DNA of 64,000 nt from a bacterium HR15 (GTDB lineage: Bacteria > Armatimonadota > Fimbriimonadia > Fimbriimonadales > GBS-DC): positions 124,001 to 188,000 of the forward strand of contig BEHR01000001.1 of NCBI GenBank assembly GCA_002898555.1. The letters run 5' to 3'. The position numbers and the translations under genes are program-made. Of the stretch, positions 1 through 64,000 are shown one piece after another (positions within the stretch are counted from its first letter, which is position 1; each line of letters starts with the position of its first letter). Below the pieces are notes generated by a model, which had not been told where the DNA came from, did no database searches, and saw nothing but the letters and a program-made list of their open reading frames with translations.

Positions 1-612
1 TATCTGCATACCCACAAGTTCAGCATCATTAATCAGCGCGAGTTGGGGCAGGACACTAAATCGTTCGCGGCGGCGCTTCGCTCGGCTCTGCGCGAGGACC
101 CCGATGTGATTCTGGTGGGCGAGATGCGCGACCTGGAGACTATCCAGCTCGCTATCACCGCTGCCGAAACAGGACACCTTGTGTTCGCTACCCTCCACAC
201 CAACAACGCTGCCGAATCGGTGGACCGTATCGTCGATGTATTTCCCCCCGGGCAGCAGGAGCAGATTCGCATTCAATTGGCGAATAACCTGCAGGCGATT
301 ATCAGCCAGCAGCTGTTGCCGCGTGCTGGTCAGCCTGGGCGCGTGCCCGCCGTGGAAGTGATGATTGCCACACCCGCTATCCGCAACCTCATCCGCGAGA
401 ACAAGACCCACCAGATCCACACGATGATCCAGACCAGCGGTCAGCTGGGCATGCAGACGATGGATCAGTCGCTGCGCGACCTCTACCTCAAGGGCTGGAT
501 TACTTATGAGGAGGCGATGGCGCGGGCGATTAACCCAGACGAGTTACGCAAGATGATTGCGCCCACCGGAGGGGTGCCGGGCGCACCGGCAGCACCCAGC
601 CGAGGGCGATAG
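1..612 (+). CDS. pilT: Twitching motility ATPase PilT, 5' end outside window
   Basis: The open frame runs in from base 1, so the N-terminal half, including Walker A, lies outside the window. What is visible is the C-terminal part of the PilT/GspE secretion ATPase: the Walker B region [12 protein letters not shown], the His box [17 protein letters not shown] and the arginine-rich [15 protein letters not shown] segment. PilT is the hexameric retraction motor at the cytoplasmic base of type IV pili. The short C-terminal APAAPSRGR tail looks disordered. pilC follows after 29 bases, so the two are probably co-transcribed. A GspE-like extension ATPase is less likely because the Cys-rich zinc module typical of PilB/GspE is absent. 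Confidence 0.93.
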
Positions 613-641
613 CTCGCTGTCCCAGATAGGAGGCGAAAAGC

Positions 642-1865
642 ATGCCGTTCTTTAACTACACTATTCGGGATCAGTCGGGAGCCACCCGTTCAGGGAAGGC
701 GGAAGCTGAGAACGCGGAGGTGCTGCGCAAACGCCTACAGGAGGAAGGCTTTCAGGTCATCGAGATTTCGATGGATCGCGCGGCGCCCCGCGTGCCCGCA
801 GGCGGCTACGGGCGTGTAAGGCTGAGCGACCTCGCCATCTTTGCCCGCCAGTTCTCCACGATGCTGGATGCGGGCGTCTCGCTTGTGCGCTGTCTCGATG
901 TGCTGCAGCAGCAGACGAGCAACGCACGCCTGCGCCGCATCCTGATGGACCTATCCACGCGCGTCGAATCGGGCGAGAGCCTCTCCCGAGCGATGTCGCG
1001 CCATCCCAAAGCGTTTAGCCAGCTCATTATCGGTCTGATTCGCGCGGGGGAGGTCGGCGGCGTATTGGAGGAATCGCTCCAACGCATCGCCCTCTTCCTG
1101 GAAAAGGATGTGGAGTTGCGACGCAAGATTCGCTCCGCGCTGACCTATCCCGTTATCGTCCTGCTGGCAGCAACGGGCATCGTCATCTTCCTGGTGTCGT
1201 GGCTGGTGCCCCAGTTCGCCAGCCTGTTCCGTGACCTGGGCATCAAGGAGCTGCCCGCCCCCACTCAGTTCCTTGTGGACCTCAGCGGGTTCATTACCCA
1301 GAAGTGGTACATCATTATTATCTCGGTGGTGGCGATCCTCATCGCCTATAAGCTCTTTGTCAGCACGCGGGTGGGGCGGCGCGTCGCTGATCGCGTAAAG
1401 CTGCGAGTGCCCGTCTTCGGCAAGCTGCACCATAAGATCGTGATGGCGCGCTTCAGTCGCACGATGGGAACCCTCCTCGCCTCAGGCGTGCCCATCCTGC
1501 AGGCGATGGAGACGGTGGCGGGTGTCGTGGGCAACGCTATCGTGGCGGATGCCGTGCTGGAATCGCGTGCCCGCATCCGCGAAGGCGAAAAAATCGCCGA
1601 CCCGCTCCAGAAAAGCAAGATGTTTCCGCCAATGGTGGTGCATATGGTTAGCGTCGGGGAGGAATCGGGCTCGCTCGACCATATGCTCAACAAAATCGCT
1701 GACTTCTACGAAAACGAGGTGGAGACCGCCATCGCCAGCCTGACCGCCGCGATTGAGCCAGTCATGATCGTGATTCTGGGCTTCATCGTCGGCTTCATCG
1801 TGATTTCGATGTTCCTGCCGATGATCGAGGTCATCTCGAACCTCAGCCAGAGCGGCGGCGAGTAG
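642..1865 (+). CDS. pilC: Type IV pilus inner-membrane platform protein PilC (T2SF family)
   Basis: The 407-residue product has the normal length and architecture of the GspF/PilC family: a cytoplasmic N-terminus, then two T2SF domains (about residues 65-190 and 265-390) separated by hydrophobic helices near 165-190, 215-240 and 375-400. The repeated signatures FARQFSTMLDAGVSLV and FSRTMGTLLASGVPIL mark the two domains. PilC is the membrane platform coupling the PilB/PilT motors to pilin assembly. A Shine-Dalgarno sequence (taggagg) precedes the ATG. It lies between pilT and the prepilin peptidase, a common pilus gene order. Confidence 0.95.
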   Translation: MPFFNYTIRDQSGATRSGKAEAENAEVLRKRLQEEGFQVIEISMDRAAPRVPAGGYGRVRLSDLAIFARQFSTMLDAGVSLVRCLDVLQQQTSNARLRRILMDLSTRVESGESLSRAMSRHPKAFSQLIIGLIRAGEVGGVLEESLQRIALFLEKDVELRRKIRSALTYPVIVLLAATGIVIFLVSWLVPQFASLFRDLGIKELPAPTQFLVDLSGFITQKWYIIIISVVAILIAYKLFVSTRVGRRVADRVKLRVPVFGKLHHKIVMARFSRTMGTLLASGVPILQAMETVAGVVGNAIVADAVLESRARIREGEKIADPLQKSKMFPPMVVHMVSVGEESGSLDHMLNKIADFYENEVETAIASLTAAIEPVMIVILGFIVGFIVISMFLPMIEVISNLSQSGGE

Positions 1866-1869
1866 GCGC

Positions 1870-2892
1870 ATGTTCCCCTCGTGGAGCCTCGTGTTCGGCG
1901 TGGCATTCGGGGCAGCGATAGGCAGCTTCCTGAATGTGCTGATCTATCGGCTGCCCCGAGGTCTTTCCATCCTCTTTCCCCCGTCACACTGCCCCGCCTG
2001 CCAGCATCGGCTAAGCGTGCACGACCTCATCCCGCTGCTAAGCTATCTATGGCAAAGAGGGCGATGCCGCTATTGCCGCGCACCAATCCCCCCACGCTAC
2101 TTTTGGGTGGAGTTATGGAGCGCGAGCGTGTGGGGTTGGCTCTGGTGGCAATATTTAGTGCTGGGTGAACTGCCCTTGCGTTTTCTGTTTTACGCTCTCG
2201 CCTGCTCCATCCTTATCGCCATCTTTTTTATTGATTTGGAACACACTATCATTCCCGATGAGTTGAATCTCGCGCTGCTGGGCATCGGATTGCTGCATGC
2301 ATGGTTTGTCCCTCATTCTACCGACTGGTCGTGGGCCCATCCGGGCGTGGTCAGCCTTCGGAATGCTTTCTGGAGCGCGGAAATCGGTACAGGCATTCTC
2401 TGCGCGATTGCGATTCTGGGGCGTGTGGTCTTTCGCCGGGATGCGATGGGGCACGGCGACATCAAGCTGGTGCGGGCGATGGGCGCGCTCCTGCTTCTGC
2501 CTGCACTGCTCACGGCGTTCGCGCTGGCGGTGGCAGGTGGCGCGGTGATTGGCGGTCTATGGCTGCTCTGGCAATCGCGCCAGCAACCCGCGGAGATTAC
2601 TCCCGACAAGCATGAACCTCCCGCCCCCGAACCGATAGGAAGCCTGCTGTTGATGTGCCTGGTATATCTGATTTGGCTGGATGTGCTGCTAAACCTGTTG
2701 CCCATCCGCTGGCGGGAGCGTGTCTATGCCCGTTTGGGTCAGCTATCCGAAGAGGTGGAGGAGGAGCTGGTGGAGTTGCCCGGCATGCTGCCCTTCGGTC
2801 CCTTTTTAGCGGTGGGTGCGCAGTTAATGCTACTCTTCGGCGCCCCGTTTGCCCAAGCGATTCAGGCATATCTGCGCTGGTCAGGATTTTGA
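1870..2892 (+). CDS. pilD: Prepilin peptidase / N-methyltransferase (A24 family)
   Basis: An aspartic membrane peptidase that cleaves the leader of type IV prepilins and pseudopilins and methylates the new N-terminus. Visible marks are the N-terminal domain with two CxxC pairs (CPACQ and CRYCR), the first catalytic Asp in FIDLEHTIIPD and the second in the GHGD motif (MGHGDIKL), all among about eight hydrophobic helices. At 340 residues it is longer than the usual 250-290 because of a linker after the GHGD helix and a C-terminal extension of about 60 residues. It starts 4 bases after the pilC stop. Four pseudopilin genes elsewhere in the window are likely substrates. Confidence 0.94.
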   Translation: MFPSWSLVFGVAFGAAIGSFLNVLIYRLPRGLSILFPPSHCPACQHRLSVHDLIPLLSYLWQRGRCRYCRAPIPPRYFWVELWSASVWGWLWWQYLVLGELPLRFLFYALACSILIAIFFIDLEHTIIPDELNLALLGIGLLHAWFVPHSTDWSWAHPGVVSLRNAFWSAEIGTGILCAIAILGRVVFRRDAMGHGDIKLVRAMGALLLLPALLTAFALAVAGGAVIGGLWLLWQSRQQPAEITPDKHEPPAPEPIGSLLLMCLVYLIWLDVLLNLLPIRWRERVYARLGQLSEEVEEELVELPGMLPFGPFLAVGAQLMLLFGAPFAQAIQAYLRWSGF

Positions 2893-2896
2893 GAGG

Positions 2897-3802
2897 TTAT
2901 CTTCGCCCGAGGAGTAACCACAGGAGCAGTGTCGCGGTCGCCCCTACCACCAGTAGGCTCGCCCATAGCTCCTGGCGTGTCAGGCGAAATTCGCGCCAGT
3001 TCACCGCAAGCACCACGACCGCCATCGGCACCAGCGCAGGTAAAGCGTTCGCCACACCCAGCATCACAATGACCAGATACGCCCACAGCACGAAGAACAG
3101 CCCGATAGCGGTGGCGAAAGCGCGCAACGCAAACCGGTAGAGGCAGGCAGCATAGAGCGCGAGAAACACGAAGTCGCCTACCCCCATTAGCACGATGGGC
3201 ACGACGCGCTCCACGGTAGGCGCACTGGTTGGAGCGGTCATGACCGCGACGGTGGCGCGTTCCACCACCGCTGGCGCGCTCTCCATCACGCGCTTCACAA
3301 AGCCCACAGGCGTCATCACCGTGATGGCATCCACCAGTGCAGCAAACGGCACAACAGGCACCAACAGGTTCTTTTCCCGAATCAGGCGCGACATGAGACA
3401 GCCCAGCCCAATCGCGGTGAGAATCAACAAGTAGCCGTGAATGGCACGATACGGCACGGCGATGGAAGGTGGAAAACGGTGCGATGAAGAAACGCCCAGC
3501 CAAGTGGGCAGCAGCAGCCACACGATGAACGCCGTTGCGCCACCACTTAGCAGGGCAGCTGCCAACCAGCGACGCGCCTCGCACGCCCGCGCCAGCGTAA
3601 AGACCAGCCCCAGCATCGACGCCATCAACGCGAGCGTGCTGACCAAAGTGCCGATCCAGACCCAGCCGATAGGCACGCGCACGAACGGGGTGACTGTCTG
3701 CAAAAGTAGATAGACCAGGCTCCAGCCCAGCCATGCCCAACCCCTTTTGGTTTCTATATCTCCTGCACGCCGCAGGGTCATTCCAAGTCGCAGGCTCCGC
3801 AT
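2897..3802 (-). CDS. Polytopic membrane protein of unknown function
   Basis: About 300 residues with roughly eight to nine hydrophobic segments and no motif I recognise. The ATG at 3802 is preferred over the longer reading from 3850 because it avoids overlapping the upstream gene and because a TATACT box lies exactly 7 bases before it, which predicts a leaderless mRNA. The gene ends 4 bases from the pilD stop (tail to tail). It follows the M23 peptidase gene on the same strand but has its own promoter. Function unknown; an integral membrane location is the only safe statement. Confidence 0.7.
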   Translation of the reverse strand: MRSLRLGMTLRRAGDIETKRGWAWLGWSLVYLLLQTVTPFVRVPIGWVWIGTLVSTLALMASMLGLVFTLARACEARRWLAAALLSGGATAFIVWLLLPTWLGVSSSHRFPPSIAVPYRAIHGYLLILTAIGLGCLMSRLIREKNLLVPVVPFAALVDAITVMTPVGFVKRVMESAPAVVERATVAVMTAPTSAPTVERVVPIVLMGVGDFVFLALYAACLYRFALRAFATAIGLFFVLWAYLVIVMLGVANALPALVPMAVVVLAVNWREFRLTRQELWASLLVVGATATLLLWLLLGRR

Positions 3803-3809
3803 CGGCGGG

Positions 3810-3815
3810 AGTATA
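3810..3815 (-). promoter_or_regulatory. -10 box TATACT giving a predicted leaderless start at 3802
   Basis: On the minus strand the sequence reads GGGTATACT, then 7 bases, then ATG. Transcription normally begins about 7 bases after the -10 hexamer, so the mRNA would start at or next to the start codon, and no Shine-Dalgarno sequence is present. Confidence 0.6.
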
Positions 3816-3821
3816 CCCCCA

Positions 3822-5603
3822 TTAGGGCACGGCACAGTGCCCCCAATCAAGCAACACCGCGATGAGGTCCGCCTCGTCCACGATGCCGTCCCAGTTCACA
3901 TCCGAAGAGGTATCAGACATATCTGATCCTATCGCCATCAGCACCCTCCGCAGGTCCGTCTCGTCCACACAGCCGTCGCCATTCACATCGGAAAGATAAA
4001 GCAACACGGGCAGCTCGTCCTCCTCAATGCATCGCTCTGGCGCCGTTTCGGGCGACCAGAGGAAGCCACCACATGAATAAGGCGTGCAGGGCGGTGTTCG
4101 ATTACCCGGTACGGAACCGACGCTTGCCGTGCCCAGAATGGGCGATCCGACATAGCCCAGCCCGCTTACCGTGCAACTCAGGTCAACGCGTAGTTCCTGA
4201 CCGCTGAGCCGAATCGCAGGATTGTTCAGCACCTGCCGACGCGCGCCCAGCGTCAGCGTGCTACCCGAAACGGTGACCTCGCGAATCTCATAGTGAAGGT
4301 GCGGCCCTGTGGAACTACCTGTGCTACCCAGTCGTGCGATGGGTTGACCTGCCACTACTTGTGTGCCGTTATCCACCAGAAAGTAGTTCAGATGAGCGTA
4401 AATGGTGGCAAGGTAAGTATTACTTGTGCCGCTGACAAGCACATCGCTGACCAGCACAACATAGTTGCCGTAGCCTGTGCAGCCGCTCTGGGCGCGCGTG
4501 TAGGCGCGTCCCGCGTGCGAGGCAACCAGTACCTCATCACAATCCTGGATCCAGCCATTTGTGTAAGGGCATGTGCTGCGTGACGAAGCCGCGCGATTGA
4601 GGTCCACGGCATTCAGCATATTACCACCACCATGCCCATCATAAGTAGAAGGAGTCCAATATTGTCCCTGACGCCAAGGGGCGATCAGATTCCATAGGAA
4701 CTGTTCCTCGCGGGCGCGGTAGACGGCGCGCAGGGTCTGGCTTTGGGTCAGATAAAGCGTGATGGAGAGGCTGGAGGTGTAGGGCGTCCCGTTGCGCTCC
4801 CAGTAGAGGAAACTGCTGTCATCGGGCGCAGTGTCGGGTGCGGTGAGGGTGATTTGAGTGCCGCTGACATAGGACAGAGTGGTAGGCGTATTCGCAGTAC
4901 CCGACGCCGGATTGCCCTGCAGATCGCGCAAGCTGACTGTGATGCCTACGCCACTCGCGCTCGATTCGATGGTCAGCGTATTGATGGGGCGCACCGCGCC
5001 GATCTTGGTGAGATAAACCCCGCTGAAAAGGCGCGAATCGGCAGACCAGCCCACATGCCCACCGTTCGCGTCGTCCCAGCGAATTTTCCACCAGACCAAC
5101 CGATTTGTTGAGTCGATCACCACCTGATACGCCCAACCCGTTGCGCCTGCTGGCTTCTGCGTGAGAATGCCATAGTTCAAGCCGGGCCCCATGCGCACAT
5201 TCAGGGGGTTGCCATCCGGTGCGACTTGCACAGGATAGGCACCCGCTGCGCTGATGTTCGGATAGGAACCCTCACCGGGCAAGGGGAGCAACTGCACACG
5301 GTTCATGCGTCGCTCTGCTGACCAGCCCCGCTGACCATTTGACCATCCCACCCGCCACCAGGGCGTGCGATCGCAGAAATCTGCCTCGCTCAGCACAATC
5401 CCGTCCGTGCCAGCCGGTGGTCCCGCTTCACGAATCGAGCCGCAAGCACGCCCACAGACCCACAGCCGATTGCCCAGCAAGGTAATGCCCACCCGGTCAT
5501 TGCGCTGTATCATTTGCGCCGAGGGCACAGCGCACAGCATGCCCATGCACAACGCCAGCCATAGCCTATTAGTTCGCCACGCCTTTCGCAATCGCCACGC
5601 CAT
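3822..5603 (-). CDS. Secreted M23 metallopeptidase with SH3-like repeats and dockerin-like tail
   Basis: A 593-residue exported protein. Starting at 5603 gives a clean signal peptide (RLWLALCMGMLCAVPSAQ); the ORF extends further upstream but overlaps the neighbouring gene's promoter. Two SH3-like segments (about residues 30-200) come first, then an Ig-like linker, then an M23 endopeptidase domain with a GHGGG..AVDLN first ligand region and the TGPHLHYEIR metal motif. The last 65 residues are two dockerin-type calcium loops (DVNGDGCVDETDLR and DVNWDGIVDEADLI). Likely a cell-wall hydrolase acting outside the membrane. A TATAAT box 7 bases before the ATG predicts a leaderless mRNA. Confidence 0.85.
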   Translation of the reverse strand: MAWRLRKAWRTNRLWLALCMGMLCAVPSAQMIQRNDRVGITLLGNRLWVCGRACGSIREAGPPAGTDGIVLSEADFCDRTPWWRVGWSNGQRGWSAERRMNRVQLLPLPGEGSYPNISAAGAYPVQVAPDGNPLNVRMGPGLNYGILTQKPAGATGWAYQVVIDSTNRLVWWKIRWDDANGGHVGWSADSRLFSGVYLTKIGAVRPINTLTIESSASGVGITVSLRDLQGNPASGTANTPTTLSYVSGTQITLTAPDTAPDDSSFLYWERNGTPYTSSLSITLYLTQSQTLRAVYRAREEQFLWNLIAPWRQGQYWTPSTYDGHGGGNMLNAVDLNRAASSRSTCPYTNGWIQDCDEVLVASHAGRAYTRAQSGCTGYGNYVVLVSDVLVSGTSNTYLATIYAHLNYFLVDNGTQVVAGQPIARLGSTGSSTGPHLHYEIREVTVSGSTLTLGARRQVLNNPAIRLSGQELRVDLSCTVSGLGYVGSPILGTASVGSVPGNRTPPCTPYSCGGFLWSPETAPERCIEEDELPVLLYLSDVNGDGCVDETDLRRVLMAIGSDMSDTSSDVNWDGIVDEADLIAVLLDWGHCAVP

Positions 5604-5653
5604 CGTGAGAATTATACCAACAGCGAAGGGTGAATTCGGTATAATCCCGCTTG
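5604..5653. promoter_or_regulatory. 50-bp divergent promoter with two leaderless starts
   Basis: The whole space between two start codons is 50 bp. It carries TATAAT on the minus strand (5616-5611, 7 bases before the ATG at 5603) and TATAAT on the plus strand (5640-5645, 8 bases before the ATG at 5654). The two -10 boxes are 23 bp apart, so each -35 region must overlap the other promoter's -10 region. Confidence 0.7.
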
Positions 5654-6304
5654 ATGCAAGCGAACCATTGGAGCGAAATCGCGGAGCGGATTCGGCAGCA
5701 GCTGGAAGAGCGTCATCAAGCCCGCGAGGAGGCGTTGCAGGCATGCCGCAAAGCGGTACAGCTTTGCGCTCGTGCGATTCGCAGTCTGCACCGTCGTGAG
5801 TTCGACGCCTGTCGTGCTTTGCTTAGCGAAGCACATCAGCAGATTTTGCATGCGCGTGCCCGCCTGATGCCCTACCCAATGCTCTACCACGCAGGTTTCC
5901 TGCAAGATGCCGAGAAGGAGTATGTGGAGGGCGAGGCGCTCTACGCGATCGTGCTGGGCAACGCGCTGCCGGAGCCCGAAGAGTTGGGCGTGGAGATTAC
6001 CGCCTACTTGAACGGGATGGCGGAAGCAGCTTCTGAGTGTCGACGCTATGTGCTGGACTTGCTGCGTGCGGGCGAACTAACCCATGCGGAGACCCTGTTG
6101 CGCGTTATGGACGAAATTTACGATGAACTCATTACCTTTGATTATCCCGATGCGCTGACGCTGGGGCTGCGCCGAACATGCGACGCATTACGCGCCGTGC
6201 TGGAGCGTACCCGTGCCGACCTGACCGTCACGATGACTCAGAAGCAGCTCGAAGCCAGCTTAGAGAACGCCATTGGCTCCCTTGCGAAAGCAGGACAGGA
6301 ATAG
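5654..6304 (+). CDS. Translin-family protein
   Basis: The 216-residue, helix-rich sequence follows the translin/TRAX pattern along its length: an N-terminal helical region with AREEALQACRKAVQLCARAIRS, the central DAEKEYVEGEALYAIV, the signature ELGVEITAYLNGMAEAASECRRYVLD, and the C-terminal MDEIYDELITFDYPDALTLGLRR...VLERTRADLT. Eukaryotic translin is an octameric RNA/DNA-binding protein and, with TRAX, an endoribonuclease; bacterial members are little studied. The ATG at 5654 is chosen over TTG 5651 because it lies 8 bases after TATAAT. The DUF3866 gene follows 12 bases downstream, so the two are probably co-transcribed. The fold assignment is confident; the function here is unknown. Confidence 0.82.
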   Translation: MQANHWSEIAERIRQQLEERHQAREEALQACRKAVQLCARAIRSLHRREFDACRALLSEAHQQILHARARLMPYPMLYHAGFLQDAEKEYVEGEALYAIVLGNALPEPEELGVEITAYLNGMAEAASECRRYVLDLLRAGELTHAETLLRVMDEIYDELITFDYPDALTLGLRRTCDALRAVLERTRADLTVTMTQKQLEASLENAIGSLAKAGQE

Positions 6305-6316
6305 GGAGGATTCGAT

Positions 6317-7408
6317 GTGCTTTGGCAAGCGATTGGTGTGGTGGAGCAGATCGTGCGCGAGCGCGACGGGGTGCAGTATTTGCGGGTGCGCACTGATACG
6401 GGCACGCGCAACGCGCTGAATTACATCCCCCTGATGGGGAGGCTCCGGCTGGGCGAGCATGTGCTGCTCAATACCACCGCCACCACGCTGCAACTGGGCA
6501 CCGGTGGGTATGACTTTGTGATGGCGGTGCTGCCCAACCAATCCAACTTGTCCATCTCGTCCGATAGGCCCGAGGGGTGGAATAGGGAGCATCTGTTGGT
6601 GCGCCTGCGCTACACGCCGCTGCAGTTCGCAGCGACTGCTGCCGAGAACCTCTATCCTGACGCCTTGGACGGCACGCTGACGGGGGCGCCCGTCGTGGCT
6701 ATTCTGCTGCACAGCCACCTTGCACCAGTCGTAGGAGCGATTCGCTATACTCGCCCTAACGCCCGAATTGCCTACATCATGACCGATTCCGCCGCACTCG
6801 CGCTGAGCTTTAGTGAAACGGTGAGCCAGTTGAAAGCACTGGGCTGGCTTTCAGGCACAATCACCATCGGACAGGCGTTTGGCGGCGATCTGGAGGCGGT
6901 GAACCTGTACAGCGCGCTGCTGCTTGCCCGTTATGGGTTGCACGCTGATGTAATCGTGGTGGGGCAGGGTCCAGGCAATCTGGGCACTGGTACGCGCTGG
7001 GGCTTTTCGGGCATTGATCAGGGGCTTGCCCTGAACGCCATCGGCACACTGGGCGGGCAGCCCATCGCCGCGTTGCGCATCAGTTTCAGCGACCCACGCG
7101 AACGCCATCACGGGGTCAGCCACCACTCACTGACGGTGTTGAGCCAGGTGACACTGGTGCCCTGCCATGTGCCTGTCCCGGTGCTGTCCGATGAGCAGAT
7201 GGAGCGTGTGCTGAGCGACCTTCAGCACGCAGGGGTTGCCGATCGCCATACGGTTCACCTCCTTAAGGCAGAGGAAGCCTTTGAATGGCTTTGCCAACAG
7301 GCGATTCCGCTGACCACCATGGGGCGCGACGCTCAAATAGAACGCGCCTATTTTCTGGCGGGTTGCGCCGCGGGGTTGCTGGCAGCAACCCTTGTATCGG
7401 GGCGATAG
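6317..7408 (+). CDS. DUF3866 family protein
   Basis: A 363-residue cytosolic protein matching the DUF3866 family as I know it: an N-terminal GxVxxI..RDGVQYLRV barrel-like part, GDYDFVMAVL-type segment, and the family core GQGPGNLGTGTRWGFSGIDQG followed by ISFSDPRERHHGVSHHSLT. The function of the family is not established. The start is GTG at 6317, preceded by agggagga. It lies 12 bases after the translin gene, and the pair may act together. The 3' end meets the next gene tail to tail with a 12-base gap and no obvious terminator. Confidence 0.8.
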   Translation: MLWQAIGVVEQIVRERDGVQYLRVRTDTGTRNALNYIPLMGRLRLGEHVLLNTTATTLQLGTGGYDFVMAVLPNQSNLSISSDRPEGWNREHLLVRLRYTPLQFAATAAENLYPDALDGTLTGAPVVAILLHSHLAPVVGAIRYTRPNARIAYIMTDSAALALSFSETVSQLKALGWLSGTITIGQAFGGDLEAVNLYSALLLARYGLHADVIVVGQGPGNLGTGTRWGFSGIDQGLALNAIGTLGGQPIAALRISFSDPRERHHGVSHHSLTVLSQVTLVPCHVPVPVLSDEQMERVLSDLQHAGVADRHTVHLLKAEEAFEWLCQQAIPLTTMGRDAQIERAYFLAGCAAGLLAATLVSGR

Positions 7409-7420
7409 AGGTCACCCGGC

Positions 7421-8434
7421 TTACCCTGTGCGCACTGCCACGATCCGAAAGCTGCGTGCCCACCGCAAGGTGAGCGGTGTCAGCGCCATTCCCAGCGTAT
7501 TGGCAAGGCGAACCAACGGATTGCCTCCCGCACCGCCCAGATAAGCGTAATGACTTGCCCGAAAACCAAACCGCTCAATCTGCTTTGCTAATTGCGCCGG
7601 GTGGAACAATCGCTCCAACACCGCTCCCGTCAGCGGATTAACAGGGCATTCGACAGGCGCATAGATCGAATCGGGCAACACCCCTGTCTCCAAATAGGAT
7701 TGCACCGCCTGCAGAATCTGCTCGCGGGTCATCCTGCTGGTGCGCCGCGCCAGCTCCTGCACCTGCGATTCATCGAGTTGTGGAAATGCTTCCTGAATGA
7801 TCTCTGCTCGCATCTCCACATAGGGCTTTTTGACCCGGTGCCCATCAAATGGACCTGCAGGACCATTTTCGAAACGGAGCCAGAGTTCGCGTGTGTGCGC
7901 GGCAAGGCGCGGGTTCACTGCATTGTTCCCATCGGCAATCAGCAGCACACCGCCCGGTTTCAGCAATCGAGCCGCTTCGGCAAGAAACGCGTCCACATCA
8001 TGGTAATGCGAGATAGCCTCGTTCGAAAGAATCATATCGAACGAGGCGGCGGGGAAATCGAGCCGCTCTGCGCTGGCGAAATGGGCGTTTAGGGGCGGGC
8101 TAAGCTGGAAATCCTCGATCATCTGCTGGAAAGTAGGCAAGCGAGTGGGCGAGATATCGACCCCATGCACTTGATGCGCTCCCATCAGCCCCAAAATGAT
8201 TGCCAGCGCACCGAAGCCGCAGCCGGCGTCCAGAATAACTTTGCCCTCTGGGTCAAAATGTGCCAGTCGGCAGAGGTCATACACATAACGCGTCTGCTTA
8301 AGGCAACCGGGCAGGGTCGCCAGATGCCCGTAATAGCGCCATAGCTCCTCGTCATAACGCGCCCGGTTCGAATCGGCAAGTGCTTGGCGGTAAATCGCGT
8401 GCAGGCGACGACTGACCTCTTCGAAGGCTTTCAT
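7421..8434 (-). CDS. Class I SAM-dependent methyltransferase
   Basis: A Rossmann-type methyltransferase of about 337 residues. Motif I is ILDAGCGFGALAIILG, an acidic residue ends beta-2 (VHGVDIS), and motif IV is FDMILSNEAISHYHD, followed by LLKPGGVLLIADG. A long C-terminal extension of about 140 residues is of unknown role. The reading frame is open back to 8491, but that would overlap rplU; ATG 8434 lies 23 bases after the rplU stop. Substrate not identifiable; small-molecule, lipid or quinone methylation are all possible. Confidence 0.8.
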   Translation of the reverse strand: MKAFEEVSRRLHAIYRQALADSNRARYDEELWRYYGHLATLPGCLKQTRYVYDLCRLAHFDPEGKVILDAGCGFGALAIILGLMGAHQVHGVDISPTRLPTFQQMIEDFQLSPPLNAHFASAERLDFPAASFDMILSNEAISHYHDVDAFLAEAARLLKPGGVLLIADGNNAVNPRLAAHTRELWLRFENGPAGPFDGHRVKKPYVEMRAEIIQEAFPQLDESQVQELARRTSRMTREQILQAVQSYLETGVLPDSIYAPVECPVNPLTGAVLERLFHPAQLAKQIERFGFRASHYAYLGGAGGNPLVRLANTLGMALTPLTLRWARSFRIVAVRTG

Positions 8435-8457
8435 GGGTGTGGCGTCGACGGGATACG

Positions 8458-8772
8458 CTAACCCACCACGATCTCCTTCACCTTCAGCCATGTGAGCATC
8501 TGCCGATGCCCCCAGCGTTTGCGCTCATTCTTTTTCGGCTTATACTTGAAGCCGATAATTTTGGGACCCTTGCCCTGACGCACCACTTCCGCGATGACCT
8601 TTGCGCCCTCGACATAGGGTGTCCCCACGCGCAGTCCCTCATCCGTACGAATCATTAGCACTTCGGTCAGCTCGATCTGGCTGCCCGGTTCCGCCTCGAT
8701 TTTTTCCACACTCATTATCGCGCCCGGTTCGGCACGGTACTGTTTGCCACCTGTCTGAATGATCGCATACAT
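8458..8772 (-). CDS. rplU: 50S ribosomal protein L21
   Basis: 104 residues beginning [17 protein letters not shown], the classic L21 start, with the family C-terminal motif [18 protein letters not shown]21 binds 23S rRNA domains. ATG 8772 is fixed by a Shine-Dalgarno sequence (aggagg) and family length; the 15 residues encoded upstream are not part of the protein. The usual partner rpmA (L27) is missing: the next gene on the strand is a methyltransferase. Confidence 0.96.
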
Positions 8773-8796
8773 GGTTCTCCTCCTGAACAGAACCCT

Positions 8797-8802
8797 ATTA
8801 TA
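8797..8802 (-). promoter_or_regulatory. -10 box TATAAT of rplU
   Basis: GGGTATAAT on the minus strand lies 24 bases before the rplU ATG and is followed by a leader with an aggagg ribosome-binding site. It is a useful contrast with the leaderless promoters in this window. Confidence 0.55.
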
Positions 8803-8888
8803 CCCCCAACTTGCCACCTTGTTAGGGTTCCTCGCCTCTGGAATGATTATATCCCTTTGTATCCGAAGCTAATTGGACCCCCCACTCT

Positions 8889-9761
8889 TCATCGGCGTTT
8901 TTGTCCAGCGAGGCTAACCAGTCGCAGCAAGCGCGATCCATGCGCCAACCTCTTGCGCAGGCGATAGGGCAACGGTTCGATCAGATGCTCCAGCAGGGTG
9001 AAAAGCCCCACGGACACCCAGTGCCCTTTTATTTGCCCCCACATCTTTGAAAAGCCCGCTTTGCGAAACATCGCGGCTAACTCATAGTAGGTGTACTCCT
9101 TGAGGTGGAGGCCGGTCGCCTCCTCGGTAAAGTAACGGGAAATGTCATGGGGACCTGTGAACCGGTGGGGCACAAAGCAGATGTAGTAGCCTCCGGGCTT
9201 TAGTAGTCGGTAGACCTGTTGCAAATGCTCCAGTGCATCCTCCGGATGGAGGTGCTCCAGTACCTGATTGCTGAAGGCGATGTCGACACTTGCGTCGGGG
9301 AAAGCGAACTCGAAGCCATCAAAAAGCACCAGCTCGAAGTTCCGCACTTCGGGGGGTGGCTCCGCGACTTTTTCGGTGGATACCTCTAATGCATAGACTT
9401 GCTTCACCACCCGTGCCACCGTATAGGAGAGCAGGCAATCGCCTGCTCCAATCTCCAGAAACACGCTGTTGGGTGTCAAAAAGGGTCGAATTCGGTTAAA
9501 CAGGTTCTGAATCTGCGCTTTGCGTTCAGCGGTATCGCGTCGCGCCAGACCGGGATGGTCTGGAAACTGCTGGTAAAGGGTATCGTACACGATGCGATAC
9601 AGCGATTTACGCTCTTCGCGCGAGGCGGTACGCAAACGCGCTGCCATCTCACGCTCGTACTCATACTGTGCAAGGATGTTCTCAGCAGGGCGGGTTTCAC
9701 CCAACTCTTTCAGTACCTTTTCCAGTTGGGCAAGTGCCTGTCGTGGCGATTTCTCCGTCAT
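8889..9761 (-). CDS. Class I SAM-dependent methyltransferase, pafA-linked
   Basis: 290 residues with an N-terminal helical part of about 90 residues and a methyltransferase core: motif I VFLEIGAGDCLLSYTVA, beta-2 VYALEVS, and motif IV VDIAFSNQVLEHLHPED followed by LLKPGGYYICFVPHR. The EHLHPED and PHRFTGPHDISR features resemble methyltransferases of surface polysaccharide and small-molecule pathways. It starts 9 bases after the pafA stop with ggaga before the ATG, so it may be transcribed with the proteasome operon. I see no evidence of a functional connection with it. Confidence 0.8.
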   Translation of the reverse strand: MTEKSPRQALAQLEKVLKELGETRPAENILAQYEYEREMAARLRTASREERKSLYRIVYDTLYQQFPDHPGLARRDTAERKAQIQNLFNRIRPFLTPNSVFLEIGAGDCLLSYTVARVVKQVYALEVSTEKVAEPPPEVRNFELVLFDGFEFAFPDASVDIAFSNQVLEHLHPEDALEHLQQVYRLLKPGGYYICFVPHRFTGPHDISRYFTEEATGLHLKEYTYYELAAMFRKAGFSKMWGQIKGHWVSVGLFTLLEHLIEPLPYRLRKRLAHGSRLLRLVSLAGQKRR

Positions 9762-9770
9762 TGCTCTCCA

Positions 9771-11246
9771 TCATAGCATGTTCACGAATCGTTCGGTCTC
9801 GCGCGGATAGGTGCTGAACGGGTCACGCATGTCGACCTGGCGGTTGCGGTCGACATAGACGATATCCCAGTCGATGTAGTAGCGGTTGTAGCGTCGCTCT
9901 GCGAGGCGTTTGATAATGTAGCCGCGCGCTGCGGCGCGCGTGTTCTGCGGAGGGGTGGTGACGGCGGCTTCGATCTGCACATCGTCCACCAGCCGCTTCA
10001 CCTCGCCCATCTGTTGCAACGCATAATACAGTCCCTGCTCCGGGTGGATGTTGTGATATTCCAGATCGATGGCGTGTAGCGCGTCGTCGCCCCATTTCGC
10101 CCCTGTCTCCTCCATATAGGTGCGCAGCACTTTGAGCTTGATCAGCCAGTCGATGCGGTCTTCCAGTTGTTCAGGGTCGCTTTCGAGCATGTCCAGCACA
10201 TACGCCCACTCCTGCAGCACCCAGTCGGTTTCGGGGTCGCGCCCAGCGAAGCGCCGCTGTGCCAGTTGCAGATAGATACGTTGCAGATCGATGGCACTGA
10301 TGGTGCTGCCGTCCAGCATTTGCACAATCCATTTGCGGGTTGGATCGCGCGAGACGCTTTTGAGCGTGTGGAGCGCGTCCTGCAGACGCAACCAGTTCGG
10401 CAACGCACGCGATTCGGCTAAATCCAGCACGAGGCAGGTAGTGCCTATCTTGAGCGCCATCGCATACTCGCTCATGTTGCCCTCGCCAAACAGCAGGTGC
10501 AGCCGTTGATAGTTCTGGTAGCCGTACACGCTGTCCCATTTCGGGTTGATAATCGCGCGGTTGAAGCGCACGCGGGAGGCGTTCTCGCGCACGATATGGT
10601 CCGCACGCTGCGAGAGCTGATAGGTCACGGTTGGGTCAGGCTCCACATTATAGACATTGGAGACCCAGATGAAGTCGATGGGGTGGTCTGCCACCTCGGA
10701 GAGGGAGGGTCGGAAGCCTGCGTGTTCGAGCCGATGTCCACCCACACGCCCCGCGCCCGCGAAAATCTGGCGCGTGGTGAGGAAGGGAAGCACGGTCTTG
10801 TGCCAGTCGGAGGGTAGGCGGTCGTCGGTGCGAATGAGATAGTTCTCGTGGCAGCCGAAGGTGTGCCCCGCAAAGTGGTCCACATTATTGTTATGGAAGC
10901 TGACCCGCTCTTCCCAGCCCAACCCACGCAGGATATCGACGATAATGCGCTGTCCTGCCTTCTCGTGGCGCACCAGGTCGAACAGGCTGGCGCATTCCGG
11001 CGTGGCGTACTCCAGGTGGCTGCCGACGGCGTCGATATAGAGTCGTCCGCCATTAATCAGGAACCCGCCACTGCGGGCAGGTTCAAACGCTTCGTCACGG
11101 GCGGTCAGGTCGATCAAGCCGAGCCGCGCCTTGTGGAAGGCGTAGTTCTTGACCGCTTCGACGACCGTCTCGGAGGTGCCGATGCGCTCATCGCGCACGA
11201 AGCACCCAAACTCCGTCTCGATCCCGAAGATACGGCGACCAATCAT
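9771..11246 (-). CDS. pafA: UBact/Pup ligase PafA
   Basis: A carboxylate-amine ligase of the glutamine-synthetase-like PafA/Dop family, 491 residues. It joins the C-terminal Glu of the modifier to substrate lysines using ATP. Diagnostic features are the N-terminal GIETEFG, the catalytic-Asp strand GGRLYIDAVGSHLEYATPEC (PafA-type GSH-EYAT, not the HAHPEY of Dop), FKNN-like FHNNNVDH with GCHENYL, and RLHLLFGEGNMSEYAMALKIGT. The C-terminus DPFSTYPRETERFVNML matches the PafA C-terminal domain. There is no Dop loop. Shine-Dalgarno gaggtga precedes the ATG. It is the last proteasome gene of a five-gene cluster. Confidence 0.92.
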   Translation of the reverse strand: MIGRRIFGIETEFGCFVRDERIGTSETVVEAVKNYAFHKARLGLIDLTARDEAFEPARSGGFLINGGRLYIDAVGSHLEYATPECASLFDLVRHEKAGQRIIVDILRGLGWEERVSFHNNNVDHFAGHTFGCHENYLIRTDDRLPSDWHKTVLPFLTTRQIFAGAGRVGGHRLEHAGFRPSLSEVADHPIDFIWVSNVYNVEPDPTVTYQLSQRADHIVRENASRVRFNRAIINPKWDSVYGYQNYQRLHLLFGEGNMSEYAMALKIGTTCLVLDLAESRALPNWLRLQDALHTLKSVSRDPTRKWIVQMLDGSTISAIDLQRIYLQLAQRRFAGRDPETDWVLQEWAYVLDMLESDPEQLEDRIDWLIKLKVLRTYMEETGAKWGDDALHAIDLEYHNIHPEQGLYYALQQMGEVKRLVDDVQIEAAVTTPPQNTRAAARGYIIKRLAERRYNRYYIDWDIVYVDRNRQVDMRDPFSTYPRETERFVNML

Positions 11247-11308
11247 GCAAGTTCACCTCGTTGTTTGGGCAAGTAGTGTTTGATTCGCCACTCACTCTTC
11301 ACCATACG

Positions 11309-12061
11309 CTATAAATGACGCAGGTAGCCCTGCAGTTGTTCCGCCGGCACGAGCCGAAAGCGGTTTTCACGCATGGTCTGTCGTTCCAGGATTCCCAGTT
11401 CGATCTGTGCCTCCTGCAGCTCCTCGCGCAGACGCTCTCGCGCACGCGATTCGGCGATTGGCTCGCCCTCTTCTTGCATTGCGGCTTCGCGTGCGATACC
11501 CCACGCGACCATCGCGGCAGGGATTGCCTTCTCGAAGGTGGGAATGCCGTCGAGGGTCTCACTCAGGAAGCGCATCGCCTGCTCTTCCGCGCGCGTCGTG
11601 CCCGCAATCACGGCGAACCGCTCAGCAGGTGTGAACTCCCCGTCATAGTTGAGGATGTAGAACAGGTCGCGTTCTGGTGAGGCGTGCAGTTCCCCGAACA
11701 GGGCGCGCACCACGAACGGTGTGGTCAGTGGGTCGCCAAACGCCTTTTTGAGCGCAGGGCTGAGCGCAAAGCCGACCACCCGCTGCACTGTCACATCGTC
11801 GGGGCTGCGCACGAAGCCCTCCTGGTGTGCAAAATCGATCGCTGCCAGGCGCAGCGTCTCCACATCCGCTTGGTTGCCTATGGCGGAGAGCATCAGGCGG
11901 TCATAGATTTCGAACACTTTGCGCCCGCGTCGGCGCGTGGTAAAGAGCAACACCCCGTTCTCATAGCTGATGCCAATGACAGGGCTGCCCGCTTGCAAAC
12001 GGTTGCGGATATATTGCGCTCGCTGCTGGATGTTCTCTTGAAAGTCGTAGGGGGTCAACAT
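11309..12061 (-). CDS. prcA: 20S proteasome alpha subunit
   Basis: 250 residues with the proteasome fold and no catalytic N-terminal Thr; it begins MLTPYDFQENIQQRAQYIRNRL, the alpha-type N-terminal helix. GISYENGVLLFTTRR is the first beta hairpin. Alpha rings form the gated outer pores of the 20S core and receive the ATPase. The C-terminal helix is charged (ESRARERLREELQEAQ). It starts 6 bases after the prcB stop with ggagggtga as ribosome-binding site, so the two are translated together. Confidence 0.9.
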   Translation of the reverse strand: MLTPYDFQENIQQRAQYIRNRLQAGSPVIGISYENGVLLFTTRRRGRKVFEIYDRLMLSAIGNQADVETLRLAAIDFAHQEGFVRSPDDVTVQRVVGFALSPALKKAFGDPLTTPFVVRALFGELHASPERDLFYILNYDGEFTPAERFAVIAGTTRAEEQAMRFLSETLDGIPTFEKAIPAAMVAWGIAREAAMQEEGEPIAESRARERLREELQEAQIELGILERQTMRENRFRLVPAEQLQGYLRHL

Positions 12062-12067
12062 CGGTTC

Positions 12068-12913
12068 TCACCCTCCGCGCAGGGAAGTGACGATTTCGCG
12101 CAGGGTCGATTCGGGCACTTCGAACACGCCCTCGCGGTTCACATAGCGGGCAGTGGGCAGCACCTTGTCGATGCCGCCTGTGGCAGCGTCCAGGTCGGCG
12201 GCGATGTCCAGCAGCAGAATCGCCTCACGCAGCACCTCCTCCAACGGTCGCTCGCTGAACGCGCCTTTGGTCTTGGCGATATAGTCGAACACGCCGCGAA
12301 TGCGCTCGGCGCCGGAGCCAGCGGCGCCGTAATCGGGCGTTTCGAAACGGGCACCGCTGGCGTCGTAGAAGAAGATACGCCCAGCGTCCTGATCGGGGTC
12401 ATACGCGCTCAAGATAGGGATGAACAGTCCGATCCCGCTCAGCGCGTTCGGCAGGTTCGAGGCAAGCACGCGGCTCACCTCCTGCAGTTTCCCGTCGAGG
12501 CTCATCGGCTGAAGTTGACTGCGGGCATAATACTTGAAGGCGTGACGCAGGTAGCGCACCACCTCCATCGCGCGTCCATACGCCCCTGCAATCGCCATCA
12601 GCGTGTAGTCGTCCAGCGGGATGATTTTATCGGCGCGGTCATACATCACGACATTCGCCGCAGTGGCACGGCGGTCGCCCACATTCAGCACGCCACCCTT
12701 GAACTTGACGGCAATTACCGTCGTGCCGTGCACCTCCAGGCGGGGGAAAGCCCCCTCGCTGCTGGGGAGCGCGGGCATAGCCGACCTCGGTGCTCCTTGT
12801 CCCTCATCCCTTAGAGGCGAGAGCTTCGGCGTGGCGAACAGAGGCAGCGTCGTGCCCGTTTGCGCCTGCCATTCCCGAAGCAGGCTCGCGAAATCGCCCT
12901 GATGCCCTCTCAT
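12068..12913 (-). CDS. prcB: 20S proteasome beta subunit with 63-residue propeptide
   Basis: The catalytic subunit. The mature N-terminus is the Thr of HG|TTVIAVKFKGGVLNVGDRRAT, with the conserved Asp and Arg of that strand, so autocleavage should remove residues 1-63. ATG 12913 is chosen because it lies one base after the ubact stop; the frame runs on to 13009 but only over ubact. The propeptide is Pro/Ser-rich and its DNA contains a GGGGG/CCCCC inverted repeat, suggesting repeat-derived sequence. It sits between ubact and prcA, the standard order. Confidence 0.92.
   Translation of the reverse strand: MRGHQGDFASLLREWQAQTGTTLPLFATPKLSPLRDEGQGAPRSAMPALPSSEGAFPRLEVHGTTVIAVKFKGGVLNVGDRRATAANVVMYDRADKIIPLDDYTLMAIAGAYGRAMEVVRYLRHAFKYYARSQLQPMSLDGKLQEVSRVLASNLPNALSGIGLFIPILSAYDPDQDAGRIFFYDASGARFETPDYGAAGSGAERIRGVFDYIAKTKGAFSERPLEEVLREAILLLDIAADLDAATGGIDKVLPTARYVNREGVFEVPESTLREIVTSLRGG
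12742..12755. repeat. GGGGG-AAAG-CCCCC inverted repeat in the prcB propeptide
   Basis: A perfect 5-bp G/C inverted repeat with a 4-base loop inside coding sequence for the Pro-rich propeptide. It could form a stable mRNA hairpin just 5' of the region encoding the catalytic Thr. Confidence 0.5.
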
Positions 12914-12914
12914 G

Positions 12915-13103
12915 CTACTCACCACTGCGTTGACGATAGCGACGCGCCTGCTCCGGGTCGATCCGCCGCATCCGTTTGAGCAGCTCGTTCGTGTCGGGAC
13001 GCTGCACATCGGGTCGCGTTGGACCGTCGCCGTCGCCGCCCGGTTTGGTAATCGGCTCCTGGGGGATAGGGCGTCGCAATCGCTCTTCCACTTGCCAGAT
13101 CAT
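12915..13103 (-). CDS. ubact: Ubiquitin-like modifier UBact (Pup homologue)
   Basis: A 62-residue, hydrophilic, disordered protein: Pro/Gly-rich middle (ITKPGGDGDGPTRPD), then a helical C-terminal half ending RYRQRSGE. The UBact variant of Pup described for Gram-negative phyla ends this way, whereas actinobacterial Pup ends GGQ or GGE. The terminal residue is already Glu, so no deamidation by Dop should be needed before PafA uses it. The ATG overlaps the dop stop (ATGA), with a strong aaggaggt site inside dop, so translation should be efficient and coupled. prcB begins one base after its stop. Confidence 0.93.
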   Translation of the reverse strand: MIWQVEERLRRPIPQEPITKPGGDGDGPTRPDVQRPDTNELLKRMRRIDPEQARRYRQRSGE

Positions 13104-14599
13104 GATTGAACCTCCTTGACCATCTGCACGAAGATGGATATGTTGGGAGCCGTCGTCAAACGGCGGCTCAGCGTGCGCATATCGAGATCAACCAGTCGGC
13201 TCAGGTCGAGCCGCACCGTCTGTTCCCCACTGCGCAGTATAATCCGTTCCCAGTTGAGCGTTTCGATCTGCTCGGCAAATCGCTGAACGCATAGCCCACG
13301 AATGGCAGCGCGTGTGTCCATTGGCGGTTGGTGAATCGCTTGCTCGATGGCCTCCATGCTGACCAGCGTGAGCATGCGCCCCTGCTCCACCAGGGCATAG
13401 TAAAGCCCTTCGGTGGGGTCTATGTTATGATACTCCAGATCGAGGGCAAAAAGTGCCGGGTCGTCCCATGAGACGCCCTCCGATTCCACATAAAGGTTCA
13501 GCAGTTGTCGCTTGGCGACCCAGTCGAGTCGGTCGGCAAGTAGGTCTGGGTCGGCTTCCAGCACATCAAGCACCGTTTGCCACTCGCGCAGGAGCCAGTC
13601 GGTCTCGGCGTCGCGTCCGAGAAACTGTTCTTGCGCCGCTTGTAGATAGACGCGCTGGATATCGATGGCGCTGAGCGTGCCGCCATCGGTTTCCACCAGC
13701 CATTTCATGTCGGGGTCGCGTGAGAGGCGTTGCGCCTCGCGCACAGGGTTCGGGATAGTAATGGGCGTTCGCCAGCCCGCTTCTGTCAAATCCAACACGA
13801 GGGCGGTCGTGCCCACTTTGAGCGCGGTGGCATACTCGCTCATGTTCGCATCGCCGCAAATCACATGCAGGCGTCGGTAGCGGCGCATCGTGGCGTGTGG
13901 CTCGTCGCGTGTGTTGAAGATGGGGCGCCGATAGAGCGTCTCCACATTCATGATGTCCATATAGAAATCGGCACGCTGCGACAGCTGAAACGGCACACGC
14001 GGGTTCGGCTCCACCTCCACGCCCACCTTGCCCGCCCCCGCATAGAGCATGCGCGTCACCAGAAAGGGGAGCATATTGCTCGCCAGCGTTTCAAAGGGGA
14101 CTTGGCGCGTGAGCGAGTAGCTTTCATGGCAGCCGTAGCTGCTGCCGTGATGATCGGTGTTGTTTTTGTAGAGGGTGGCTTTGTTGCCGGTATATTGCTG
14201 GTAGGCTTGGGCACATGCCAACACGATGCGTTCCCCGGCTTTATCGTGCGCAATCAATTCGAGCAGGCGTCGGCATTCGGGCGTGGCATATTCAGGATGG
14301 GCATGGTCATTATAGAGGCGTGCGCCGTTGCCCAGCGCGTGGTCGGAGCGTGCCTCGCGCTCCGAGATAGGCAGGGGATGCTCGCGCTCAATTTGCGCAT
14401 CGTGTGGGTCCACTTCCAGATGCTCCACGCGGAAACCGCGCATATCGCGGCGCGGGTCCTCCAGGCGATAGTCCCAGGTTCGAACCGCATGGAAGGGACA
14501 ACTGCGCACCACGCCTATCGCATCGATTAGCTGGTCGGCAACCCCCCGACCCTCCACATACAAGCCATACTCCGTCTCAATCCCCGTTAGGCGATGCAC
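13100..14599 (-). CDS. dop: Depupylase/deamidase homologue Dop
   Basis: A PafA/Dop-family enzyme of 499 residues that hydrolyses modifier-substrate isopeptide bonds. It is Dop rather than PafA because it has the Dop-loop region WDYRLEDPRRDMRGF and the strand GARLYNDHAHPEYATPEC. GIETEYG, LYKNNTDHHGSSYGCHE and RLHVICGDANMSEYATALKVGT are the other family blocks. Because the modifier ends in Glu, the deamidase activity may be unnecessary here. The start is GTG, 6 bases after a TATAAT box (14611-14606), which predicts a leaderless mRNA for the head of the proteasome operon. Confidence 0.92.
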   Translation of the reverse strand: MHRLTGIETEYGLYVEGRGVADQLIDAIGVVRSCPFHAVRTWDYRLEDPRRDMRGFRVEHLEVDPHDAQIEREHPLPISEREARSDHALGNGARLYNDHAHPEYATPECRRLLELIAHDKAGERIVLACAQAYQQYTGNKATLYKNNTDHHGSSYGCHESYSLTRQVPFETLASNMLPFLVTRMLYAGAGKVGVEVEPNPRVPFQLSQRADFYMDIMNVETLYRRPIFNTRDEPHATMRRYRRLHVICGDANMSEYATALKVGTTALVLDLTEAGWRTPITIPNPVREAQRLSRDPDMKWLVETDGGTLSAIDIQRVYLQAAQEQFLGRDAETDWLLREWQTVLDVLEADPDLLADRLDWVAKRQLLNLYVESEGVSWDDPALFALDLEYHNIDPTEGLYYALVEQGRMLTLVSMEAIEQAIHQPPMDTRAAIRGLCVQRFAEQIETLNWERIILRSGEQTVRLDLSRLVDLDMRTLSRRLTTAPNISIFVQMVKEVQS

Positions 14600-14605
14600 A
14601 AAGGA

Positions 14606-14611
14606 ATTATA
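14606..14611 (-). promoter_or_regulatory. -10 box TATAAT of the proteasome operon, leaderless GTG start
   Basis: GGGGTATAAT on the minus strand is followed by 6 bases and then the GTG of dop. The vapC stop is next to it, so the whole promoter lies over the 3' end of the PIN-toxin gene. Confidence 0.6.
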
Positions 14612-15029
14612 CCCCAGATGGGGCGAAAGGATTCACGATGTCCACGCCTTCCAGCGTTGCGCCCGCATGGAAATCCTCGCTGTAGAGGGTTGGGATTCCA
14701 TATTCGCGGGCAGCAGCCCAGATGAGCGCGTCCCAGAATGCCAGTTGATAGCGTTCCACTCCATGCAGCGCGCGGCGGGTTATGGCAGGGGTGAGTGGTA
14801 GGACCTGGGCCGTTGCCATCATTTCCTCAGCCAGTTCACGAATAGAATCGAATTGGGCTAAGCCCTGCCGCTGTTTTCTCATCATCACCGCGCAAAATTC
14901 GTGAACAATTTGCACGGTGATGACGAGGCGTCCTTCATCGGATAGGGTGCGTATCAACCGCTTAGCAATTTCGCGTTTCTCGCTTGCCTGCAGGTCATGG
15001 GCATACACAAAAATGTTGCTATCCACCAT
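14607..15029 (-). CDS. PIN-domain ribonuclease toxin (VapC-like)
   Basis: About 140 residues with the PIN fold. The first acidic residue is in MVDSNIFVYAHD at the N-terminus, with later acidic residues in FWDALIWAAA and YSEDFH, the expected Mg-binding set. ATG 15029 gives the family-typical start 2 residues before the first Asp; the frame runs on to 15083 over the antitoxin gene. It overlaps the upstream antitoxin by 11 bases, a translationally coupled toxin-antitoxin layout. Target RNA unknown. Confidence 0.82.
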   Translation of the reverse strand: MVDSNIFVYAHDLQASEKREIAKRLIRTLSDEGRLVITVQIVHEFCAVMMRKQRQGLAQFDSIRELAEEMMATAQVLPLTPAITRRALHGVERYQLAFWDALIWAAAREYGIPTLYSEDFHAGATLEGVDIVNPFAPSGV

Positions 15030-15282
15030 CGCCAGATACGAGTCGACCGATTCGCTCCTCATAGAGTTCCTCCCTATTGACATAGCCTTTTCCCCCTAAG
15101 GGAAAGCCCTGCTCCATGCGTTCAAAGAACCGCTGGATTAGCCGTTCACGTTCTTCCTTCGATAGGGGGGGCACAAACCGGAGAAAAGTCACGAATACCT
15201 CTGCCTCCTGAATGCCGTCGGGCAGTTCCTCCAGCTCGATCTGTCCGTTGCGATAGTAGCCGCGTACTGTGATAAGCGCCAT
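15019..15282 (-). CDS. Antitoxin of the PIN toxin
   Basis: 87 residues beginning MALITVRGYYRNGQIELEELPDG, a beta-rich start shared with the DUF104/AF2212-type antitoxins that pair with PIN toxins, followed by a charged helix (KEERERLIQRFFERM) likely to wrap the toxin. The upstream leader has TATACT about 20 bases before the ATG and an aggtgagg ribosome-binding site. The family link is by pattern; the pairing is supported by position. Confidence 0.75.
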   Translation of the reverse strand: MALITVRGYYRNGQIELEELPDGIQEAEVFVTFLRFVPPLSKEERERLIQRFFERMEQGFPLGGKGYVNREELYEERIGRLVSGDGG

Positions 15283-15419
15283 TGTTTCCTCACCTGGACA
15301 GGAGTATACCTCTTAGACCCTCTCCAGAGGCCGTGGGGGAGATGGTCCCTTTGCATGCTCGCGCATGGTATAGGTGTCTGGTTTGCCCTGTTGTTCGGGT
15401 ATACTCCTCTTTCAGGTAG
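15283..15419. other. Divergent intergenic region
   Basis: 137 bases between the antitoxin gene and the permease gene. It holds TATACT boxes for both directions. The one for the permease (15400-15405) is 14 bases before the ATG, so its leader would be only about 7 bases. No ORF or RNA recognised. Confidence 0.5.
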
Positions 15420-17342
15420 ATGCTGGGTAGAGTCTGGCGATTGTTGGTTGGGGCGCCGCTATCGACGCGGCGCGCTCGGCATGAACGGCTTTCTGTCCTT
15501 CTGGCGCTGCCTGTGCTTACTGCAGACGCGATCTCCTCGGCTGCCTACGGTCCTGAAGAGATGACGATGGTGCTGTGGGCAGCCGGGGAAGCGGGCTTGT
15601 CGCTGGCATTTCCTATCTCACTGGCGATTGTGGCGCTGCTGTTTATCGTGGTGTTCTCCTATCGTCAGACGGTGTATGCCTATCCACAGGGAGGGGGTGC
15701 ATTCACTGTCGCGCATGAGAATCTGGGCGAATTTTGGGGGCTGATGGCAGCGGCTGCCCTGCTAATCGGTTATGTGTTGACGGTAGCTGTGAGCATCGCG
15801 GCGGGTGTGAACGCGATGGTGTCTGCAATACCCGCCTTGTTGCCCTATCGGGTGCTATTGAATGTGTTGTTCATCGCCTTTATGACACTGATTAACTTGC
15901 GGGGGGTGCGCGAATCGGGCGCAGTGTTTGCCCCACCCACCTATGGCTTTGTGCTGACCTTCGCTCTTCTCATTCTGCTGGGTTTGTGGCGTGGGTTCAC
16001 GGGTGATATCGACCCTGCTCCTTATCCCCCGTATTTTGGGGAGACGACCACACTCAGCTTTGCGCTCATCGTGATGGCGTTTGCGCGGGGCTGTTCGGCT
16101 CTGACCGGTGTGGAGGCCATTTCCAATGGTGTGCAGGTATTCAAGGCACCCGAATCGCGCAACGCGGCGACCACGCTGCTGCTGCTGGCGTTCATTCTGT
16201 CGGGACTGGTGATGGGCATCACTTATACCGCATCCCATTTTCATATCGTGCCCCGTGTGGAGAATGGCGAGATCGTAGAGACGCTTACCTCCCGCCTTGC
16301 CCGCACCGTGTTAGAAGGCACGCCTCTGGAGTGGTTCTACTATGTGGTGCAGATTGCCACGACGGCGATACTGGTGCTGGCAGCGAACACGGCTTATGTG
16401 GATTTTCCGCGTCTGAGTTCCATCTTGGCGAACGCGCGTTATGCCCCTCGCCAACTGGCGAATCTGGGCGACCGACTGGTGTTCAATAACGGCATTCTAT
16501 TGCTGGGTGCACTCTCGGCGTTGTTGGTGATTTACTTTCGGGGTGACACCCATACCCTCATTCCGCTCTATGCCGTGGGCGTGTTTATCTCCTTCACCCT
16601 TTCACAAGCGGGCATGGCGCGACGATTTCTGCGCGTGCGCCCACCACGCTGGCAAATCAAGATGATGGTGAACGGGTTCGGCTCCCTGGTGACCTGCATA
16701 GTGTTCCTCACCCAGCTGATAGTCAACTTCCGCTATGGCGCGTGGATCACGCTGGTCGCCATCGGCATTCTCATCTATTTGATGTATCGCGTGCATGGGC
16801 ATTATACGGACATTCGTACCCAGCTGCGTCCAGAGGGCTATCATGCGCCCACATCACCCCCACGCCATCGCGTGTTGGTGCTGGTGCCCGGTGTGCATCG
16901 GGGCGTGCTGAACGCAATCGATTATGCGCGTCAAATCGCCCCCCCTGAGCATATCGAGGCGCTGCATATCAATGTGGATCCGCGCCCACCTGCGATTTAT
17001 CGGCGAGTGCTGCGACGCACCAAAAACGAGGAAACCATGCTGCAACTGGTTACGCCCGCCGCCGAGAAACTCCAGCGTGAATGGCAGCACTATGTGCCCG
17101 ATATCCCACTCCGAATCATCGAATCGGAGCATCGCTCCCTGATCGAACCCATCGAGGACTACATCGATGAGCTGATTGAGCGCGAGCAGCTGGACCAGCT
17201 CACCGTGATCATCCCAGAGTTCTATCCGAAGCGGTGGTGGCATCATCTGTTGCATAATCAATCCGCATGGATGCTGCGCCTGGCACTGATGCGCAAGCCG
17301 AAGGTGGTGGTCACCACGGTGCGCTACTTCCTGGAGCGTTGA
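15420..17342 (+). CDS. APC-superfamily amino acid permease with C-terminal cytosolic domain
   Basis: 640 residues. The first 450 carry about 12 membrane helices with APC-type features: AISSAAYGPEEM in TM1, the YPQGGGAFTVAHENLG loop after TM2, and a later ALTGVEAISNGVQVFK block. The last 170 residues (from HRVLVLVPGVHRGVLNAIDYAR) resemble a universal-stress-protein-like domain, as in the large APC permeases of this group. Substrate uncertain: amino acids or potassium. uspA follows 57 bases downstream, which suggests joint regulation. Confidence 0.83.
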   Translation: MLGRVWRLLVGAPLSTRRARHERLSVLLALPVLTADAISSAAYGPEEMTMVLWAAGEAGLSLAFPISLAIVALLFIVVFSYRQTVYAYPQGGGAFTVAHENLGEFWGLMAAAALLIGYVLTVAVSIAAGVNAMVSAIPALLPYRVLLNVLFIAFMTLINLRGVRESGAVFAPPTYGFVLTFALLILLGLWRGFTGDIDPAPYPPYFGETTTLSFALIVMAFARGCSALTGVEAISNGVQVFKAPESRNAATTLLLLAFILSGLVMGITYTASHFHIVPRVENGEIVETLTSRLARTVLEGTPLEWFYYVVQIATTAILVLAANTAYVDFPRLSSILANARYAPRQLANLGDRLVFNNGILLLGALSALLVIYFRGDTHTLIPLYAVGVFISFTLSQAGMARRFLRVRPPRWQIKMMVNGFGSLVTCIVFLTQLIVNFRYGAWITLVAIGILIYLMYRVHGHYTDIRTQLRPEGYHAPTSPPRHRVLVLVPGVHRGVLNAIDYARQIAPPEHIEALHINVDPRPPAIYRRVLRRTKNEETMLQLVTPAAEKLQREWQHYVPDIPLRIIESEHRSLIEPIEDYIDELIEREQLDQLTVIIPEFYPKRWWHHLLHNQSAWMLRLALMRKPKVVVTTVRYFLER

Positions 17343-17399
17343 AGGGGATTTCAGGCGCGTGGCGAATAGACAGGTTCCACCCCGCCAGAGGAAACAAGT

Positions 17400-17861
17400 A
17401 TGGCACGCACCATTCTGATGGCGTATCGGGGTACCGAGGAAGACAAGCGCGTGCTGCGTTGGCTCTGCCGGATCGTGAAGCAGACCCGCGCGAACCTGCG
17501 CTTGGTGTATGTATTGACCGTACCCTTCACGGAACAAGTGGACGCCCCGGAGCCAGCCGGTCTGCACCAGGCGGAGCAGATGCTGATGGAAGGCGAGCAT
17601 CTCGCAGAGCGCGAGGGAGTGATTGCTGCCGCCGATATTGTGCAGGCACGGGATGCAGGCAGCGGGCTGGTGAGCGAGGCAGCAGAGCTGGAAGCGAGTA
17701 TCCTGGTGATGACCGACCGCCGCCACCTGCTCCCCATGGAAAACCCGCTTGGCTATGGCACCGTCGCCTATGTGCTACGCCACGCCCCCTGCCCCGTCTG
17801 GATCTGCTATGCGCCACTTCCGGCACACTCCCACCCCCCCGAGGGAGGAGAGCGTACCTAA
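17400..17861 (+). CDS. Universal stress protein, UspA family
   Basis: 153 residues with the Usp alpha/beta fold: an N-terminal strand ARTILMAYRGTEEDKRVL, then LRLVYVLTV, a C-terminal ILVMTDRR block and VLRHAPCPVWIC. The ATP-binding G-2x-G-9x-G(S/T) motif is only partly kept (DRRHLLPMENPLGYGTVAYV), so nucleotide binding is uncertain. It probably works with the upstream permease, whose C-terminus has a related domain. Confidence 0.8.
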   Translation: MARTILMAYRGTEEDKRVLRWLCRIVKQTRANLRLVYVLTVPFTEQVDAPEPAGLHQAEQMLMEGEHLAEREGVIAAADIVQARDAGSGLVSEAAELEASILVMTDRRHLLPMENPLGYGTVAYVLRHAPCPVWICYAPLPAHSHPPEGGERT

Positions 17862-17891
17862 GCTGCTAAATATCCGAAAGGGAGGATAAGG

Positions 17892-17897
17892 TACAAT
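17892..17897 (+). promoter_or_regulatory. -10 box TACAAT, leaderless start of the restriction-modification operon
   Basis: GGTACAAT lies 8 bases before the ATG at 17906 and no Shine-Dalgarno sequence is correctly placed. The upstream ggagga is before the promoter, so it cannot be in the transcript from this site. Confidence 0.5.
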
Positions 17898-17905
17898 CAT
17901 ATACG

Positions 17906-19234
17906 ATGGGTCAACAATTACACCTGTGGGCTATCGAGAAGGTGGATCACAAACAGGTGCTGAGTGCCTCGCGCATGGAGCTGGAGCGAAAGTACGCGCC
18001 TCTGCTCTGCGAACGTTTGGATCTAGGGAATTATGTGTCCTACACTGGAAATAAGCAAGTACCGGTGCTGCGCCTCTATCGCTATAAAGAGGCATTCGCT
18101 TACCCTTTCGTCCAAGAGATGCTTCGAAACCTTTCGCTCTCCGAAAAGGATTTTATCCTGGACCCTTTTTGCGGACTGGGTACGACGGTGTTTACTGCTG
18201 GCTTGCATCGTATCCCCAGTTGGGGTGTGGACAAATTACCTGTTGCCGTGTTTGTTGCCAGCACCTTACCACTGCTGCTAAAAATGGAACCGGGGCAGCT
18301 TCGTGAAGCGTTCGAACAGTTGCAAGCCTCTGTGGAGTCTCAGTCGCCTGCACCCGTTGCAGATGATGTTGCGATTATGAAGGTTGCCTTCCCCCCAGAG
18401 AACCTGCTGCTGCTGCGTAGATGGAAAGCCTCTATCGAAAGACTCGGGTCTCCATTGCGTGAGGTCATGATGCTGCTTCTACTTTCGATTCTGGAAGCGT
18501 GCAGTTATACATCGAAGGATGGTCAATTTTTACGGTTGCGCCGTGAGAAGCCGGTTGCTCATCCTACGGAGGCGCTGCGGCGGAAAGTGCAAGAAGCCGA
18601 GCGAGATATTCTGTTCGCTCGCCAATTGGGGTGGCATCGATGCTGGCAGCAACCAGTTATCACGCTTGGCGATGCACGCCAGCTTCCACTTTTGCCAATG
18701 AAAGGCTTACCTAATGTTATCATAACCTCACCCCCCTATGTGAATCGTTATGATTACACGCGCTCCTACTCTCTGGAACTTTGCTTTGCGTTTGTGCGCA
18801 ACTTTGAGGAACTTAAAGCGCTGCGATTCAGTGTCCTGCGTTCCCACATTGAGGCGAAAGTAAGCCCTGATGAAATCCCTTCGCATCCTACCGTAGTAGA
18901 AGTACTTCTGACACTGAAGCAGCGTTGTGACCGGCTCAACAACCCCAGAATCCCCGCGATGATAGCAGGATATTTCGTCGACATGGAAAGGGTTATTCAG
19001 GAATGGGCACGCGTACTTGCTCCGGAAGCGCGAGTGGTGATGGTGGTGGACAATGTGCGCTTTGAGGGAGAGATGCTTCCTGTCGATCTTATCCTGTGTG
19101 ATATGGCAGAGCAAGCGGGCTTCGGAACAGAAGCGATATGGGTCGCCCGCTACAAAGGCAATAGTGCCCAACAGATGGGACGATATGGGCGAGTACCTGT
19201 GCGCGAAAGCATTCTGTTCTGGAGGAAGCGATAG
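17906..19234 (+). CDS. DNA methyltransferase of a type II restriction-modification system
   Basis: 442 residues. SAM-binding motif I is FILDPFCGLGTTVFTAG (about residues 86-102) and catalytic motif IV is TSPPYVNRYDYTRSYSLEL (about 275), the S/T-PPY form of amino-methylating enzymes (N4-cytosine or N6-adenine). Given the XcyI-like partner, N4-cytosine methylation in CCCGGG is the best guess. The endonuclease gene starts 2 bases after its stop. The pair is visibly richer in A/T than its neighbours, which hints at horizontal acquisition. Confidence 0.85.
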   Translation: MGQQLHLWAIEKVDHKQVLSASRMELERKYAPLLCERLDLGNYVSYTGNKQVPVLRLYRYKEAFAYPFVQEMLRNLSLSEKDFILDPFCGLGTTVFTAGLHRIPSWGVDKLPVAVFVASTLPLLLKMEPGQLREAFEQLQASVESQSPAPVADDVAIMKVAFPPENLLLLRRWKASIERLGSPLREVMMLLLLSILEACSYTSKDGQFLRLRREKPVAHPTEALRRKVQEAERDILFARQLGWHRCWQQPVITLGDARQLPLLPMKGLPNVIITSPPYVNRYDYTRSYSLELCFAFVRNFEELKALRFSVLRSHIEAKVSPDEIPSHPTVVEVLLTLKQRCDRLNNPRIPAMIAGYFVDMERVIQEWARVLAPEARVVMVVDNVRFEGEMLPVDLILCDMAEQAGFGTEAIWVARYKGNSAQQMGRYGRVPVRESILFWRKR

Positions 19235-19236
19235 GC

Positions 19237-20184
19237 ATGAGTAGGAAACGGCGTTCTCACTCTCACTCCCAAGAGCAGAGCTGGCTGGCCGATCAGTTGG
19301 CTAAAAGCACTTTTTTCCACGGCCGATTGCATGCATGGGGACTTTTGGAAATCGCTCAACAGATCGAGCAGGTGCGCGGGGACCAACTTGATTGGGATCG
19401 TCTTGACCAACTGGGTATATCACGAGGCGCGTGGAACAAAGTTGTTCACAGTGGCATCAAACCCGTACTGGTTTTTGCTCATCCAGAAGTGCTTCAAAAT
19501 ATTGCACGAGCTGTAAGCTATTATAGAATGTTGGCAATGGTTTCGCAAAAATCGATGGCGCGCATCGGACTTCTTGTGAACGACCTGGAAGGTGGGAAAT
19601 TGCCAACATCTCAACAAGCGATAGATATTGCTCGCCACCTTAATGCCATTATTAGCAAACTCATAGAAGCGGATGATATTATTGCAATGCGCGAGCTTGA
19701 TTTATGGCGTGGGATGGCTGCTGGAACGCAAGCGCAAGGCTCATGGCAAAACGCGAAAGGGGTTGAGGTGGAAACCTTAGTGAAGGAATTTGTGCGACAA
19801 CGCGCTCAGTCAATTGGCATAACCAATACGCCCGCACCCAATAGGATTGTTCTGCGTGATGGACGAGAGATCATCTTCGGTGATGACCCTGATATTGTAA
19901 TCTCACGCAATGAAAAACCCCTTGTGGCAATCGAGGTCAAAGGTGGGATCGACCCTGCGGGCGCGCTGGAACGGTTGGGTGCCGCTATTAAGTCGCTTCA
20001 GCGGGTCAAAGAGAGCAATCATACCTGCGTGACCATTCTACTGCTTAGACAATCTTCTGTTACAGAAGGTGTGAGACGAGACATAAAACGAAGCCATGCC
20101 GCTGTAGATTACTGGTACACGATTGAAGATTTTATAAGCGACGAGGCAGTGCAAGGAACGCTTTGGCAACAGATGGGTTTTTGA
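19237..20184 (+). CDS. Type II restriction endonuclease, XcyI-like
   Basis: 315 residues. The C-terminal PD-(D/E)XK core is clear: DPDIVISRNEKPLVAIEVKGGIDPAGALERLGAAIKS, with catalytic Asp, Glu and Lys in D-(x)n-EVK. The EVKGG.DPAGALERLGAA block is what I associate with the XcyI family, whose founding member cuts CCCGGG; this specificity is inferred from memory of the family, not shown. The N-terminal 170 residues are helical and probably carry DNA recognition. It follows its methyltransferase by 2 bases, so the modification enzyme is translated first. Confidence 0.8.
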   Translation: MSRKRRSHSHSQEQSWLADQLAKSTFFHGRLHAWGLLEIAQQIEQVRGDQLDWDRLDQLGISRGAWNKVVHSGIKPVLVFAHPEVLQNIARAVSYYRMLAMVSQKSMARIGLLVNDLEGGKLPTSQQAIDIARHLNAIISKLIEADDIIAMRELDLWRGMAAGTQAQGSWQNAKGVEVETLVKEFVRQRAQSIGITNTPAPNRIVLRDGREIIFGDDPDIVISRNEKPLVAIEVKGGIDPAGALERLGAAIKSLQRVKESNHTCVTILLLRQSSVTEGVRRDIKRSHAAVDYWYTIEDFISDEAVQGTLWQQMGF

Positions 20185-20190
20185 GACCGT

Positions 20191-21522
20191 TCATTGATGG
20201 TTCTGGTCATTTTGTCTCATCCGTTCCAGTGCCTGCAGGAATTCGCGGATGCGTGCTTCGTGCCCGCGCGTGGTCGGTTCATAATAGGGCAGTTGCCAAT
20301 CGCCCTCTGGCAAATAGCGCTGTGGTGCCCAGCCCTCGGCAAAATCGTGCGGATAGAGATAGCCCGCTGCATGCCCCATCTCCTTCAGCGCGGGATGGGG
20401 AGCATTCCGCAGATGGAGGGGGATGGGTGGCAAAGGCTTCGTGCGCACATCGCCCAACGCGCGTTGGAGCGCTGCATAGCAGGCGTTGCTTTTGGGCGAG
20501 GTCGCCAGATAGAGCGTGACATGCGCCAGAATCAATTGCGCTTCAGGCATTCCGACCCGCTCAATCGCCTGCGCTCCTGCTGAGGCAACCACCAGCCCCA
20601 GTGGATTCGCATTCCCCACATCCTCGCTCGCCAAAATGAGCAGCCGCCGCATAATGAAGCGCGGATCTTCACCCGCGACCAGCATGCGCGCCAGATAGTG
20701 CAACGCAGCATCCGGATCGCTGCCCCGCACCGATTTGATAAACGCCGAGATCGTGTCATAATGATAATCACCTTGTTGATCGTAGCGCACCATCGGTTTC
20801 TGCAGCAACTGTTCGATCAGCGCGAGGCGGATAGTTCCCCCGGGCGGCGTCTGCAACGCGGCGGTCTCCAGAATATTGAGCGCGAGCCGCGCATCGCCCG
20901 CCGCCGTGTGTACCAGATGCTTCAGTGCAGCGGGTTCGATTCGCAAATCCAGTTCACCCAGCCCACGCTCGTGGTCATGCAGCGCACGCTCCACCAAAAG
21001 GCGCACCTCATCTTCCTCTAATGACTTGAGCACCAGCACATGCGCCCGCGAGAGCAAGGCGTTCGAAAGAAGAAAGAAGGGGTTTTCGGTCGTTGCTCCC
21101 ACGAGGGTGAAAGTGCCGTCCTCCAGATAGCCGAGCAGTGCGTCTTGCTGAGTGCGGTTAAAGTGATGGATTTCATCCAGTAGCAGGAGGGTTGGCTGCC
21201 CCGTGGTGCGCATTCGGTGGCGAGCGCGTTCCGCCAACTTCCGAATCTCCGACACACCGATAGCGACCGCGCTGTGGTTCTCCACAAACGCGCCGGAATA
21301 GTGCGCAATCAGGTAGGCGAGGCTGGTCTTGCCACAGCCAGGCGGTGCCCACAGAATGACCGACCCCAGCGTGCCCTGTTCAATCGCCTGACGAATGGGC
21401 ATGCCAGGCGCGAGCAGATGCGATTGCCCCACGAACTCATCTAAGGTGCGTGGGCGCATACGAGTCGCCAACGGCAGCCGTACTACCGAGCGTGTCTCCC
21501 CAAACAGACTGGATTGCATCAT
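20191..21522 (-). CDS. rarA: Replication-associated recombination protein RarA (MgsA)
   Basis: A 443-residue AAA+ ATPase related to clamp-loader subunits, acting at stalled forks. Features: RMRPRTLDEFVGQSHLL, Walker A WAPPGCGKTSL, Walker B LLLLDEIHHFNRTQQDALL, sensor GATTENPFF, and a C-terminal tetramerisation/SSB-binding region with SDPDAALHYLARML and EDVGNANP. It converges with the restriction gene (6-base gap). Two adjacent ATGs (21522 and 21519) are possible starts. Confidence 0.95.
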   Translation of the reverse strand: MMQSSLFGETRSVVRLPLATRMRPRTLDEFVGQSHLLAPGMPIRQAIEQGTLGSVILWAPPGCGKTSLAYLIAHYSGAFVENHSAVAIGVSEIRKLAERARHRMRTTGQPTLLLLDEIHHFNRTQQDALLGYLEDGTFTLVGATTENPFFLLSNALLSRAHVLVLKSLEEDEVRLLVERALHDHERGLGELDLRIEPAALKHLVHTAAGDARLALNILETAALQTPPGGTIRLALIEQLLQKPMVRYDQQGDYHYDTISAFIKSVRGSDPDAALHYLARMLVAGEDPRFIMRRLLILASEDVGNANPLGLVVASAGAQAIERVGMPEAQLILAHVTLYLATSPKSNACYAALQRALGDVRTKPLPPIPLHLRNAPHPALKEMGHAAGYLYPHDFAEGWAPQRYLPEGDWQLPYYEPTTRGHEARIREFLQALERMRQNDQNHQ

Positions 21523-21574
21523 CCATCATGATACCGCGTCCAGTGGGTATCATAAAGATAGCTGAGTCGCCATC

Positions 21575-21660
21575 GCCCGGGTGGCGGAATGGTAGACGCG
21601 GGGGACTTAAAATCCTCTGGGGGAAACCCCGTGCGGGTTCGAGTCCCGCCCCGGGCACCA
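21575..21660 (+). tRNA. tRNA-Leu (anticodon TAA)
   Basis: 86 bases including an encoded CCA. Acceptor stem GCCCGGG pairs with CCCGGGC, the T arm contains GGTTCGAGTCC, a long variable arm (CTGGGGGAAACCCCG region) marks a class II tRNA, and the anticodon loop CTTAAAA gives anticodon TAA. Each arm of the acceptor stem contains CCCGGG, the sequence expected for the neighbouring XcyI-like system. Confidence 0.93.
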
Positions 21661-21727
21661 CACATTACCGATTGTGTTTGCATCTCCATCCGCCTAAAAG
21701 CCTCCAAAAAAATCCTCTGGGGAAACC
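21609..21727 (+). repeat. Direct repeat of a tRNA-Leu segment, 100 bp apart
   Basis: The segment AAAATCCTCTGGGGGAAACC in the tRNA anticodon/variable arm (from 21609) recurs at 21709-21727 with one G missing. The second copy ends at the stop codon of the PLP-enzyme gene. No tRNA can be folded around it, so it is a fragment, not a second tRNA. Confidence 0.75.
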
Positions 21728-23325
21728 TACAAATCGTACAGGGCGTCCAGATAGCGATGCAGCACTTCGTCGATGACGCCGCGAAAGGGCAACGAGTTCG
21801 CCATCCCATAGATGGGTGCCATGCCCTCCGACTGCTTAGAAGTGGCTTTGCCCTGTTTCACTTCATTTACTGCACTTCGCAGATCGTTCAGAAACTGCTC
21901 CGCAACCCCGGGCTGGGTGTGGCGCAGGGTGATGGCAAAATGGGCACCAGGGGGACGCTGCAGCGCAACCAGTCGCCAACCGCGTGCCGCCATGCGATCC
22001 AGCACCTCGTAGATATTGAGCGAGTCGGAGGTGAAAGCGATGAGGAAAAGCGGGACACCCATCAGGCGCAATTCGGGAATGGCTTCGATGCCCTGACGGA
22101 CAGTCGTTGCCGTCTCCATGATGCGTCGCGCAGCTTCCAAATAGCCCGACTCGCCCAGGGTGACCATCGCTGCCCAGCCCGCTGCGCTTAGCGCACCGGG
22201 GCGACTGCCAGGCAGCGTAGGCGAGGCATATAAACCGCCTGGCCAATCGGTATAGGTGAAATACTGATAGCGCCGCAGTGCGCGTCCACGATACAGCACC
22301 ACCGATAGCCCCTTCGGAGTATAACCGTATTTGTGCGGATCGACCGACATGGAGGTCACGCCGGGCACACGGAAATCGTATGGGGGCACTGGATAGCCCA
22401 GCCGCTCGATAAAAGGCAAGATAAACCCGCCCAGACAGGCGTCCACATGCAGACCGATGCGGTGTTCCTGTGCCAGAGCAGCGATCTGCGGGATAGGGTC
22501 TATGGCGCCGTGTGGGTAACTCGGCGCGGAGCCGACCAGCGCAACGGTGTTGCGCGTAATGGCGCGCCGCATCGCCTTCACATCGGCACGAAACTGGTTG
22601 TCGACAGGCGTGCGAATCAGCCGAATGCAGAACAGATGCGCTGCCTTATCGAACGCAGGGTGGGCAGTGACGGGGGCAACCACTTCTGGTTGAGTGATCC
22701 CGCGCTCGGCACGCCCCCAATCGCGATAGGTCTTCATCGCCAAGAGGATGCTCTCCGTACCGCCTGAGGTGACCGTGCCCACAATCTGCAGGTCGGGGTC
22801 CGTCTGGTAGGAGCCTTGTTCCCCGTCATTTTCGGTTTGGTGGGAGCCTCGCCCTCCAGAAGGGTCGTCGATAGGGTGTGCTCCAAGCAGAGATGCCGTC
22901 ATGGCGACAATTTCCGCCTCAAACTTCACTGTGCTGGGAAAGAGGTCTGCATGCAAGGGGTTGCTCTGCCCATGGAGGGCATAGACCTGGCTAAGGAACG
23001 CGGCATGCTCTTCGCCTCCGTGATAGACTGTGCCTGACACATGCCCGGTTTGCCAGGCAGGGGTTTCACGCTCGCGCAGCCGCGTCATCCATTCCAGCAC
23101 TTGCTGTTGCGGGATGCCCCTTTCGGGTAGGCGCGTGAAGGTGGGCATCTCGCCCTCGTAAGGATGTAAACGGGTGCGCACCATCTGCTCGATGCGCGTA
23201 TACTCGTCTTCCAAACGCTCCCGCACGCCGGGCAAACGGTGCATCGCCTGCTCGGTTGTGCGCCAAAAAGATTGCTTCACCCGCTGCCACCAGTTCAAGT
23301 CCGCAGATTCCCTCCCATCCAACAT
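21727..23325 (-). CDS. Sphingosine-1-phosphate-lyase-like PLP decarboxylase/lyase
   Basis: 532 residues of fold-type I, group II PLP enzymes. The blocks [78 protein letters not shown] and [12 protein letters not shown] (PLP-binding Lys) follow sphingosine-1-phosphate lyase closely, more than bacterial glutamate decarboxylases. Substrate in this organism unknown. At about residues 155-178 there is a hydrophilic insertion ([20 protein letters not shown]) produced by two degenerate copies of an intergenic-type repeat. The gene ends where the tRNA-fragment repeat begins. Confidence 0.85.
22806..22857. repeat. Two degenerate copies of a dispersed repeat inside the PLP-enzyme gene
   Basis: 22831-22857 (TTCGGTTTGG..GCCCTCC) matches 26928-26954 near dtd over 27 bases with three C/T differences. 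A more degenerate copy, GGTAGGAGCC..CCCCGTC, is adjacent at 22806-22827. Both are in frame within the coding sequence. Confidence 0.7.
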
Positions 23326-23372
23326 TCTACGCCGAAACGGTCGGTTCCTGCAAAGTGAATAGCGAGTAGAAT

Positions 23373-24962
23373 CTATTCGTTGCTCGCTACTTTCGCGTGA
23401 ATCGGGCGAGTAGCACGGTAAAGGGCGTGAAACGCTCGGAAGAGGTTCGCATAGAGGCGGGTGTTGGCGGGATCGGGCTGGAACACTTGGCGGATAGGTG
23501 CCCAGCGTGCAGGATCCAGATGGAATCTGTTTGTAGGGGAACCCTCATGGATCTGCCTCAGCTCGAGAGCGCCCAGCATCGCCGCGCCGCGTAGGGTCGC
23601 TGTGACGGGGTTCTCCATCTGGGCAATGGGACGATTGAGCACATCGGCTAAAATCTGGCACCAGAGATCCGACCTCGCGCCCCCGCCGATGGCGCGAATC
23701 TGTTCGAAGCGTCGCCCAGCAAAACGCTCCACATAGGGCAGCAGCCAGCGCAGATTCAGGGCGACCCCTTCCAACACCGCCCGCACCAGATGCGCCCGCC
23801 GATGATTCAGCGATAAGTGGTGAAACCCACCCCGAATCGCATCATCTTCCACAGGGGTGCGCTCACCATAGAGCCACGGGGTGAAGATCAGCCCCTCACT
23901 GCCCGGTGGCACCTCTGCAGCCAGCGCGTCAAAACGGGCATAGGCGTCGGGAGGGGCATCGCCAGTCAACCCGTCGGGCGCAAAAAACAGATGATCACGC
24001 AAAAAGGTGAGGCACATGCCCGCTGTCTCTTGCTCATTCGCGATAAAGTAGCGTCCCGGCAACGCCGCGGGCAACGCCGCCATATTATGCAGCAGATCGG
24101 TCTTCTTGAACGGCACATGGCAGCTAAGCCATGCGGAGGTGCCAATGTACAGATGTGGGTCAAAGTCGCGGACACCCCCGGAGCCGATGGCTGCTGCGTG
24201 AATGTCGGGTGTGCCCGCAATCACCAGCGTCTCACGCGGCAAATCCCATGCTTCCGCAATGGACGGACGGAGCCTGCCCAGCACACGACCACCACGACGA
24301 ATGTCGGGCAGTTTTTCGCGCTCGATACCTGCCCAGCGCAGCAGCATCGGATGATAGTCCACCCGGCTCAAGTCACGATTGTCAGTCAACCAATGTAAGG
24401 TAATCGCCTCAGGTGAGGTAGACAGCGTGCCACTTAGCCAGAAGTTCAAATAGTCAATCGGCTCCAGAAATTTCCATGCCGCGCGATACCGATCGGGCTG
24501 CTCATGTTTGAGGTAGAGGATATGTGCCAGTGGGTCTTTACCTGCGCGTCCTGGCGCACCACCTGTCAGCCGAATCCATGTAAACAGCTTGCGCAAGCTG
24601 TAGCCTTCGAAGGCAGGGAACCCATAGATGAGTTCACGGATATGCGCGGCACCGCGCGTGTCCATCCAGATAATTGCATTCCCTATTGGCTCGCCCGCCT
24701 TATCAATCGCCACGGTGCTGGACCACTGCGCGGAGCAGATAACCGCCCGAATCTGCTCTCTGGGCACAGGGGACATATTTAGCAACTGCTGCACCAGCTG
24801 CGTGATGACCCGTTGCCATTCGCGCGGGTCCTGCTCCGCACCACCATCTGGCAGCAGAGAGAGCGACACAGGGGCTGCTTTTAGCTGCACAAGTTCTCCC
24901 TGCACCGAGAAGATAGCTACCTTGCATACCGATGTGCCCAGATCGATAGCCACCAGATACAT
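23373..24962 (-). CDS. FGGY-family carbohydrate kinase (xylulokinase-like)
   Basis: 529 residues with the sugar-kinase/actin ATPase fold: N-terminal phosphate-binding strand [21 protein letters not shown], then [15 protein letters not shown], and the FGGY signature region with [18 protein letters not shown] and [24 protein letters not shown]. Closest by pattern to xylulokinases, although other pentulose or polyol substrates cannot be excluded. It stands alone, with no isomerase, transporter or regulator next to it. Confidence 0.87.
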
Positions 24963-25018
24963 CCATACGCCCTTTCGCTTTGTTGTGCCAGTTCTCCTGC
25001 TCTATCCGCTTGGAAGGG

Positions 25019-25024
25019 TATACT
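25019..25024 (+). promoter_or_regulatory. -10 box TATACT, leaderless start of mltG
   Basis: GGGTATACT is followed by exactly 7 bases and then the ATG at 25032; there is no ribosome-binding site. The GTATAC core is palindromic, so on the other strand it may also serve the FGGY kinase gene, with a 50-base leader. Confidence 0.6.
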
Positions 25025-25031
25025 CTTCTTG

Positions 25032-26456
25032 ATGCGTTGGGGCTGGCTGATTTGGGATGCGTTGGCGATTCTTGCCTTTACGCTGATCGGGATGCATTTT
25101 CACAAGACACCGCTCACCCTGCCCGATCTTGGGCGTACTCTGATCCCGTTTTATATGGGCTGGTTCGGGCTGGCGTTGCCGTTGGGTCTATATCGCGAGC
25201 AGGGATCGCGCTGGGCGTTCTTAGCGGTGTGGCTGCTGGGTGTCCTGGTGGGGGTCTTGCTTCGAGCGTGGGTATTCACGGGGCGTGGCGTTTCACTACT
25301 GGCTATTAGCCCAACTTTTCTGCTCTTCTCATTGCTTTTTATCGGGCTGTTCACATGGCTGCCCCGTTTGATCGTTTACCTCGTGCGTCGTGCCCGGCAG
25401 ATCCACCGTGTCCGACAGATCGGGCAAAGTTGGACCATGCGTCGCTGGCTGAAGTGGCTTTTGGTTGGGGTGGCGGTCCTGCTGCTGATTGCAGGCGGGT
25501 TCGCAAGGTGGCTCTATCGTGAGACGCGCCCACTCAGCGCGCGGTTCCAGCCGCAGCTGGTGCGCCTGCACGAGCCGCTTACCCCCGACGCTATGGCTCA
25601 ACGGCTTGCCGCACGCAAACTGATTCGCAACCCGCGCCTGCTCGCTTTTTACCTGCGCTGGAAGGGCAAACAGCGCATCGCCCCTGGCGATTACGAGTTC
25701 AGCCCTAACCAGAGCCTGTTGGAAATCGCCCACATCCTGATCGAGGAGCAGTTCACACGCAACTGGGTCACCATCCCTGAAGGCTGGAACCGCTTTCGGA
25801 TTGCTCGGCGCCTGCATGAGCGCGGGATTGCCGATGCGCAGGAGTTCCTTGCGTTGTGTCGTCAGCCGCAGCGGTTCCGCGACCTGGGCTTGCCCCTGCC
25901 TGAAAAGGGCACCTTGGAGGGGTATCTCTTCCCCAGCACCTATCGCCTCCCGCCAGGCAGCGGCGCGGAGACCGCCATCCGCACGATGCTCAAAGCAACC
26001 CTACAGCAGGTCTATCTGCCCTATCAGGAGAGGATAAAGCAGCGTGGTCAGAGCCTGCACGAGGTGCTGACCATCGCCTCAATGATCGAAAAGGAAGCGA
26101 TGCATGATGCCGACCGTCCTCTGATCGCGGCGGTCATCTACAATCGCTTGAAAAAAGGCATGCCGCTGCAAATCGACGCGACGGTGCTGTATGGGATGGG
26201 GCAGTGGAAATCGCGCGTGCTGTATAAAGATTTGCAGCACCCCTCGCCTTACAATACCTATCGTCGCAAGGGGCTGCCCCCAGGTCCGATTGCCAATCCG
26301 GGTTTGGCAAGTATTCGTGCCGCGCTGAACCCCGCCAAGGCGGACTATTTATATTATGTGGCTCAAGCGGATGGCTACCACCGCTTCACCCGCACCTATG
26401 AAGAGCATCAGCAGGCGATTCGCGAGGTGCGAGCGGATGCTACGACCCCTAATTAG
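25032..26456 (+). CDS. mltG: Endolytic murein transglycosylase MltG with N-terminal DUF3054-like membrane domain
   Basis: 474 residues. From about residue 134 ([21 protein letters not shown]) the protein is a complete MltG: a membrane anchor, a LysM-like part and the YceG catalytic domain with [26 protein letters not shown], the catalytic Glu in [16 protein letters not shown], and [15 protein letters not shown]. MltG cuts nascent glycan strands. The first 125 residues form four hydrophobic helices ([27 protein letters not shown]) resembling DUF3054, an unusual fusion. ATG 25032 is supported by its leaderless promoter. Confidence 0.88.
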
Positions 26457-26893
26457 CGTGTCTCCATAATCAAAGTCACCGGTCCCTCGTTTTGCAGGCG
26501 CACCTGCATCGTGGCGCCATACACGCCCCTTTGCACGGGGATGCCCTCCGTAGCCAGGAGCTGGCAGAAGGTCTCGTACAGCACACGCCCCTGCTCAAAG
26601 GGCGCCGATTCGGTGAAGCTGGGGCGTCGCCCCTTGCGGCAATCCCCGTACAGGGTGAAGTTGGACACGACCAGCGCATCCCCTCCGATTTCCAAGAGTG
26701 CGCGGTTCAGTTTGCCTTCCTCGTCCTCAAAGATGCGCAGGTGAGCAATTTTCTGGGCGAGCCAGCGGGCATCGTCCTCTGTGTCGTCTCGATGCACGCC
26801 AAGCAAGACCAGCACGCCTTGCTCAATGCGGGCATGCAGTTGCCCGTCTATCCAAACTTCTGCCCAGCCAACACGCTGAATGACTGCTCGCAT
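26453..26893 (-). CDS. dtd: D-aminoacyl-tRNA deacylase
   Basis: 146 residues from ATG 26893, the family length. Dtd removes D-amino acids (and glycine from tRNA-Ala) from mischarged tRNAs. [17 protein letters not shown] is the standard start and [12 protein letters not shown] the C-terminal cross-subunit NxGPVT motif. The SQFT motif reads SNFTLYGD here, a Gln-to-Asn change at the active site edge. The frame continues upstream to 26956 encoding [11 protein letters not shown], which is repeat sequence and not part of the enzyme. It overlaps mltG by 4 bases, tail to tail. Confidence 0.88.
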
Positions 26894-26927
26894 AATTTCT
26901 GAAACCGACAGGTTAGCCGGTGTGAGA

Positions 26928-26954
26928 TTCGGCTCGGCGGGAGCCTCGCCCTCC
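26928..26954. repeat. Dispersed GC-rich repeat (GEAPAEP-type) upstream of dtd
   Basis: TTCGGCTCGG..GCCCTCC; on the minus strand the element translates as EGEAPAEP, a peptide often produced by a short repeat common in several bacterial phyla. The related copy is at 22831-22857. It sits between relA and dtd, where it may supply a transcript hairpin (GGCTCGGCGGGAGCC). Confidence 0.6.
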
Positions 26955-26965
26955 AAATGTACGGT

Positions 26966-29200
26966 TCAGCTGCTACGCCCGCGCCCACCCGTGCGGTACA
27001 CCGCGATAATATCGTCCAGCGACTGAAGTTTTTGCAAGACGGCGCGCAGCTCCTGCGCATGATGTACTTCCAGCACCATATCAATCAGGGCGGTGTTTTT
27101 ATTTGAGCGGCGCACGCGCACATCGGAGATGTTAATGTCCTGCCCACTGAGGATAGCGGTAATGTCCGCTAACACGCCCACGCGGTCAGTCGTCTCGATG
27201 CAGATAGCGGTCGGATAGGTAGGCTGCTCTTTGAGGGTCGCTCTGGGCACCCACTCGATGGTCATGATGCGTTCGGGTTCGCGCTCTTCAAGGGCACGCA
27301 GGTTTGGGCAGCTGGCGCGATGCACCACGATACCGCGCCCACGCGAGATGTAGCCCAGCAGCTCGTCGCCGGGCAGCGGGTGGCAGCAGGTGGCGCGGCG
27401 GGTCATATAGCCGTCTGCGTCCTCGATCTGCATCGCGCGGATTTCACGGCGTGGCGGCGTGGGCGCAGGGGCGGGTGTCGGTGCGCCGGGCTTCGATTCA
27501 AACAGCCCGCGCAATCGCTGGATCACCGCCTGCACGCTGGTCAGCCCCTCACCGATGTTGGCGTACAGGTCCTCCTCGGTGCGCAGGTTCATCCGCTGCA
27601 GGAGGGTGGGCAGATGCTCGGCAAGCAACGCGCGGTCAATGTTTTGTCGCTCCAACTCACGCTCCAACAGGGTGCGCCCATGCGCAGCGAACTCGGCACG
27701 ACGCTGTGCCCGGAAGTAGGCGCGTATCTTGCTACGCGCACTGGATGTGCGCACGATGCTCAACCAGTCGTAGCTTGGCTGGGCGTTCGGGCGCGTCAGA
27801 ATTTCCACCATATCGCCTGTGCGTAATTGATAATCCAGCGGCACGATGCGCCCGTTGACCCGCGCGCCCACACATCGGTTGCCGACCTCCGTGTGGATGC
27901 GATAGGCGAAATCGATAGGCGTGGAACCGGCGGGCAAATCGATCAGGTCGCCCTTCGGGGTCAGCACCAGCACCTCGTCCGCCGTGAGGTCACGCAGGAT
28001 ACTGGCGATAAACTCCAGATTGCTGCGCAGGTTGGTCAGGTCGCGTAGTTGGGTCTGTAACGCAGGCAGCTGCCACGGCTTCTGGTCGGACGAGCGTAGC
28101 TCTTCGCCCTCCTTATAACGCCAGTGCGCCGCCACACCGTACTCGGCAATCTGGTGCATTTCCCAAGTTCGGATCTGAATCTCCAGCATTCTGCCTGCAG
28201 GGCCAATCACTTTGGTATGGAGCGAGCGATAGCCGTTCGGCTTGGGTGAGGCGATATAGTCAGCAAACAGCCCCGGCACGGGTGTCCAAAGTGTATGCAC
28301 CATCCCCAACGCGAGGTAGCATTCTTCCACCGTGTCCACCAGCACGCGCAGGGCAATCAGGTCGTAAATTTGTCCGAAGTCGATGTGTTGTTGTTTCATC
28401 TTGTTGAAGATGCTCCAAAGGTGCTTGGGGCGTCCCATCACCTCCGCCTTGATGCCCCGTTCCCAGAGATAGTCTTTCAGCGTGCGCACGAGCGTGCGCA
28501 CCTCTTCCTGTCGCTCCCCGTGCGTGCGGGCAACCCATTGGCTGATTTCCTCGTACTCCTTCGGATAAAGATATTTGAAGGCGAGGTCGTCCAACTGCCA
28601 TTTAATTTGCCAGATACCGAGCCGGTGCGCCAGCGGGGAGTAGACATGCAGCGTCTCGGTCGCGATTTGCACCTGCTTTTCAGGAGGCAGCGCGTCCAGC
28701 GTTTGCATGTTGTGCAAGCGGTCTGCGAGCTTAATAATCATCACGCGCAGGTCATCGGAGACGGCAATCAGCAGCCGACGCAGGTTCTCGGCGGTCTTGC
28801 GCAGGCTCAGGCGTCGCCGATCCGCTTCCGAGAAAATCTCGAACTGCCTCTCGGAGTGGTGCAGCTTGGTGACGCCTTCAACCAGCCGGCGCACAGTCGC
28901 GCCGAACTGCTCTTCCAGCTCCTCAGGGGTGGTGTCGGTATCTTCCAGCACATCGTGCAATAGCCCGGCGGTAATGGTATTGACGCCAAGTTGCAGGTCT
29001 GCCAGAATATGCGCCACCGCCAGGGGGTGCGTGATATAGGGTTCCCCATTCTTGCGGTACTGCCCGTGGTGGCGTTCCTCCGCGAAGAGATAGGCGTTCA
29101 CCAGGCGTGAAGTATCGGCGCTGGGCAGATAGTCGCGTACCTTCTCCACCAGCGCTTCCACCTGTTCGGGCAGTTCAAACTCCAAGGTCGCCATGCTCAT
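26966..29200 (-). CDS. relA: Bifunctional (p)ppGpp synthetase/hydrolase RelA/SpoT
   Basis: About 744 residues. HD hydrolase domain (HHGQYRKNGEPYITHPLAVA and GLLHDVLEDTDTT), synthetase domain (DLIALRVLVDTVEECY, DYIASPKPNGYRSLHTKVIGP), TGS domain (VLTPKGDLIDLPAGSTPIDFAY), a zinc-finger-like ATCCHPLPGD segment and a C-terminal ACT domain (ICIETTDRVGVLADITAIL). It makes and degrades the stringent-response alarmone. ATG 29200 is preferred over TTG 29242. A TATACT box about 90 bases upstream suggests a normal leader. Confidence 0.93.
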   Translation of the reverse strand: MSMATLEFELPEQVEALVEKVRDYLPSADTSRLVNAYLFAEERHHGQYRKNGEPYITHPLAVAHILADLQLGVNTITAGLLHDVLEDTDTTPEELEEQFGATVRRLVEGVTKLHHSERQFEIFSEADRRRLSLRKTAENLRRLLIAVSDDLRVMIIKLADRLHNMQTLDALPPEKQVQIATETLHVYSPLAHRLGIWQIKWQLDDLAFKYLYPKEYEEISQWVARTHGERQEEVRTLVRTLKDYLWERGIKAEVMGRPKHLWSIFNKMKQQHIDFGQIYDLIALRVLVDTVEECYLALGMVHTLWTPVPGLFADYIASPKPNGYRSLHTKVIGPAGRMLEIQIRTWEMHQIAEYGVAAHWRYKEGEELRSSDQKPWQLPALQTQLRDLTNLRSNLEFIASILRDLTADEVLVLTPKGDLIDLPAGSTPIDFAYRIHTEVGNRCVGARVNGRIVPLDYQLRTGDMVEILTRPNAQPSYDWLSIVRTSSARSKIRAYFRAQRRAEFAAHGRTLLERELERQNIDRALLAEHLPTLLQRMNLRTEEDLYANIGEGLTSVQAVIQRLRGLFESKPGAPTPAPAPTPPRREIRAMQIEDADGYMTRRATCCHPLPGDELLGYISRGRGIVVHRASCPNLRALEEREPERIMTIEWVPRATLKEQPTYPTAICIETTDRVGVLADITAILSGQDINISDVRVRRSNKNTALIDMVLEVHHAQELRAVLQKLQSLDDIIAVYRTGGRGRSS

Positions 29201-29369
29201 GGCGTCAGTTGCCAACAGTAAGCCGGGAATGGTCAATGGCAAAGGCGTACCCGCCGTTCGCTGTTAACCAGACCGACTCACGCTTAACGCTTAAAGTATA
29301 CCTAAGCTTTCTGCTTTTCCCCATCGCCCATACAAAAGGGAAGCCCACCATTGAAAGGGCGGCAGGAGG
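29201..29369. other. Intergenic region between relA and the orphan methylase
   Basis: About 170 bases holding the relA promoter (TATACT near 29297, minus strand) and the 3' flank of the methylase gene. Nothing else recognised. Confidence 0.4.
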
Positions 29370-30173
29370 TCACATTTTCTCGAAGAACATCACATATTCA
29401 TGCTTGAAGACATAGAAGTTGTGCTTCAACGCCCGATACCGCCAAAGGCTATGCTGCCCCCGCTTTCCACGATTCTCTTGAATATCTTTAACGCAGATAC
29501 TTTTCAATTTGAAGCCGTTTCGCTGAACTCGCTCCATGCATCGGAAGCCAAGCGGTATCCATTCGCCCATAGCATATTTGTCGCCAATAACCAGCACAAG
29601 GAAACGCCTTTCTGCCAAGAGCGGCGCAAAATTTACCACCACGCGCTCAAATGCTTCGAGGAAAGTCGCCTCGTCAGGCAGGTTGGAAAGGTCTTCGGGA
29701 CGATTACTGAAGCGAATAATATTGTGATAAGGTGGATGCAAAATTAACAGGTGCGCTTTTTCGAATCCCCACTCCTGCATCTTATGGTGAACGATATTTC
29801 TGGTCGCGATTTGTGTGCTATCGCCCACCAAGGCCTCTGCACGGACCGCATAAGGATTCTCAAGCGTGCCCACGCGACAGCGTATCTGCTCGACACAGTG
29901 CGGCTGAATATCCACACCGATAGCGAACCGTCCGAGCCGAACCGCTTCGATGAGCGTGGTGCCAAGCCCTGCAAATGGGTCTAACACCAGTTCTCCCTGT
30001 TTTGTGAAACGGCGCATCGCTTGATAAGGGATTTGTGGAACGAAGTTTCCCCAATACGCAGCGGTATGAAGGCTGCTATTATCCCGCTTCCCAAGCAGCC
30101 ATAAGCTATCGGTGATAATTTCAGGATAGGCGTTCCAAGAAGCAAGATCAAGGTCATTTATCTGCTTAGGCAT
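29370..30173 (-). CDS. Orphan DNA methyltransferase
   Basis: 267 residues from ATG 30173 (site aggaagg). Motif I is LVLDPFAGLGTTLIEAVRLG, and the catalytic motif IV reads HPPYHNIIRF instead of the usual (D/N/S/T)PPY. The opening ITDSLWLLGKRDNS and YWGNFVPQIPYQAMRRFTKQGE is shared by a group of small amino-methylating DNA methylases. No endonuclease gene adjoins it. Like the restriction-modification operon at 17.9-20.2 kb, it is A/T-richer than its neighbours, so it was probably acquired. A methylase that has lost its nuclease, or one with a regulatory role, are both possible. Confidence 0.78.
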   Translation of the reverse strand: MPKQINDLDLASWNAYPEIITDSLWLLGKRDNSSLHTAAYWGNFVPQIPYQAMRRFTKQGELVLDPFAGLGTTLIEAVRLGRFAIGVDIQPHCVEQIRCRVGTLENPYAVRAEALVGDSTQIATRNIVHHKMQEWGFEKAHLLILHPPYHNIIRFSNRPEDLSNLPDEATFLEAFERVVVNFAPLLAERRFLVLVIGDKYAMGEWIPLGFRCMERVQRNGFKLKSICVKDIQENRGKRGQHSLWRYRALKHNFYVFKHEYVMFFEKM

Positions 30174-30215
30174 TCCCTCATTCCTTCCTGGATGATGACC
30201 CTCAATCAAGCTATT

Positions 30216-31595
30216 TTACCATCCGTACCGCTCCGGTCCCCAGTCGCGGTAGACGAGTTCCTGTTTAAGCAGCACCAGTTTACGGCTGGGGATGTCCTCG
30301 TAGACCACGATGCCTGCGCCCACGCAAGAGTACGCGCCGATTTTCACGCCGGGCATCGTGATGACATTCACGCCGGTGCGTGAGAAGTCGCCAAAGTAAG
30401 TGCCGTTGGCACCGAATTCGGGGTGCTCGCGTCGCCCGCGCACGGTATGAATGGTGTCGCCATCATCGAAGCGTAGTGTGCCGCAGACCGTCGCCGCGCC
30501 GATGTCCACCCGCTGTCCCACCACGCCCATAATCTCACAGTAATGGAACAAGAAGCTGCCATCCAGCATCACGCCGTCCATTTCGGCGTCGTGCCCCACG
30601 ATGCAGCCGTTGCCGATGACGGTCGTGCCGCTTATCAGGCAGTAGTCGCTGATGCGCGTGCGCGCACCCACTGCCATGTTGCCCTTCAGAATCGCACCGT
30701 TGAGGATACGAGCTTCGCGCCCGATAAAAGCGTTGCCCTGTATCACCACCCGTTTGCCGATGGTCGCGCCCTCTTCCACCACGAGTTTGCCGTGGATCTC
30801 GGCGGTCTCGTCAATTTGTGCCTCTTTTCCGATGCGGTCGGTTTCCAGTTGGCTTGCTTCATAGTCCAGCCAGCGGGCGTTCGCCTCCCAGATATGCCAC
30901 GGCTTGTCGATATCCACCAGAAAGCTGTCGGGTTCCACGCAGGGGATGTCTTGACCCTGATCGAGCAGGATTTGCAGGATTTGTGCGAGTTCCGCTTCGA
31001 CAGGGGGCATGCCGCCCACAGGCACACTGGTCATCAGTCCAGGATGGGCGTTGAGAGCAGGTCCAATATGGGGGCTGAAAGCGTACAGTCCACCGAGCCG
31101 GTGCGTGGTATCCGCGCTGTGCCCTTCAACGCGCTGGAGCTGTCCCTCTCGCACATAGGCACCGAGCCAGTCGCGTGGGTCATGTTCGGGCAAGTAGGGC
31201 TGGGCAACCACTGCTGCGACGGCGCCTGTGCGCTGGAAGGTTTCGATAAGGCGGTACAGTGTGCCTGCAGGTGTCGCGATGTCGCCATAGGCCACCAGAA
31301 ACGGCTCTTCCCCAATCAACGGCAGCGCGCTCAAGAGAGCATTTGCGGTGCCTGTGGGCGGGTTCTGACGGATAAAGGCGATAGGGAGCTCGATCCCATG
31401 CAACGCGGCACGCACCGAGCTTTCAAACGCGCCCACCACCACGATCAGCCGCTGAACGCCTACTTGGTGCAGCGACTCGGCAAGACGACGCACATTCGGG
31501 CGGTTCATGATGGGGATGGCCACTTTATTGCGCACCTCGTTATAGGGCCAGAACCGCTTTCCCTCGCCCGCACAGAGAATAACCGCCGTTTTCAT
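30216..31595 (-). CDS. Sugar nucleotidyltransferase with left-handed beta-helix (GlmU-like)
   Basis: 459 residues. The N-terminal nucleotidyltransferase domain begins KTAVILCAGEGKRFWPYNEVRNK, with a PPTGTANALL segment and LVAYGDIATP for metal binding. From about residue 255 hexapeptide repeats form a left-handed beta-helix (GATIGKRVVIQGNAFIGREARILNGAIL). The layout is that of GlmU and glucose-1-phosphate thymidylyltransferase relatives; the exact sugar cannot be told. The Shine-Dalgarno aggag is in a hairpin with the end of the upstream gene. Confidence 0.85.
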   Translation of the reverse strand: MKTAVILCAGEGKRFWPYNEVRNKVAIPIMNRPNVRRLAESLHQVGVQRLIVVVGAFESSVRAALHGIELPIAFIRQNPPTGTANALLSALPLIGEEPFLVAYGDIATPAGTLYRLIETFQRTGAVAAVVAQPYLPEHDPRDWLGAYVREGQLQRVEGHSADTTHRLGGLYAFSPHIGPALNAHPGLMTSVPVGGMPPVEAELAQILQILLDQGQDIPCVEPDSFLVDIDKPWHIWEANARWLDYEASQLETDRIGKEAQIDETAEIHGKLVVEEGATIGKRVVIQGNAFIGREARILNGAILKGNMAVGARTRISDYCLISGTTVIGNGCIVGHDAEMDGVMLDGSFLFHYCEIMGVVGQRVDIGAATVCGTLRFDDGDTIHTVRGRREHPEFGANGTYFGDFSRTGVNVITMPGVKIGAYSCVGAGIVVYEDIPSRKLVLLKQELVYRDWGPERYGW

Positions 31596-31601
31596 CGCTG
31601 T

Positions 31602-31614
31602 CTCCTAAGAGGAG
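31602..31614 (-). promoter_or_regulatory. Hairpin sequestering the Shine-Dalgarno of the sugar nucleotidyltransferase
   Basis: On the mRNA strand CTCCT-CTT-AGGAG forms a 5-bp stem with the ribosome-binding site AGGAG as its 3' arm. The stop codon TAG of the upstream gene overlaps the loop and 3' arm, so a ribosome finishing that gene would open the hairpin. Confidence 0.55.
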
Positions 31615-31907
31615 CGAATCACTTGATGCGCTTTCTGCTCCGTTTCGAGGGTGTGCACGCGCTCCTGCAGGTCCTCCATGTTGGCTTGCAGGCTCAGCTG
31701 ATGTTCGGTGGTGGTGCGACGCAGTTCAGCCATTTCCTCGCGCAGGGCTTGCAATTGTTGCAAGAGCGCTTTGTTGCTTGTGTCGAGCTGTTTCATCTCG
31801 CGCCGATGCTCTAACACCACTTCAATTAGCCCAATAACCCACATGGGCAGGAAAAACATACCTACCCCTATCGCAATCCAGCGCACCATCTCAACCAGTT
31901 CGCCCAT
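31605..31907 (-). CDS. Small membrane-anchored coiled-coil protein (paralogue 2)
   Basis: 100 residues: one hydrophobic helix at the N-terminus (WIAIGVGMFFLPMWVIGLIEVVL), then a basic EHRREMKQLD turn and a coiled coil to the end (LREEMAELRRTTTEHQLSLQANMEDLQERVHTLE). The C-terminal half matches the upstream neighbour closely, so the pair arose by tandem duplication. ATG 31907 is chosen since the longer frame overlaps that neighbour. The arrangement resembles phage-shock PspB-type proteins, but the similarity is structural only. Confidence 0.7.
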   Translation of the reverse strand: MGELVEMVRWIAIGVGMFFLPMWVIGLIEVVLEHRREMKQLDTSNKALLQQLQALREEMAELRRTTTEHQLSLQANMEDLQERVHTLETEQKAHQVIRSS

Positions 31908-31923
31908 CGTGTTGCCCCCTGTT

Positions 31924-32229
31924 TTAGAAGGTGCGCAGTTGGGTACGTTCATCTATTTGCTGTTCCAGAGCGCGCACGCGCTCATGCAAATTCTCCAGAT
32001 TGGCTTGCAGGCTCATATCATACTCGGTGGCCGTGCGACGCAGTTCCGCTAACTCGCGACGCAGCGCGTCCAACTGCGCCAGCACCTCCTGATTGACCGT
32101 GGTGCGACGCTCGATCTCTAATCGAACCATCTCCTTGCGGTGTTTCAGCACCATCGCCGTCACCGGGATAATGACGGCAGGTCCGAAAATACAAATCACC
32201 GCGACCAGTGCCACCAAGTCTCCCATCAT
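31924..32229 (-). CDS. Small membrane-anchored coiled-coil protein (paralogue 1)
   Basis: 101 residues: an N-terminal membrane helix (VALVAVICIFGPAVIIPVTAMVL), KHRKEM and then a coiled coil ending LRRTATEYDMSLQANLENLHERVRALEQQ. It shares the TxTExxxSLQAN.E.L.ERV..LE pattern with the following gene. A TATACT box about 30 bases upstream starts the transcript, with a ggacgga ribosome-binding site. PspB-like in shape; function unknown. Confidence 0.7.
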   Translation of the reverse strand: MMGDLVALVAVICIFGPAVIIPVTAMVLKHRKEMVRLEIERRTTVNQEVLAQLDALRRELAELRRTATEYDMSLQANLENLHERVRALEQQIDERTQLRTF

Positions 32230-32321
32230 GCTCCGTCCCCTGGAGGACAGTATACCCCAAAGTGATATCGTTTGCAGGATAGGCGGCTTGTTGGCTCGAA
32301 TCCTATTAGGAGGTGATGGCG

Positions 32322-33077
32322 ATGCGGAAAGGCTTTACCTTGATCGAACTGCTGGTTGTCATCGCGATTATCGCGATTTTAGCGGCAATTTTGTTCCCTG
32401 TGTTTATGAACGCGCGAGAGAAAGCACGGTCCGCAACCTGCCACTCAAACCTGCGTCAACTGAGTGCCGCAATGATGCTCTATTTGGATGATTATGACGA
32501 GCGATTCGTCCTATGGACGAACGATCTAAACTACATGAACAACCCGCGCTGGTGGCAGCTGTACGAGCAGTGGTATTACAAACTCTACCCCTACACACGC
32601 AATAAGAGCATCTATGGTTGTGTCAGCACGAAGCGCCGACGCGATTGGTGGCTCACTCAGGACAACTGGGCGCCGCCTGGCTCCTATCTCAGCTACGGTG
32701 CGAACGAGATGCTGATTCGGATTGCCCCTGGCTACCATGATTTCGGCGCACTTGCCACCATTAGCCGCCCTGCGGAGCTGGGGATGTTGGCGGATTGCTG
32801 GACACCATGGCTTCCCCATTGGGGTACGGGGCGCGCTGCGCTGCCCGATTACCCTGGCGACGACCTGTGGGATCATCAGTACATCCCCTCTGACCCGTGG
32901 GTGCAGGCCGTCGTGAACACTATCGATCAGCACACGCGCCACACACGCGGCTCCAATGTCGCTTTCTGCGATGGGCATGTGAAATGGTTCTCCTGGGACA
33001 AAATCTGGAAATCGCACCCTGATACTGATCGGAAACCGCCATGGTTTAACCCCTATATTGTGAATGCTCAACCTTAG
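32322..33077 (+). CDS. H-X9-DG pseudopilin (DUF1559-like)
   Basis: 251 residues. The type III leader [24 protein letters not shown] is the PilD substrate; then [23 protein letters not shown], the region that follows the helix in this family. Near the end, [12 protein letters not shown] is the H-X9-DG motif ([12 protein letters not shown]). Such proteins are abundant in Planctomycetes and Armatimonadota and are presumed pseudopilins of a secretion apparatus. ATG 32322 is 8 bases after aggagg. A 57-residue membrane protein follows. Confidence 0.9.
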
Positions 33078-33086
33078 GAGGCGATT

Positions 33087-33260
33087 ATGTTCTCGCGTGA
33101 GATCTCGCCAAAAACAGCGATTCTGATTGTGGTAGTTGTGCTGCTCGTGGCTGCCGCGATTCTATGGTGGCTGTTGGTGGGAAGCGATACTGCTTCCCAC
33201 TCACAAGTGGAGACTATCCCGCCGGGCTATAACCCTATCACGGGTAAGCAGTTGCACTAA
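33087..33260 (+). CDS. 57-residue single-span membrane protein
   Basis: Reads MFSREISPKTAILIVVVVLL and continues through AAAILWWLLVG to a short exported-looking tail ending PPGYNPITGKQLH. One hydrophobic helix, basic residues on the N-terminal side, so N-in/C-out is expected. A strong Shine-Dalgarno taggaggcgatt precedes ATG 33087 and it starts 9 bases after the pseudopilin stop. Position and ribosome site argue that it is real and co-translated. It may be a partner of the pseudopilin; function unknown. Confidence 0.72.
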   Translation: MFSREISPKTAILIVVVVLLVAAAILWWLLVGSDTASHSQVETIPPGYNPITGKQLH

Positions 33261-33317
33261 TGCCAGGGTTTCAGGTATGATTCAAAGCACGATTCTTTTC
33301 AACGGGTGGTGTGGAGG

Positions 33318-35309
33318 ATGACGACCAGGGGTAGATGGTGGTTGCTGGTCGCTCTGGCGGGCAGTTGGCTGGGGGGCTGGGCACAGGCAGTGGAGCTGAT
33401 TGTGCAGCCGCTGTTCGGCAATAAGCCGAGCCTGAACGGGGCGTTCCCCCTGCGGATCGAGGTGCGTAACCGCAGTGGCAATATGCGGGGCGTGATTAGC
33501 GTGGCGCAAGAGGGGTTTAACTACCAGCGTGAATATCTCTATCCCATCGAGTTGCCCGCTGGGGCGCGTAAACAGCTCATCGCTTGTCCCCTCATCGAGG
33601 GCTATGGCGGCACGGTCATCGTGCGTTTTGTTGCCCGGGGCGTAACGGTTGAAGCGCGTCAGTCGGTAATGCCCATCGGCAACGAGGACAGTCTGGTGGT
33701 CGGGGTGGGCGATGCGATAGGCGGCTTGCAGTTCCTGCGCAATCTTCGAACACGCCCGCGCGTGCAGCTCGCGAACCGTTATTACTATTCATCTTACCAG
33801 CAGCAAGGCGGCACTTACGAAGTCGCTTACTGTCGCCCGGAGCATTTCCCGCCTTCCACCATTGCCTGCAGCGGAGTGAGCGTGATCCTGCTGGGGGCAG
33901 GCGCGGAGCGAATGAGCAGCGAGCAGTGGCGCGCGCTGCTGGATTGGGTGAGGCTGGGTGGCACGCTGATTGTGCCGGGGGGACCAGGCGCGCTCTATCT
34001 GCAACATCCCGTGCTGCGCCCGTTGCTGCCCGTGCAGGTGCAAGGTCTGGGCGAGCTGCCCGCTTTAGATGCGGTAGGCACATTCGCGGGGCACAACCCC
34101 CCGCTGGACAAGGCGACCGTCACGCTCAGCCGTCCTGCGCCGGGCGGTGAAGTGCTGCTTCAGCAGAACGGCGTCCCGCTCATCGCCCGACGACCATATG
34201 GACTGGGTGTCATCCTCTTTCTGGCGTTCAGCCCGTGGGATCAGCCAATGCGCAGCTATGAAGGCAACCCCGCCCTCTGGCAGCGACTGCTACAAGTCGT
34301 GCCAGACCTGCCACCCAGCTACTACCTCCGAACCCTGTTTCAGATTCAAACGGGTTTCCAAGAGTATCCTTATGCCCCCTTCAGCCCTAGTCCGCCATAC
34401 CCTACCACACACTTCAATGTACGCATGCCTGCCGCGGAGCTGATTATCGGGCTGTTGCTGGCTTACTTCGTACTGGTGGTGCCCGTGAACTACTATTTGC
34501 TGCGCCGGTTTCGTGCGCTGGACTGGTCATGGCTCACCGTGCCACTGATTGCGGTTCTGTTCGTGTTGGTGCTAAGTCGGTTGGCGGGTGACCTTTATCG
34601 CAAGCCGCTCTCTGGTGAGATCAGAACCGCTTTACTGATGAACGCAGGTGACCAGAACGCCTACGCGGTGAACAGCATTTTGCTCTTTTTCCCGAAGGCA
34701 GGACTGTTTGATTTTCGGTTTGAGCAGAGCGACATGGTGGAGGCGGGTCTGGAGCAGCAGAGCTTCGGGGCAGTCGGTACGCCCACTCGGGTCAGCACCG
34801 TTGAAAGCGAGCCGAAGCGGGTGCAGGGTTACCGCGTGCGCAGTTTAAGCTTGCAGTGGTTCCGCTACACACGCCCTGTGCAACTGCAGGGCACGGTCGA
34901 ATCCACCTTGCGCTTGAGGCGTGAGGGCGCCACATGGCGCATCGCGGGCACGATTCGCAACACTTTACCCTATGACCTGCGTTCGGTACGGCTCATGGTA
35001 GGTGAAACGACGCTCCCGCTGGGCAATCTGCCCTCGGGTGGCACGCTCAAGGTGGATCGGCGGGTCCCGGTGGGACTGCGCCCTGCGCCGCGCGCGCGTC
35101 CCCAATCTCCACCCGGCTACTATTTCCCAGGCGAGTTTATGTCCCCGACGCTCACAGGCATCGCCCAGCAGTGGAGCCGTCGCTTGGGTCATGTGCCCGT
35201 CGCTGCGCTGCTCACCGCCGAAGCCGAGCAGCCTGTGCTTGCCCCGGAGATGAGCAATGCGTTCCAACACTCCGCCAGGACCACCTATCTCGTTGCCATG
35301 CCGCTGTGA
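33318..35309 (+). CDS. Exported membrane protein of an ABC-2 export operon
   Basis: About 663 residues. It has a signal peptide (WWLLVALAGSWLGGWAQA), then an extracytoplasmic beta-rich part (LNGAFPLRIEVRNRSGNMRG), a segment around 190-230 reading LLGAGAERMSSEQWRALLDWVRLGGTLIVPGG that looks like a class I glutamine-amidotransferase-like fold, two hydrophobic helices near 375-420 (LIIGLLLAYFVLVVPVNYYLL and VPLIAVLFVLVL) and a C-terminal beta domain. Proteins of this build often accompany ABC-2 exporters, as here: permease and ATPase follow at 11 and 48 bases. Function unknown. Confidence 0.7.
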   Translation: MTTRGRWWLLVALAGSWLGGWAQAVELIVQPLFGNKPSLNGAFPLRIEVRNRSGNMRGVISVAQEGFNYQREYLYPIELPAGARKQLIACPLIEGYGGTVIVRFVARGVTVEARQSVMPIGNEDSLVVGVGDAIGGLQFLRNLRTRPRVQLANRYYYSSYQQQGGTYEVAYCRPEHFPPSTIACSGVSVILLGAGAERMSSEQWRALLDWVRLGGTLIVPGGPGALYLQHPVLRPLLPVQVQGLGELPALDAVGTFAGHNPPLDKATVTLSRPAPGGEVLLQQNGVPLIARRPYGLGVILFLAFSPWDQPMRSYEGNPALWQRLLQVVPDLPPSYYLRTLFQIQTGFQEYPYAPFSPSPPYPTTHFNVRMPAAELIIGLLLAYFVLVVPVNYYLLRRFRALDWSWLTVPLIAVLFVLVLSRLAGDLYRKPLSGEIRTALLMNAGDQNAYAVNSILLFFPKAGLFDFRFEQSDMVEAGLEQQSFGAVGTPTRVSTVESEPKRVQGYRVRSLSLQWFRYTRPVQLQGTVESTLRLRREGATWRIAGTIRNTLPYDLRSVRLMVGETTLPLGNLPSGGTLKVDRRVPVGLRPAPRARPQSPPGYYFPGEFMSPTLTGIAQQWSRRLGHVPVAALLTAEAEQPVLAPEMSNAFQHSARTTYLVAMPL

Positions 35310-35320
35310 GGTGAACCCCG

Positions 35321-36208
35321 ATGCGACGCAAGGAACGAAGTGCCCTCTTTCAGAACCCTGTTTTCTGGTACCATCTGCTGGGGCAGTCGCGTTATCGCTG
35401 GCACAAACAGAAGGCGCTGACCTTGATCAGCATCACGCTCGTAGGGCTTATCTATCTCTATCTGCTTGCCCAGACCATCCAGTATGAAGTGGAGCCTGTG
35501 TTCGTGCAGATACTGGGCTTACTGATGATGTGCCTGCTCATCCCGCTGGGCTGCTATTCCCTCTTCTCGATGGAGTACGAGAAGGCGACCTGGGAATCGT
35601 TGGCCATCACGCGCCTGACGGCAAACGAGATTGTGTTCGGCAAATGGTTCAGCCGCGTGCTGGGCGTGCTGCTCATCACGCTGCTTATTGCGCCCCTCTC
35701 CTTTAATGCATGGAGCCAAAGCGTTGCGCCTCACATCTCGTTTCTCGGCTGGTTGGGCGCAATGTGGATGTTGTTGAGCTGGGGGGTGTTGCTGGTGAGT
35801 ATGGGGATGTGGCTCTCGCTGCGCTTGCGCCACAGCATTGCCACCGCTTCCCTGCTCTACGGGATTCAGGTGTTCGCGTTGCTTTTTCTGCCGATGCTGG
35901 TGATGGTGTTGATGGCTCTGACAACGATGGGACGCTTTGACATAACCCCGTTCGCGGTCGCAGAAAACGAGGAGCCTCTCTCGATAGGGGAGAAGCTGAA
36001 GTTCTGGCTCATGCTTCCCTTCGACTGGCGATGTCTCTATGTGCTTAATCCGTTTATCGCGACGAACACGCTGTTAAGCCGCTACTCTGGGGAACACTGG
36101 TTAACTCAATACGGTTTTGGCTGGGGTCAGGGCTGCTATTACTGGCTCTTCGCAGGGCTTTTCTATCTGCTCACCCGTTGGGGTGTGCAACGCGCCTGGA
36201 GGAAGTAG
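35321..36208 (+). CDS. ABC-2-type transporter permease
   Basis: 295 residues with six hydrophobic helices. The cytoplasmic loop CYSLFSMEYEKATWESLAITRLTANEIVFGKWFSR is the coupling-type segment of ABC-2 permeases. It forms the membrane part of an exporter with the ATPase encoded next. Substrate unknown. Start ATG 35321, 11 bases after the upstream stop, with gaggtga as ribosome site. Confidence 0.82.
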   Translation: MRRKERSALFQNPVFWYHLLGQSRYRWHKQKALTLISITLVGLIYLYLLAQTIQYEVEPVFVQILGLLMMCLLIPLGCYSLFSMEYEKATWESLAITRLTANEIVFGKWFSRVLGVLLITLLIAPLSFNAWSQSVAPHISFLGWLGAMWMLLSWGVLLVSMGMWLSLRLRHSIATASLLYGIQVFALLFLPMLVMVLMALTTMGRFDITPFAVAENEEPLSIGEKLKFWLMLPFDWRCLYVLNPFIATNTLLSRYSGEHWLTQYGFGWGQGCYYWLFAGLFYLLTRWGVQRAWRK

Positions 36209-36256
36209 TGAAGAGCGGGTCGATTCCGTTGGCTAAACAGAGGAGGCAACTGACAG

Positions 36257-37183
36257 ATGCTGGAGGTTAAATCGCTGCGGAAGGAGTTTGGCACTTTGGT
36301 GGCGGTGAAGGACATCAGTTTCCAGTTGATGCCGGGCGATGTGTTCGGCTTCATTGGTCCGAACGGGGCAGGCAAGACGACCACGATCAAGATGCTTGCC
36401 ACGCTGCTGGAGCCGACCTCGGGCACCGCGCTGCTGAACGGCATCGACATCGTGCGCTACCCGGAGGAGGTGCGCCCGTTGCTTGGATACATGCCCGACT
36501 TTTTCGGGCTGTACGAGGGCATCACCGTCACCGAGTATCTGGAGTTTTTCGCTGCTGCCTATCGCATCCCCAAATCGCAACGCGCACAGATTATCGAGAA
36601 TGTGCTGGAACTGACCGACCTCACCGTGAAAAGGGATGCCTATGTCGAAACGCTTTCGCGCGGGATGCAGCAACGGCTCTGCTTGGCGAAAAGCCTGGTG
36701 CATGACCCGCTGTTGCTGTTGCTGGATGAGCCGGCGTCGGGGCTGGACCCGCGCGCTCGCATCGAAATTAAAGAACTCATCCGCGAGCTGGGTGCGATGG
36801 GCAAGATTGTGCTGGTCTCCTCCCACATCCTGCCCGAGCTGGCGGATTTCTGCAACAAGATCGGCATCATCGAGCGGGGCGAGCTGTTGGTGTGGGGACC
36901 GGTGGACGAGATTATTGCTCAATTACAGCCTGCGCGGGTGCTGCAGATCCGCTTGTTGGATGACCCTGAACCGCTCACGCGCTATCTGGAGGGCGACCCT
37001 CACATCACGCACCTCGCGCTGCAAAACGGCTATGTGGAGGTTCACTTCACAGGGGGGCTGGAGGAGCAGGCGGAGCTGTTGGCGAAGTTGGTGCGCGACG
37101 GCTTCCGCATCACCTCGCTGACCGAATCGTCGCTCGATCTGGAAGATGTCTTTATGCAAATCACCCGTGGCGAAGTGAGTTAA
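36257..37183 (+). CDS. ABC transporter ATP-binding protein
   Basis: 308 residues. Walker A GPNGAGKTTT, Q-loop region LGYMPDFFGLYEGITVTEYL, ABC signature LSRGMQQRLC (SRGMQ, usual for ABC-2 exporters), Walker B LLLLLDEPASGLDPRAR and the switch His in VSSHILPEL. The C-terminal 90 residues form a domain of the type seen in export ATPases. It energises the permease encoded just upstream; start ATG 36257 with aggaggcaac. Confidence 0.93.
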   Translation: MLEVKSLRKEFGTLVAVKDISFQLMPGDVFGFIGPNGAGKTTTIKMLATLLEPTSGTALLNGIDIVRYPEEVRPLLGYMPDFFGLYEGITVTEYLEFFAAAYRIPKSQRAQIIENVLELTDLTVKRDAYVETLSRGMQQRLCLAKSLVHDPLLLLLDEPASGLDPRARIEIKELIRELGAMGKIVLVSSHILPELADFCNKIGIIERGELLVWGPVDEIIAQLQPARVLQIRLLDDPEPLTRYLEGDPHITHLALQNGYVEVHFTGGLEEQAELLAKLVRDGFRITSLTESSLDLEDVFMQITRGEVS

Positions 37184-37277
37184 ACCCCCATGCCTCGCGC
37201 ATCGAGTACTCACAGCAGAGGGGCGAAACCTCCGATGTGCCTCGAATCGAACGCAGCTCCTAACACCCACCGCATGG

Positions 37278-37283
37278 TATAAT
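37278..37283 (+). promoter_or_regulatory. -10 box TATAAT before the coiled-coil protein
   Basis: GGTATAAT, then 10 bases, then the ATG at 37294. The predicted leader is 0-4 bases, with no ribosome-binding site. Confidence 0.55.
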
Positions 37284-37293
37284 CTTCACCAGC

Positions 37294-38580
37294 ATGGCAA
37301 TCACCCTAAGCGACCTGCCAGAGTTGCTGCGCTTGCTGGAGCAGCACCCAGAATGGCGGCAAGCTCTACGCCTCATATTGTTAGGCGAGGAGCTACTGCA
37401 GATGCCGCACCTGCTGCAACAACTAATTACCGTGCAACAGCATGTGCTGGAAGTGCTCCAACGCCACGAGCAGCAGATTGCTGAGTTGATCCGAGTACAG
37501 CAGCAAATCCTGGAAACCCAGCAACGCCACGAGCAGCAGATTGCTGAGTTGATCCGAGTACAGCAGCAAATCCTGGAAACCCAGCAACGCCACGAGCAGC
37601 AGATTGCTGAGTTGATCCGAGTACAGCAGCAAATCCTGGAAACCCAGCAACGCCACGAGCAGCAGATTGCTGAGTTGATCCGAGTACAGCAGCAAATCCT
37701 GGAAACCCAGCAACGCCACGAGCAGCAGATTGCTGAGTTGATCCGAGTACAGCAGCAAATCCTGGAAACTCAGCAACGCCACGAGCAGCAGATTGCCGAG
37801 TTGATCCGGGTGCAGCAGCAAATCCTGGAAACTCAGCAACGCCACGAGCAGCAGATTGCCGAGTTGATTCAGGTGCAGCGACAAATCTTGGAAACCCAGC
37901 AACGCCACGAGGCAACGCTCCAACGCCACGAGCAGCAGATTGCTGAGTTGATCCGAGTACAGCAGCAAATCCTGGAAACTCAGCAACGCCACGAGGCAAC
38001 GCTCCAACGCCACGAGGAGATCCTGACCCAAGTGCTGGAGGTACAGCGCCAGCATTCGGAAACGCTTGCCCAAGTGCTGGAGGTACTGCGCCAGCATTCG
38101 GAAACGCTTGCCCAAGTGCTGGAGGTACAACAACGACACACGCGGGCAATCGACGAGTTGCGCTCCTATGTGGGCAATCTCACCCAAAGCTTGGGTCTCT
38201 CCATCGAGGAGAACGCCGAAGATATGCTCCTCTATGTGATGGAGAAAAAGGGCTGGAAACTGGTACAAGGTCCCAACTCCCTCTCGACCGATGGAGAACT
38301 GGATCTGATTGCCGTGTTTGAGGACGCGGCGGGACAGCTCCACACTGTGCTGATGGAGGTCAAGATGCGGCTGAGTCGCAGCGCGGTGGAGCAGTGGTCG
38401 GATCGGATGCGTTCGGAGGGTTTTCTGGGTCGGCTGCGGGCGCAAGGGTTTGAGCCGCCATTTTATCCGTATTTGTTTGGCTTTCGGGTGGATGTGGCGG
38501 CGGAGGAGGCAGCGCGTGCTCGTCAAGTGGGGTTGATTACCCCGCGAGGCGAGAGGGCGGAACCAACGGTACTTCTCTAA
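37294..38580 (+). CDS. Repetitive coiled-coil protein with C-terminal PD-(D/E)XK-like domain
   Basis: 428 residues. Residues 1-56 are helical. From residue 57 a 21-residue unit (RHEQQIAELIRVQQQILETQQ) repeats seven times, then once more after a 7-residue spacer; 21 residues are three heptads, so the result is a long uninterrupted coiled coil. Degenerate 14-residue units (HSETLAQVLEVLRQ) follow. The last 130 residues contain STDGELDLIAVF and HTVLMEVKMR, matching D-(x)n-(E)-x-K of PD-(D/E)XK nucleases, so a DNA- or RNA-cleaving or binding role is possible. Related to coiled-coil proteins annotated DUF3782-like. Target unknown. Confidence 0.78.
   Translation: MAITLSDLPELLRLLEQHPEWRQALRLILLGEELLQMPHLLQQLITVQQHVLEVLQRHEQQIAELIRVQQQILETQQRHEQQIAELIRVQQQILETQQRHEQQIAELIRVQQQILETQQRHEQQIAELIRVQQQILETQQRHEQQIAELIRVQQQILETQQRHEQQIAELIRVQQQILETQQRHEQQIAELIQVQRQILETQQRHEATLQRHEQQIAELIRVQQQILETQQRHEATLQRHEEILTQVLEVQRQHSETLAQVLEVLRQHSETLAQVLEVQQRHTRAIDELRSYVGNLTQSLGLSIEENAEDMLLYVMEKKGWKLVQGPNSLSTDGELDLIAVFEDAAGQLHTVLMEVKMRLSRSAVEQWSDRMRSEGFLGRLRAQGFEPPFYPYLFGFRVDVAAEEAARARQVGLITPRGERAEPTVLL
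37462..37986 (+). repeat. 63-bp coding tandem repeat, seven units plus one
   Basis: Units begin at 37462, 37525, 37588, 37651, 37714, 37777 and 37840, with an eighth at 37924 after a 21-bp spacer. The first five are nearly identical; units six and seven carry third-position changes (ctcagcaa, gccgag, cgggtg). This pattern suggests recent expansion from the 5' side. Confidence 0.93.
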
Positions 38581-38618
38581 GGGGTATCATCGGGTACAAT
38601 CTTCCTCGGTGAATCCCT

Positions 38619-39212
38619 ATGGAGAAGCGCGTTGAAGAGGTGGTGCTGCACGATTCGGCGACGCCGAGCATGCCCGGTCTGGAGATGGGTGGTGGGATAT
38701 TGCTCGCACGCCTGGATGACCTGGTGAACTGGGCACGGCGCAATAGCTTGTTCCCCCTTACCTTTGGGTTAGCCTGTTGCGCGATCGAGATGATGTCCGC
38801 GGCTGCCTCTCGGTTCGATATTGCCCGTTTTGGTTCGGAAGTGTTTCGTGCCTCGCCGCGTCAGGCGGATGTGATGATTGTGGCGGGGCGGGTGAGCAAA
38901 AAGATGGCGCCCGTGCTGCGCCAGATCTACGACCAGATGCCTTCGCCCAAGTGGGTGATTTCGATGGGGGCATGCGCCTCCTGTGGTGGCATTTTCAACA
39001 ACTACGCGATTGTGCAGGGGGTAGACCAGATTGTACCCGTGGATGTGTATGTGCCAGGGTGCCCGCCTTCGCCCGACGCGCTGCTCTACGCGCTTATCAA
39101 GCTCCAGCAAAAGATTCGGGCGCAACGGCTGGGCATGCTGCTGGAACTGAAACCACGCACGGAACCGCCAGCAATTGAGGATGGCGCGAAAGCAATCCCT
39201 TCAGGGCAATGA
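38619..39212 (+). CDS. nuoB: NADH-quinone oxidoreductase subunit B
   Basis: 197 residues of the complex I 20-kDa subunit that carries cluster N2. The four Cys ligands are visible: the adjacent pair in [22 protein letters not shown] and [16 protein letters not shown]. The promoter is TACAAT at 38595-38600, about 18 bases before the ATG. The rest of the nuo operon is not in the window; only nuoI follows, 0.5 kb on. A membrane-bound hydrogenase-type complex is an alternative, but the CC motif and overall match favour complex I. Confidence 0.93.
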
Positions 39213-39604
39213 TGAGCGGCGACGATTGGATGGCACAGGCAAAGCGCGACCTGGAAAGCGCAGCATGGGCTATTCGTGGAGGCTACTACGAGTGGGCATG
39301 CTTTATGTGCCAACAAGCGGCAGAAAAAGCCCTGAAATCTGTCTATGCCGAGCGCGGGGCGGAAACCTGGGGGTATTTTGTGTGCCATCTTCTGCGCGGA
39401 CTTCAGGACGAGATAGAGCCTGCCCAGTTCCGCTCCTTGAACCACTGCGCCCGTATCCTGGACAGCTATTACATCCCTACCCGCTATCCCGACAGCGAAA
39501 ACGGAGGTGCACCGTATGAAAACTATCAGCAGACCGATGCCGAATTTGCCCTCGATTGTGCGCAAAGAATCGTACGGCTCTGTGACGATTTACTGGCTCA
39601 ATAG
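39209..39604 (+). CDS. HEPN-domain protein
   Basis: 131 residues, all-helical, with the HEPN pattern [38 protein letters not shown] and the C-terminal [14 protein letters not shown] proteins pair with MNT nucleotidyltransferases in toxin-antitoxin modules, many being ribonucleases with an R-x4-6-H motif; that motif is not evident here, so catalytic activity is doubtful. The ATG overlaps the nuoB stop (ATGA), and a truncated MNT gene follows. The module is thus inserted into a respiratory operon without breaking coupling. Confidence 0.82.
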
Positions 39605-39722
39605 GGTAGCAGCGAGGCGACAGGTGCAACGCGTAGCGAAGCACCTTGTACAGGCGCGTCCCGAAGTAATCGCCGTGTACCTGTTCGGCTCGCTCGCCAA
39701 AAACGAGGTGCAATCAAAATGA
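39537..39722 (+). pseudogene. Truncated MNT nucleotidyltransferase (partner of HEPN gene)
   Basis: The reading frame encodes VAKHLVQARPEVIAVYLFGSLAKNE and stops at 39722. That is the opening of an MNT domain up to the GS motif; the DxD metal-binding strand and everything after it are missing. The stop codon overlaps the nuoI start by ATGA. The 5' end is uncertain: the frame is open from 39507, with internal GTG codons as alternatives. It is most likely a remnant retained for translational coupling, unless the short peptide still binds the HEPN protein. Confidence 0.72.
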
Positions 39723-40198
39723 ATATCATTCGCGATGTCATTAAACCTATCAGCAGGGGCATGCGAATCACGCTGCGCCATTTTCTGGGCGAGAAACAGA
39801 CCGTCTTCTACCCGGAAGAGCGCAAGGAGCAGTTCCGGCGCACACGCTGGCGCCATGTGCTGCTGCGCTACGAGAACGGGCTGGAACGCTGCATCGGTTG
39901 CTCGCTCTGTGCGGGTGCATGCCCTGTGCGCTGCATCTATGTGGAAGCGGCTGAAAACACCGACGAGGAACGCTACTCGCCCGGCGAACGCTACGCCAAG
40001 CGCTACGAGATCAACCTCCTGCGCTGCATCTACTGCGGCTACTGTCAAGAGGCGTGTCCGACGGGCGCGATTGTGCTGCGCGAGGATTACGAGCTGGCGG
40101 ATTACACGCGCGAGTCATTTATCGCCACCAAAGAGATGCTGCTGGAGCCGTTGCCCGTCCGCGATGCGGTTGCCGAAAGCACAACCGCCCAAGAATAA
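39719..40198 (+). CDS. nuoI: NADH-quinone oxidoreductase subunit I (2[4Fe-4S])
   Basis: 159 residues. Two ferredoxin motifs are clear: CIGCSLCAGACPVRCIYVEA and CIYCGYCQEACPTGAI, each CxxCxxCxxxCP. The N-terminus (SRGMRITLRHFLGEKQTVFYPEE) is the standard NuoI start. The subunit passes electrons toward the quinone site of complex I. Start ATG 39719 overlaps the stop of the truncated MNT gene. nuoH and nuoCD, usually adjacent, are absent here. Confidence 0.93.
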   Translation: MNIIRDVIKPISRGMRITLRHFLGEKQTVFYPEERKEQFRRTRWRHVLLRYENGLERCIGCSLCAGACPVRCIYVEAAENTDEERYSPGERYAKRYEINLLRCIYCGYCQEACPTGAIVLREDYELADYTRESFIATKEMLLEPLPVRDAVAESTTAQE

Positions 40199-40207
40199 GA
40201 AAAATCT

Positions 40208-40244
40208 TCTGGTACCCCAGAGAAAAAAAATTTTGCCATCTGGG
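40208..40244. terminator. Hairpins between convergent nuoI and transferase genes
   Basis: TCTGG-TACC-CCAGA (40208-40221) is followed on the minus strand by AGATTTTTCTTATTC, a plausible intrinsic terminator for the minus-strand transferase gene. CCCAGA (40216-40221) can instead pair with TCTGGG (40239-40244) around an AAAAAAAATTTT loop, so the two hairpins exclude each other. Confidence 0.5.
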
Positions 40245-40278
40245 TCGGAAAAGAAAATTTTGCGCAGCCTCCTCAAAC

Positions 40279-41079
40279 CTATTCTATGCGGGATTGCGCA
40301 CGGAACCACGCCTGCGCGTAGCGGTAGTCGTCTACCGTGTCGATATCAAAAGCCAGTTCAGGCATCGCATGGGGGTAGACATGGAGCCGAATGTCGAAGG
40401 CACGCTGCGCCAGCAGAGGCAACTCCTGAAGGGAGAGACGCCCCATGGCAAAGCGTGCCAGCGTGGGAACACCCATCGTCAAAAAGCGGACACCTAACCA
40501 TGAAGCGAGGCACAGAGTGAACCATGGCAGGCTTTTGCGTGCATGGGCAAGCCGCTGCAACTGGGGAGCATGCGCTTTCAAAAAACCAACCCGCATGACG
40601 CTCAGGCTGGCGTTTAGAAAATAGCCCTCGCGAAAGCGCACGGCTTTATAAGGTGCGCCGGGGAAGTGCCGTTCAAAGACGGTGTTGGGCACGAATCCGA
40701 CCGCGAGGTCGCTCTCCGGGGGAAGGGCGTTCAGCCAGTCGCACACGGCATGCGGGGTCAGCATCGGCAGGTCGACCGCGCAATGCAAAAAGCGCGCTTC
40801 ATCGGTCAAGCCAAGCCGCTCTATGCCGCGCAAAAGGTTTTCTATCGGTTCCGCGCCTTCCAGCGCAAACAGCAAACGGTTCGGAGATTCGTTCAGGTGC
40901 GCCATGAGCAACTCGGAACCGACCACCACCACGCGCCCGATGCCACTGGCTTGCAGCACACGCACCACACGCTGCACCAGAGGCTGCCCCGCAAAGCGAA
41001 AAAGCCCTTTGCGCGGGTAGCCTGCCTCCTGAACCAGCTCAGAGGGGGCAAGTCCCCCAGCAATCAGCACCGCATCCAC
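40279..41079 (-). CDS. MobA-like nucleotidyltransferase
   Basis: 266 residues. MDAVLIAGGLAPSE is the nucleotide-binding start of the NTP_transf_3 group, followed by KGLFRFAGQPLVQRVVRVLQASGI, CAVDLPMLTP (metal-binding Asp) and a C-terminal FDIDTVDDYRYAQAW. This layout is shared by MobA, CobY and related enzymes; the substrate is not identifiable. The start is GTG with caggaga upstream; TATAAT at 41106-41101 is its promoter, preceded by the GGACTAAAGTCC element. It converges on nuoI. Confidence 0.8.
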   Translation of the reverse strand: MDAVLIAGGLAPSELVQEAGYPRKGLFRFAGQPLVQRVVRVLQASGIGRVVVVGSELLMAHLNESPNRLLFALEGAEPIENLLRGIERLGLTDEARFLHCAVDLPMLTPHAVCDWLNALPPESDLAVGFVPNTVFERHFPGAPYKAVRFREGYFLNASLSVMRVGFLKAHAPQLQRLAHARKSLPWFTLCLASWLGVRFLTMGVPTLARFAMGRLSLQELPLLAQRAFDIRLHVYPHAMPELAFDIDTVDDYRYAQAWFRAQSRIE

Positions 41080-41241
41080 ATGCAGCGTCTCCTGACAGAC
41101 ATTATAACCCCTATAGGTCTACGCGCGGTAGGGACTTTAGTCCTATTTTGCCCCTGAAAAAGCAGGAATCGTTTTAACCATAGCGTATAATGGATATGGG
41201 TGGCAGGGTGTAGCACCTTGCCGCCTGAAAGGAGGTTAACG
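41080..41241. promoter_or_regulatory. Divergent control region with palindrome and leader hairpin
   Basis: Minus strand: TATAAT at 41106-41101 for the transferase. Plus strand: TATAAT at 41186-41191 for the dockerin-tailed protein. Between them is the palindrome GGACTTTAGTCC (41132-41143). The plus leader contains a 9-bp hairpin GGCAGGGTG-TAG-CACCTTGCC (41202-41222) just before the aaaggagg ribosome site. Confidence 0.6.
41132..41143. repeat. Palindrome GGACTTTAGTCC, copy 1
   Basis: One of three copies (with 53062-53073 and 63565-63576). Reading toward the minus-strand transferase gene, it is GGGGCAAAAT-A-GGACTAAAGTCC with TATAAT 25 bases further on. Confidence 0.7.
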
Positions 41242-42120
41242 ATGATGCGATATGCGCTTATGCTTACGGGATTGCTGCTAACCGGCGTTGCAACGTCACA
41301 ATGCCTGTTGACCGACTTCGAGGGCTACACAGTCGGCGACAACGGGGTCGTCATGTTCCGCCAGCCCAGCTTCTCTGGCTCCACAGCAGCCTTCCTTGCC
41401 TATACTGGCTTGTGCAGCAACGGACCGAACTGCTCTATCATTTCGGATGAGCAGAACCACACGGCGAATGGCTCGCTGTCGCTGAAAGTGGTCTGGCAAT
41501 TTACGGGGGCAGCCAGCAACGCATGGCTGCGTCTAACCACATTCAACACCCTCAATCTGCCGAACCCCACCATCAACTTCAGCCACAAGGTAGCGGTGTG
41601 GCTCTATGTGCCCAGTGGCACGCCCGATTTCTATCTGACGCTCGGCGTGCGTGAGACGGGCAGCACCGCCGATTGCGGCTTGAATGGTGGCACAACGAGC
41701 GGCATCGAGTGGATTGGCGCGACCTCAGGCTATCCGCCCATCGGCAAGCTGGTAGACCAGAAAGACCAGTGGGTGCGCGTGGTGTTCGACATCCCAAACG
41801 AGCCGATTGTCGGCTTTGCAGGCACAACTGCGAATGGTAGGCTGGACACCCAGACGGGCACTTTAGAGCATCTGGCGTTCACCCCCGTAGACCCTTCCCT
41901 CACCGACATCTACACGGTCTATCTGGACGATATCGAGACCTTCGTGGGCATTCCGGGCGATGTGGATGGCAGCGGCTGCGTGGATGACGCCGATTTGCTG
42001 GCAGTGCTGTTCGCCTTTGGCTGCAGCTCGGGCTGCGGTGCGGAGGATGTGAATGGCGACGGCACGGTGGACGACGCCGACCTGCTGATCGTGCTGTTCA
42101 ACTTTGGGCAGGGCTGCTAA
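41242..42120 (+). CDS. Secreted protein with dockerin-like C-terminus
   Basis: 292 residues: signal peptide (MRYALMLTGLLLTGVATS), a beta-sandwich-like body of about 210 residues with many Cys (CLLTDFEGYTVGDNG; NGPNCSIISD), then two dockerin calcium loops, DVDGSGCVDDADLLAVLFAFG and DVNGDGTVDDADLLIVLFNFG, ending GQGC. The body resembles a carbohydrate-binding or PEP-associated domain but I do not recognise the family. ATG 41242 follows aaaggaggt at the right spacing. No cohesin is encoded in the window. Confidence 0.8.
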   Translation: MMRYALMLTGLLLTGVATSQCLLTDFEGYTVGDNGVVMFRQPSFSGSTAAFLAYTGLCSNGPNCSIISDEQNHTANGSLSLKVVWQFTGAASNAWLRLTTFNTLNLPNPTINFSHKVAVWLYVPSGTPDFYLTLGVRETGSTADCGLNGGTTSGIEWIGATSGYPPIGKLVDQKDQWVRVVFDIPNEPIVGFAGTTANGRLDTQTGTLEHLAFTPVDPSLTDIYTVYLDDIETFVGIPGDVDGSGCVDDADLLAVLFAFGCSSGCGAEDVNGDGTVDDADLLIVLFNFGQGC

Positions 42121-42128
42121 CTACAGGC

Positions 42129-42662
42129 TTACTTTCCCGCATGGCTGTAGGGTGAGTCTTTCAGGCGCAGGCGGGTGCGCTTGGTGCCGCGCTGGGCTGT
42201 CAGCTCCACATCGGCAGGCTTGACCTGGGCGGGCAGCCGCACACGCCAGCGAGTACCCGCCGGGCGCTCCACTTTTAGCGACTGGCGCTTGGCTGTTGCT
42301 TTTAGAATGGCGCTCTCTGGAGAAATCTCACCCTCAAGCACGCCTTCATGCTGCCCTGTCCAGATAATATAAGGCTCCTCACGGCTGATGGCGCGCAGGT
42401 AGGCAGCCATCGCCTGCAAGCCCTCGTGGTTCAGCGCATCACCACCAGGCATCGTTTTAATCACTTCAATCAGCTCCGTGTCGCGCGGATACTTTTTAGC
42501 AAACTGCTCCGGGAACAGAGAGCCATCCTTGCCATGGCATGCCGCGCAGCGACGCTGGAAAAAGCTCACCGTTTCCACAGGCGCTGGGCGCAGCGCACCG
42601 GTTGCCAGCGCCCCAATGAACAACGCAACCCCAACGAGACCAATGCTTACCACTCGCCACAC
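42129..42662 (-). CDS. Membrane-anchored or periplasmic cytochrome c
   Basis: 177 residues: hydrophobic N-terminal anchor (VVSIGLVGVALFIGALATGAL), haem-attachment motif CAACHGKDG, and a probable Met ligand in IKTMPGGDALNHEGLQAMAAYLRAI, together a class I mono-haem cytochrome of about 100 residues. The last 75 residues are a beta-rich extension of unknown role (VERPAGTRWRVRLP). It probably carries electrons in the periplasm. It stands after a sugar-transport permease without a clear relation to it. Confidence 0.83.
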   Translation of the reverse strand: MWRVVSIGLVGVALFIGALATGALRPAPVETVSFFQRRCAACHGKDGSLFPEQFAKKYPRDTELIEVIKTMPGGDALNHEGLQAMAAYLRAISREEPYIIWTGQHEGVLEGEISPESAILKATAKRQSLKVERPAGTRWRVRLPAQVKPADVELTAQRGTKRTRLRLKDSPYSHAGK

Positions 42663-42740
42663 CGTTTCCTCCTGCCGATGAGATTTTGTCGCTCTATGGG
42701 CGTCTCATTCACCCAACAGTTTACCCGAAGCCGCTTCATC

Positions 42741-43577
42741 TCACCCTTTCAGCCCCGTGAGCGCAATTCCGCGAATGAAGGCGCGCTGCGCTATCAAAAA
42801 GACCAACACAAGCGGGGCCGTCACCACCATCGCCGCCGCCATGAGCAGGTTCCACTGCTCTCCGTGACGCCCCAGAAAGTATTGCAACCCCACCGCTAAG
42901 GTGAACTTACTGGCGTCATTCAAATAGATCAAGGGCGACATGAAGTCGGTCCATGCCCACACGAATGAGAACAGCGCGACCGTGGCGAGGGCAGGCTTCG
43001 ACAGGGGCACTACAATCCGCCACAGAATGGTCCAGTCGGTACAGCCATCGAGATAGGCAGCATCGATCAGCTCTTGTGGCAGCGTCAGAAAGAACTGGCG
43101 CAGCATAAAAATCAAAAAGGCATTCCCGAAAAAGGCGGGCACAATCAGCGGTAAAAAGGTGTCCACCCAACCCAGCCAGCGGAAGAGCAGAAAGATGGGT
43201 AGCAGAGTGACCTGCGGTGGTAGCATGAGCGTGCTGAGCATCACCCAGAACCAAAAGTTGCGTCCACGCCAGCGCATCCGTGCGAAGGCATACGCAGGGG
43301 GAAGACAGCTCAGCAATGTACCTACCACCGTGAAGCCCGCGATGAGTAAGGTGTTGCGCAGATAGAGCCAGAAGGGGAACGCGCTCAGCGCCTTCGGATA
43401 GTTCTCCCACGCGATATGCGAGGGTATCCACACGATGCGCTCGGTGAACAGTTCCTGATCGGGCTTGAGCGAGGTAGACGCCATCCACAGAATGGGCAGC
43501 ATAAAAAGCAGCGCCAGCAATCCCAGCACGAGATGCGCTGCGCAGATGCGTGCCCATAGCCACCGTTTGCCCTGCAT
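42741..43577 (-). CDS. Sugar ABC transporter permease, MalG type, without its partners
   Basis: 278 residues with six membrane helices and the EAA coupling loop PQELIDAAYLDGCTDWTILWRIVVPLSKPAL before the C-terminal helices (LATVALFSFVWAWTDFMSPLIYL). It is the MalG/LacG half of a carbohydrate importer. The usual companion permease, binding protein and ATPase are not next to it; the upstream gene encodes an unrelated coiled-coil protein. Ribosome site gaaggagg. The rest of the system must be elsewhere if functional. Confidence 0.88.
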   Translation of the reverse strand: MQGKRWLWARICAAHLVLGLLALLFMLPILWMASTSLKPDQELFTERIVWIPSHIAWENYPKALSAFPFWLYLRNTLLIAGFTVVGTLLSCLPPAYAFARMRWRGRNFWFWVMLSTLMLPPQVTLLPIFLLFRWLGWVDTFLPLIVPAFFGNAFLIFMLRQFFLTLPQELIDAAYLDGCTDWTILWRIVVPLSKPALATVALFSFVWAWTDFMSPLIYLNDASKFTLAVGLQYFLGRHGEQWNLLMAAAMVVTAPLVLVFLIAQRAFIRGIALTGLKG

Positions 43578-43617
43578 CGCTTGCTGCCTCCTTCACCTGA
43601 ACAGCCCCTAACCGCAT

Positions 43618-44487
43618 CTACATCCGTCGGATACCCTGTCTCAGGTGCAGCAGCTCCGATTCGGCGGGTGTGTCCATCTCCTGCATCGCCTGTTCAAAAG
43701 CGCGCAGCTGCTGGCGCAACGGCTCCAGCAGTTGGTCTGTAGAGACCTGAGCTGCAGCGGGCGTGCGCGTGCCGCCCAGCCGAATGGTCTCCACCAGCAG
43801 GCTTTCCAATCCTGCCACGATGATGCTCATCTCGGTCTCTAACTGGTGTAGGGTGCGCTCCAGCTGGCGGAAGCTGGCAAGTTCGTGCGCTTTCTGCCGA
43901 TAGGCAAAGAGGAGCCGCTCTTCCAGCGCGGCGTCGCGATTCCGTTCCAGCTTGCGTCCCAGCTGTTGCACCTCGCGCTCCAGTTTAATACGGTAGGCGC
44001 GCCAGACCCACTCGGTGCGGTCGACGCGCCCGGTGGCGAGGGGGAAACCCTCTCCAAAAAACTCAATCCCTGCCCGCAGATGGTCGACCCATGTCAACCC
44101 CCGACGCGCATCTTTGAGAATCTGCAAGCGCAGGTGCGTGGCGCGATGGCGCAGGTCGGCATCCTTCCGCAAAATCTCATCCAGTTCGGGGTAGCTGCTC
44201 TTGACGCCTGTCAGTCGGGAAAGGTTCTGACGCAGCTGCTGGGCTATCTGGCGCAGGCGCAGATGCTCACGACGATAGTGAGGCAGCATGAGGGGCAAGC
44301 GGTGCTGGCGATAATATTGAATCAGCCCCCCTGCAGCGGCGCCGCCTGCGACCAGCCCCCCTATCACCAGCGCGGTGTGGGCCAACCCTGGTTCACCGGG
44401 CAGGAAGAGCTGAGCGATCAGCCATCCTGCTGAGGCGAACGCGCCTACCGCCGCGCCGATCAGGACCCCTATCCCGATCCGCACCAT
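43618..44487 (-). CDS. Membrane-anchored coiled-coil protein
   Basis: 289 residues. Two hydrophobic helices at the N-terminus (IGVLIGAAVGAFASAGWLIAQLFL and TALVIGGLVAGGAAAGGLIQYY) are followed by about 220 residues predicted from composition to be mostly helical and coiled (LRLRQIAQQLRQNLSRL; LERTLHQLETEMSIIVAGLE). Gly/Ala-rich helix packing suggests oligomerisation. I recognise no family. It lies 18 bases after the glutamate dehydrogenase stop and is probably co-transcribed. Confidence 0.65.
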   Translation of the reverse strand: MVRIGIGVLIGAAVGAFASAGWLIAQLFLPGEPGLAHTALVIGGLVAGGAAAGGLIQYYRQHRLPLMLPHYRREHLRLRQIAQQLRQNLSRLTGVKSSYPELDEILRKDADLRHRATHLRLQILKDARRGLTWVDHLRAGIEFFGEGFPLATGRVDRTEWVWRAYRIKLEREVQQLGRKLERNRDAALEERLLFAYRQKAHELASFRQLERTLHQLETEMSIIVAGLESLLVETIRLGGTRTPAAAQVSTDQLLEPLRQQLRAFEQAMQEMDTPAESELLHLRQGIRRM

Positions 44488-44505
44488 CGACGGTGGATTA
44501 TACCC

Positions 44506-45786
44506 CTACGGATAGATTCCACGAATAGTGGTCGCTTCGGCAACGCGCTGCACTCCGATGATGTACGCGCCCATGCGCAGGTCCACTTTATTCTTCTCTG
44601 CCACTTGCCGCACATGCTCGAAGCTGCGTCGCATCACCTTCTCCAGGCGGGCATTTACTTCTTCTTCCTCCCAGAAGAAGGCTTGCAAATCCTGCACCCA
44701 TTCGAAGTAGGAGACGACCACGCCGCCCGCGTTCGCCAGGATGTCGGGCACCACAAGCACGCCGTTATCCTGCAGGATGCGATCGGCGTCGGGCGTGAGC
44801 GGGCCGTTTGCCGCTTCGACGATGACCTTTGCCCGCACATTATGCGCGTTCTCGGAAGTAATCACGCCATGAACGGCAGCAGGCACGAGAATATCGCAAG
44901 GCAGCTCCAGCAACTCTTTGTTGGTGATTTGGTCCGCATCGCGATAAGCTTGGATGCAGCCGTCGCGCCCGGCGCAGTGCAGCAGGTTGGGGATGTCCAG
45001 CCCGTTCGGGTTATAGATGCCGCCGCGTGCATCGGAAATGGCGATGACCTTCGCCCCCGCCTGATGCATCAGTTTTGCTGTGGCGGAGCCGACATTCCCA
45101 AAACCTTGAATGACCACCCGTGCGCCATCCAGTTGGAACCCGCGCAGTTTTGCTGCTTCGTGCGCGACCACCGTGACGCCGCGCCCTGTCGCTTCCAGTC
45201 GCCCTTCGGAGCCACCAATCGCCACCGGCTTGCCCGTCACGACGGCTGGCACGGTGTAGCCCTTGTGCATGGAGTAAGTATCCATAATCCACGCCATCAC
45301 TTGCGGGTTCGTGCCGATGTCGGGCGCGGGAATATCCGATTCGGGACCAACCATGATGGAGATTTCGGTGATGTAGCGACGGGTGAGGTTTTCCAACTCG
45401 TGGATCGAGAGGCGTTTCGGGTCGCACACCACGCCACCCTTCGCCCCGCTGTAGGGGATGTTGACCACAGCGCACTTCCAGGTCATCCACATCGCCAGTG
45501 CGCGGGTTTCATCAAGCGTGACTTCGGGGTGGTAGCGAATGCCCCCCTTGGCAGGGCCGCGCGCGGGATTGTGATGCACGCGATAGCCCGTGAAAACACG
45601 GATGGAGCCATCGTCCATTTTAACGGGGAAGTGAACTATCAGTTCGCGGCGAGGGTGCTTTAAGACCTCCAGCAAGCTACGGTCTAAGTTCAGATAGTAA
45701 GCCGCTGCTTCCAGCTGGCGTATGGCAATCGCATACGCGCTGCGCTCTTCGGTTCTACGCTCTTCTGCGAGCATGGTCTGCACCAT
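44506..45786 (-). CDS. gdhA: Glu/Leu/Phe/Val dehydrogenase (glutamate dehydrogenase)
   Basis: 426 residues, hexameric-type length. The substrate half contains [23 protein letters not shown] and the catalytic Lys in [31 protein letters not shown] follows; the nucleotide-binding half contains [21 protein letters not shown] and later [15 protein letters not shown]. It interconverts glutamate and 2-oxoglutarate with NAD(P)H. It follows mreD by 54 bases. Confidence 0.94.
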
Positions 45787-45840
45787 CGCAGTCGTTCCTC
45801 CTCTGTGTTCGCTGTGTGTTGCTTGCTCCCGGTTCCCTGT

Positions 45841-46437
45841 TCATGCGATCTCCTCCTGATAAGGTGGCAGCACGCGCCGTATCAGCCCATAGGCGGGCAC
45901 TGCCAGTATTGTATTATACACCATAACGCCCACCATTGCACGCCACCAGTCCCATCCGGTGATGCTGGGTGCTGCCAGATAAAGCAAGCCGTTCGCCAGC
46001 AACACCATTAGGGCGCAGGCAAGGCATGCACTGAGTAATCGCTGGCGATCCAGCATGATGGGCAGCCATGCAATGGCAAAAGCTGCCACTGTTCGGCTGA
46101 GAATCAGGCTACCAACGGTTTGGTCCAGCATGCTGGCGTGCAATAGTCCGGCGAAGAAGCCGGCGGTCGCCGCCGCAGAGGGGTTCAGTTGCAAGGCAAG
46201 GCAGCCCAGCATAAGCAAAAGCAGGTCAGGCATCGCGCCACGCACTGCGATTGCAGGCAACAATATGCCCTGCAACACGGTGGCTACCCACAACAACACT
46301 CCCACGCGCAGTGTCGTGCCCCAGCCTTGCCAGAGCGCAACCCGTGCGATCCACAAAGGACGGATCCGTTCGTACAATTTTATACCTCTCGAACACAATA
46401 CGATAAGTGCATTAATGTTCGATCCATTCGGCGACAA
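45841..46437 (-). CDS. mreD: Rod-shape-determining protein MreD
   Basis: Up to 198 residues with five hydrophobic helices (VGVLLWVATVLQGILLPAI, LLLLMLGCLALQLNPSAAATAGFFAGLLHASML and others). The LNPSAAATAGFFAGLLHASMLD block and the position after mreC identify MreD. The start is uncertain: the frame opens at TTG 46437, but TTG 46380, just before YERIRPLW, fits the family better. It works with MreB and MreC in the elongation complex. Confidence 0.85.
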   Translation of the reverse strand: MSPNGSNINALIVLCSRGIKLYERIRPLWIARVALWQGWGTTLRVGVLLWVATVLQGILLPAIAVRGAMPDLLLLMLGCLALQLNPSAAATAGFFAGLLHASMLDQTVGSLILSRTVAAFAIAWLPIMLDRQRLLSACLACALMVLLANGLLYLAAPSITGWDWWRAMVGVMVYNTILAVPAYGLIRRVLPPYQEEIA

Positions 46438-46479
46438 AGCGGGAGCGTTATAAAGATAATTTTACCCGAAAGCAGGCTC

Positions 46480-47307
46480 TCAGTGTTTAGCTCCTTGCCT
46501 TTGCTGATGCACCAGTACAATCTGGAGGGTACCAAAATCCACCGCGGGCTGCACCGTTGCCTTCTTGACCGAGTACTGGTGGTCGATCCAGACACGTTCC
46601 ACCGTGCCGATGGGGATATTCGGGGGATATTTTCCGCCCAGCCCTGCGGTGACGATCCGATCCCCTGTTTGCAAAGGCGCTTCAGGCGGTAGGAAATTGA
46701 GCAGCAAAGTCGATTCGCCATTTCCCTCACAGATCCCTGTGGCGATTTTCTGCGCGTTCAGCACTTTTGCGCTGACCGCGATTCGGGGCGCGGTGATGAA
46801 TCGCACTATGGCGTGCCCCGTATCTGCTTGCACCACCACACCGACCAGTCCGTCGTTTGCCACCACGGGGGCACCGGGCTGAATTCCATCCCGCGTTCCT
46901 CTGTCGATAATCAACGATTGCTGTCCCGCTTGAGGGTAGCTGGCGATGACACGGCAGCCAAGCCATTCGCCGGGCACTTTGGAGCGCAGTTGCAGTAGGC
47001 GAGCCATCTCCGCATGCTCCTGCTGGATCTGCTCCATCTGGCTCAGTTGCAGTCGTAGACGCGCATTCTCCTCAACAAGCCGTTCATGCTCGCGCACCGT
47101 TTGCCTGGCATGGGCGATGGCCCCCATTTGTCCGCTGACGCCATCCCAGAATCGATGCAGTGCATCCTGAACGGGCACGACCGTTGTGCGCACCAGCGCC
47201 GTGAGGGGATTGGACTGACCGCCATGCGTGCGATGGTTATGGTACACACCCAGGGTCAGCCCCGCACTTGCCAGCAGTGCCAGGCTCCACAGATGGCGTC
47301 GGCTCAA
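46480..47307 (-). CDS. mreC: Rod-shape-determining protein MreC
   Basis: 275 residues: a single N-terminal membrane helix (HLWSLALLASAGLTLGVY), a coiled coil (EHERLVEENARLRLQLSQMEQIQQE) and a beta-barrel region with IDRGTRDGIQPGAPVVANDGLVGVV and TGDRIVTAGLGGKYPPNIPIGTV. The TTG at 47307 is placed 9 bases after aggaggtg; the frame opens earlier but that reading would put the ribosome site inside the gene. It sits between mreB and mreD. Confidence 0.93.
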   Translation of the reverse strand: MSRRHLWSLALLASAGLTLGVYHNHRTHGGQSNPLTALVRTTVVPVQDALHRFWDGVSGQMGAIAHARQTVREHERLVEENARLRLQLSQMEQIQQEHAEMARLLQLRSKVPGEWLGCRVIASYPQAGQQSLIIDRGTRDGIQPGAPVVANDGLVGVVVQADTGHAIVRFITAPRIAVSAKVLNAQKIATGICEGNGESTLLLNFLPPEAPLQTGDRIVTAGLGGKYPPNIPIGTVERVWIDHQYSVKKATVQPAVDFGTLQIVLVHQQRQGAKH

Positions 47308-47327
47308 AGGTATCACCTCCTGTGCCC

Positions 47328-49086
<1,759 letters not shown>

Positions 49087-49113
49087 CTTCCAACAATCCG
49101 CGTTCACAATCGT

Positions 49114-49881
49114 TCATTCTCGCTGGCAGAATGGGCTGTACCGTGGCGACTCTTGCGCCGTAATGGGAATACGCCAGCAGAAGTAGTGATCAGGTATACT
49201 CTGTGGACAGTTGAAAATGATAGGTGGTTTAATAGCCCGCAACCACTTCGAGTGCCCATCGAAAAAGAGGAAGGTCGCGCCATTGTTGTGGGCGATTGTG
49301 GGACAATCCGCTGTGACTGGATGATATGCGCCGTCGTTCAGAGTGAACTGCTCGTCGATAAGCACGACGAATTTGCTGGGGCGATCAACCTCCATTTCGG
49401 GAATGAAGGCGGCGCCTGCGTTCATGGAATAGCTCAACATCTTTTCAGGACGGCGATCCGAAGGACAAATATAAATCTGGGCATTTTTGATATAAGGGAA
49501 GACGACGCCTGTCCGCACGCCACCAGCGTCAATCCATGCGCGATTCACAGGTGCGGTACGCTCCTGTCCGACGGGCACGATATAGATACAGGGAACCCAC
49601 TGCGCCTGCGAGGTCCAGAGAAAACCGCGCATCCACGCGGGCCATTCAGCACCGGGATAGCGCCCCATGCAGTTGCCGTCCCCGTTGCCAGGATTGCGGC
49701 ACTCATAGTCGCTGCGATACATGACGAACGCAAGCCCCAGCTGACGCAGATTAGACAGGCACTGCGTCTGACGCGCCTTTTCCCGCGCTTGTGCAAACAC
49801 CGGAAAGAGAATCGCGGCCAATATCGCGATAATCGCGATCACCACCAATAGCTCAATCAGTGTAAAGCCACTCTTTCTCAT
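49114..49881 (-). CDS. H-X9-DG pseudopilin
   Basis: 255 residues. Leader and first helix [21 protein letters not shown], then [24 protein letters not shown], a body with few Cys, and near the C-terminus [17 protein letters not shown], the H-X9-DG motif. After PilD cleavage it should join a pilus-like structure or remain an anchored pseudopilin. A gaggggag ribosome site precedes the ATG. It lies 28 bases upstream of trpF but is probably unrelated to it. Confidence 0.88.
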
Positions 49882-50047
49882 GGTACTCCCCTCAAATCAT
49901 GATGATACTCCCTGTGAAACCCGCATCGTTACAGAAGCGTTATAAGCCCCTGCTTCTAAATCTATTAAGGTACTCCCTATGTATGCCAGCCTCCTGCTTT
50001 TGACATGCAGGAAAAGAGGTATCTGTGCTGAAGGTAGCTGCCCGGCG

Positions 50048-51055
50048 ATGGAACTTGGCTGGCTGAAAGAACCTGCGCCCTATCGGGATGTGGTTATTTC
50101 GCAGCGGGTGCGACTGGCTCGGAATCTCCTTCTCTTCCCGTTTCCCCATGCAGCCAGCGAGGCGCAGCTGCGGGAGGTCGCGCAGCTGCTCCGCGCTGTA
50201 TTGGAACCCATTGGATTAGGCACAGGTGGCGTGAAAGAGTTGGCTCAGCTGAGCTTGGATGAGCGGGCGCAACTGGCGGGTGCGCGAGTAATCAGCCCCG
50301 CCTTGCTCCCTGCCTTGCCCCACCGCTGGGTGCTGCTCAGCGAGGACGGCAGCGTTGTCGCGCTTATTAATGAGGAAGACCACCTGCGCCTGCAAATCAC
50401 GCACGCAGGCTGGCAGCCTGACCGTATGGTGGACGAGCTGCACCACTGGGAACAGCGGCTGGATGCGCTGCCGATGCGCTGGGGCTATTCCAGTCGGCTG
50501 GGCTATCTGACTGCCTCGCCTATTAATCTTGGTTCGGGTATTCGACTGGGGCTACTTATGCACCTCATGGGGTTGCAACGGGCACGCCAGATTACGCGCT
50601 GGCTGGAAGCGTTGCAAGCGCTGGGCTGTCACACCCGCGGATTGTATGGGGAGGGGAGCCTTGCCTTTGAGGGCTATGTGCAAATCTCGCTGCTGGGCAG
50701 GCGTGACCCTCTGCCTGAACTGCTGGCACGATTGCGCGGCACGCTGCGCACCCTGATTGAGGCGGAGCTGGAGGCACGGCTGCAACTCTCGATGGATGAA
50801 CTGGACGCCGAGTGGGAGGAGCTAAACACCACCTTGCGCCATGCCGCGTCGCTCTCGCTGGGCACAACGCTGCGCACGCTGGCGGTCCACCGCATGCGGG
50901 CAATGCTCAGGGGCGACGAGGCACAGCGCGACTTCACGGATCAACTCCTGTTCGGACTGGCGGTCTATCCTCCACCCGAACCCGACTACGCCGCCTCCGA
51001 ACGAGCAAGATGGTTGAGAGAAAACTATACTCTAACCATGAAGCACACAGAATGA
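50048..51055 (+). CDS. mcsB: Protein-arginine kinase, McsB-like
   Basis: 335 residues of the ATP:guanido phosphotransferase fold. Landmarks relative to ATG 50048: VVISQRVRLARN (15-26, nucleotide-binding Arg), INEEDHLRLQ (107-116), GYLTASPINLGSGIR (152-166) and TRGLYGEGS (196-204) with catalytic acidic residues kept. In canonical McsB the third block reads CPTNVGTG; here Cys is Ser (S157). McsB phosphorylates arginine to mark proteins for ClpCP. mcsA, ctsR and clpC are not in the window. Whether it is active is uncertain, because the thiol is replaced and the last 60 residues are divergent. Confidence 0.82.
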   Translation: MELGWLKEPAPYRDVVISQRVRLARNLLLFPFPHAASEAQLREVAQLLRAVLEPIGLGTGGVKELAQLSLDERAQLAGARVISPALLPALPHRWVLLSEDGSVVALINEEDHLRLQITHAGWQPDRMVDELHHWEQRLDALPMRWGYSSRLGYLTASPINLGSGIRLGLLMHLMGLQRARQITRWLEALQALGCHTRGLYGEGSLAFEGYVQISLLGRRDPLPELLARLRGTLRTLIEAELEARLQLSMDELDAEWEELNTTLRHAASLSLGTTLRTLAVHRMRAMLRGDEAQRDFTDQLLFGLAVYPPPEPDYAASERARWLRENYTLTMKHTE

Positions 51056-51092
51056 TGAACGCTACCGCTATCGCTAAGCCTCAATAGATTTT

Positions 51093-53012
51093 TCACGCTT
51101 GGCGTTCCGCTGGCTCCACGCCGTAGCGGCTATACAGCCACGAAACAATCAGCAGCGTAATGCCCAGCCCTGCGAAGGTGAAGGTTCGGTACGGCATTTC
51201 CAGAAAGCCCAGGTCAAACAGAAAGAGTTTGAACGCTGTGACGGTCAAGGTTGCCAGCCCCAGCAGGCGTAGACCGCGTGAGTGGTTCAACACGCCACCA
51301 ATTAGCAACAGCACGCCCAGCAGCGTCCATTCCAGCGAGACCAACATATGTGCCAGCGGGCTATCGGGCTGTCCGATGGTTTCAAAGTAGTAATAGGTCT
51401 CCATCGTGACCAGCCAGACGGCGCCCGCCAATGCACCCAGCCCTGCCAGAATCGCCGTCGCCACGCGCGGCATCAGCCGATCCAGCTCCGATTGCGACTC
51501 GCGCAGGGCATGCGCTCGCGCAACCAGCGCGTCCACCATCAGCCCCAGCGTCCAGCTTAACAAGGCGATGCCGCGTTCGTTGAACACCACGACCTTCAGA
51601 CTCGGCTCCTCGCTCAGGGCGACCAGCGTGCGCAGCGACGCCAACGCCCACAAACCCAACCCCAGACCATACAGCAAGCGACTGCTGTACCAGATGCCGA
51701 GTGCGACCAGCAACATCGCCTCCAAGTTCCACAAGGGCGCGACCACCGGCGCTTTGAACTGCACGGGGATTGCTATCGTCAGCAGCACGATGCCCAGCGT
51801 GGCGAACCCACCGCTCAGTATCGTATCCTCGGGCACCACCCGATACCCCAGCCACGCGAGCAACAGATACATCGCGCCCAGCCCTGCCAGAAACGCTGCG
51901 GGATAGCTGCCTAATAGCGGCGCGACCACACCCTGACCCGCCGGCACATAGAGCAGCGTGGCAACCGCCAGAAAGGCGATATCGCTGTCCGCGGTGGGCA
52001 CACGCCGTGTGAACACCTCGCCCAGCACCGAAAGCAGGAACAGCGCATAGTAAAGCGTGATGAAGCCGAACACCATCCCGCGCAGCGAATCGTTGAAATG
52101 CTGCATCGCCCAGCCCATCAGCAGAATCCAGGTGGCGATTAGGCAAAGCCAGCGCTGGAACTCCCAGCCGTTGCGTGCCGCGACAGCCAGCAGTCCTGCG
52201 TTCAGCACAGCAAGATACGCGAAAAAGCCGAGCGGCTTGCCCGCACCACCCTCCGATTGCAGCACCACAGGGGTCAGGAAACCACCTGCCACCGCGAGCG
52301 TCGCCAGCAGCTGCGAGTTGCGCCCGACTGCTAACCCCATGCCAAGCGCAGTGGTTGCCACCATGAGCGCAAACGCCAGTTCAAAGCGCATCACGCTGTA
52401 GCGCTGCAAACCTGCCCAGGTGGTCAGATACAGAATCGCCAGCCCTGTCGCGATAACCCCGTCCACGAACCAGCCTGCCGAGCGACGGCGTGAGAGCCAA
52501 CCCAGCTCGATAAGCGCCAAGCTGCCCACATACCCTATCATCAGGCGCGCCCATGGACCCAACTTCGTCCACGCCCAGCTCAAGAAGAAGACCGACGCCA
52601 AAAAGAGCAGCACAATCCCAACCCAGAGTGCGATTTGACCACCCAGCGCTTGCTCCAGCTGGCGTGCGGCGGGTTCCTCCTCAAAAGCGAAAGGCTTGAC
52701 CGAAGACGCGGGGGGTGTAGGTGGTCGTATCGTCGGAGCAGCGGCTGCCGATGACGGCTGAGCGGAGGTTACCGGTGGTGCTTCTGGTGCAGGCGCCGTA
52801 GGCGGCGGCACGGTGGGTGAAGGAGGAACAGCAGGAGAGGGAGGAATAGAAGGCGACGGGGATACAACCGGCGGCGACTCCGGAGTTGGAGCCTGTTCCG
52901 AACGAATAAGCTGCTGCTCCAGCCGATTCACCGCCTGATCGATCGCACCAAGCAATCGCCGAATCAACTCCAGCTCGTTCCGCACATCATCCGAATCGGT
53001 TAAGCGTGCCAT
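51093..53012 (-). CDS. DUF2339 membrane protein
   Basis: 639 residues. A short N-terminal coiled coil (ELELIRRLLGAIDQAVNRLEQQL) and a Pro/Ser-rich linker (PTPESPPVVSPSPSIP) are followed by about 18-20 hydrophobic helices starting at LEQALGGQIALWVGIVLLFLA. This layout, with the helical block after a proline linker, is DUF2339. Function unknown; some members are linked to envelope or lipid processes. ATG 53012 follows ggaggtg; a longer frame to 53060 lies over the promoter. Confidence 0.8.
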   Translation of the reverse strand: MARLTDSDDVRNELELIRRLLGAIDQAVNRLEQQLIRSEQAPTPESPPVVSPSPSIPPSPAVPPSPTVPPPTAPAPEAPPVTSAQPSSAAAAPTIRPPTPPASSVKPFAFEEEPAARQLEQALGGQIALWVGIVLLFLASVFFLSWAWTKLGPWARLMIGYVGSLALIELGWLSRRRSAGWFVDGVIATGLAILYLTTWAGLQRYSVMRFELAFALMVATTALGMGLAVGRNSQLLATLAVAGGFLTPVVLQSEGGAGKPLGFFAYLAVLNAGLLAVAARNGWEFQRWLCLIATWILLMGWAMQHFNDSLRGMVFGFITLYYALFLLSVLGEVFTRRVPTADSDIAFLAVATLLYVPAGQGVVAPLLGSYPAAFLAGLGAMYLLLAWLGYRVVPEDTILSGGFATLGIVLLTIAIPVQFKAPVVAPLWNLEAMLLVALGIWYSSRLLYGLGLGLWALASLRTLVALSEEPSLKVVVFNERGIALLSWTLGLMVDALVARAHALRESQSELDRLMPRVATAILAGLGALAGAVWLVTMETYYYFETIGQPDSPLAHMLVSLEWTLLGVLLLIGGVLNHSRGLRLLGLATLTVTAFKLFLFDLGFLEMPYRTFTFAGLGITLLIVSWLYSRYGVEPAERQA

Positions 53013-53169
53013 CTTCGCACCTCCATGCTCCCTATACGGCGCGATTCCCCTCGACATCACAGGACTTTAGTCCCAATCTGTCGCCCATGAGCGAGAGGAT
53101 ACCTCCACAGGAACCTTTCAGGGGAGTGTGGGGTATAATAGCGGTAGAAGCGAGGAGGTCAATCACCCT
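53013..53169. promoter_or_regulatory. Divergent control region between DUF2339 gene and proteasome ATPase
   Basis: Contains GGACTTTAGTCC (53062-53073). On the minus strand a TATAGG hexamer (53036-53031) follows it by 25 bases. On the plus strand GGTATAAT (about 53132-53139) precedes the ATPase, whose leader carries a gaggaggtc ribosome site. Confidence 0.55.
53062..53073. repeat. Palindrome GGACTTTAGTCC, copy 2
   Basis: Toward the DUF2339 gene on the minus strand it reads GGGACTAAAGTCC, preceded by ATGGGCGACAGATT; a TATAGG hexamer follows after 25 bases. Confidence 0.65.
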
Positions 53170-54861
53170 ATGGCACGGCGCTATGATAAGGACGACTTTT
53201 TCGAGGAGATGCCCGAAACGCAGATACGCGCACTGGCAATCCTCGAAGAGATTATGCGAATCGCGCCCCGCACCGACCTGCGCCTAATCCGACTGCTACA
53301 ACTGTTGCACCATCAGCTCCAGGTCGACGAGAAGCAGATGCAGGAGGCAATGCAGGCGCTTCAGGAGTACGAAGAGGCGTATCAGAAACTCACCTCGCCT
53401 GCCAACCGCATCGGCGTTTTTCTCGGCTCCCCTGATGAGGATATCGCGCTGGTGGCGATTGGCGACAGCGAGTATTACGCGAACATCGACCCCAAACTGG
53501 AAAACAAGGAGTTCAAGGTTGGCACGCGTGTAAAGGTCAACGAGGCGTTCGCCGTCATCGGCGACCTGGGTTATCACCCCGCAGGTCCCGTGGTGAAGGT
53601 GCAAGAGGTGCTGGATGAGCAGCGTCTGCGCGTGGCGACCGATCCACAGGGGATGACCTCCCGCATCGTGTTCCGCTCCAGCGATCTCGCCGAAAAAGTG
53701 ATTAAACCGGGCGATGAAGTCCGCTTGGAGCCGAACTTCAAGGTGGCCATCGAGCATATTCCCCATCAGGAAGTGCGTGATTACTACTTCGAGGAAGTGC
53801 CCCCCATCGAGTGGAGCCAAATTGGGGGACAGGAGGAGGCGATTCGGCTCATCCGGGAGACCATCGAACTGCCCCTGCTGCATCCCGAAATATTCAAGCG
53901 CTTCGATAAACAGCCGTTGAAGGGCATCCTGCTCTATGGTCCACCCGGCTGCGGCAAGACGCTCATCGGCAAGGCAACTGCCTATAATCTCACACGCCAG
54001 TACTCCGAACGGTTGGGCAGACCCGTCAAAGAGTACTTTATGTACATCAGTGGACCCAAGATTCTCAACATGTGGCTGGGCGAGACGGAGCGGATGGTGC
54101 GTGAAATCTTTGCGATTGCCCGCGAGAAGGCGCGCGAGGGCTTTCTGGTGTTTATCTTTATCGACGAGGCGGAATCGATTCTGCGCGTGCGCAGCACAGG
54201 AAGGTGGCTTAACATCTCCAACACCGTCGTGCCCCAGTTCTGTGCCGAGATGGATGGGCTGGTCAGCCTTGAAAATGTGGTGGTGATGCTTACCTCGAAC
54301 CGACCCGACTATATCGACCCCGCCATTTTGCGACCCGGACGCATCGACCGCAAGGTGAAGGTAAGGCGCCCCGATCGCGATGCAACCACCGAGATTTTTG
54401 GCATCTATTTGCACGAGAACATCCCTCTTGACCCTGACTTCGTGGCGCAGTTTGACAGTCCGCGCGAGGCGCGAGAGTGCGTGATTGAACAGGCGGTGCA
54501 GTACCTGTGGCGCAAGTCGCCCGACACGGAGTTCCTGCAGGTCTATCTCCGAAATGGGGGTGTGGAGACGCTCTATTGGCGCGATCTGGTCAGCGGCGCA
54601 CTGATTAAATCGGTGGTGGATCGGGCGAAGGAGTTCGCTATTCGCCGCGCCATCGATAACCCTGAAGACGAGCATGGTATTCGCCCCGATGACCTGCGTC
54701 GCGCCATCGAGATGGAGTATCGTGAGAACGAAATCTTCCCCAAGTCGGACGCGATGGAGGATTGGCTCAAACTGATCGACTACGAACCCGAAAATGTCGC
54801 CAGCGTGAAACCTATCCGCCCCGACGCCCGTCAGGACGACACGCGCCGCACAATTATCTAA
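53170..54861 (+). CDS. arc: Proteasome-associated AAA ATPase (ARC/Mpa)
   Basis: 563 residues. N-terminal helical/coiled-coil part to about 90 (QMQEAMQALQEYEEAYQKL), OB-type beta domains to about 205, then AAA: IGGQEEAIRLIRETIELPLL, Walker A YGPPGCGKTLIGKA, pore loop in ILNMWLGETER (Trp in place of the usual Tyr), Walker B IFIDEAESIL and RPGRIDRKV. It recognises the UBact/Pup tag, unfolds the substrate and feeds the 20S core. The C-terminus is DDTRRTII, without the Tyr-Leu end that docks Mpa onto the proteasome. It is about 38 kb from the rest of the system. Confidence 0.9.
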   Translation: MARRYDKDDFFEEMPETQIRALAILEEIMRIAPRTDLRLIRLLQLLHHQLQVDEKQMQEAMQALQEYEEAYQKLTSPANRIGVFLGSPDEDIALVAIGDSEYYANIDPKLENKEFKVGTRVKVNEAFAVIGDLGYHPAGPVVKVQEVLDEQRLRVATDPQGMTSRIVFRSSDLAEKVIKPGDEVRLEPNFKVAIEHIPHQEVRDYYFEEVPPIEWSQIGGQEEAIRLIRETIELPLLHPEIFKRFDKQPLKGILLYGPPGCGKTLIGKATAYNLTRQYSERLGRPVKEYFMYISGPKILNMWLGETERMVREIFAIAREKAREGFLVFIFIDEAESILRVRSTGRWLNISNTVVPQFCAEMDGLVSLENVVVMLTSNRPDYIDPAILRPGRIDRKVKVRRPDRDATTEIFGIYLHENIPLDPDFVAQFDSPREARECVIEQAVQYLWRKSPDTEFLQVYLRNGGVETLYWRDLVSGALIKSVVDRAKEFAIRRAIDNPEDEHGIRPDDLRRAIEMEYRENEIFPKSDAMEDWLKLIDYEPENVASVKPIRPDARQDDTRRTII

Positions 54862-54875
54862 ACACGGGGAATGCT

Positions 54876-55490
54876 ATGGGACAAGTCGCAACGCTGCCGC
54901 GCACGCCCCGACGGCTGAACTTAGAGAACCGTCGGTTGATTACCTGTGAAGAGTTTGAACGCCTGCTGGAGGCGGGCATTTTTGCGCCCGACGAGCGGCT
55001 CGAACTGCTCGCAGGGCAAATCGTTCGTCGGGAGACGCCTATGAGAAGCCCTCATGCAACTGCGGTCGTGTTGATCAGTCAGGCGCTACAACCTATCCTG
55101 CCCGAACACACACACCTACGCGTTCAGCTCCCGCTCACACTCACCCCGAATGATGAACCCTATCCAGATATCGCGGTCGTGCCCGGCAATCCACGCGACT
55201 ATAAAGAACACCACCCCACCGCCGCCTTGCTGGTGGTGGAAATCGCGGAGGCATCGCTCAAGACCGACCGCGAAGTTAAGGGCAGTCTGTACGCCAGCGT
55301 TGGCATTCCTGAATATTGGCTGGTGAATCTAAAGGAGGGTGTGGTGGAGGTGTACCGTGATCCCGCACCTCATCCACGCGCGCCTTATGGCGCCGCTTAT
55401 CAGACAGCCTTCCGCTTTGGCAGGAACGATACGATTGCACCCGTTGCCCGCCCTGAAGCCAGCATTCCTGTGGCGGCGCTGTTGCCGTAA
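54876..55490 (+). CDS. Uma2-family (DUF820) putative endonuclease
   Basis: 204 residues from ATG 54876. LITCEEFERLLEAGIFAPDERLELLAGQIV is the usual Uma2 start. The PD-(D/E)XK core is visible in EPYPDIAVVPGNPRDY, LLVVEIAEASLKTDREVKGSLYASVGIPEYWLVN. Uma2 proteins have a restriction-endonuclease-like fold, occur in many copies in some genomes and have no settled role. It starts 14 bases after the ATPase stop; co-transcription is likely. Confidence 0.85.
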   Translation: MGQVATLPRTPRRLNLENRRLITCEEFERLLEAGIFAPDERLELLAGQIVRRETPMRSPHATAVVLISQALQPILPEHTHLRVQLPLTLTPNDEPYPDIAVVPGNPRDYKEHHPTAALLVVEIAEASLKTDREVKGSLYASVGIPEYWLVNLKEGVVEVYRDPAPHPRAPYGAAYQTAFRFGRNDTIAPVARPEASIPVAALLP

Positions 55491-55493
55491 GGG

Positions 55494-56195
55494 TTAATCC
55501 GTTCGAATATCCCGAAGCCACCGTATGTGCCCGTCCAGAAAGAGGCGGTTGCGTCCCCCACGATGAACGGCTCTCCCACGCAATTCCGTGGGCGCGCTTC
55601 CAATCGTGCGGGGGAAGTAAGGGTCTACCGCAAGCTCGACATCGGCAACGCCCTCCGGACGCTCATAGAAGGGGCTGGGGTTCGCCTGCAAGTCGGCGAC
55701 CGCCTGTTCAGGGGTCTTGCCCCAGAAATTATCGGGCGGCACAGGATTATCGGGACGGTCAAATCGCCACATCCAGTAGCGCGTGGCGCGCTCCGGCAGT
55801 GTCAGATCAATCTCCTGCTTCACCTGCACGGCTTCGCCCAGGAGAGTGCCCTGCACGCTCGGACACGACCATATCGAAAAGTGGCGCACATACGGCTCCA
55901 GCACAATCGCTGCCCAGCCACAACGCGGGTCAGAAGGGGGCCAGCTGCTCCAGGGACGATAGCCGCCGGGCAAAGCGCGCTTCAAATCACGGCGGTCGGG
56001 CAGGTGGTCGTCGTAATCCTGCAGGTACATCATCATCGCCTGCCCAATCTGGCGCAGGTGCTGGGCACATGCGCTCTGGCGCGCGCTCTCACGCGCCTGT
56101 GCAAACACCGGGAACAAAATCGCCACCAGAATAGCGATAATGGCAACGACCACGAGCAACTCGATCAGGGTAAACCCACTGCCCCGACTCATCAT
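55494..56195 (-). CDS. H-X9-DG pseudopilin
   Basis: 233 residues with leader/helix [21 protein letters not shown], then [24 protein letters not shown] and a C-terminal [17 protein letters not shown] (H-X9-DG form). It is one of four such proteins in the window; the next, at 56292, is on the same strand 96 bases upstream. Both may be sorted by PilD. It ends 3 bases from the Uma2 stop, tail to tail. Confidence 0.88.
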
Positions 56196-56291
56196 CCAGA
56201 AGTATACACCCTGTGGCTACCTCACGCGACTTAGCGGGATAGGAGAGGCGTTCTCCCTCTCCCATTGAGGCAAAGAAAAGTTTCTCAACGG

Positions 56292-57041
56292 CTATTGCTG
56301 CCACTTCCAAACCTTGGTCGCGCCACTGGGATGCACCACCACCATCGTCGCGATGTTACCACCCTGAATGTGGCGCTGCTCGTACATGTAGTTGTCCAGG
56401 AGGATGCGCACCCTATCGTCCAGCGTGTCACTGGAGCGTCCCCAGATGAGATTTTCTGCCGCCAGCTGGTTCGCCTCCTCAGAGGAAGAACCAGTGTAGC
56501 GGAACGCGCCCCAATCATAGTTAGGATAGTAATAGCTGGAGCGTCCGCGCGTGCGAGCAGGGTCGTAGAAATAACCATTGGCATTAAAGGGATTGGGGCA
56601 GGTGCCGTCCACCCAACATTGAGGCACATTAGGACAATAGATGACTTTGTTGTCTTTGAGATAAGGCTCCACGATGGCGCGTCGTCCTTGGGCAGTTGGT
56701 AGCCAAACAGGAAATGCCGTGCCGTACATCACGCAGCCCGCATTCGGACGAACCGCAGGTCCTTCCCAAGTAAAAAGTATCTGTGAGCGATCCCAGCGTG
56801 TGCAGTCGGTATTGGGACGGCTGGGATCGGCATCGATTCCGTAAGGATAGATGTTGTCGTAATCATCGCGATACATCGTGAGCGCCAGCCAGCACTGTCT
56901 GATGTTGCTAACGCATGCGGTTTGACGCGCCTTGTTGCGCGCCTGTGCAAACACAGGGAACAGAATCGCCGCTAAGATGGCGATAATCGCAATCACCACC
57001 AGCAGTTCAATCAGCGTAAAACCACCTCGCCGGTTCATCAT
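56292..57041 (-). CDS. H-X9-DG pseudopilin
   Basis: 249 residues from ATG 57041 ([20 protein letters not shown]), followed by [23 protein letters not shown]. The body includes repeated Tyr/Asn/Pro-rich segments ([25 protein letters not shown]). In the C-terminal part [24 protein letters not shown] is present, but no clear DG pair ends it, so it is a degenerate member. The frame extends further upstream to 57140 without a plausible start. Confidence 0.83.
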
Positions 57042-57229
57042 CACCGTGCCTCCAGCTGCATTATAGCGTAGCCTGTAGGATTCTACCCGTTCCTGCTGGC
57101 TCTTTCCGATTCCTTGCCTTCGGTACCAGCATTCCCGCATTTCGAGCGGAGCGAAGGATCACGCTTTTGAACCACAGAGGGCACGGAGTTCCCAGAGGGA
57201 CGGCTCCATGCCCTCCGCGGTTTATTCTA
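57042..57229. other. Intergenic region
   Basis: About 190 bases with the short phrase accacagaggg, often seen in dispersed repeats, and no ORF, RNA or clear promoter that I can support. Confidence 0.35.
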
Positions 57230-58777
57230 TCAGCACCCGCTGCCGAAGTCGAACAGCACGGTCAGCAGGTCGGCGTCGTCCACCACACCATCGCCGTTCA
57301 CATCAGCGCGGGTGCAGCCGGTTGCACCGAAGGCAAACAGCACCTCCAACAGGTCTGCATCGTCCACGCAACCGTTGCCATCCACATCGCCATCCGTCGG
57401 AATGAACAGGCTCAGCGCGTCGATGCGCACAGGGTTGGCGAACGGGTCAGTGGTGTACGCCTCACGGTAGCCGATGTAGAACGCGCCGATGCAGCCCTCG
57501 GTTGTGCCACTGAAGGTAATCGCGCCGCTACCGTCGGGATTGCTGAAGGTGCCCACCACTTTGTCACCCTTTACTTCCAAGCGCAGACGATACCAGCCTG
57601 GGGTGTAGTTCGACAGGTCGATCTCACCGAAGGTCGTCCACTGCATCGTGCCTGCCGTGCCGCAGCCCGGATTGCTGTCGCCCCCTGGACCCGCGTCCAC
57701 AAGGCGCAGCTTCACTTCCATTGGATCATTCGCGGTGTTCGCGCGCTTGAACATCCAGCCGACACCTGTGGGACCGCTGGCATTCACCAAGCAGCGGAAG
57801 GGGATATTGTAGAAGGAGTCGCAAGTGCCCATCAAGCCAATCATCCACGACTCCAGCTCGCCTGGAATGGGCATGCTGTTATCGATATAGATTAGCAGGT
57901 CATAGCCCGCGCGGTTCTGGAAGGCAAAAGTGGAGGTCGCCATATTGCCTCCACCTGCCCAGTCCCACCCAATCATCGCGTTGCCCCCGTCTGGCGACGC
58001 AGGAATGCAGTTCGGGTTGGGCGTGGTGGCATAGGTCGTATCGCACTGGGTCGGGTCGATCACGCGGGGGGCACGGAACGAGCCGCTGAGGTTCGGCACA
58101 AGGTCATACACATTCAATGCGTTAAAGTTCTGGCTGAATGGGGTGGGTGTAGTGTTGTTCGACGCACCCGGCGTCCACGGCATATGCCCGAAGTCGCGCC
58201 CGTTATCATTCGTATCCAGCCCATCCCTCCAGCGCTGCAGCGAAAGCAGCGTGTCATCGGTTGTGGTACTTGCCTGCAAGGTGATGTAGTTGCCCCAGAT
58301 GCCGCGCCCCAGCTGCGGAATGATGTTCGCTGGAACCCAAGTGGTGAGATCAGGAGCCTTGTTTGTCTCATAGGCAATCGCGTCGACCACCATGCCGTCG
58401 GGCATTTTGAGCGCGGTCCATTCGTTGTCGTTTTCAAACAAGTTATTCGCGCCCACAACAAGGTTCACATTGGGCACCAGTTCAGAGCCGATCACATAGA
58501 ACTGACCGGGTTGCAGCACCACGGTTCCGCTGCCAGGGGCCCCAGGGATCGTGTAGTCTGGGTTGTTATCGCCCGATACCAGGTCGCCGCTTTCCAGCCT
58601 CCAGCCCGAGATGTCTACAGGCACAGTGTCGGCGTTATAGAGTTCGACGAACTCCACATCGTCGGTACTGGTGTCATCGTAAGCAAACTCGTTGATGACA
58701 ATGCGGGGCTGCGCCAACACCAGCCCACACACAAACGCCAGCGCTATCGGTAAAGCGATCAATCGGTTCATCATCAT
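57230..58777 (-). CDS. Secreted lamin-tail-domain protein with dockerin-like C-terminus
   Basis: 515 residues: signal peptide (NRLIALPIALAFVCGLVLAQ), a lamin-tail domain (PRIVINEFAYDDTSTDDVEFVELYNADTVPVDISGWRL), a beta-rich middle with several Cys (ANTANDPMEVKLRLVDAGPGG), and two dockerin loops (DVDGNGCVDDADLLEVLFAFG; DVNGDGVVDDADLLTVLFDFG) ending GSGC. Probably surface or extracellular. ATG 58777 is supported by aagggagg and TATAAT farther upstream. Confidence 0.8.
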   Translation of the reverse strand: MMMNRLIALPIALAFVCGLVLAQPRIVINEFAYDDTSTDDVEFVELYNADTVPVDISGWRLESGDLVSGDNNPDYTIPGAPGSGTVVLQPGQFYVIGSELVPNVNLVVGANNLFENDNEWTALKMPDGMVVDAIAYETNKAPDLTTWVPANIIPQLGRGIWGNYITLQASTTTDDTLLSLQRWRDGLDTNDNGRDFGHMPWTPGASNNTTPTPFSQNFNALNVYDLVPNLSGSFRAPRVIDPTQCDTTYATTPNPNCIPASPDGGNAMIGWDWAGGGNMATSTFAFQNRAGYDLLIYIDNSMPIPGELESWMIGLMGTCDSFYNIPFRCLVNASGPTGVGWMFKRANTANDPMEVKLRLVDAGPGGDSNPGCGTAGTMQWTTFGEIDLSNYTPGWYRLRLEVKGDKVVGTFSNPDGSGAITFSGTTEGCIGAFYIGYREAYTTDPFANPVRIDALSLFIPTDGDVDGNGCVDDADLLEVLFAFGATGCTRADVNGDGVVDDADLLTVLFDFGSGC

Positions 58778-58896
58778 CGTTGAGCCTCCCTTCGTTTGAT
58801 TGAGGGAATTACTCCCTTCAGGATTATACCCCAAATCCCTCTCGAGCAAGAGGTATACTCCGCAGCGTGCATCTTGGTGAAGAGGAGGTCGAAACG
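58778..58896. promoter_or_regulatory. Divergent promoter region
   Basis: Minus strand: GGGGTATAAT about 45 bases before the lamin-tail gene. Plus strand: GAGGTATACT (about 58849-58858) before the matrixin gene. Both transcripts have leaders with ribosome-binding sites (aagggagg; gaggagg). Confidence 0.55.
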
Positions 58897-59598
58897 ATGA
58901 GCAGAACAAAACGGCTATGGAGCCTGTCTCTGATTGCGCTTTTGACGAGCATCGTTAACGCGTCGCGCACGATGCAGCAGCATATCTGCACGGAGGACTC
59001 CTTCAAACCGAACTATATTTCCCAGTTGACGGCGCTGATACGCTGGCGCGAGTTTCCCGTGCGGGTCTACTTCATGCGCGATGAAAACTACACCCCCAAG
59101 CGCCAGCAACTCGCGGTGGAGGGCTTCCAGCAGTGGGTGCAGGCGACGGACAAAAAGGTGCAGTTCGTGCTGGTGGAAGAGGAGGCGGAAGGGCAACTGC
59201 TGGTGCGATTTGACCCCGCTTCCAAAGCAGGTCGCACCGATTGCACTTTCTACCCCGAGCGACGCGAAATCGTGCGTGCTGAAATGGTGATCGGTGTACA
59301 GGGCGATTCGCCCATCGACATCCAGAATGTTGCCGTCCACGAGTTTGGGCACGCACTCGGCATCGTGGGACACAGCACTCGCCAGGACGATGTGATGTAC
59401 CCGCGCTATACGGTGGGTGTTCAGGCACATATCAGCGCGAATGACCTGAATGTGATTAAGACCGCCTATTGCGAGCTGTTCGAAGGAGGACAGGTACTTG
59501 CCTCACTGGAACGCACGCGCGGCTTACCCTCCTCTCGCGACGAGCCGAGAAAGGTACGGATCGTGTGTGAGAAACCGCGTTCGGTTTCCGACAAGTAG
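58897..59598 (+). CDS. Matrixin-like (M10) secreted metalloprotease
   Basis: 233 residues with an N-terminal hydrophobic signal (LWSLSLIALLTSIVNA) and the zinc-binding motif HEFGHALGIVGHS (HExxHxxGxxH), followed by a Met-turn in DDVMYPRYTVG. WREFPVRVYFMRDENYTPKRQQLAVEGFQQW is the usual matrixin-like first part. There is no recognisable cysteine-switch prodomain. Probably a periplasmic or secreted endopeptidase. ATG 58897 follows gaggagg. Confidence 0.82.
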   Translation: MSRTKRLWSLSLIALLTSIVNASRTMQQHICTEDSFKPNYISQLTALIRWREFPVRVYFMRDENYTPKRQQLAVEGFQQWVQATDKKVQFVLVEEEAEGQLLVRFDPASKAGRTDCTFYPERREIVRAEMVIGVQGDSPIDIQNVAVHEFGHALGIVGHSTRQDDVMYPRYTVGVQAHISANDLNVIKTAYCELFEGGQVLASLERTRGLPSSRDEPRKVRIVCEKPRSVSDK

Positions 59599-59709
59599 TG
59601 AGTGGTTACCAGAAGACGCCCTGAAAGAGGAACTATCAAGATAACCGCTGGTGGAACGGACGCTACCCAGATCCCAATCCATAAAGGGCGATTGGGGTAT
59701 CCTATTAAT

Positions 59710-61275
59710 ATGGAGCCGGCGATTGAGCCTGTTCCGCATGGCGGTCTGCATGAGCAGGTGGTGGTGCTCGACTTCGGCGGGCAATACACCCAGCTGATTG
59801 CGCGGCGCGTGCGGGAGTGTCAGGTCTTTTGTGAGATTCTGCCCTTCAACACGCCGATTGATGCCCTTCGCGCACGCCAGCCGAAGGGCATCCTTCTATC
59901 GGGTGGTCCTGCCAGCGTGTATGAGCCGAATGCCCCTCGCGTGGAGCCTGCGCTTTTCGAAATGGGTATCCCGATACTGGGCATCTGCTACGGGCATCAG
60001 CTAATGGCGCAGATGCTGGGTGGCGAGGTTTGTCCCGCTGCACAGCGTGAGTATGGACGCACCCACCTCACCGTGTTGCATACAGACCCCCTCTTTGTGG
60101 GACTGAAAACGGAACTCATCTGCTGGATGAGCCATGGGGATCAAGTCATTTACCCTCCTCCGGGCTTCGTCATTCTCGCTGAGACGGAGAACACGCCCGT
60201 CGCCGCGATGGGGGACTTGCAACGCCATCTTTACGGGGTGCAGTTCCATCCGGAAGTGGTGCATACACCCTTTGGCAAGGAGCTGCTGCGCAACTTTCTC
60301 TTTCGGGTATGTGGTTGCCGTGGTGACTGGACACCCGCAAATTTCATCGAGGAGACGATCCGCACGCTTCAGGAACAGGTAGGGGATGCGCGTGTGCTGT
60401 GTGCTGTAAGTGGGGGGGTCGACTCCTGTACCGTCGCCGCGTTGGTCCAGCGAGCCATTGGCGAACGGCTCACCTGCATCTTTGTGGATCACGGGCTGCT
60501 GCGTAAAGGTGAGGCAGAGGAGGTGTACGAGCTGTTCACCCGCCATTTCCCCACGCGCCTCCTTTTTGTCGACGCACGGGAACGGTTCCTGCAGCGGCTC
60601 AAAGGTGTCACCGATCCCGAAGCAAAACGCAGGGTTATCGGTGAGGAGTTCGTGCGCGTCTTCGAAGAGCATGCCGACGAGATAAGCGACTGCCGATTCT
60701 TGGCACAGGGCACGCTCTATCCCGATGTGATCGAAAGCGGCACCCCGATTGCCGCCAAGATTAAGACACATCACAATGTGGGCGGGCTGCCTTCTTGGAT
60801 GCGCCTGCAGTTGCTGGAACCGCTGCGCTATCTTTTCAAGGATGAGGTGCGCGCGGTGGCCCAGGCGCTCGGACTGCCCGAACGCATCGTGTGGCGTCAG
60901 CCTTTCCCCGGCCCAGGCTTAGCGGTGCGGGTGGTGGGCGAAATCACGCCCGAACGACTGCATCAGGTACGCGAAGCGGACGCCATCTTGAACGAGGAGC
61001 TGACCCGCGCCGGCTGGCATCGGCGCGTGTGGCAAGCGTTCGCTGTGCTGCCCGATGTGCGCTCGGTGGGCGTGATGGGCGACCAGCGTACCTATCAGCA
61101 CCCAGTGGTACTGCGCGTGGTGCATAGCGAGGACGCCATGACCGCTGAGCCTGTCGAGCTGCCATGGGATTTGCTGCTGCGCATCGCCAATCGGATTGTG
61201 AACGAGGTGCCCGGCATCAATCGGGTGCTGTATGATTTGAGTTCCAAACCACCTGCCACTATCGAGTGGGAGTAG
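59710..61275 (+). CDS. guaA: GMP synthase (glutamine-hydrolysing)
   Basis: 521 residues. Glutamine amidotransferase half: [20 protein letters not shown], nucleophile in [11 protein letters not shown], and HPEVVHT. Synthetase half: PP-loop [13 protein letters not shown], and C-terminal [36 protein letters not shown]. It converts XMP to GMP. ATG 59710 is preferred to 59602; a TATCCT box 6 bases before it hints at another leaderless start, though the box is weak. hpt follows by 9 bases, so purine synthesis and salvage are linked. Confidence 0.95.
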
Positions 61276-61284
61276 GAGGTTCCC

Positions 61285-61893
61285 ATGTCGGCACAAACGG
61301 CTATCATGCTTTGCCATTCGGAACCGAGTGAGGATGCCCTCTGGCAAGCACGCTTCCCAGAGGTGCAGGTGCTGATCGACTCCGCGACTCTGCAGGCGCG
61401 TGTGCGTGAACTGGGCGAGCAGATTGCGCGGGACTACGACCCGAGCGACCCACCGCTGCTGGTGGGCGTGTTGAAGGGGTCGCTGGTGTTCTTAGCCGAC
61501 CTGATGCGCTATATCCCGATCCCCGTGTCTTATGACTTCGTGGCAATTTCCAGCTATGGGGCGGAGACGCGCACTTCGGGTGTGGTGCGCCTGCTGAAAG
61601 ACCTCGACACCAGCATCGCCGGTCGCCATGTGCTGGTGGTGGAGGACATTCTGGACACAGGGTTGACCCTCTCCTATCTGCTGGAGCTGCTGCGCACGCG
61701 CAACCCTGCCAGCCTGAAGGTCTGCACGCTGCTGCGCAAGCCTGCCCGCCAGAAGATTGCCATTCCCGTCGACTACTGCGGGTTTGATATTCCCGACCAA
61801 TTCGTCGTCGGTTATGGGCTGGACTATGCTGAGCGATATCGCAACCTGCCCTTTATTGGCGTGTTGACAGGGATGACCGTGGAGGCGAAGTAG
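61285..61893 (+). CDS. hpt: Hypoxanthine phosphoribosyltransferase
   Basis: 202 residues. PRPP-binding loop VLVVEDILDTGLTLSYLLELL, the GVLKGSLVFLADLMRYI hood and DFVAISSYGAETRTSG are typical; the C-terminal VGYGLDYAERYRNLPFIGVL is present. It salvages hypoxanthine and guanine. An aggaggttccc ribosome site precedes the ATG. Its last 41 bases overlap the GNAT gene on the other strand. Confidence 0.94.
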   Translation: MSAQTAIMLCHSEPSEDALWQARFPEVQVLIDSATLQARVRELGEQIARDYDPSDPPLLVGVLKGSLVFLADLMRYIPIPVSYDFVAISSYGAETRTSGVVRLLKDLDTSIAGRHVLVVEDILDTGLTLSYLLELLRTRNPASLKVCTLLRKPARQKIAIPVDYCGFDIPDQFVVGYGLDYAERYRNLPFIGVLTGMTVEAK

Positions 61894-62560
61894 CCACTTC
61901 CACCTGCACCACAGCGTGATCCAGTGGCAGCGGACGATAACACGGGTTGCGCCAGACCAGTTTCAACGCGCAGTTGAGCGACTCCTCGTCGCCCTCCAGA
62001 TAGTCCACCACGCCATACTCAGGCGTTAGGTTCATCCCCTCGTAGAACACCTGGTACGGGTCATGCAGGGTGTTGACATAGATTCCAAGCAGCTGCTTTT
62101 TCTGGTCATAGGAGATCTGGCACGGGTCATACCCCATTTGCTGCACCCACTGTCGGAAGCGAGGCAGTCGCCCGTAGATAACCGCCTGCGCAAGGTGTGA
62201 GCGGGCGAACAATCGCCGGTTCATAATGAACAGCGCACGCGCGGCTTCCTGCTTCTGGGAGGCGATGCTGACCGCATAGAGCGTATCGCCGAGGGGGGTA
62301 TGCGTTGCGCATGTGCCGCCTCCCGTATCCAGCAGCCAGTTCTCGCGAATCTGACCGTGCGGCAGGTTAATCACCATGCTGTAAGCACAGAGCCGCCCAT
62401 TATACGATGCCACCAGAAAACCCTCCGGATGGTGATGGAGCCACGCTTCAAAATAGTCGCGCGTAAGCGCCGCGCTGCCAAACAGCCGGTCCAGCTCCAC
62501 GATCCGATCCAGATCGTCTGCCACCGCTTGCCTGATCTCAAACGCACCGACCTTGACCAT
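61853..62560 (-). CDS. GNAT-family acetyltransferase-like protein
   Basis: 235 residues: AFEIRQAVADDLDRIVELDRLFG and GFLVASYNGRLCAYSMVINLP fit the N-terminal GNAT strands, and DTLYAVSIASQKQEAARALFIM the acetyl-CoA helix region. The rest (LPRFRQWVQQMGYDP...) matches a larger subgroup of GNAT proteins with unknown substrates. It overlaps hpt by 41 bases tail to tail, so the C-terminal residues SPPRSSLSTRQ are encoded opposite hpt. Confidence 0.72.
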   Translation of the reverse strand: MVKVGAFEIRQAVADDLDRIVELDRLFGSAALTRDYFEAWLHHHPEGFLVASYNGRLCAYSMVINLPHGQIRENWLLDTGGGTCATHTPLGDTLYAVSIASQKQEAARALFIMNRRLFARSHLAQAVIYGRLPRFRQWVQQMGYDPCQISYDQKKQLLGIYVNTLHDPYQVFYEGMNLTPEYGVVDYLEGDEESLNCALKLVWRNPCYRPLPLDHAVVQVEVATSPPRSSLSTRQ

Positions 62561-62826
62561 CGCATTCCACCTTTGCTAATTAAGGTTAGGATGGCGCGGT
62601 GATTCCAAGCCAGCAGCGAAGCACTCCGCAAGGAACTACAACGAGGTACCGATTTCGGCTCTATTATACCCCATGCAGAAGAAACGCCCCAGAGAAGGGT
62701 ATTTGTAGTGCCAGTGATGGAACACGCAGATTTACGCGCTTCATGTGCACATGCTCTTTGCAAAGCACCTTTCTCAGAGGGAGGGGGATAGAGTCGTCGA
62801 ATCGATACAGCGTGAGGAGATAGGCG
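62561..62826. other. Intergenic region before the rhomboid gene
   Basis: About 265 bases. A minus-strand TATAAT-type box (attataccc near 62664) faces the GNAT gene. The rest has phrases such as aacacgcagatttacgcg that are typical of dispersed repeats. The rhomboid ATG is preceded by gaggagatagg. No gene recognised. Confidence 0.4.
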
Positions 62827-63543
62827 ATGCTGATACCGATACGCGACCATAACCCGACGCGAAGGTTCCCCTTCGTCACGGTGGGGCTGATCGTGGTGAA
62901 CACTATTGTGTTCCTGATGCAGCAGTTCGACCCGCACATCATGCTCTACTATTCGGCAATCCCAGCGGAGGTGCTGCGCAACGAGCCGGGGGTGATCCGA
63001 GTGCCTGTTGAGGTGGCTCCCGGCTGGGCACGGATGGTCGAAGTGCAGCGCGAAGTCGCTCCTCAGCTCACCATCTTCACCTCGATGTTTTTGCATGGAG
63101 GCTGGCTGCATCTAATTGGCAATATGTGGTCGCTGTGGATTTTTGGCAACAATGTGGAGGACACGCTGGGGCACTGGCGCTATCTGATTCTCTACCTCGT
63201 ATGGGGTTATCTGGCAGCGTGGTCGCATATTCTGCCGAACATGTATTCGGATGTACCGGTGGTGGGCGCAAGTGGCGCGATTGCGGGCGTGATGGGTGCG
63301 TATGCGCTGCTGTTCCCCCATGCGCGACTCGATTGCGTGCTGCTCTTTTTCGTGCTGACCTTTGTGGAGGTGCCCGCCATCTTTTTCCTGATTTTCTGGT
63401 TTGTGTCGCAGTTCTTTGTGGCGTCGCCAGGGGTTGCCTATCTGGCGCATATCGGCGGCTTTGTGGCAGGGCTGGCAACGGTGAAGCTGCTGGGCGGGCG
63501 CGACGCGCTGCTGGGCTATCGTCGCTACTACTGGGATGAATGA
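62827..63543 (+). CDS. Rhomboid-family intramembrane serine protease
   Basis: 238 residues with six hydrophobic helices. GWLHLIGNMWSLWIFGNNVED is the family HxxxN region, VVGASGAIAGVMGAYALLFP has the catalytic Ser in GASGAIAG, and AHIGGFVAG has the catalytic His. It cleaves transmembrane substrates within the membrane; targets in bacteria are largely unknown. Confidence 0.93.
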   Translation: MLIPIRDHNPTRRFPFVTVGLIVVNTIVFLMQQFDPHIMLYYSAIPAEVLRNEPGVIRVPVEVAPGWARMVEVQREVAPQLTIFTSMFLHGGWLHLIGNMWSLWIFGNNVEDTLGHWRYLILYLVWGYLAAWSHILPNMYSDVPVVGASGAIAGVMGAYALLFPHARLDCVLLFFVLTFVEVPAIFFLIFWFVSQFFVASPGVAYLAHIGGFVAGLATVKLLGGRDALLGYRRYYWDE

Positions 63544-63564
63544 AGCCCCATCCTGGGCAAATCA

Positions 63565-63605
63565 GGACTAAAGTCCCTTGTTTCCACAGGGTTATAGGGT
63601 ATAAT
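63565..63605 (+). promoter_or_regulatory. Palindrome GGACTAAAGTCC and promoter of the last gene
   Basis: GGACTAAAGTCC (63565-63576) is followed after 23 bases by TATAAT (63600-63605); TTGTTT in between is a possible -35 box (16-base spacer). The gene starting at 63656 has an aaaggagg ribosome site. Confidence 0.6.
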
Positions 63606-63655
63606 AGGGGTGTATGGGGTTAGATCGCTGCTGTTCCCCATGCAAAGGAGGTTTA

Positions 63656-64000
63656 ATGCATAATCAAACGATTCACCCGCTGAGAGGCGGTTGGAGAGCG
63701 CGATTGCTCTTTGTTGGGAGCCTGCTCGTGATGATAGCAGGTGCCCAACCTGGAGGGTCCCCTTTCCAGCTTCCACAAAGCTGCTTGCTACCTGCCACTG
63801 TGCAGATGCTGGAGCAGCAGATGCGTGAAGCGTATCAAGCTCGCAAGAGCTGCAAGCCTGAACCCCCTATCGAGGTTCGGCTCGACCTGTCGCATGCCCC
63901 GACGCTGGGGCAGCCCGTGCAGATAATCTTTTCGGTGCTGCCGTTTGAATATCTGCACAACGCCGAGATTAGCTGGGATGTGTCGGATGGCATCAGTGTG
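63656..64000 (+). CDS. Secreted protein, 3' end outside window
   Basis: 115 residues are visible, open to the end. MHNQTIHPLRGGWRARLLFVGSLLVMIAGAQPG is a signal peptide with an Ala-Gln cleavage region; an amphipathic helix (VQMLEQQMREAYQARKSC) and a beta-rich part (IEVRLDLSHAPTLGQPVQIIFSVLPF) follow. The latter looks like the start of an extracellular beta-sandwich domain. No family recognised. Start ATG 63656 after aaaggaggtt. Confidence 0.72.
   Translation, partial: MHNQTIHPLRGGWRARLLFVGSLLVMIAGAQPGGSPFQLPQSCLLPATVQMLEQQMREAYQARKSCKPEPPIEVRLDLSHAPTLGQPVQIIFSVLPFEYLHNAEISWDVSDGISV

Follow-up and report, generated by a model that had tools for sequence, protein, structure and literature searches.

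In the window, the 64,000-nucleotide stretch of bacterium HR15 DNA analysed here, five minus-strand genes at 9771–14599 form a UBact-type operon, as the initial annotation had proposed. In order of reading, these are dop (13100–14599; depupylase-like, a putative de-UBactylase/deamidase of 499 aa with a GTG start), ubact (12915–13103; a 62-aa modifier), prcB (12068–12913; proteasome β subunit, 281 aa), prcA (11309–12061; proteasome α subunit, 250 aa) and pafA (9771–11246; UBact ligase-like, 491 aa, lacking the Dop-loop). The set had been described as complete and ATGA-coupled. All five genes are indeed present, but the gene for the proteasomal AAA+ ATPase (arc/mpa; 563 aa with OB and AAA domains) lies outside the operon, at 53170–54861 on the plus strand; and dop and ubact do overlap by ATGA (13100–13103), but the other three junctions are gaps of 1 nt (ubact–prcB), 6 nt (prcB–prcA) and 62 nt (prcA–pafA). 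Profile scores, all under the curated NCBIfam cut-offs, were 457 bits for Dop (TIGR03688; 353 bits with TIGR03686), 303 bits for PafA (TIGR03686; 288 bits with TIGR03688), 146 bits for PrcB (TIGR03690), 75 bits for PrcA (TIGR03691) and 449 bits for the ATPase (TIGR03689). The modifier scored 90.5 bits with NF033388 (cut-off 35 bits) and 82.4 bits with PF20513 (cut-off 27.8). Judged by its sequence, the UBact system here is genuine and intact, and nothing out of the ordinary for its phylum.

A −10 box, TATAAT, stands at 14606–14611 on the minus strand, six bases before the dop GTG at 14597–14599, so that the whole feature spans 14597–14611. All 12 family genomes carry the same hexamer 6–7 nt ahead of the dop GTG, and the bases on either side of it are poorly conserved. 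Because of this spacing, the RNA would start at or beside the start codon, and dop is probably leaderless. The ubact start in the dop tail was confirmed, together with its strong ribosome-binding site: AAGGAGGT lies at 13110–13117 (minus strand) within the last dop codons, 6 nt upstream of the ATG, with a duplex energy of −12.4, a value reached at 0.8% of random window positions. Among 149 starts, a 4-base dop/ubact overlap is seen more often than any other layout (58 cases), and it is the norm in the window's family. The ubact starts of relatives were chosen partly by their ribosome site; a survey of site strength is therefore biased and is not taken as proof. From this site, modifier levels above enzyme levels had been expected. 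An excess of UBact over Dop is plausible, but the sequence gives no ground for claiming one over PafA, because the pafA (−11.8) and prcA (−11.6) sites are nearly as strong, that of prcB being −7.4; the contrast is mainly with dop.

The sequence GGGGTATAAT occurs six times in the window (8797–8806, 14606–14615, 44497–44506, 53130–53139, 58823–58832 and 62663–62672), against 0.01 expected by shuffling. One copy precedes dop, another precedes the ATPase gene and a third lies where the gene for ribosomal protein L21 begins; the element looks like the organism's common promoter form. A PIN-domain gene (14607–15083, minus strand) and a small overlapping partner ORF (15019–15282, minus strand) in a VapBC-like layout end 7 bp before dop. 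A regulatory link between the PIN-domain gene and dop as a feature of the system was rejected, no homologue being found at the dop locus of family relatives.

Across the phylum Armatimonadota, UBact and the ATPase were each found in 167 of 291 genomes, which places the system among those of an already known kind. Dop/PafA family members and PrcA were present in 29 of 32 genomes checked. Three genomes of the same order (G133 and G134, of 1.5 Mb, and G177) lacked matches to UBact, Dop/PafA, PrcA and the ATPase alike at the thresholds applied, an apparent loss of the whole system. The six-gene order arc–dop–ubact–prcB–prcA–pafA is found in deeper Armatimonadota families and at Latescibacterota, Gemmatimonadota and Verrucomicrobiota loci. 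In the window's own family the ATPase gene has moved away, here to a site 39 kb from the operon, and in several members pafA is detached as well. Dispersal extends further in two other families: prcA and pafA have also moved in one (f3), and dop–ubact or less remains together in the other (f2). Absence of prcA and pafA from these two families was ruled out, both genes being found elsewhere in the genomes checked. Since the ATPase gene directly precedes dop in deeper families and in other phyla, the window carries an old six-gene operon that has partly come apart. Among named genomes, the nearest are Armatimonadetes/Fimbriimonadales assemblies, most of them metagenome-derived, and for this reason the suggestion that the locus offers a compact experimental model fares poorly: it would be a weak one at the bench.

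The modifier has 62 residues and ends in RQRSGE, confirming the reported Gly-Glu end of the UBact kind. Nine UBacts compared with Pfam gave no match to the Pup family at E-values as high as 10. The C-terminal region of Pup is acidic; the last 28 residues of the window UBact carry a net charge of +4. Among 152 phylum UBact ORFs, 62 end in Gly-Glu, 90 in Gly-Gln and none otherwise, with last codons CAA (52), CAG (36), GAA (34) and GAG (28) when the best ORF per genome is counted. The two states differ within 11 of 37 sister pairs. The window's family comprises eight Glu and four Gln genomes, with both states inside a single genus, and other phyla are likewise mixed (RTGE, RTGQ). At two loci (L103 in G008 and L193 in G009), two ubact genes lie close together and the second copy has diverged (YEQRSGQ and YKQRPGQ).

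The initial annotation had concluded from the Glu end that Dop is not needed as a deamidase. Deamidation is indeed unnecessary here, but this was already known: depupylation has been inferred as the main role of Dop for Glu-ending tags in the Pup field (PMC12288473), and the G[EQ] end outside Actinobacteria is noted in a 2008 report (PMC2588565). What does not follow is a special Dop-free pathway, because the Glu/Gln state is labile in the lineage, down to a single genus. Dop was present in all 29 system-bearing genomes checked, and its loss from Glu-ending genomes was ruled out, as two genomes without dop beside ubact (G032 and G033) carry it elsewhere. The window Dop, whose closest solved structures are Dop entries 5lrt and 4b0r, keeps the catalytic Asp, the NTRDEPHA motif and the Dop-loop Trp; the catalytic Asp, the R137 equivalent and the R207/R227 equivalent are retained in 125 of 125 aligned Dops. 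Given the frequent switching and the retention of Dop with its active site, Glu spares this genome a deamidation step that appears evolutionarily optional, while Dop is kept regardless.

The ligase-like protein departs from its relatives at the rim of the active site. In Corynebacterium glutamicum (Cgl) PafA, R137, R207 and R218 adjoin the active site and recognise substrates; R207A abolishes FabD pupylation, and the equivalent mutation in M. smegmatis PafA removes nearly all of the pupylome, while Pup activation still works (PMC10465538). The window PafA has T, K and Q at these positions (Cgl numbering) and thus lacks the site-2 arginines of Pup ligases. Among 30 Armatimonadota PafAs, the R207 position is K in 29 and R in one, and Arg occurs at neither the R137 nor the R218 position in any, whereas each of the 17 UBact ligases of other lineages has all three arginines. 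As those ligases, and the 125 aligned Dops at R137/R207, retain them, the change is confined to the ligases of Armatimonadota and has left Dop untouched. In addition, NTRDEPHA is replaced by NPKWDS in the window protein, and the Armatimonadota-type PafA carries one additional residue following the catalytic Asp (DAVGSH); the Asp itself is kept in 30 of 30. Site 3 (R442, K444) reads I and Y in the window PafA, at positions that are variable in other lineages as well. The loss of all three site-2 arginines suggests that this ligase would pick its substrates with a rim unlike that of the Pup ligase.

The proteasome subunits align with known counterparts. PrcB has a propeptide of ~62–63 aa followed by TTVIAVKFKGG, solved mature PrcB chains aligning from its residue 64 or 65, and the mature chain has T1, D17 and K33. 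PrcA aligns to PrcA structures 1q5q and 3h6f and keeps the pocket Lys52, with Arg26 replaced by A. Across the alignment of relatives, Lys52 is kept wherever the region is readable, and Arg26 is replaced, mostly by D, E or G. In the known arrangement, Mpa docks through a C-terminal GQYL, its Tyr contacting PrcA Arg26 (or Glu119) and, in one of the two docking modes, its carboxylate contacting Lys52 (PMC9599533). The window ATPase ends in RRTII, without GQYL, and the GQYL end was absent from all UBact-lineage ATPases examined. Their tails are mostly aliphatic pairs (II, VI, VV), with a few Armatimonadota ending otherwise (IM, VT, VS). An aliphatic tail together with Lys52 in the absence of Arg26 would fit docking by the free carboxylate and aliphatic side chains, with no Tyr contact. 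A McsB-like protein-arginine kinase gene lies 2.1 kb before the ATPase gene (49979–51055, plus strand; 150 bits, under the cut-off). It encodes SPINLGSG at the position where McsB usually has CPTNLGTG, and, if active, would add to the window another enzyme that tags proteins for degradation.

We consider it probable, at roughly 0.8, that the window encodes a UBact–proteasome system of known kind that acts as follows. Transcription probably begins at the dop GTG, and translation of ubact would start from a strong ribosome site of its own within the end of dop, as the conserved sequence suggests. UBact would be made ready to use, with its C-terminal Glu already present. By family chemistry, PafA would phosphorylate that Glu with ATP and join UBact to target lysines. 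The ARC/Mpa ATPase may then take up tagged proteins and unfold them into the PrcAB proteasome, and Dop, to judge from its retention and conserved active site, would remove and recycle UBact and, in Gln-ending relatives, deamidate it too. Genes, families, conserved residues and gene orders are read directly from sequence; the activities are predicted from them.

Three other readings were weighed against this scheme. The gene called pafA might encode no ligase at all but another hydrolase or a modified enzyme: the TRDEPHA motif and R207 are lost, as are most of the ligase-diagnostic α-loop residues. A structure search with the predicted model (mean pLDDT 87, pTM 0.90, low confidence at 178–198 and moderate confidence at the α-loop) recovered the PafA/Dop fold at TM ~0.8 to both and did not separate ligase from hydrolase, Dop entries matching equally well or slightly better. 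The protein nevertheless lacks the Dop-loop, carries V-G-S after the catalytic Asp and has more PafA-type than Dop-type states at diagnostic positions. It also groups with PafA on a Dop–PafA tree with support of 93, taken as moderate because the reference branches are long and the position of CgPafA is unsure. From these features we infer a ligase. A hydrolase here would moreover leave the genome without one, since dop and pafA are the only two members of the family found in it, and we regard this as the least probable of the three. Scarcely more credible is a stable lineage adaptation in which the Glu end marks a pathway rid of deamidation. A Glu end is indeed shared by the window's UBact and those of 7 of the 11 other family members, but a tree of 137 Dops calls for at least 34 Glu/Gln changes, only somewhat below the mean of 43 (lowest 36) given by shuffled labels, and sister genomes disagree. 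Dop active-site residues are kept in Glu and Gln groups alike, and the Dop branch of the Glu lineage is the longer one in 7 of 11 pairs, which is no consistent difference.

The third reading concerns the fate of tagged proteins. UBact tagging could be mainly non-degradative, with the ATPase pulling apart tagged complexes as in C. glutamicum, which uses Pup non-degradatively (PMC12288473), and the proteasome a minor partner. Detachment of arc (and, in some relatives, of pafA) from prcBA would accord with this, as would an ATPase end without GQYL. Against it stand the placing of prcB and prcA in the same operon, the T1, D17 and K33 of the β subunit, and the finding of PrcA in every system-bearing genome checked; we judge it unlikely, though less so than the other two. 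The UBact–proteasome scheme remains the preferred reading.

The UBact system was reportedly named by Lehmann et al. in 2017 (cited in PMC12751074); the literature searched here mentions UBact in passing and contains no experiments on it. The window matches that system in modifier sequence, in the G-[EQ] end and in having dop, ubact, prcB, prcA and pafA in one locus, but differs in its relocated ATPase gene and in a PafA of Armatimonadota type, in which K stands in place of R207 and a residue is added after the Asp. With the actinobacterial Pup–proteasome system it shares the enzyme families, the G-[EQ] tag end, the PrcAB proteasome and an Mpa/ARC-type ATPase; it differs in the lack of a Pup Pfam match, the net +4 charge of the last 28 tag residues, the aliphatic ATPase end in place of GQYL and a PafA without site-2 arginines. 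The accessible text of the 2008 report describes Pup orthologues with a G[EQ] end in nitrospirae, verrucomicrobia, deltaproteobacteria and planctomycetes, and Armatimonadota are not among the lineages it names (PMC2588565). Beyond the initial annotation, the analysis points to a rebuilt ligase rim, a labile tag end, a distinct ATPase tail and a probably leaderless dop. We tentatively suggest, at somewhat less than even odds, that Armatimonadota form a distinct UBact branch. Its ligase rim, with R137, R207 and R218 replaced, TRDEPHA changed to PKWDS and an extra residue by the Asp, would serve a different target set from those of Pup ligases and of UBact ligases in other phyla, as expected if the substrate-recognition rim is rebuilt. 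Its ATPase would dock on PrcA by an aliphatic tail and free carboxylate, not by GQYL, as would those of the other UBact lineages examined.

The frequent Glu/Gln switching suggests that evolution readily adds or drops the deamidation step but retains Dop, in keeping with a constant role of Dop in de-tagging and recycling. Work on Pup has yet to settle how a single ligase chooses its many substrates. The Armatimonadota enzymes, related ligases that have replaced all arginines of the main known recognition patch while the partner Dop in the same genomes keeps the R137/R207 equivalents, may serve as a natural experiment on that choice.

Follow-up and report, generated by a model that had tools for sequence, protein, structure and literature searches.

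The window, the whole 64,000-nucleotide stretch of DNA analysed here, belongs to a Fimbriimonadales (Armatimonadota) genome of 3.04 Mb that is 98 % complete, and contains a gene for an McsB-like protein-arginine kinase, an enzyme of the class that marks damaged proteins through arginine phosphorylation, together with a UBact gene cluster and a proteasome ATPase gene. The principal features are given below, the invariance of each motif being scored over 160 aligned Armatimonadota kinases.

50048..51055, forward strand: McsB-like protein-arginine kinase, 335 aa, with PF00217, NCBIfam, PDB and Foldseek matches
50099..50125, forward strand: SQRVRLARN, containing R20, R22 and R25, invariant in 160/160; equivalent by motif to R29, R31 and R34 of B. 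subtilis McsB
50369..50389, forward strand: NEEDHLR, containing E110 (catalytic Glu), D111, H112 and R114, invariant in 160/160
50516..50518, forward strand: Ser157 (codon TCG), standing where phosphagen kinases and McsB have their active-site Cys (C167 of B. subtilis McsB; C271 of arginine kinase)
50636..50659, forward strand: RGLYGEGS lid, with R197 and E202, the latter being the second catalytic Glu; both invariant in 160/160
50990..51007, forward strand: AASERA, in which the phospho-arginine receptor motif RDxxRA (from PMC7235348) survives in degenerate form, with R and D lost and the second R and A kept
12915..13103, reverse strand: UBact tag, 62 aa (context only); NF033388 90.5 bits against a cut-off of 35
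53128..54861, forward strand: proteasome ATPase, ARC/Mpa type (context only); TIGR03689 449 bits, under the cut-off of 505

The open reading frame of the kinase occupies 49979-51055 on the forward strand, with an upstream in-frame ATG at 49979 giving 358 residues and an internal ATG at 50048 giving 335. Profile searching returned it as the sole PF00217 match in its genome, and a score of 101 bits against a cut-off of 22.4 placed it within the ATP:guanido phosphotransferase superfamily; the match covers the catalytic domain alone, and the phosphagen-kinase N domain is absent according to Pfam. Among the NCBIfam models those of protein-arginine kinase/McsB scored best, with 150 and 144 bits, yet stayed under the equivalog levels of 385 and 500 bits respectively, and CPTN-bearing relatives from the same phylum also fell short of the cut-off (367 and 333 as against 385 bits). 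The top PDB chains were likewise McsB, the first being 6fh1 (E 5.5e-34), and the named relatives of 61-73 % identity were Fimbriimonadales/Armatimonadetes MAGs. An AlphaFold model built from 13 sequences was of moderate confidence (mean pLDDT 70.9; pTM 0.67) and of low quality over two active-site stretches, 148-163 and 199-208; submitted to Foldseek, it retrieved McsB chains at each of ranks 1-12, the first eight with query TM values of 0.71-0.75 over 344-355 columns, almost the full length. The kinase is thus modelled as having the McsB fold, with both phosphotransferase and dimerisation parts. These matches bear out the McsB-like identity proposed in an earlier note made from the DNA letters, and the replacement of CPTN by SPIN described there was confirmed by the TCG codon at 50516, with NEEDHLR, SPINLGSGIR and RGLYGEGS all present. 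As judged from its sequence, the gene is an McsB-fold protein-arginine kinase in which Ser157 has replaced the active-site Cys, and both gene and motifs are real.

Across the phylum, PF00217 was detected in 169/291 genomes, and kinases were aligned from 160 of these 169, the nine left unread being G037, G048, G101, G107, G159, G172, G173, G235 and G245. The SPINLGSGIR motif lacks the Cys within CPTN that is otherwise a hallmark of McsB, and the suggestion that this marks the window gene as an oddity did not survive comparison: the active-site place is taken by Ser in 145 of the 160 kinases, by Cys in 8, by His in 5 and by Asp in 2, and within the window's own order (95 kinases) by Ser in 92, Cys in 2 and Asp in 1. 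The kinase was present in 118/151 relatives. His occurred in L064 and L068 (family f7), L060 (f20) and L085 and L090 (f21), and Asp in genomes G021 and G239. The two order kinases with Cys, L180 (G058) and L126 (G029), both from Fimbriimonadales, bear a full CPTN inside the Ser clade, as a result of reversion, retention or transfer, the kinase tree being a quick one with open branches.

All other catalytic positions checked were uniform. The equivalents of arginine-kinase R124, R126, E225, D226, H227, R229, N274, R280, R309 and E314 were identical in 160/160 sequences, as was N160 of the window kinase, and the catalytic Glu pair and nucleotide-binding arginines expected of McsB were accordingly found in every one; averaged over alignment columns, the most frequent residue had a share of 0.48. 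Since these residues do not vary, the Cys is the sole known active-site residue that changes. The arginine-kinase residue numbers, and some of those for McsB, come only in part from the papers cited. Six of the seven arginines reported as essential in B. subtilis McsB (PMC7235348) have equivalents by motif among the invariant positions. Estimates of dN/dS lay between 0.01 and 0.23 in 11 of 14 kinase pairs, dS being saturated in the other three, and by these values the gene is under purifying selection. Two further proposals were discarded: a local replacement Cys, four residues on, occurs in 30/160 kinases and in none of family f1, and is no general answer, while the change of GEG to GES in family f3 is no loss of a catalytic residue, the catalytic Glu being the E of GE, kept in 160/160.

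As to the elements through which McsB is controlled, PMC7235348 describes four arginines as functionally important in B. subtilis: R337, which is essential, and R341 in the receptor motif, and R96 and R169 in McsA. The window kinase lacks the RDxxRA motif, and RDxxR was found in only 9/160 Armatimonadota kinases, among them four of the five in families f9, f30 and f31, and that of f41. The R337 equivalent was Arg in 6/8 Cys, 2/5 His, 3/139 Ser and 0/2 Asp kinases with letters at that place, and the McsA R96 equivalent was Arg alongside 5/7 Cys, 4/4 His, 1/2 Asp and 7/77 Ser kinases. By count, the association of this McsA second-finger Arg with the kinase site gave a Fisher p of 7.6e-7, but only five independent tree pairs were available and no significance remained once ancestry was allowed for; the apparent co-variation is suggestive only.

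Neighbourhoods also differed between kinase families. CPTN lineages have mostly kept the canonical mcsA-mcsB arrangement: in families f9, f30 and f31 the CPTN kinase adjoins a full two-finger McsA with a UVR part, in f41 the McsA match to the CPTN kinase lies on another contig, and the start of clpC was found beside the f31 kinase, with clpC not seen in the available flanks of the f9, f30 and f41 kinases (the f30 locus ends with the kinase). In many Ser lineages McsA is encoded by a short gene or is fused to McsB, often with clpC adjoining, and Ser, His and Asp kinases with neighbouring or fused McsA, often with clpC, were recorded in many families. A shorter McsA, in which no UVR part was found by pattern, adjoins the Ser, His or Asp kinases of f7, f10, f16, f21, f28, f32, f37 and f38, and 28 of the 31 kinases in these eight families are adjoined by clpC. 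A one-finger McsA occurs in f26 (7/7), and in f8 McsA-like zinc fingers and an McsB-like kinase share one open reading frame of ~475 aa (9/9: L105-L107, L109, L111-L114 and L118). The f5 kinases have clpC alongside and no McsA next door (4/4), and neither gene was seen in the available flanks of the f1 (14) and f3 (77) kinases; in the window's order the kinase stands mostly alone.

An apparent loss of McsA, argued from UVR evidence only, was overturned by a search built on an alignment of 12 zinc-finger McsAs, the profile of which matches the solved McsA 8wtb_B at 4.3e-35. At E 0.01 this gave matches in 182/291 genomes, some of the weak ones surely chance, and in the window's own genome identified a candidate mini-McsA (G000:C45:7103-7342; E 4.1e-6) of 89 aa with two CxxC pairs and two fingers, whose start and the stop of an ilvE-like gene (aminotransferase class IV) overlap. 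A mini-McsA lay directly behind ilvE in 18/18 loci chosen from f1, f3 and f5, and the arrangement was absent from both f17 loci examined. With a profile of 15 mini-McsAs, values of 2.9e-9 and 2.2e-7 were obtained for solved McsA and of 2.9e-8 for GATA zinc fingers, and the NCBIfam McsA models gave no match; because GATA fingers match about equally well, the assignment rests on synteny, co-occurrence and the second-finger pattern. Among order genomes, 90 had both kinase and McsA match, 7 neither, 10 the kinase only and 6 the McsA match only (tallied manually; Fisher p 5e-4, kinship ignored and one edge fragment counted as a kinase). The UVR search of the genome had returned two strong matches, in open reading frames of 615 and 663 aa which, from their size, are presumably UvrC and UvrB, plus a weak one (E 0.86) within a 169-aa frame (L048) devoid of CxxC pairs, which was set aside by eye as a candidate McsA. 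The check for mcsA prompted by the earlier note therefore yielded an McsA-like protein, albeit shrunken and unlinked to the kinase.

The corresponding check for clpC was positive, the genome encoding a ClpC of 830 aa (L056:5645-8137). The ClpC N domain was matched in 110/113 order genomes, a few matches (G010, G019, G102 and G107) being at a level that ClpB could explain, and genomes devoid of the kinase still keep ClpC. Directly upstream of clpC lies a truncated copy of 498 aa (L056:3992-5488, on contig C20) with two Clp_N repeats, a weak first AAA module and no D2, its N domain being 90 % identical to that of the adjoining full ClpC; extra ClpC-like N domains in short open reading frames were also present in other order genomes. 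Profile searching found CtsR over cut-off in 0/291 genomes, with weak matches in two. B. subtilis, which we take to carry PF00217, Clp_N and CtsR genes, was negative for all three in control searches and positive for two other families, and the absence results, that for CtsR above all, are for this reason weaker than they look. In the genome's single LMW phosphatase the P-loop reads CVGNSCR, and this protein scored best as arsenate reductase; it is Thr rather than Ser in the P-loop (CXXXTXR) that sets the arginine specificity of YwlE-type phosphatases, according to PMC8001253. The expected YwlE-type signature was consequently not found in this sole LMW phosphatase, and the Thr form appeared in just one of 19 LMW-phosphatase P-loops read (30 loci), that of G250, a CPTN genome.

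The presence of UBact in the same genome as the kinase was upheld. The tag gene is part of a compact cluster (9771-14599) comprising a Pup-ligase family gene, UBact, two proteasome subunits and a second Pup-ligase family gene; the two PF03136 (Pup_ligase) and two PF00227 genes identify it as a UBact system. The cluster lies ~40 kb from the proteasome ATPase gene, which itself starts ~2.07 kb downstream of the kinase, much as the earlier note had stated. That distance was correct, but a significance for it was not supported: an ATPase neighbour was found in 0/11 named relative loci (flanks of up to 6 kb a side), so that the idea of a kinase-ATPase unit was discarded and their closeness carries no weight. 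Of the two outcomes envisaged in that note, coexistence of two degradation marks and a changed kinase role, the gene content makes the former possible, with no sign seen of a physical unit between the systems, and some alteration of control is possible also; the singularity of Ser157 and the nearness of the ATPase have fallen away as arguments. Phospho-arginine has been reported in Mycolicibacterium smegmatis, for which PMC9604228 indicates no known McsB homologue.

Published work on the thiol cuts both ways. The C167S form of B. subtilis McsB is termed 'kinase inactive' in PMC7235348, and a review (PMC12467219) regards the corresponding Cys of S. aureus McsB as essential for catalysis and as held in position by the second McsA zinc finger. 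In arginine kinase the thiolate supplies one guanidinium hydrogen bond and polarises the guanidinium jointly with two Glu (PMC11075012), and Cys mutants are 'partially active' according to the title of a cited paper. A Ser kinase could therefore by analogy be active, either more slowly or with compensation. Among the matches listed in the open-access literature there was no account of a Cys-less McsB, which is weak evidence of novelty.

On balance the window gene probably encodes a divergent McsB orthologue that phosphorylates protein arginines without a thiol and under altered control. Phosphate from ATP would be transferred to protein arginines with a Ser hydroxyl standing in for the thiolate, which serves to position the guanidinium and to polarise it; the partner would most likely be the two-finger mini-McsA encoded behind the ilvE-like gene, and the marked targets would most likely pass to the ClpC protease of the same genome. 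Control would have been rebuilt, the phospho-arginine receptor motif, the UVR part of McsA and the McsA arginine on which stimulation depends in B. subtilis all being gone here. This interpretation draws on the sequence itself, the match of fold, the conserved residues, and the genes present with their surroundings; from these we infer catalysis, partner binding and the ClpC route. It is supported by the complete identity of the catalytic positions other than Cys against the far lower column mean, by low dN/dS, McsB fold matches and McsA neighbours or fusions, and by the synteny and co-occurrence of the mini-McsA; counting against it are the inactivity of the B. subtilis C167S kinase, the missing essential R337, the lack of a YwlE-type signature to complete the cycle, the retention of ClpC by kinase-less genomes, and the poor modelling of the active-site segments.

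The main rival, which appears unlikely, is that of a naturally kinase-dead McsB serving purely as an adaptor that delivers substrates to ClpC (or ClpX), with a nucleotide site conserved for structural or switching reasons. B. subtilis McsB is inactivated by this very replacement of Cys with Ser, and the C167S form still performs part of its function in MgsR turnover (half-life 12.3 min, compared with 17.7 min for the deletion), which the authors of PMC7235348 interpret as an adaptor role; a dead enzyme would nevertheless be expected to have lost some of the catalytic glutamates, Asp-His pair or phosphate-binding arginines, all invariant here, and Cys recurs inside the Ser clade with the whole CPTN. 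Very improbable is phosphagen storage by a kinase acting on free arginine or another small guanidine, rather than protein marking: membership of the same superfamily and the failure of CtsR, the classical protein target, to appear over cut-off in any of the 291 genomes would suit it, but the best sequence and fold matches are to McsB over the whole length, dimerisation part included, the phosphagen-kinase N domain is missing, and in related families McsA and clpC lie beside the kinase, or McsA is fused to it. Scarcely credible is a decaying gene en route to loss, since purifying selection, the breadth of occurrence among relatives and the invariant active-site residues all oppose it, even though the neighbourhood has been lost in the order and no kinase was found in some order genomes of 97-98 % completeness (e.g., G018, G023, G054 and G055).

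Set beside known systems, the window kinase resembles Bacillota McsB (PDB 6fh1, 6tv6, 8gqd and 8wtb) in its full-length fold, ATP and guanidinium residues, dimerisation part and a ClpC in the genome; it differs in having Ser for Cys and a degenerate RDxxRA, in scoring under the curated McsB cut-offs, and in lying outside any ctsR-mcsA-mcsB-clpC operon, CtsR not having been found. The mini-McsA shares with the McsA activator (PDB 8wtb_B and 8gqd_E) two CxxC pairs and a second finger of the form C-P-x-C...G-C-x-x-C-Y, whereas it has only 89 aa, no UVR part and Leu for the second-finger Arg, and its gene follows an ilvE-like one rather than belonging to an mcs operon. Invertebrate arginine kinase and creatine kinase have the same catalytic domain and residues, but possess a separate N-terminal domain, act on a free small substrate, retain Cys and work without an McsA partner. 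The B. subtilis C167S laboratory mutant carries the identical Cys to Ser change; in most of the kinases read from this phylum, however, Ser is the wild-type state, and both the surrounding motif (S-P/L-x-N) and the partners are altered. The Cys-less kinase is most likely a variant of McsB that is active, thiol-free and under altered control.

Extended to the phylum, it may tentatively be supposed that most Armatimonadota kinases work without Cys, and that loss of the thiol accompanied the dismantling of Bacillus-type activation (receptor, McsA UVR part and McsA second-finger Arg), leaving a minimal McsA, fused in some families, in cells of which at least that of the window's genome has a ubiquitin-like proteasome tag. 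The Cys of McsB has been called essential, and in B. subtilis its replacement by Ser is the usual way to make the enzyme dead. A phylum with Ser, His or Asp in its place, and no variation in the other catalytic residues checked, allows that rule to be put to a direct test; whether the thiol serves in catalysis, as a redox switch or in contact with McsA can be settled with a single purified enzyme. The minimal and fused forms of McsA offer material for structural work, and the findings as a whole suggest phospho-arginine marking well outside the Bacillota, beside a UBact proteasome.
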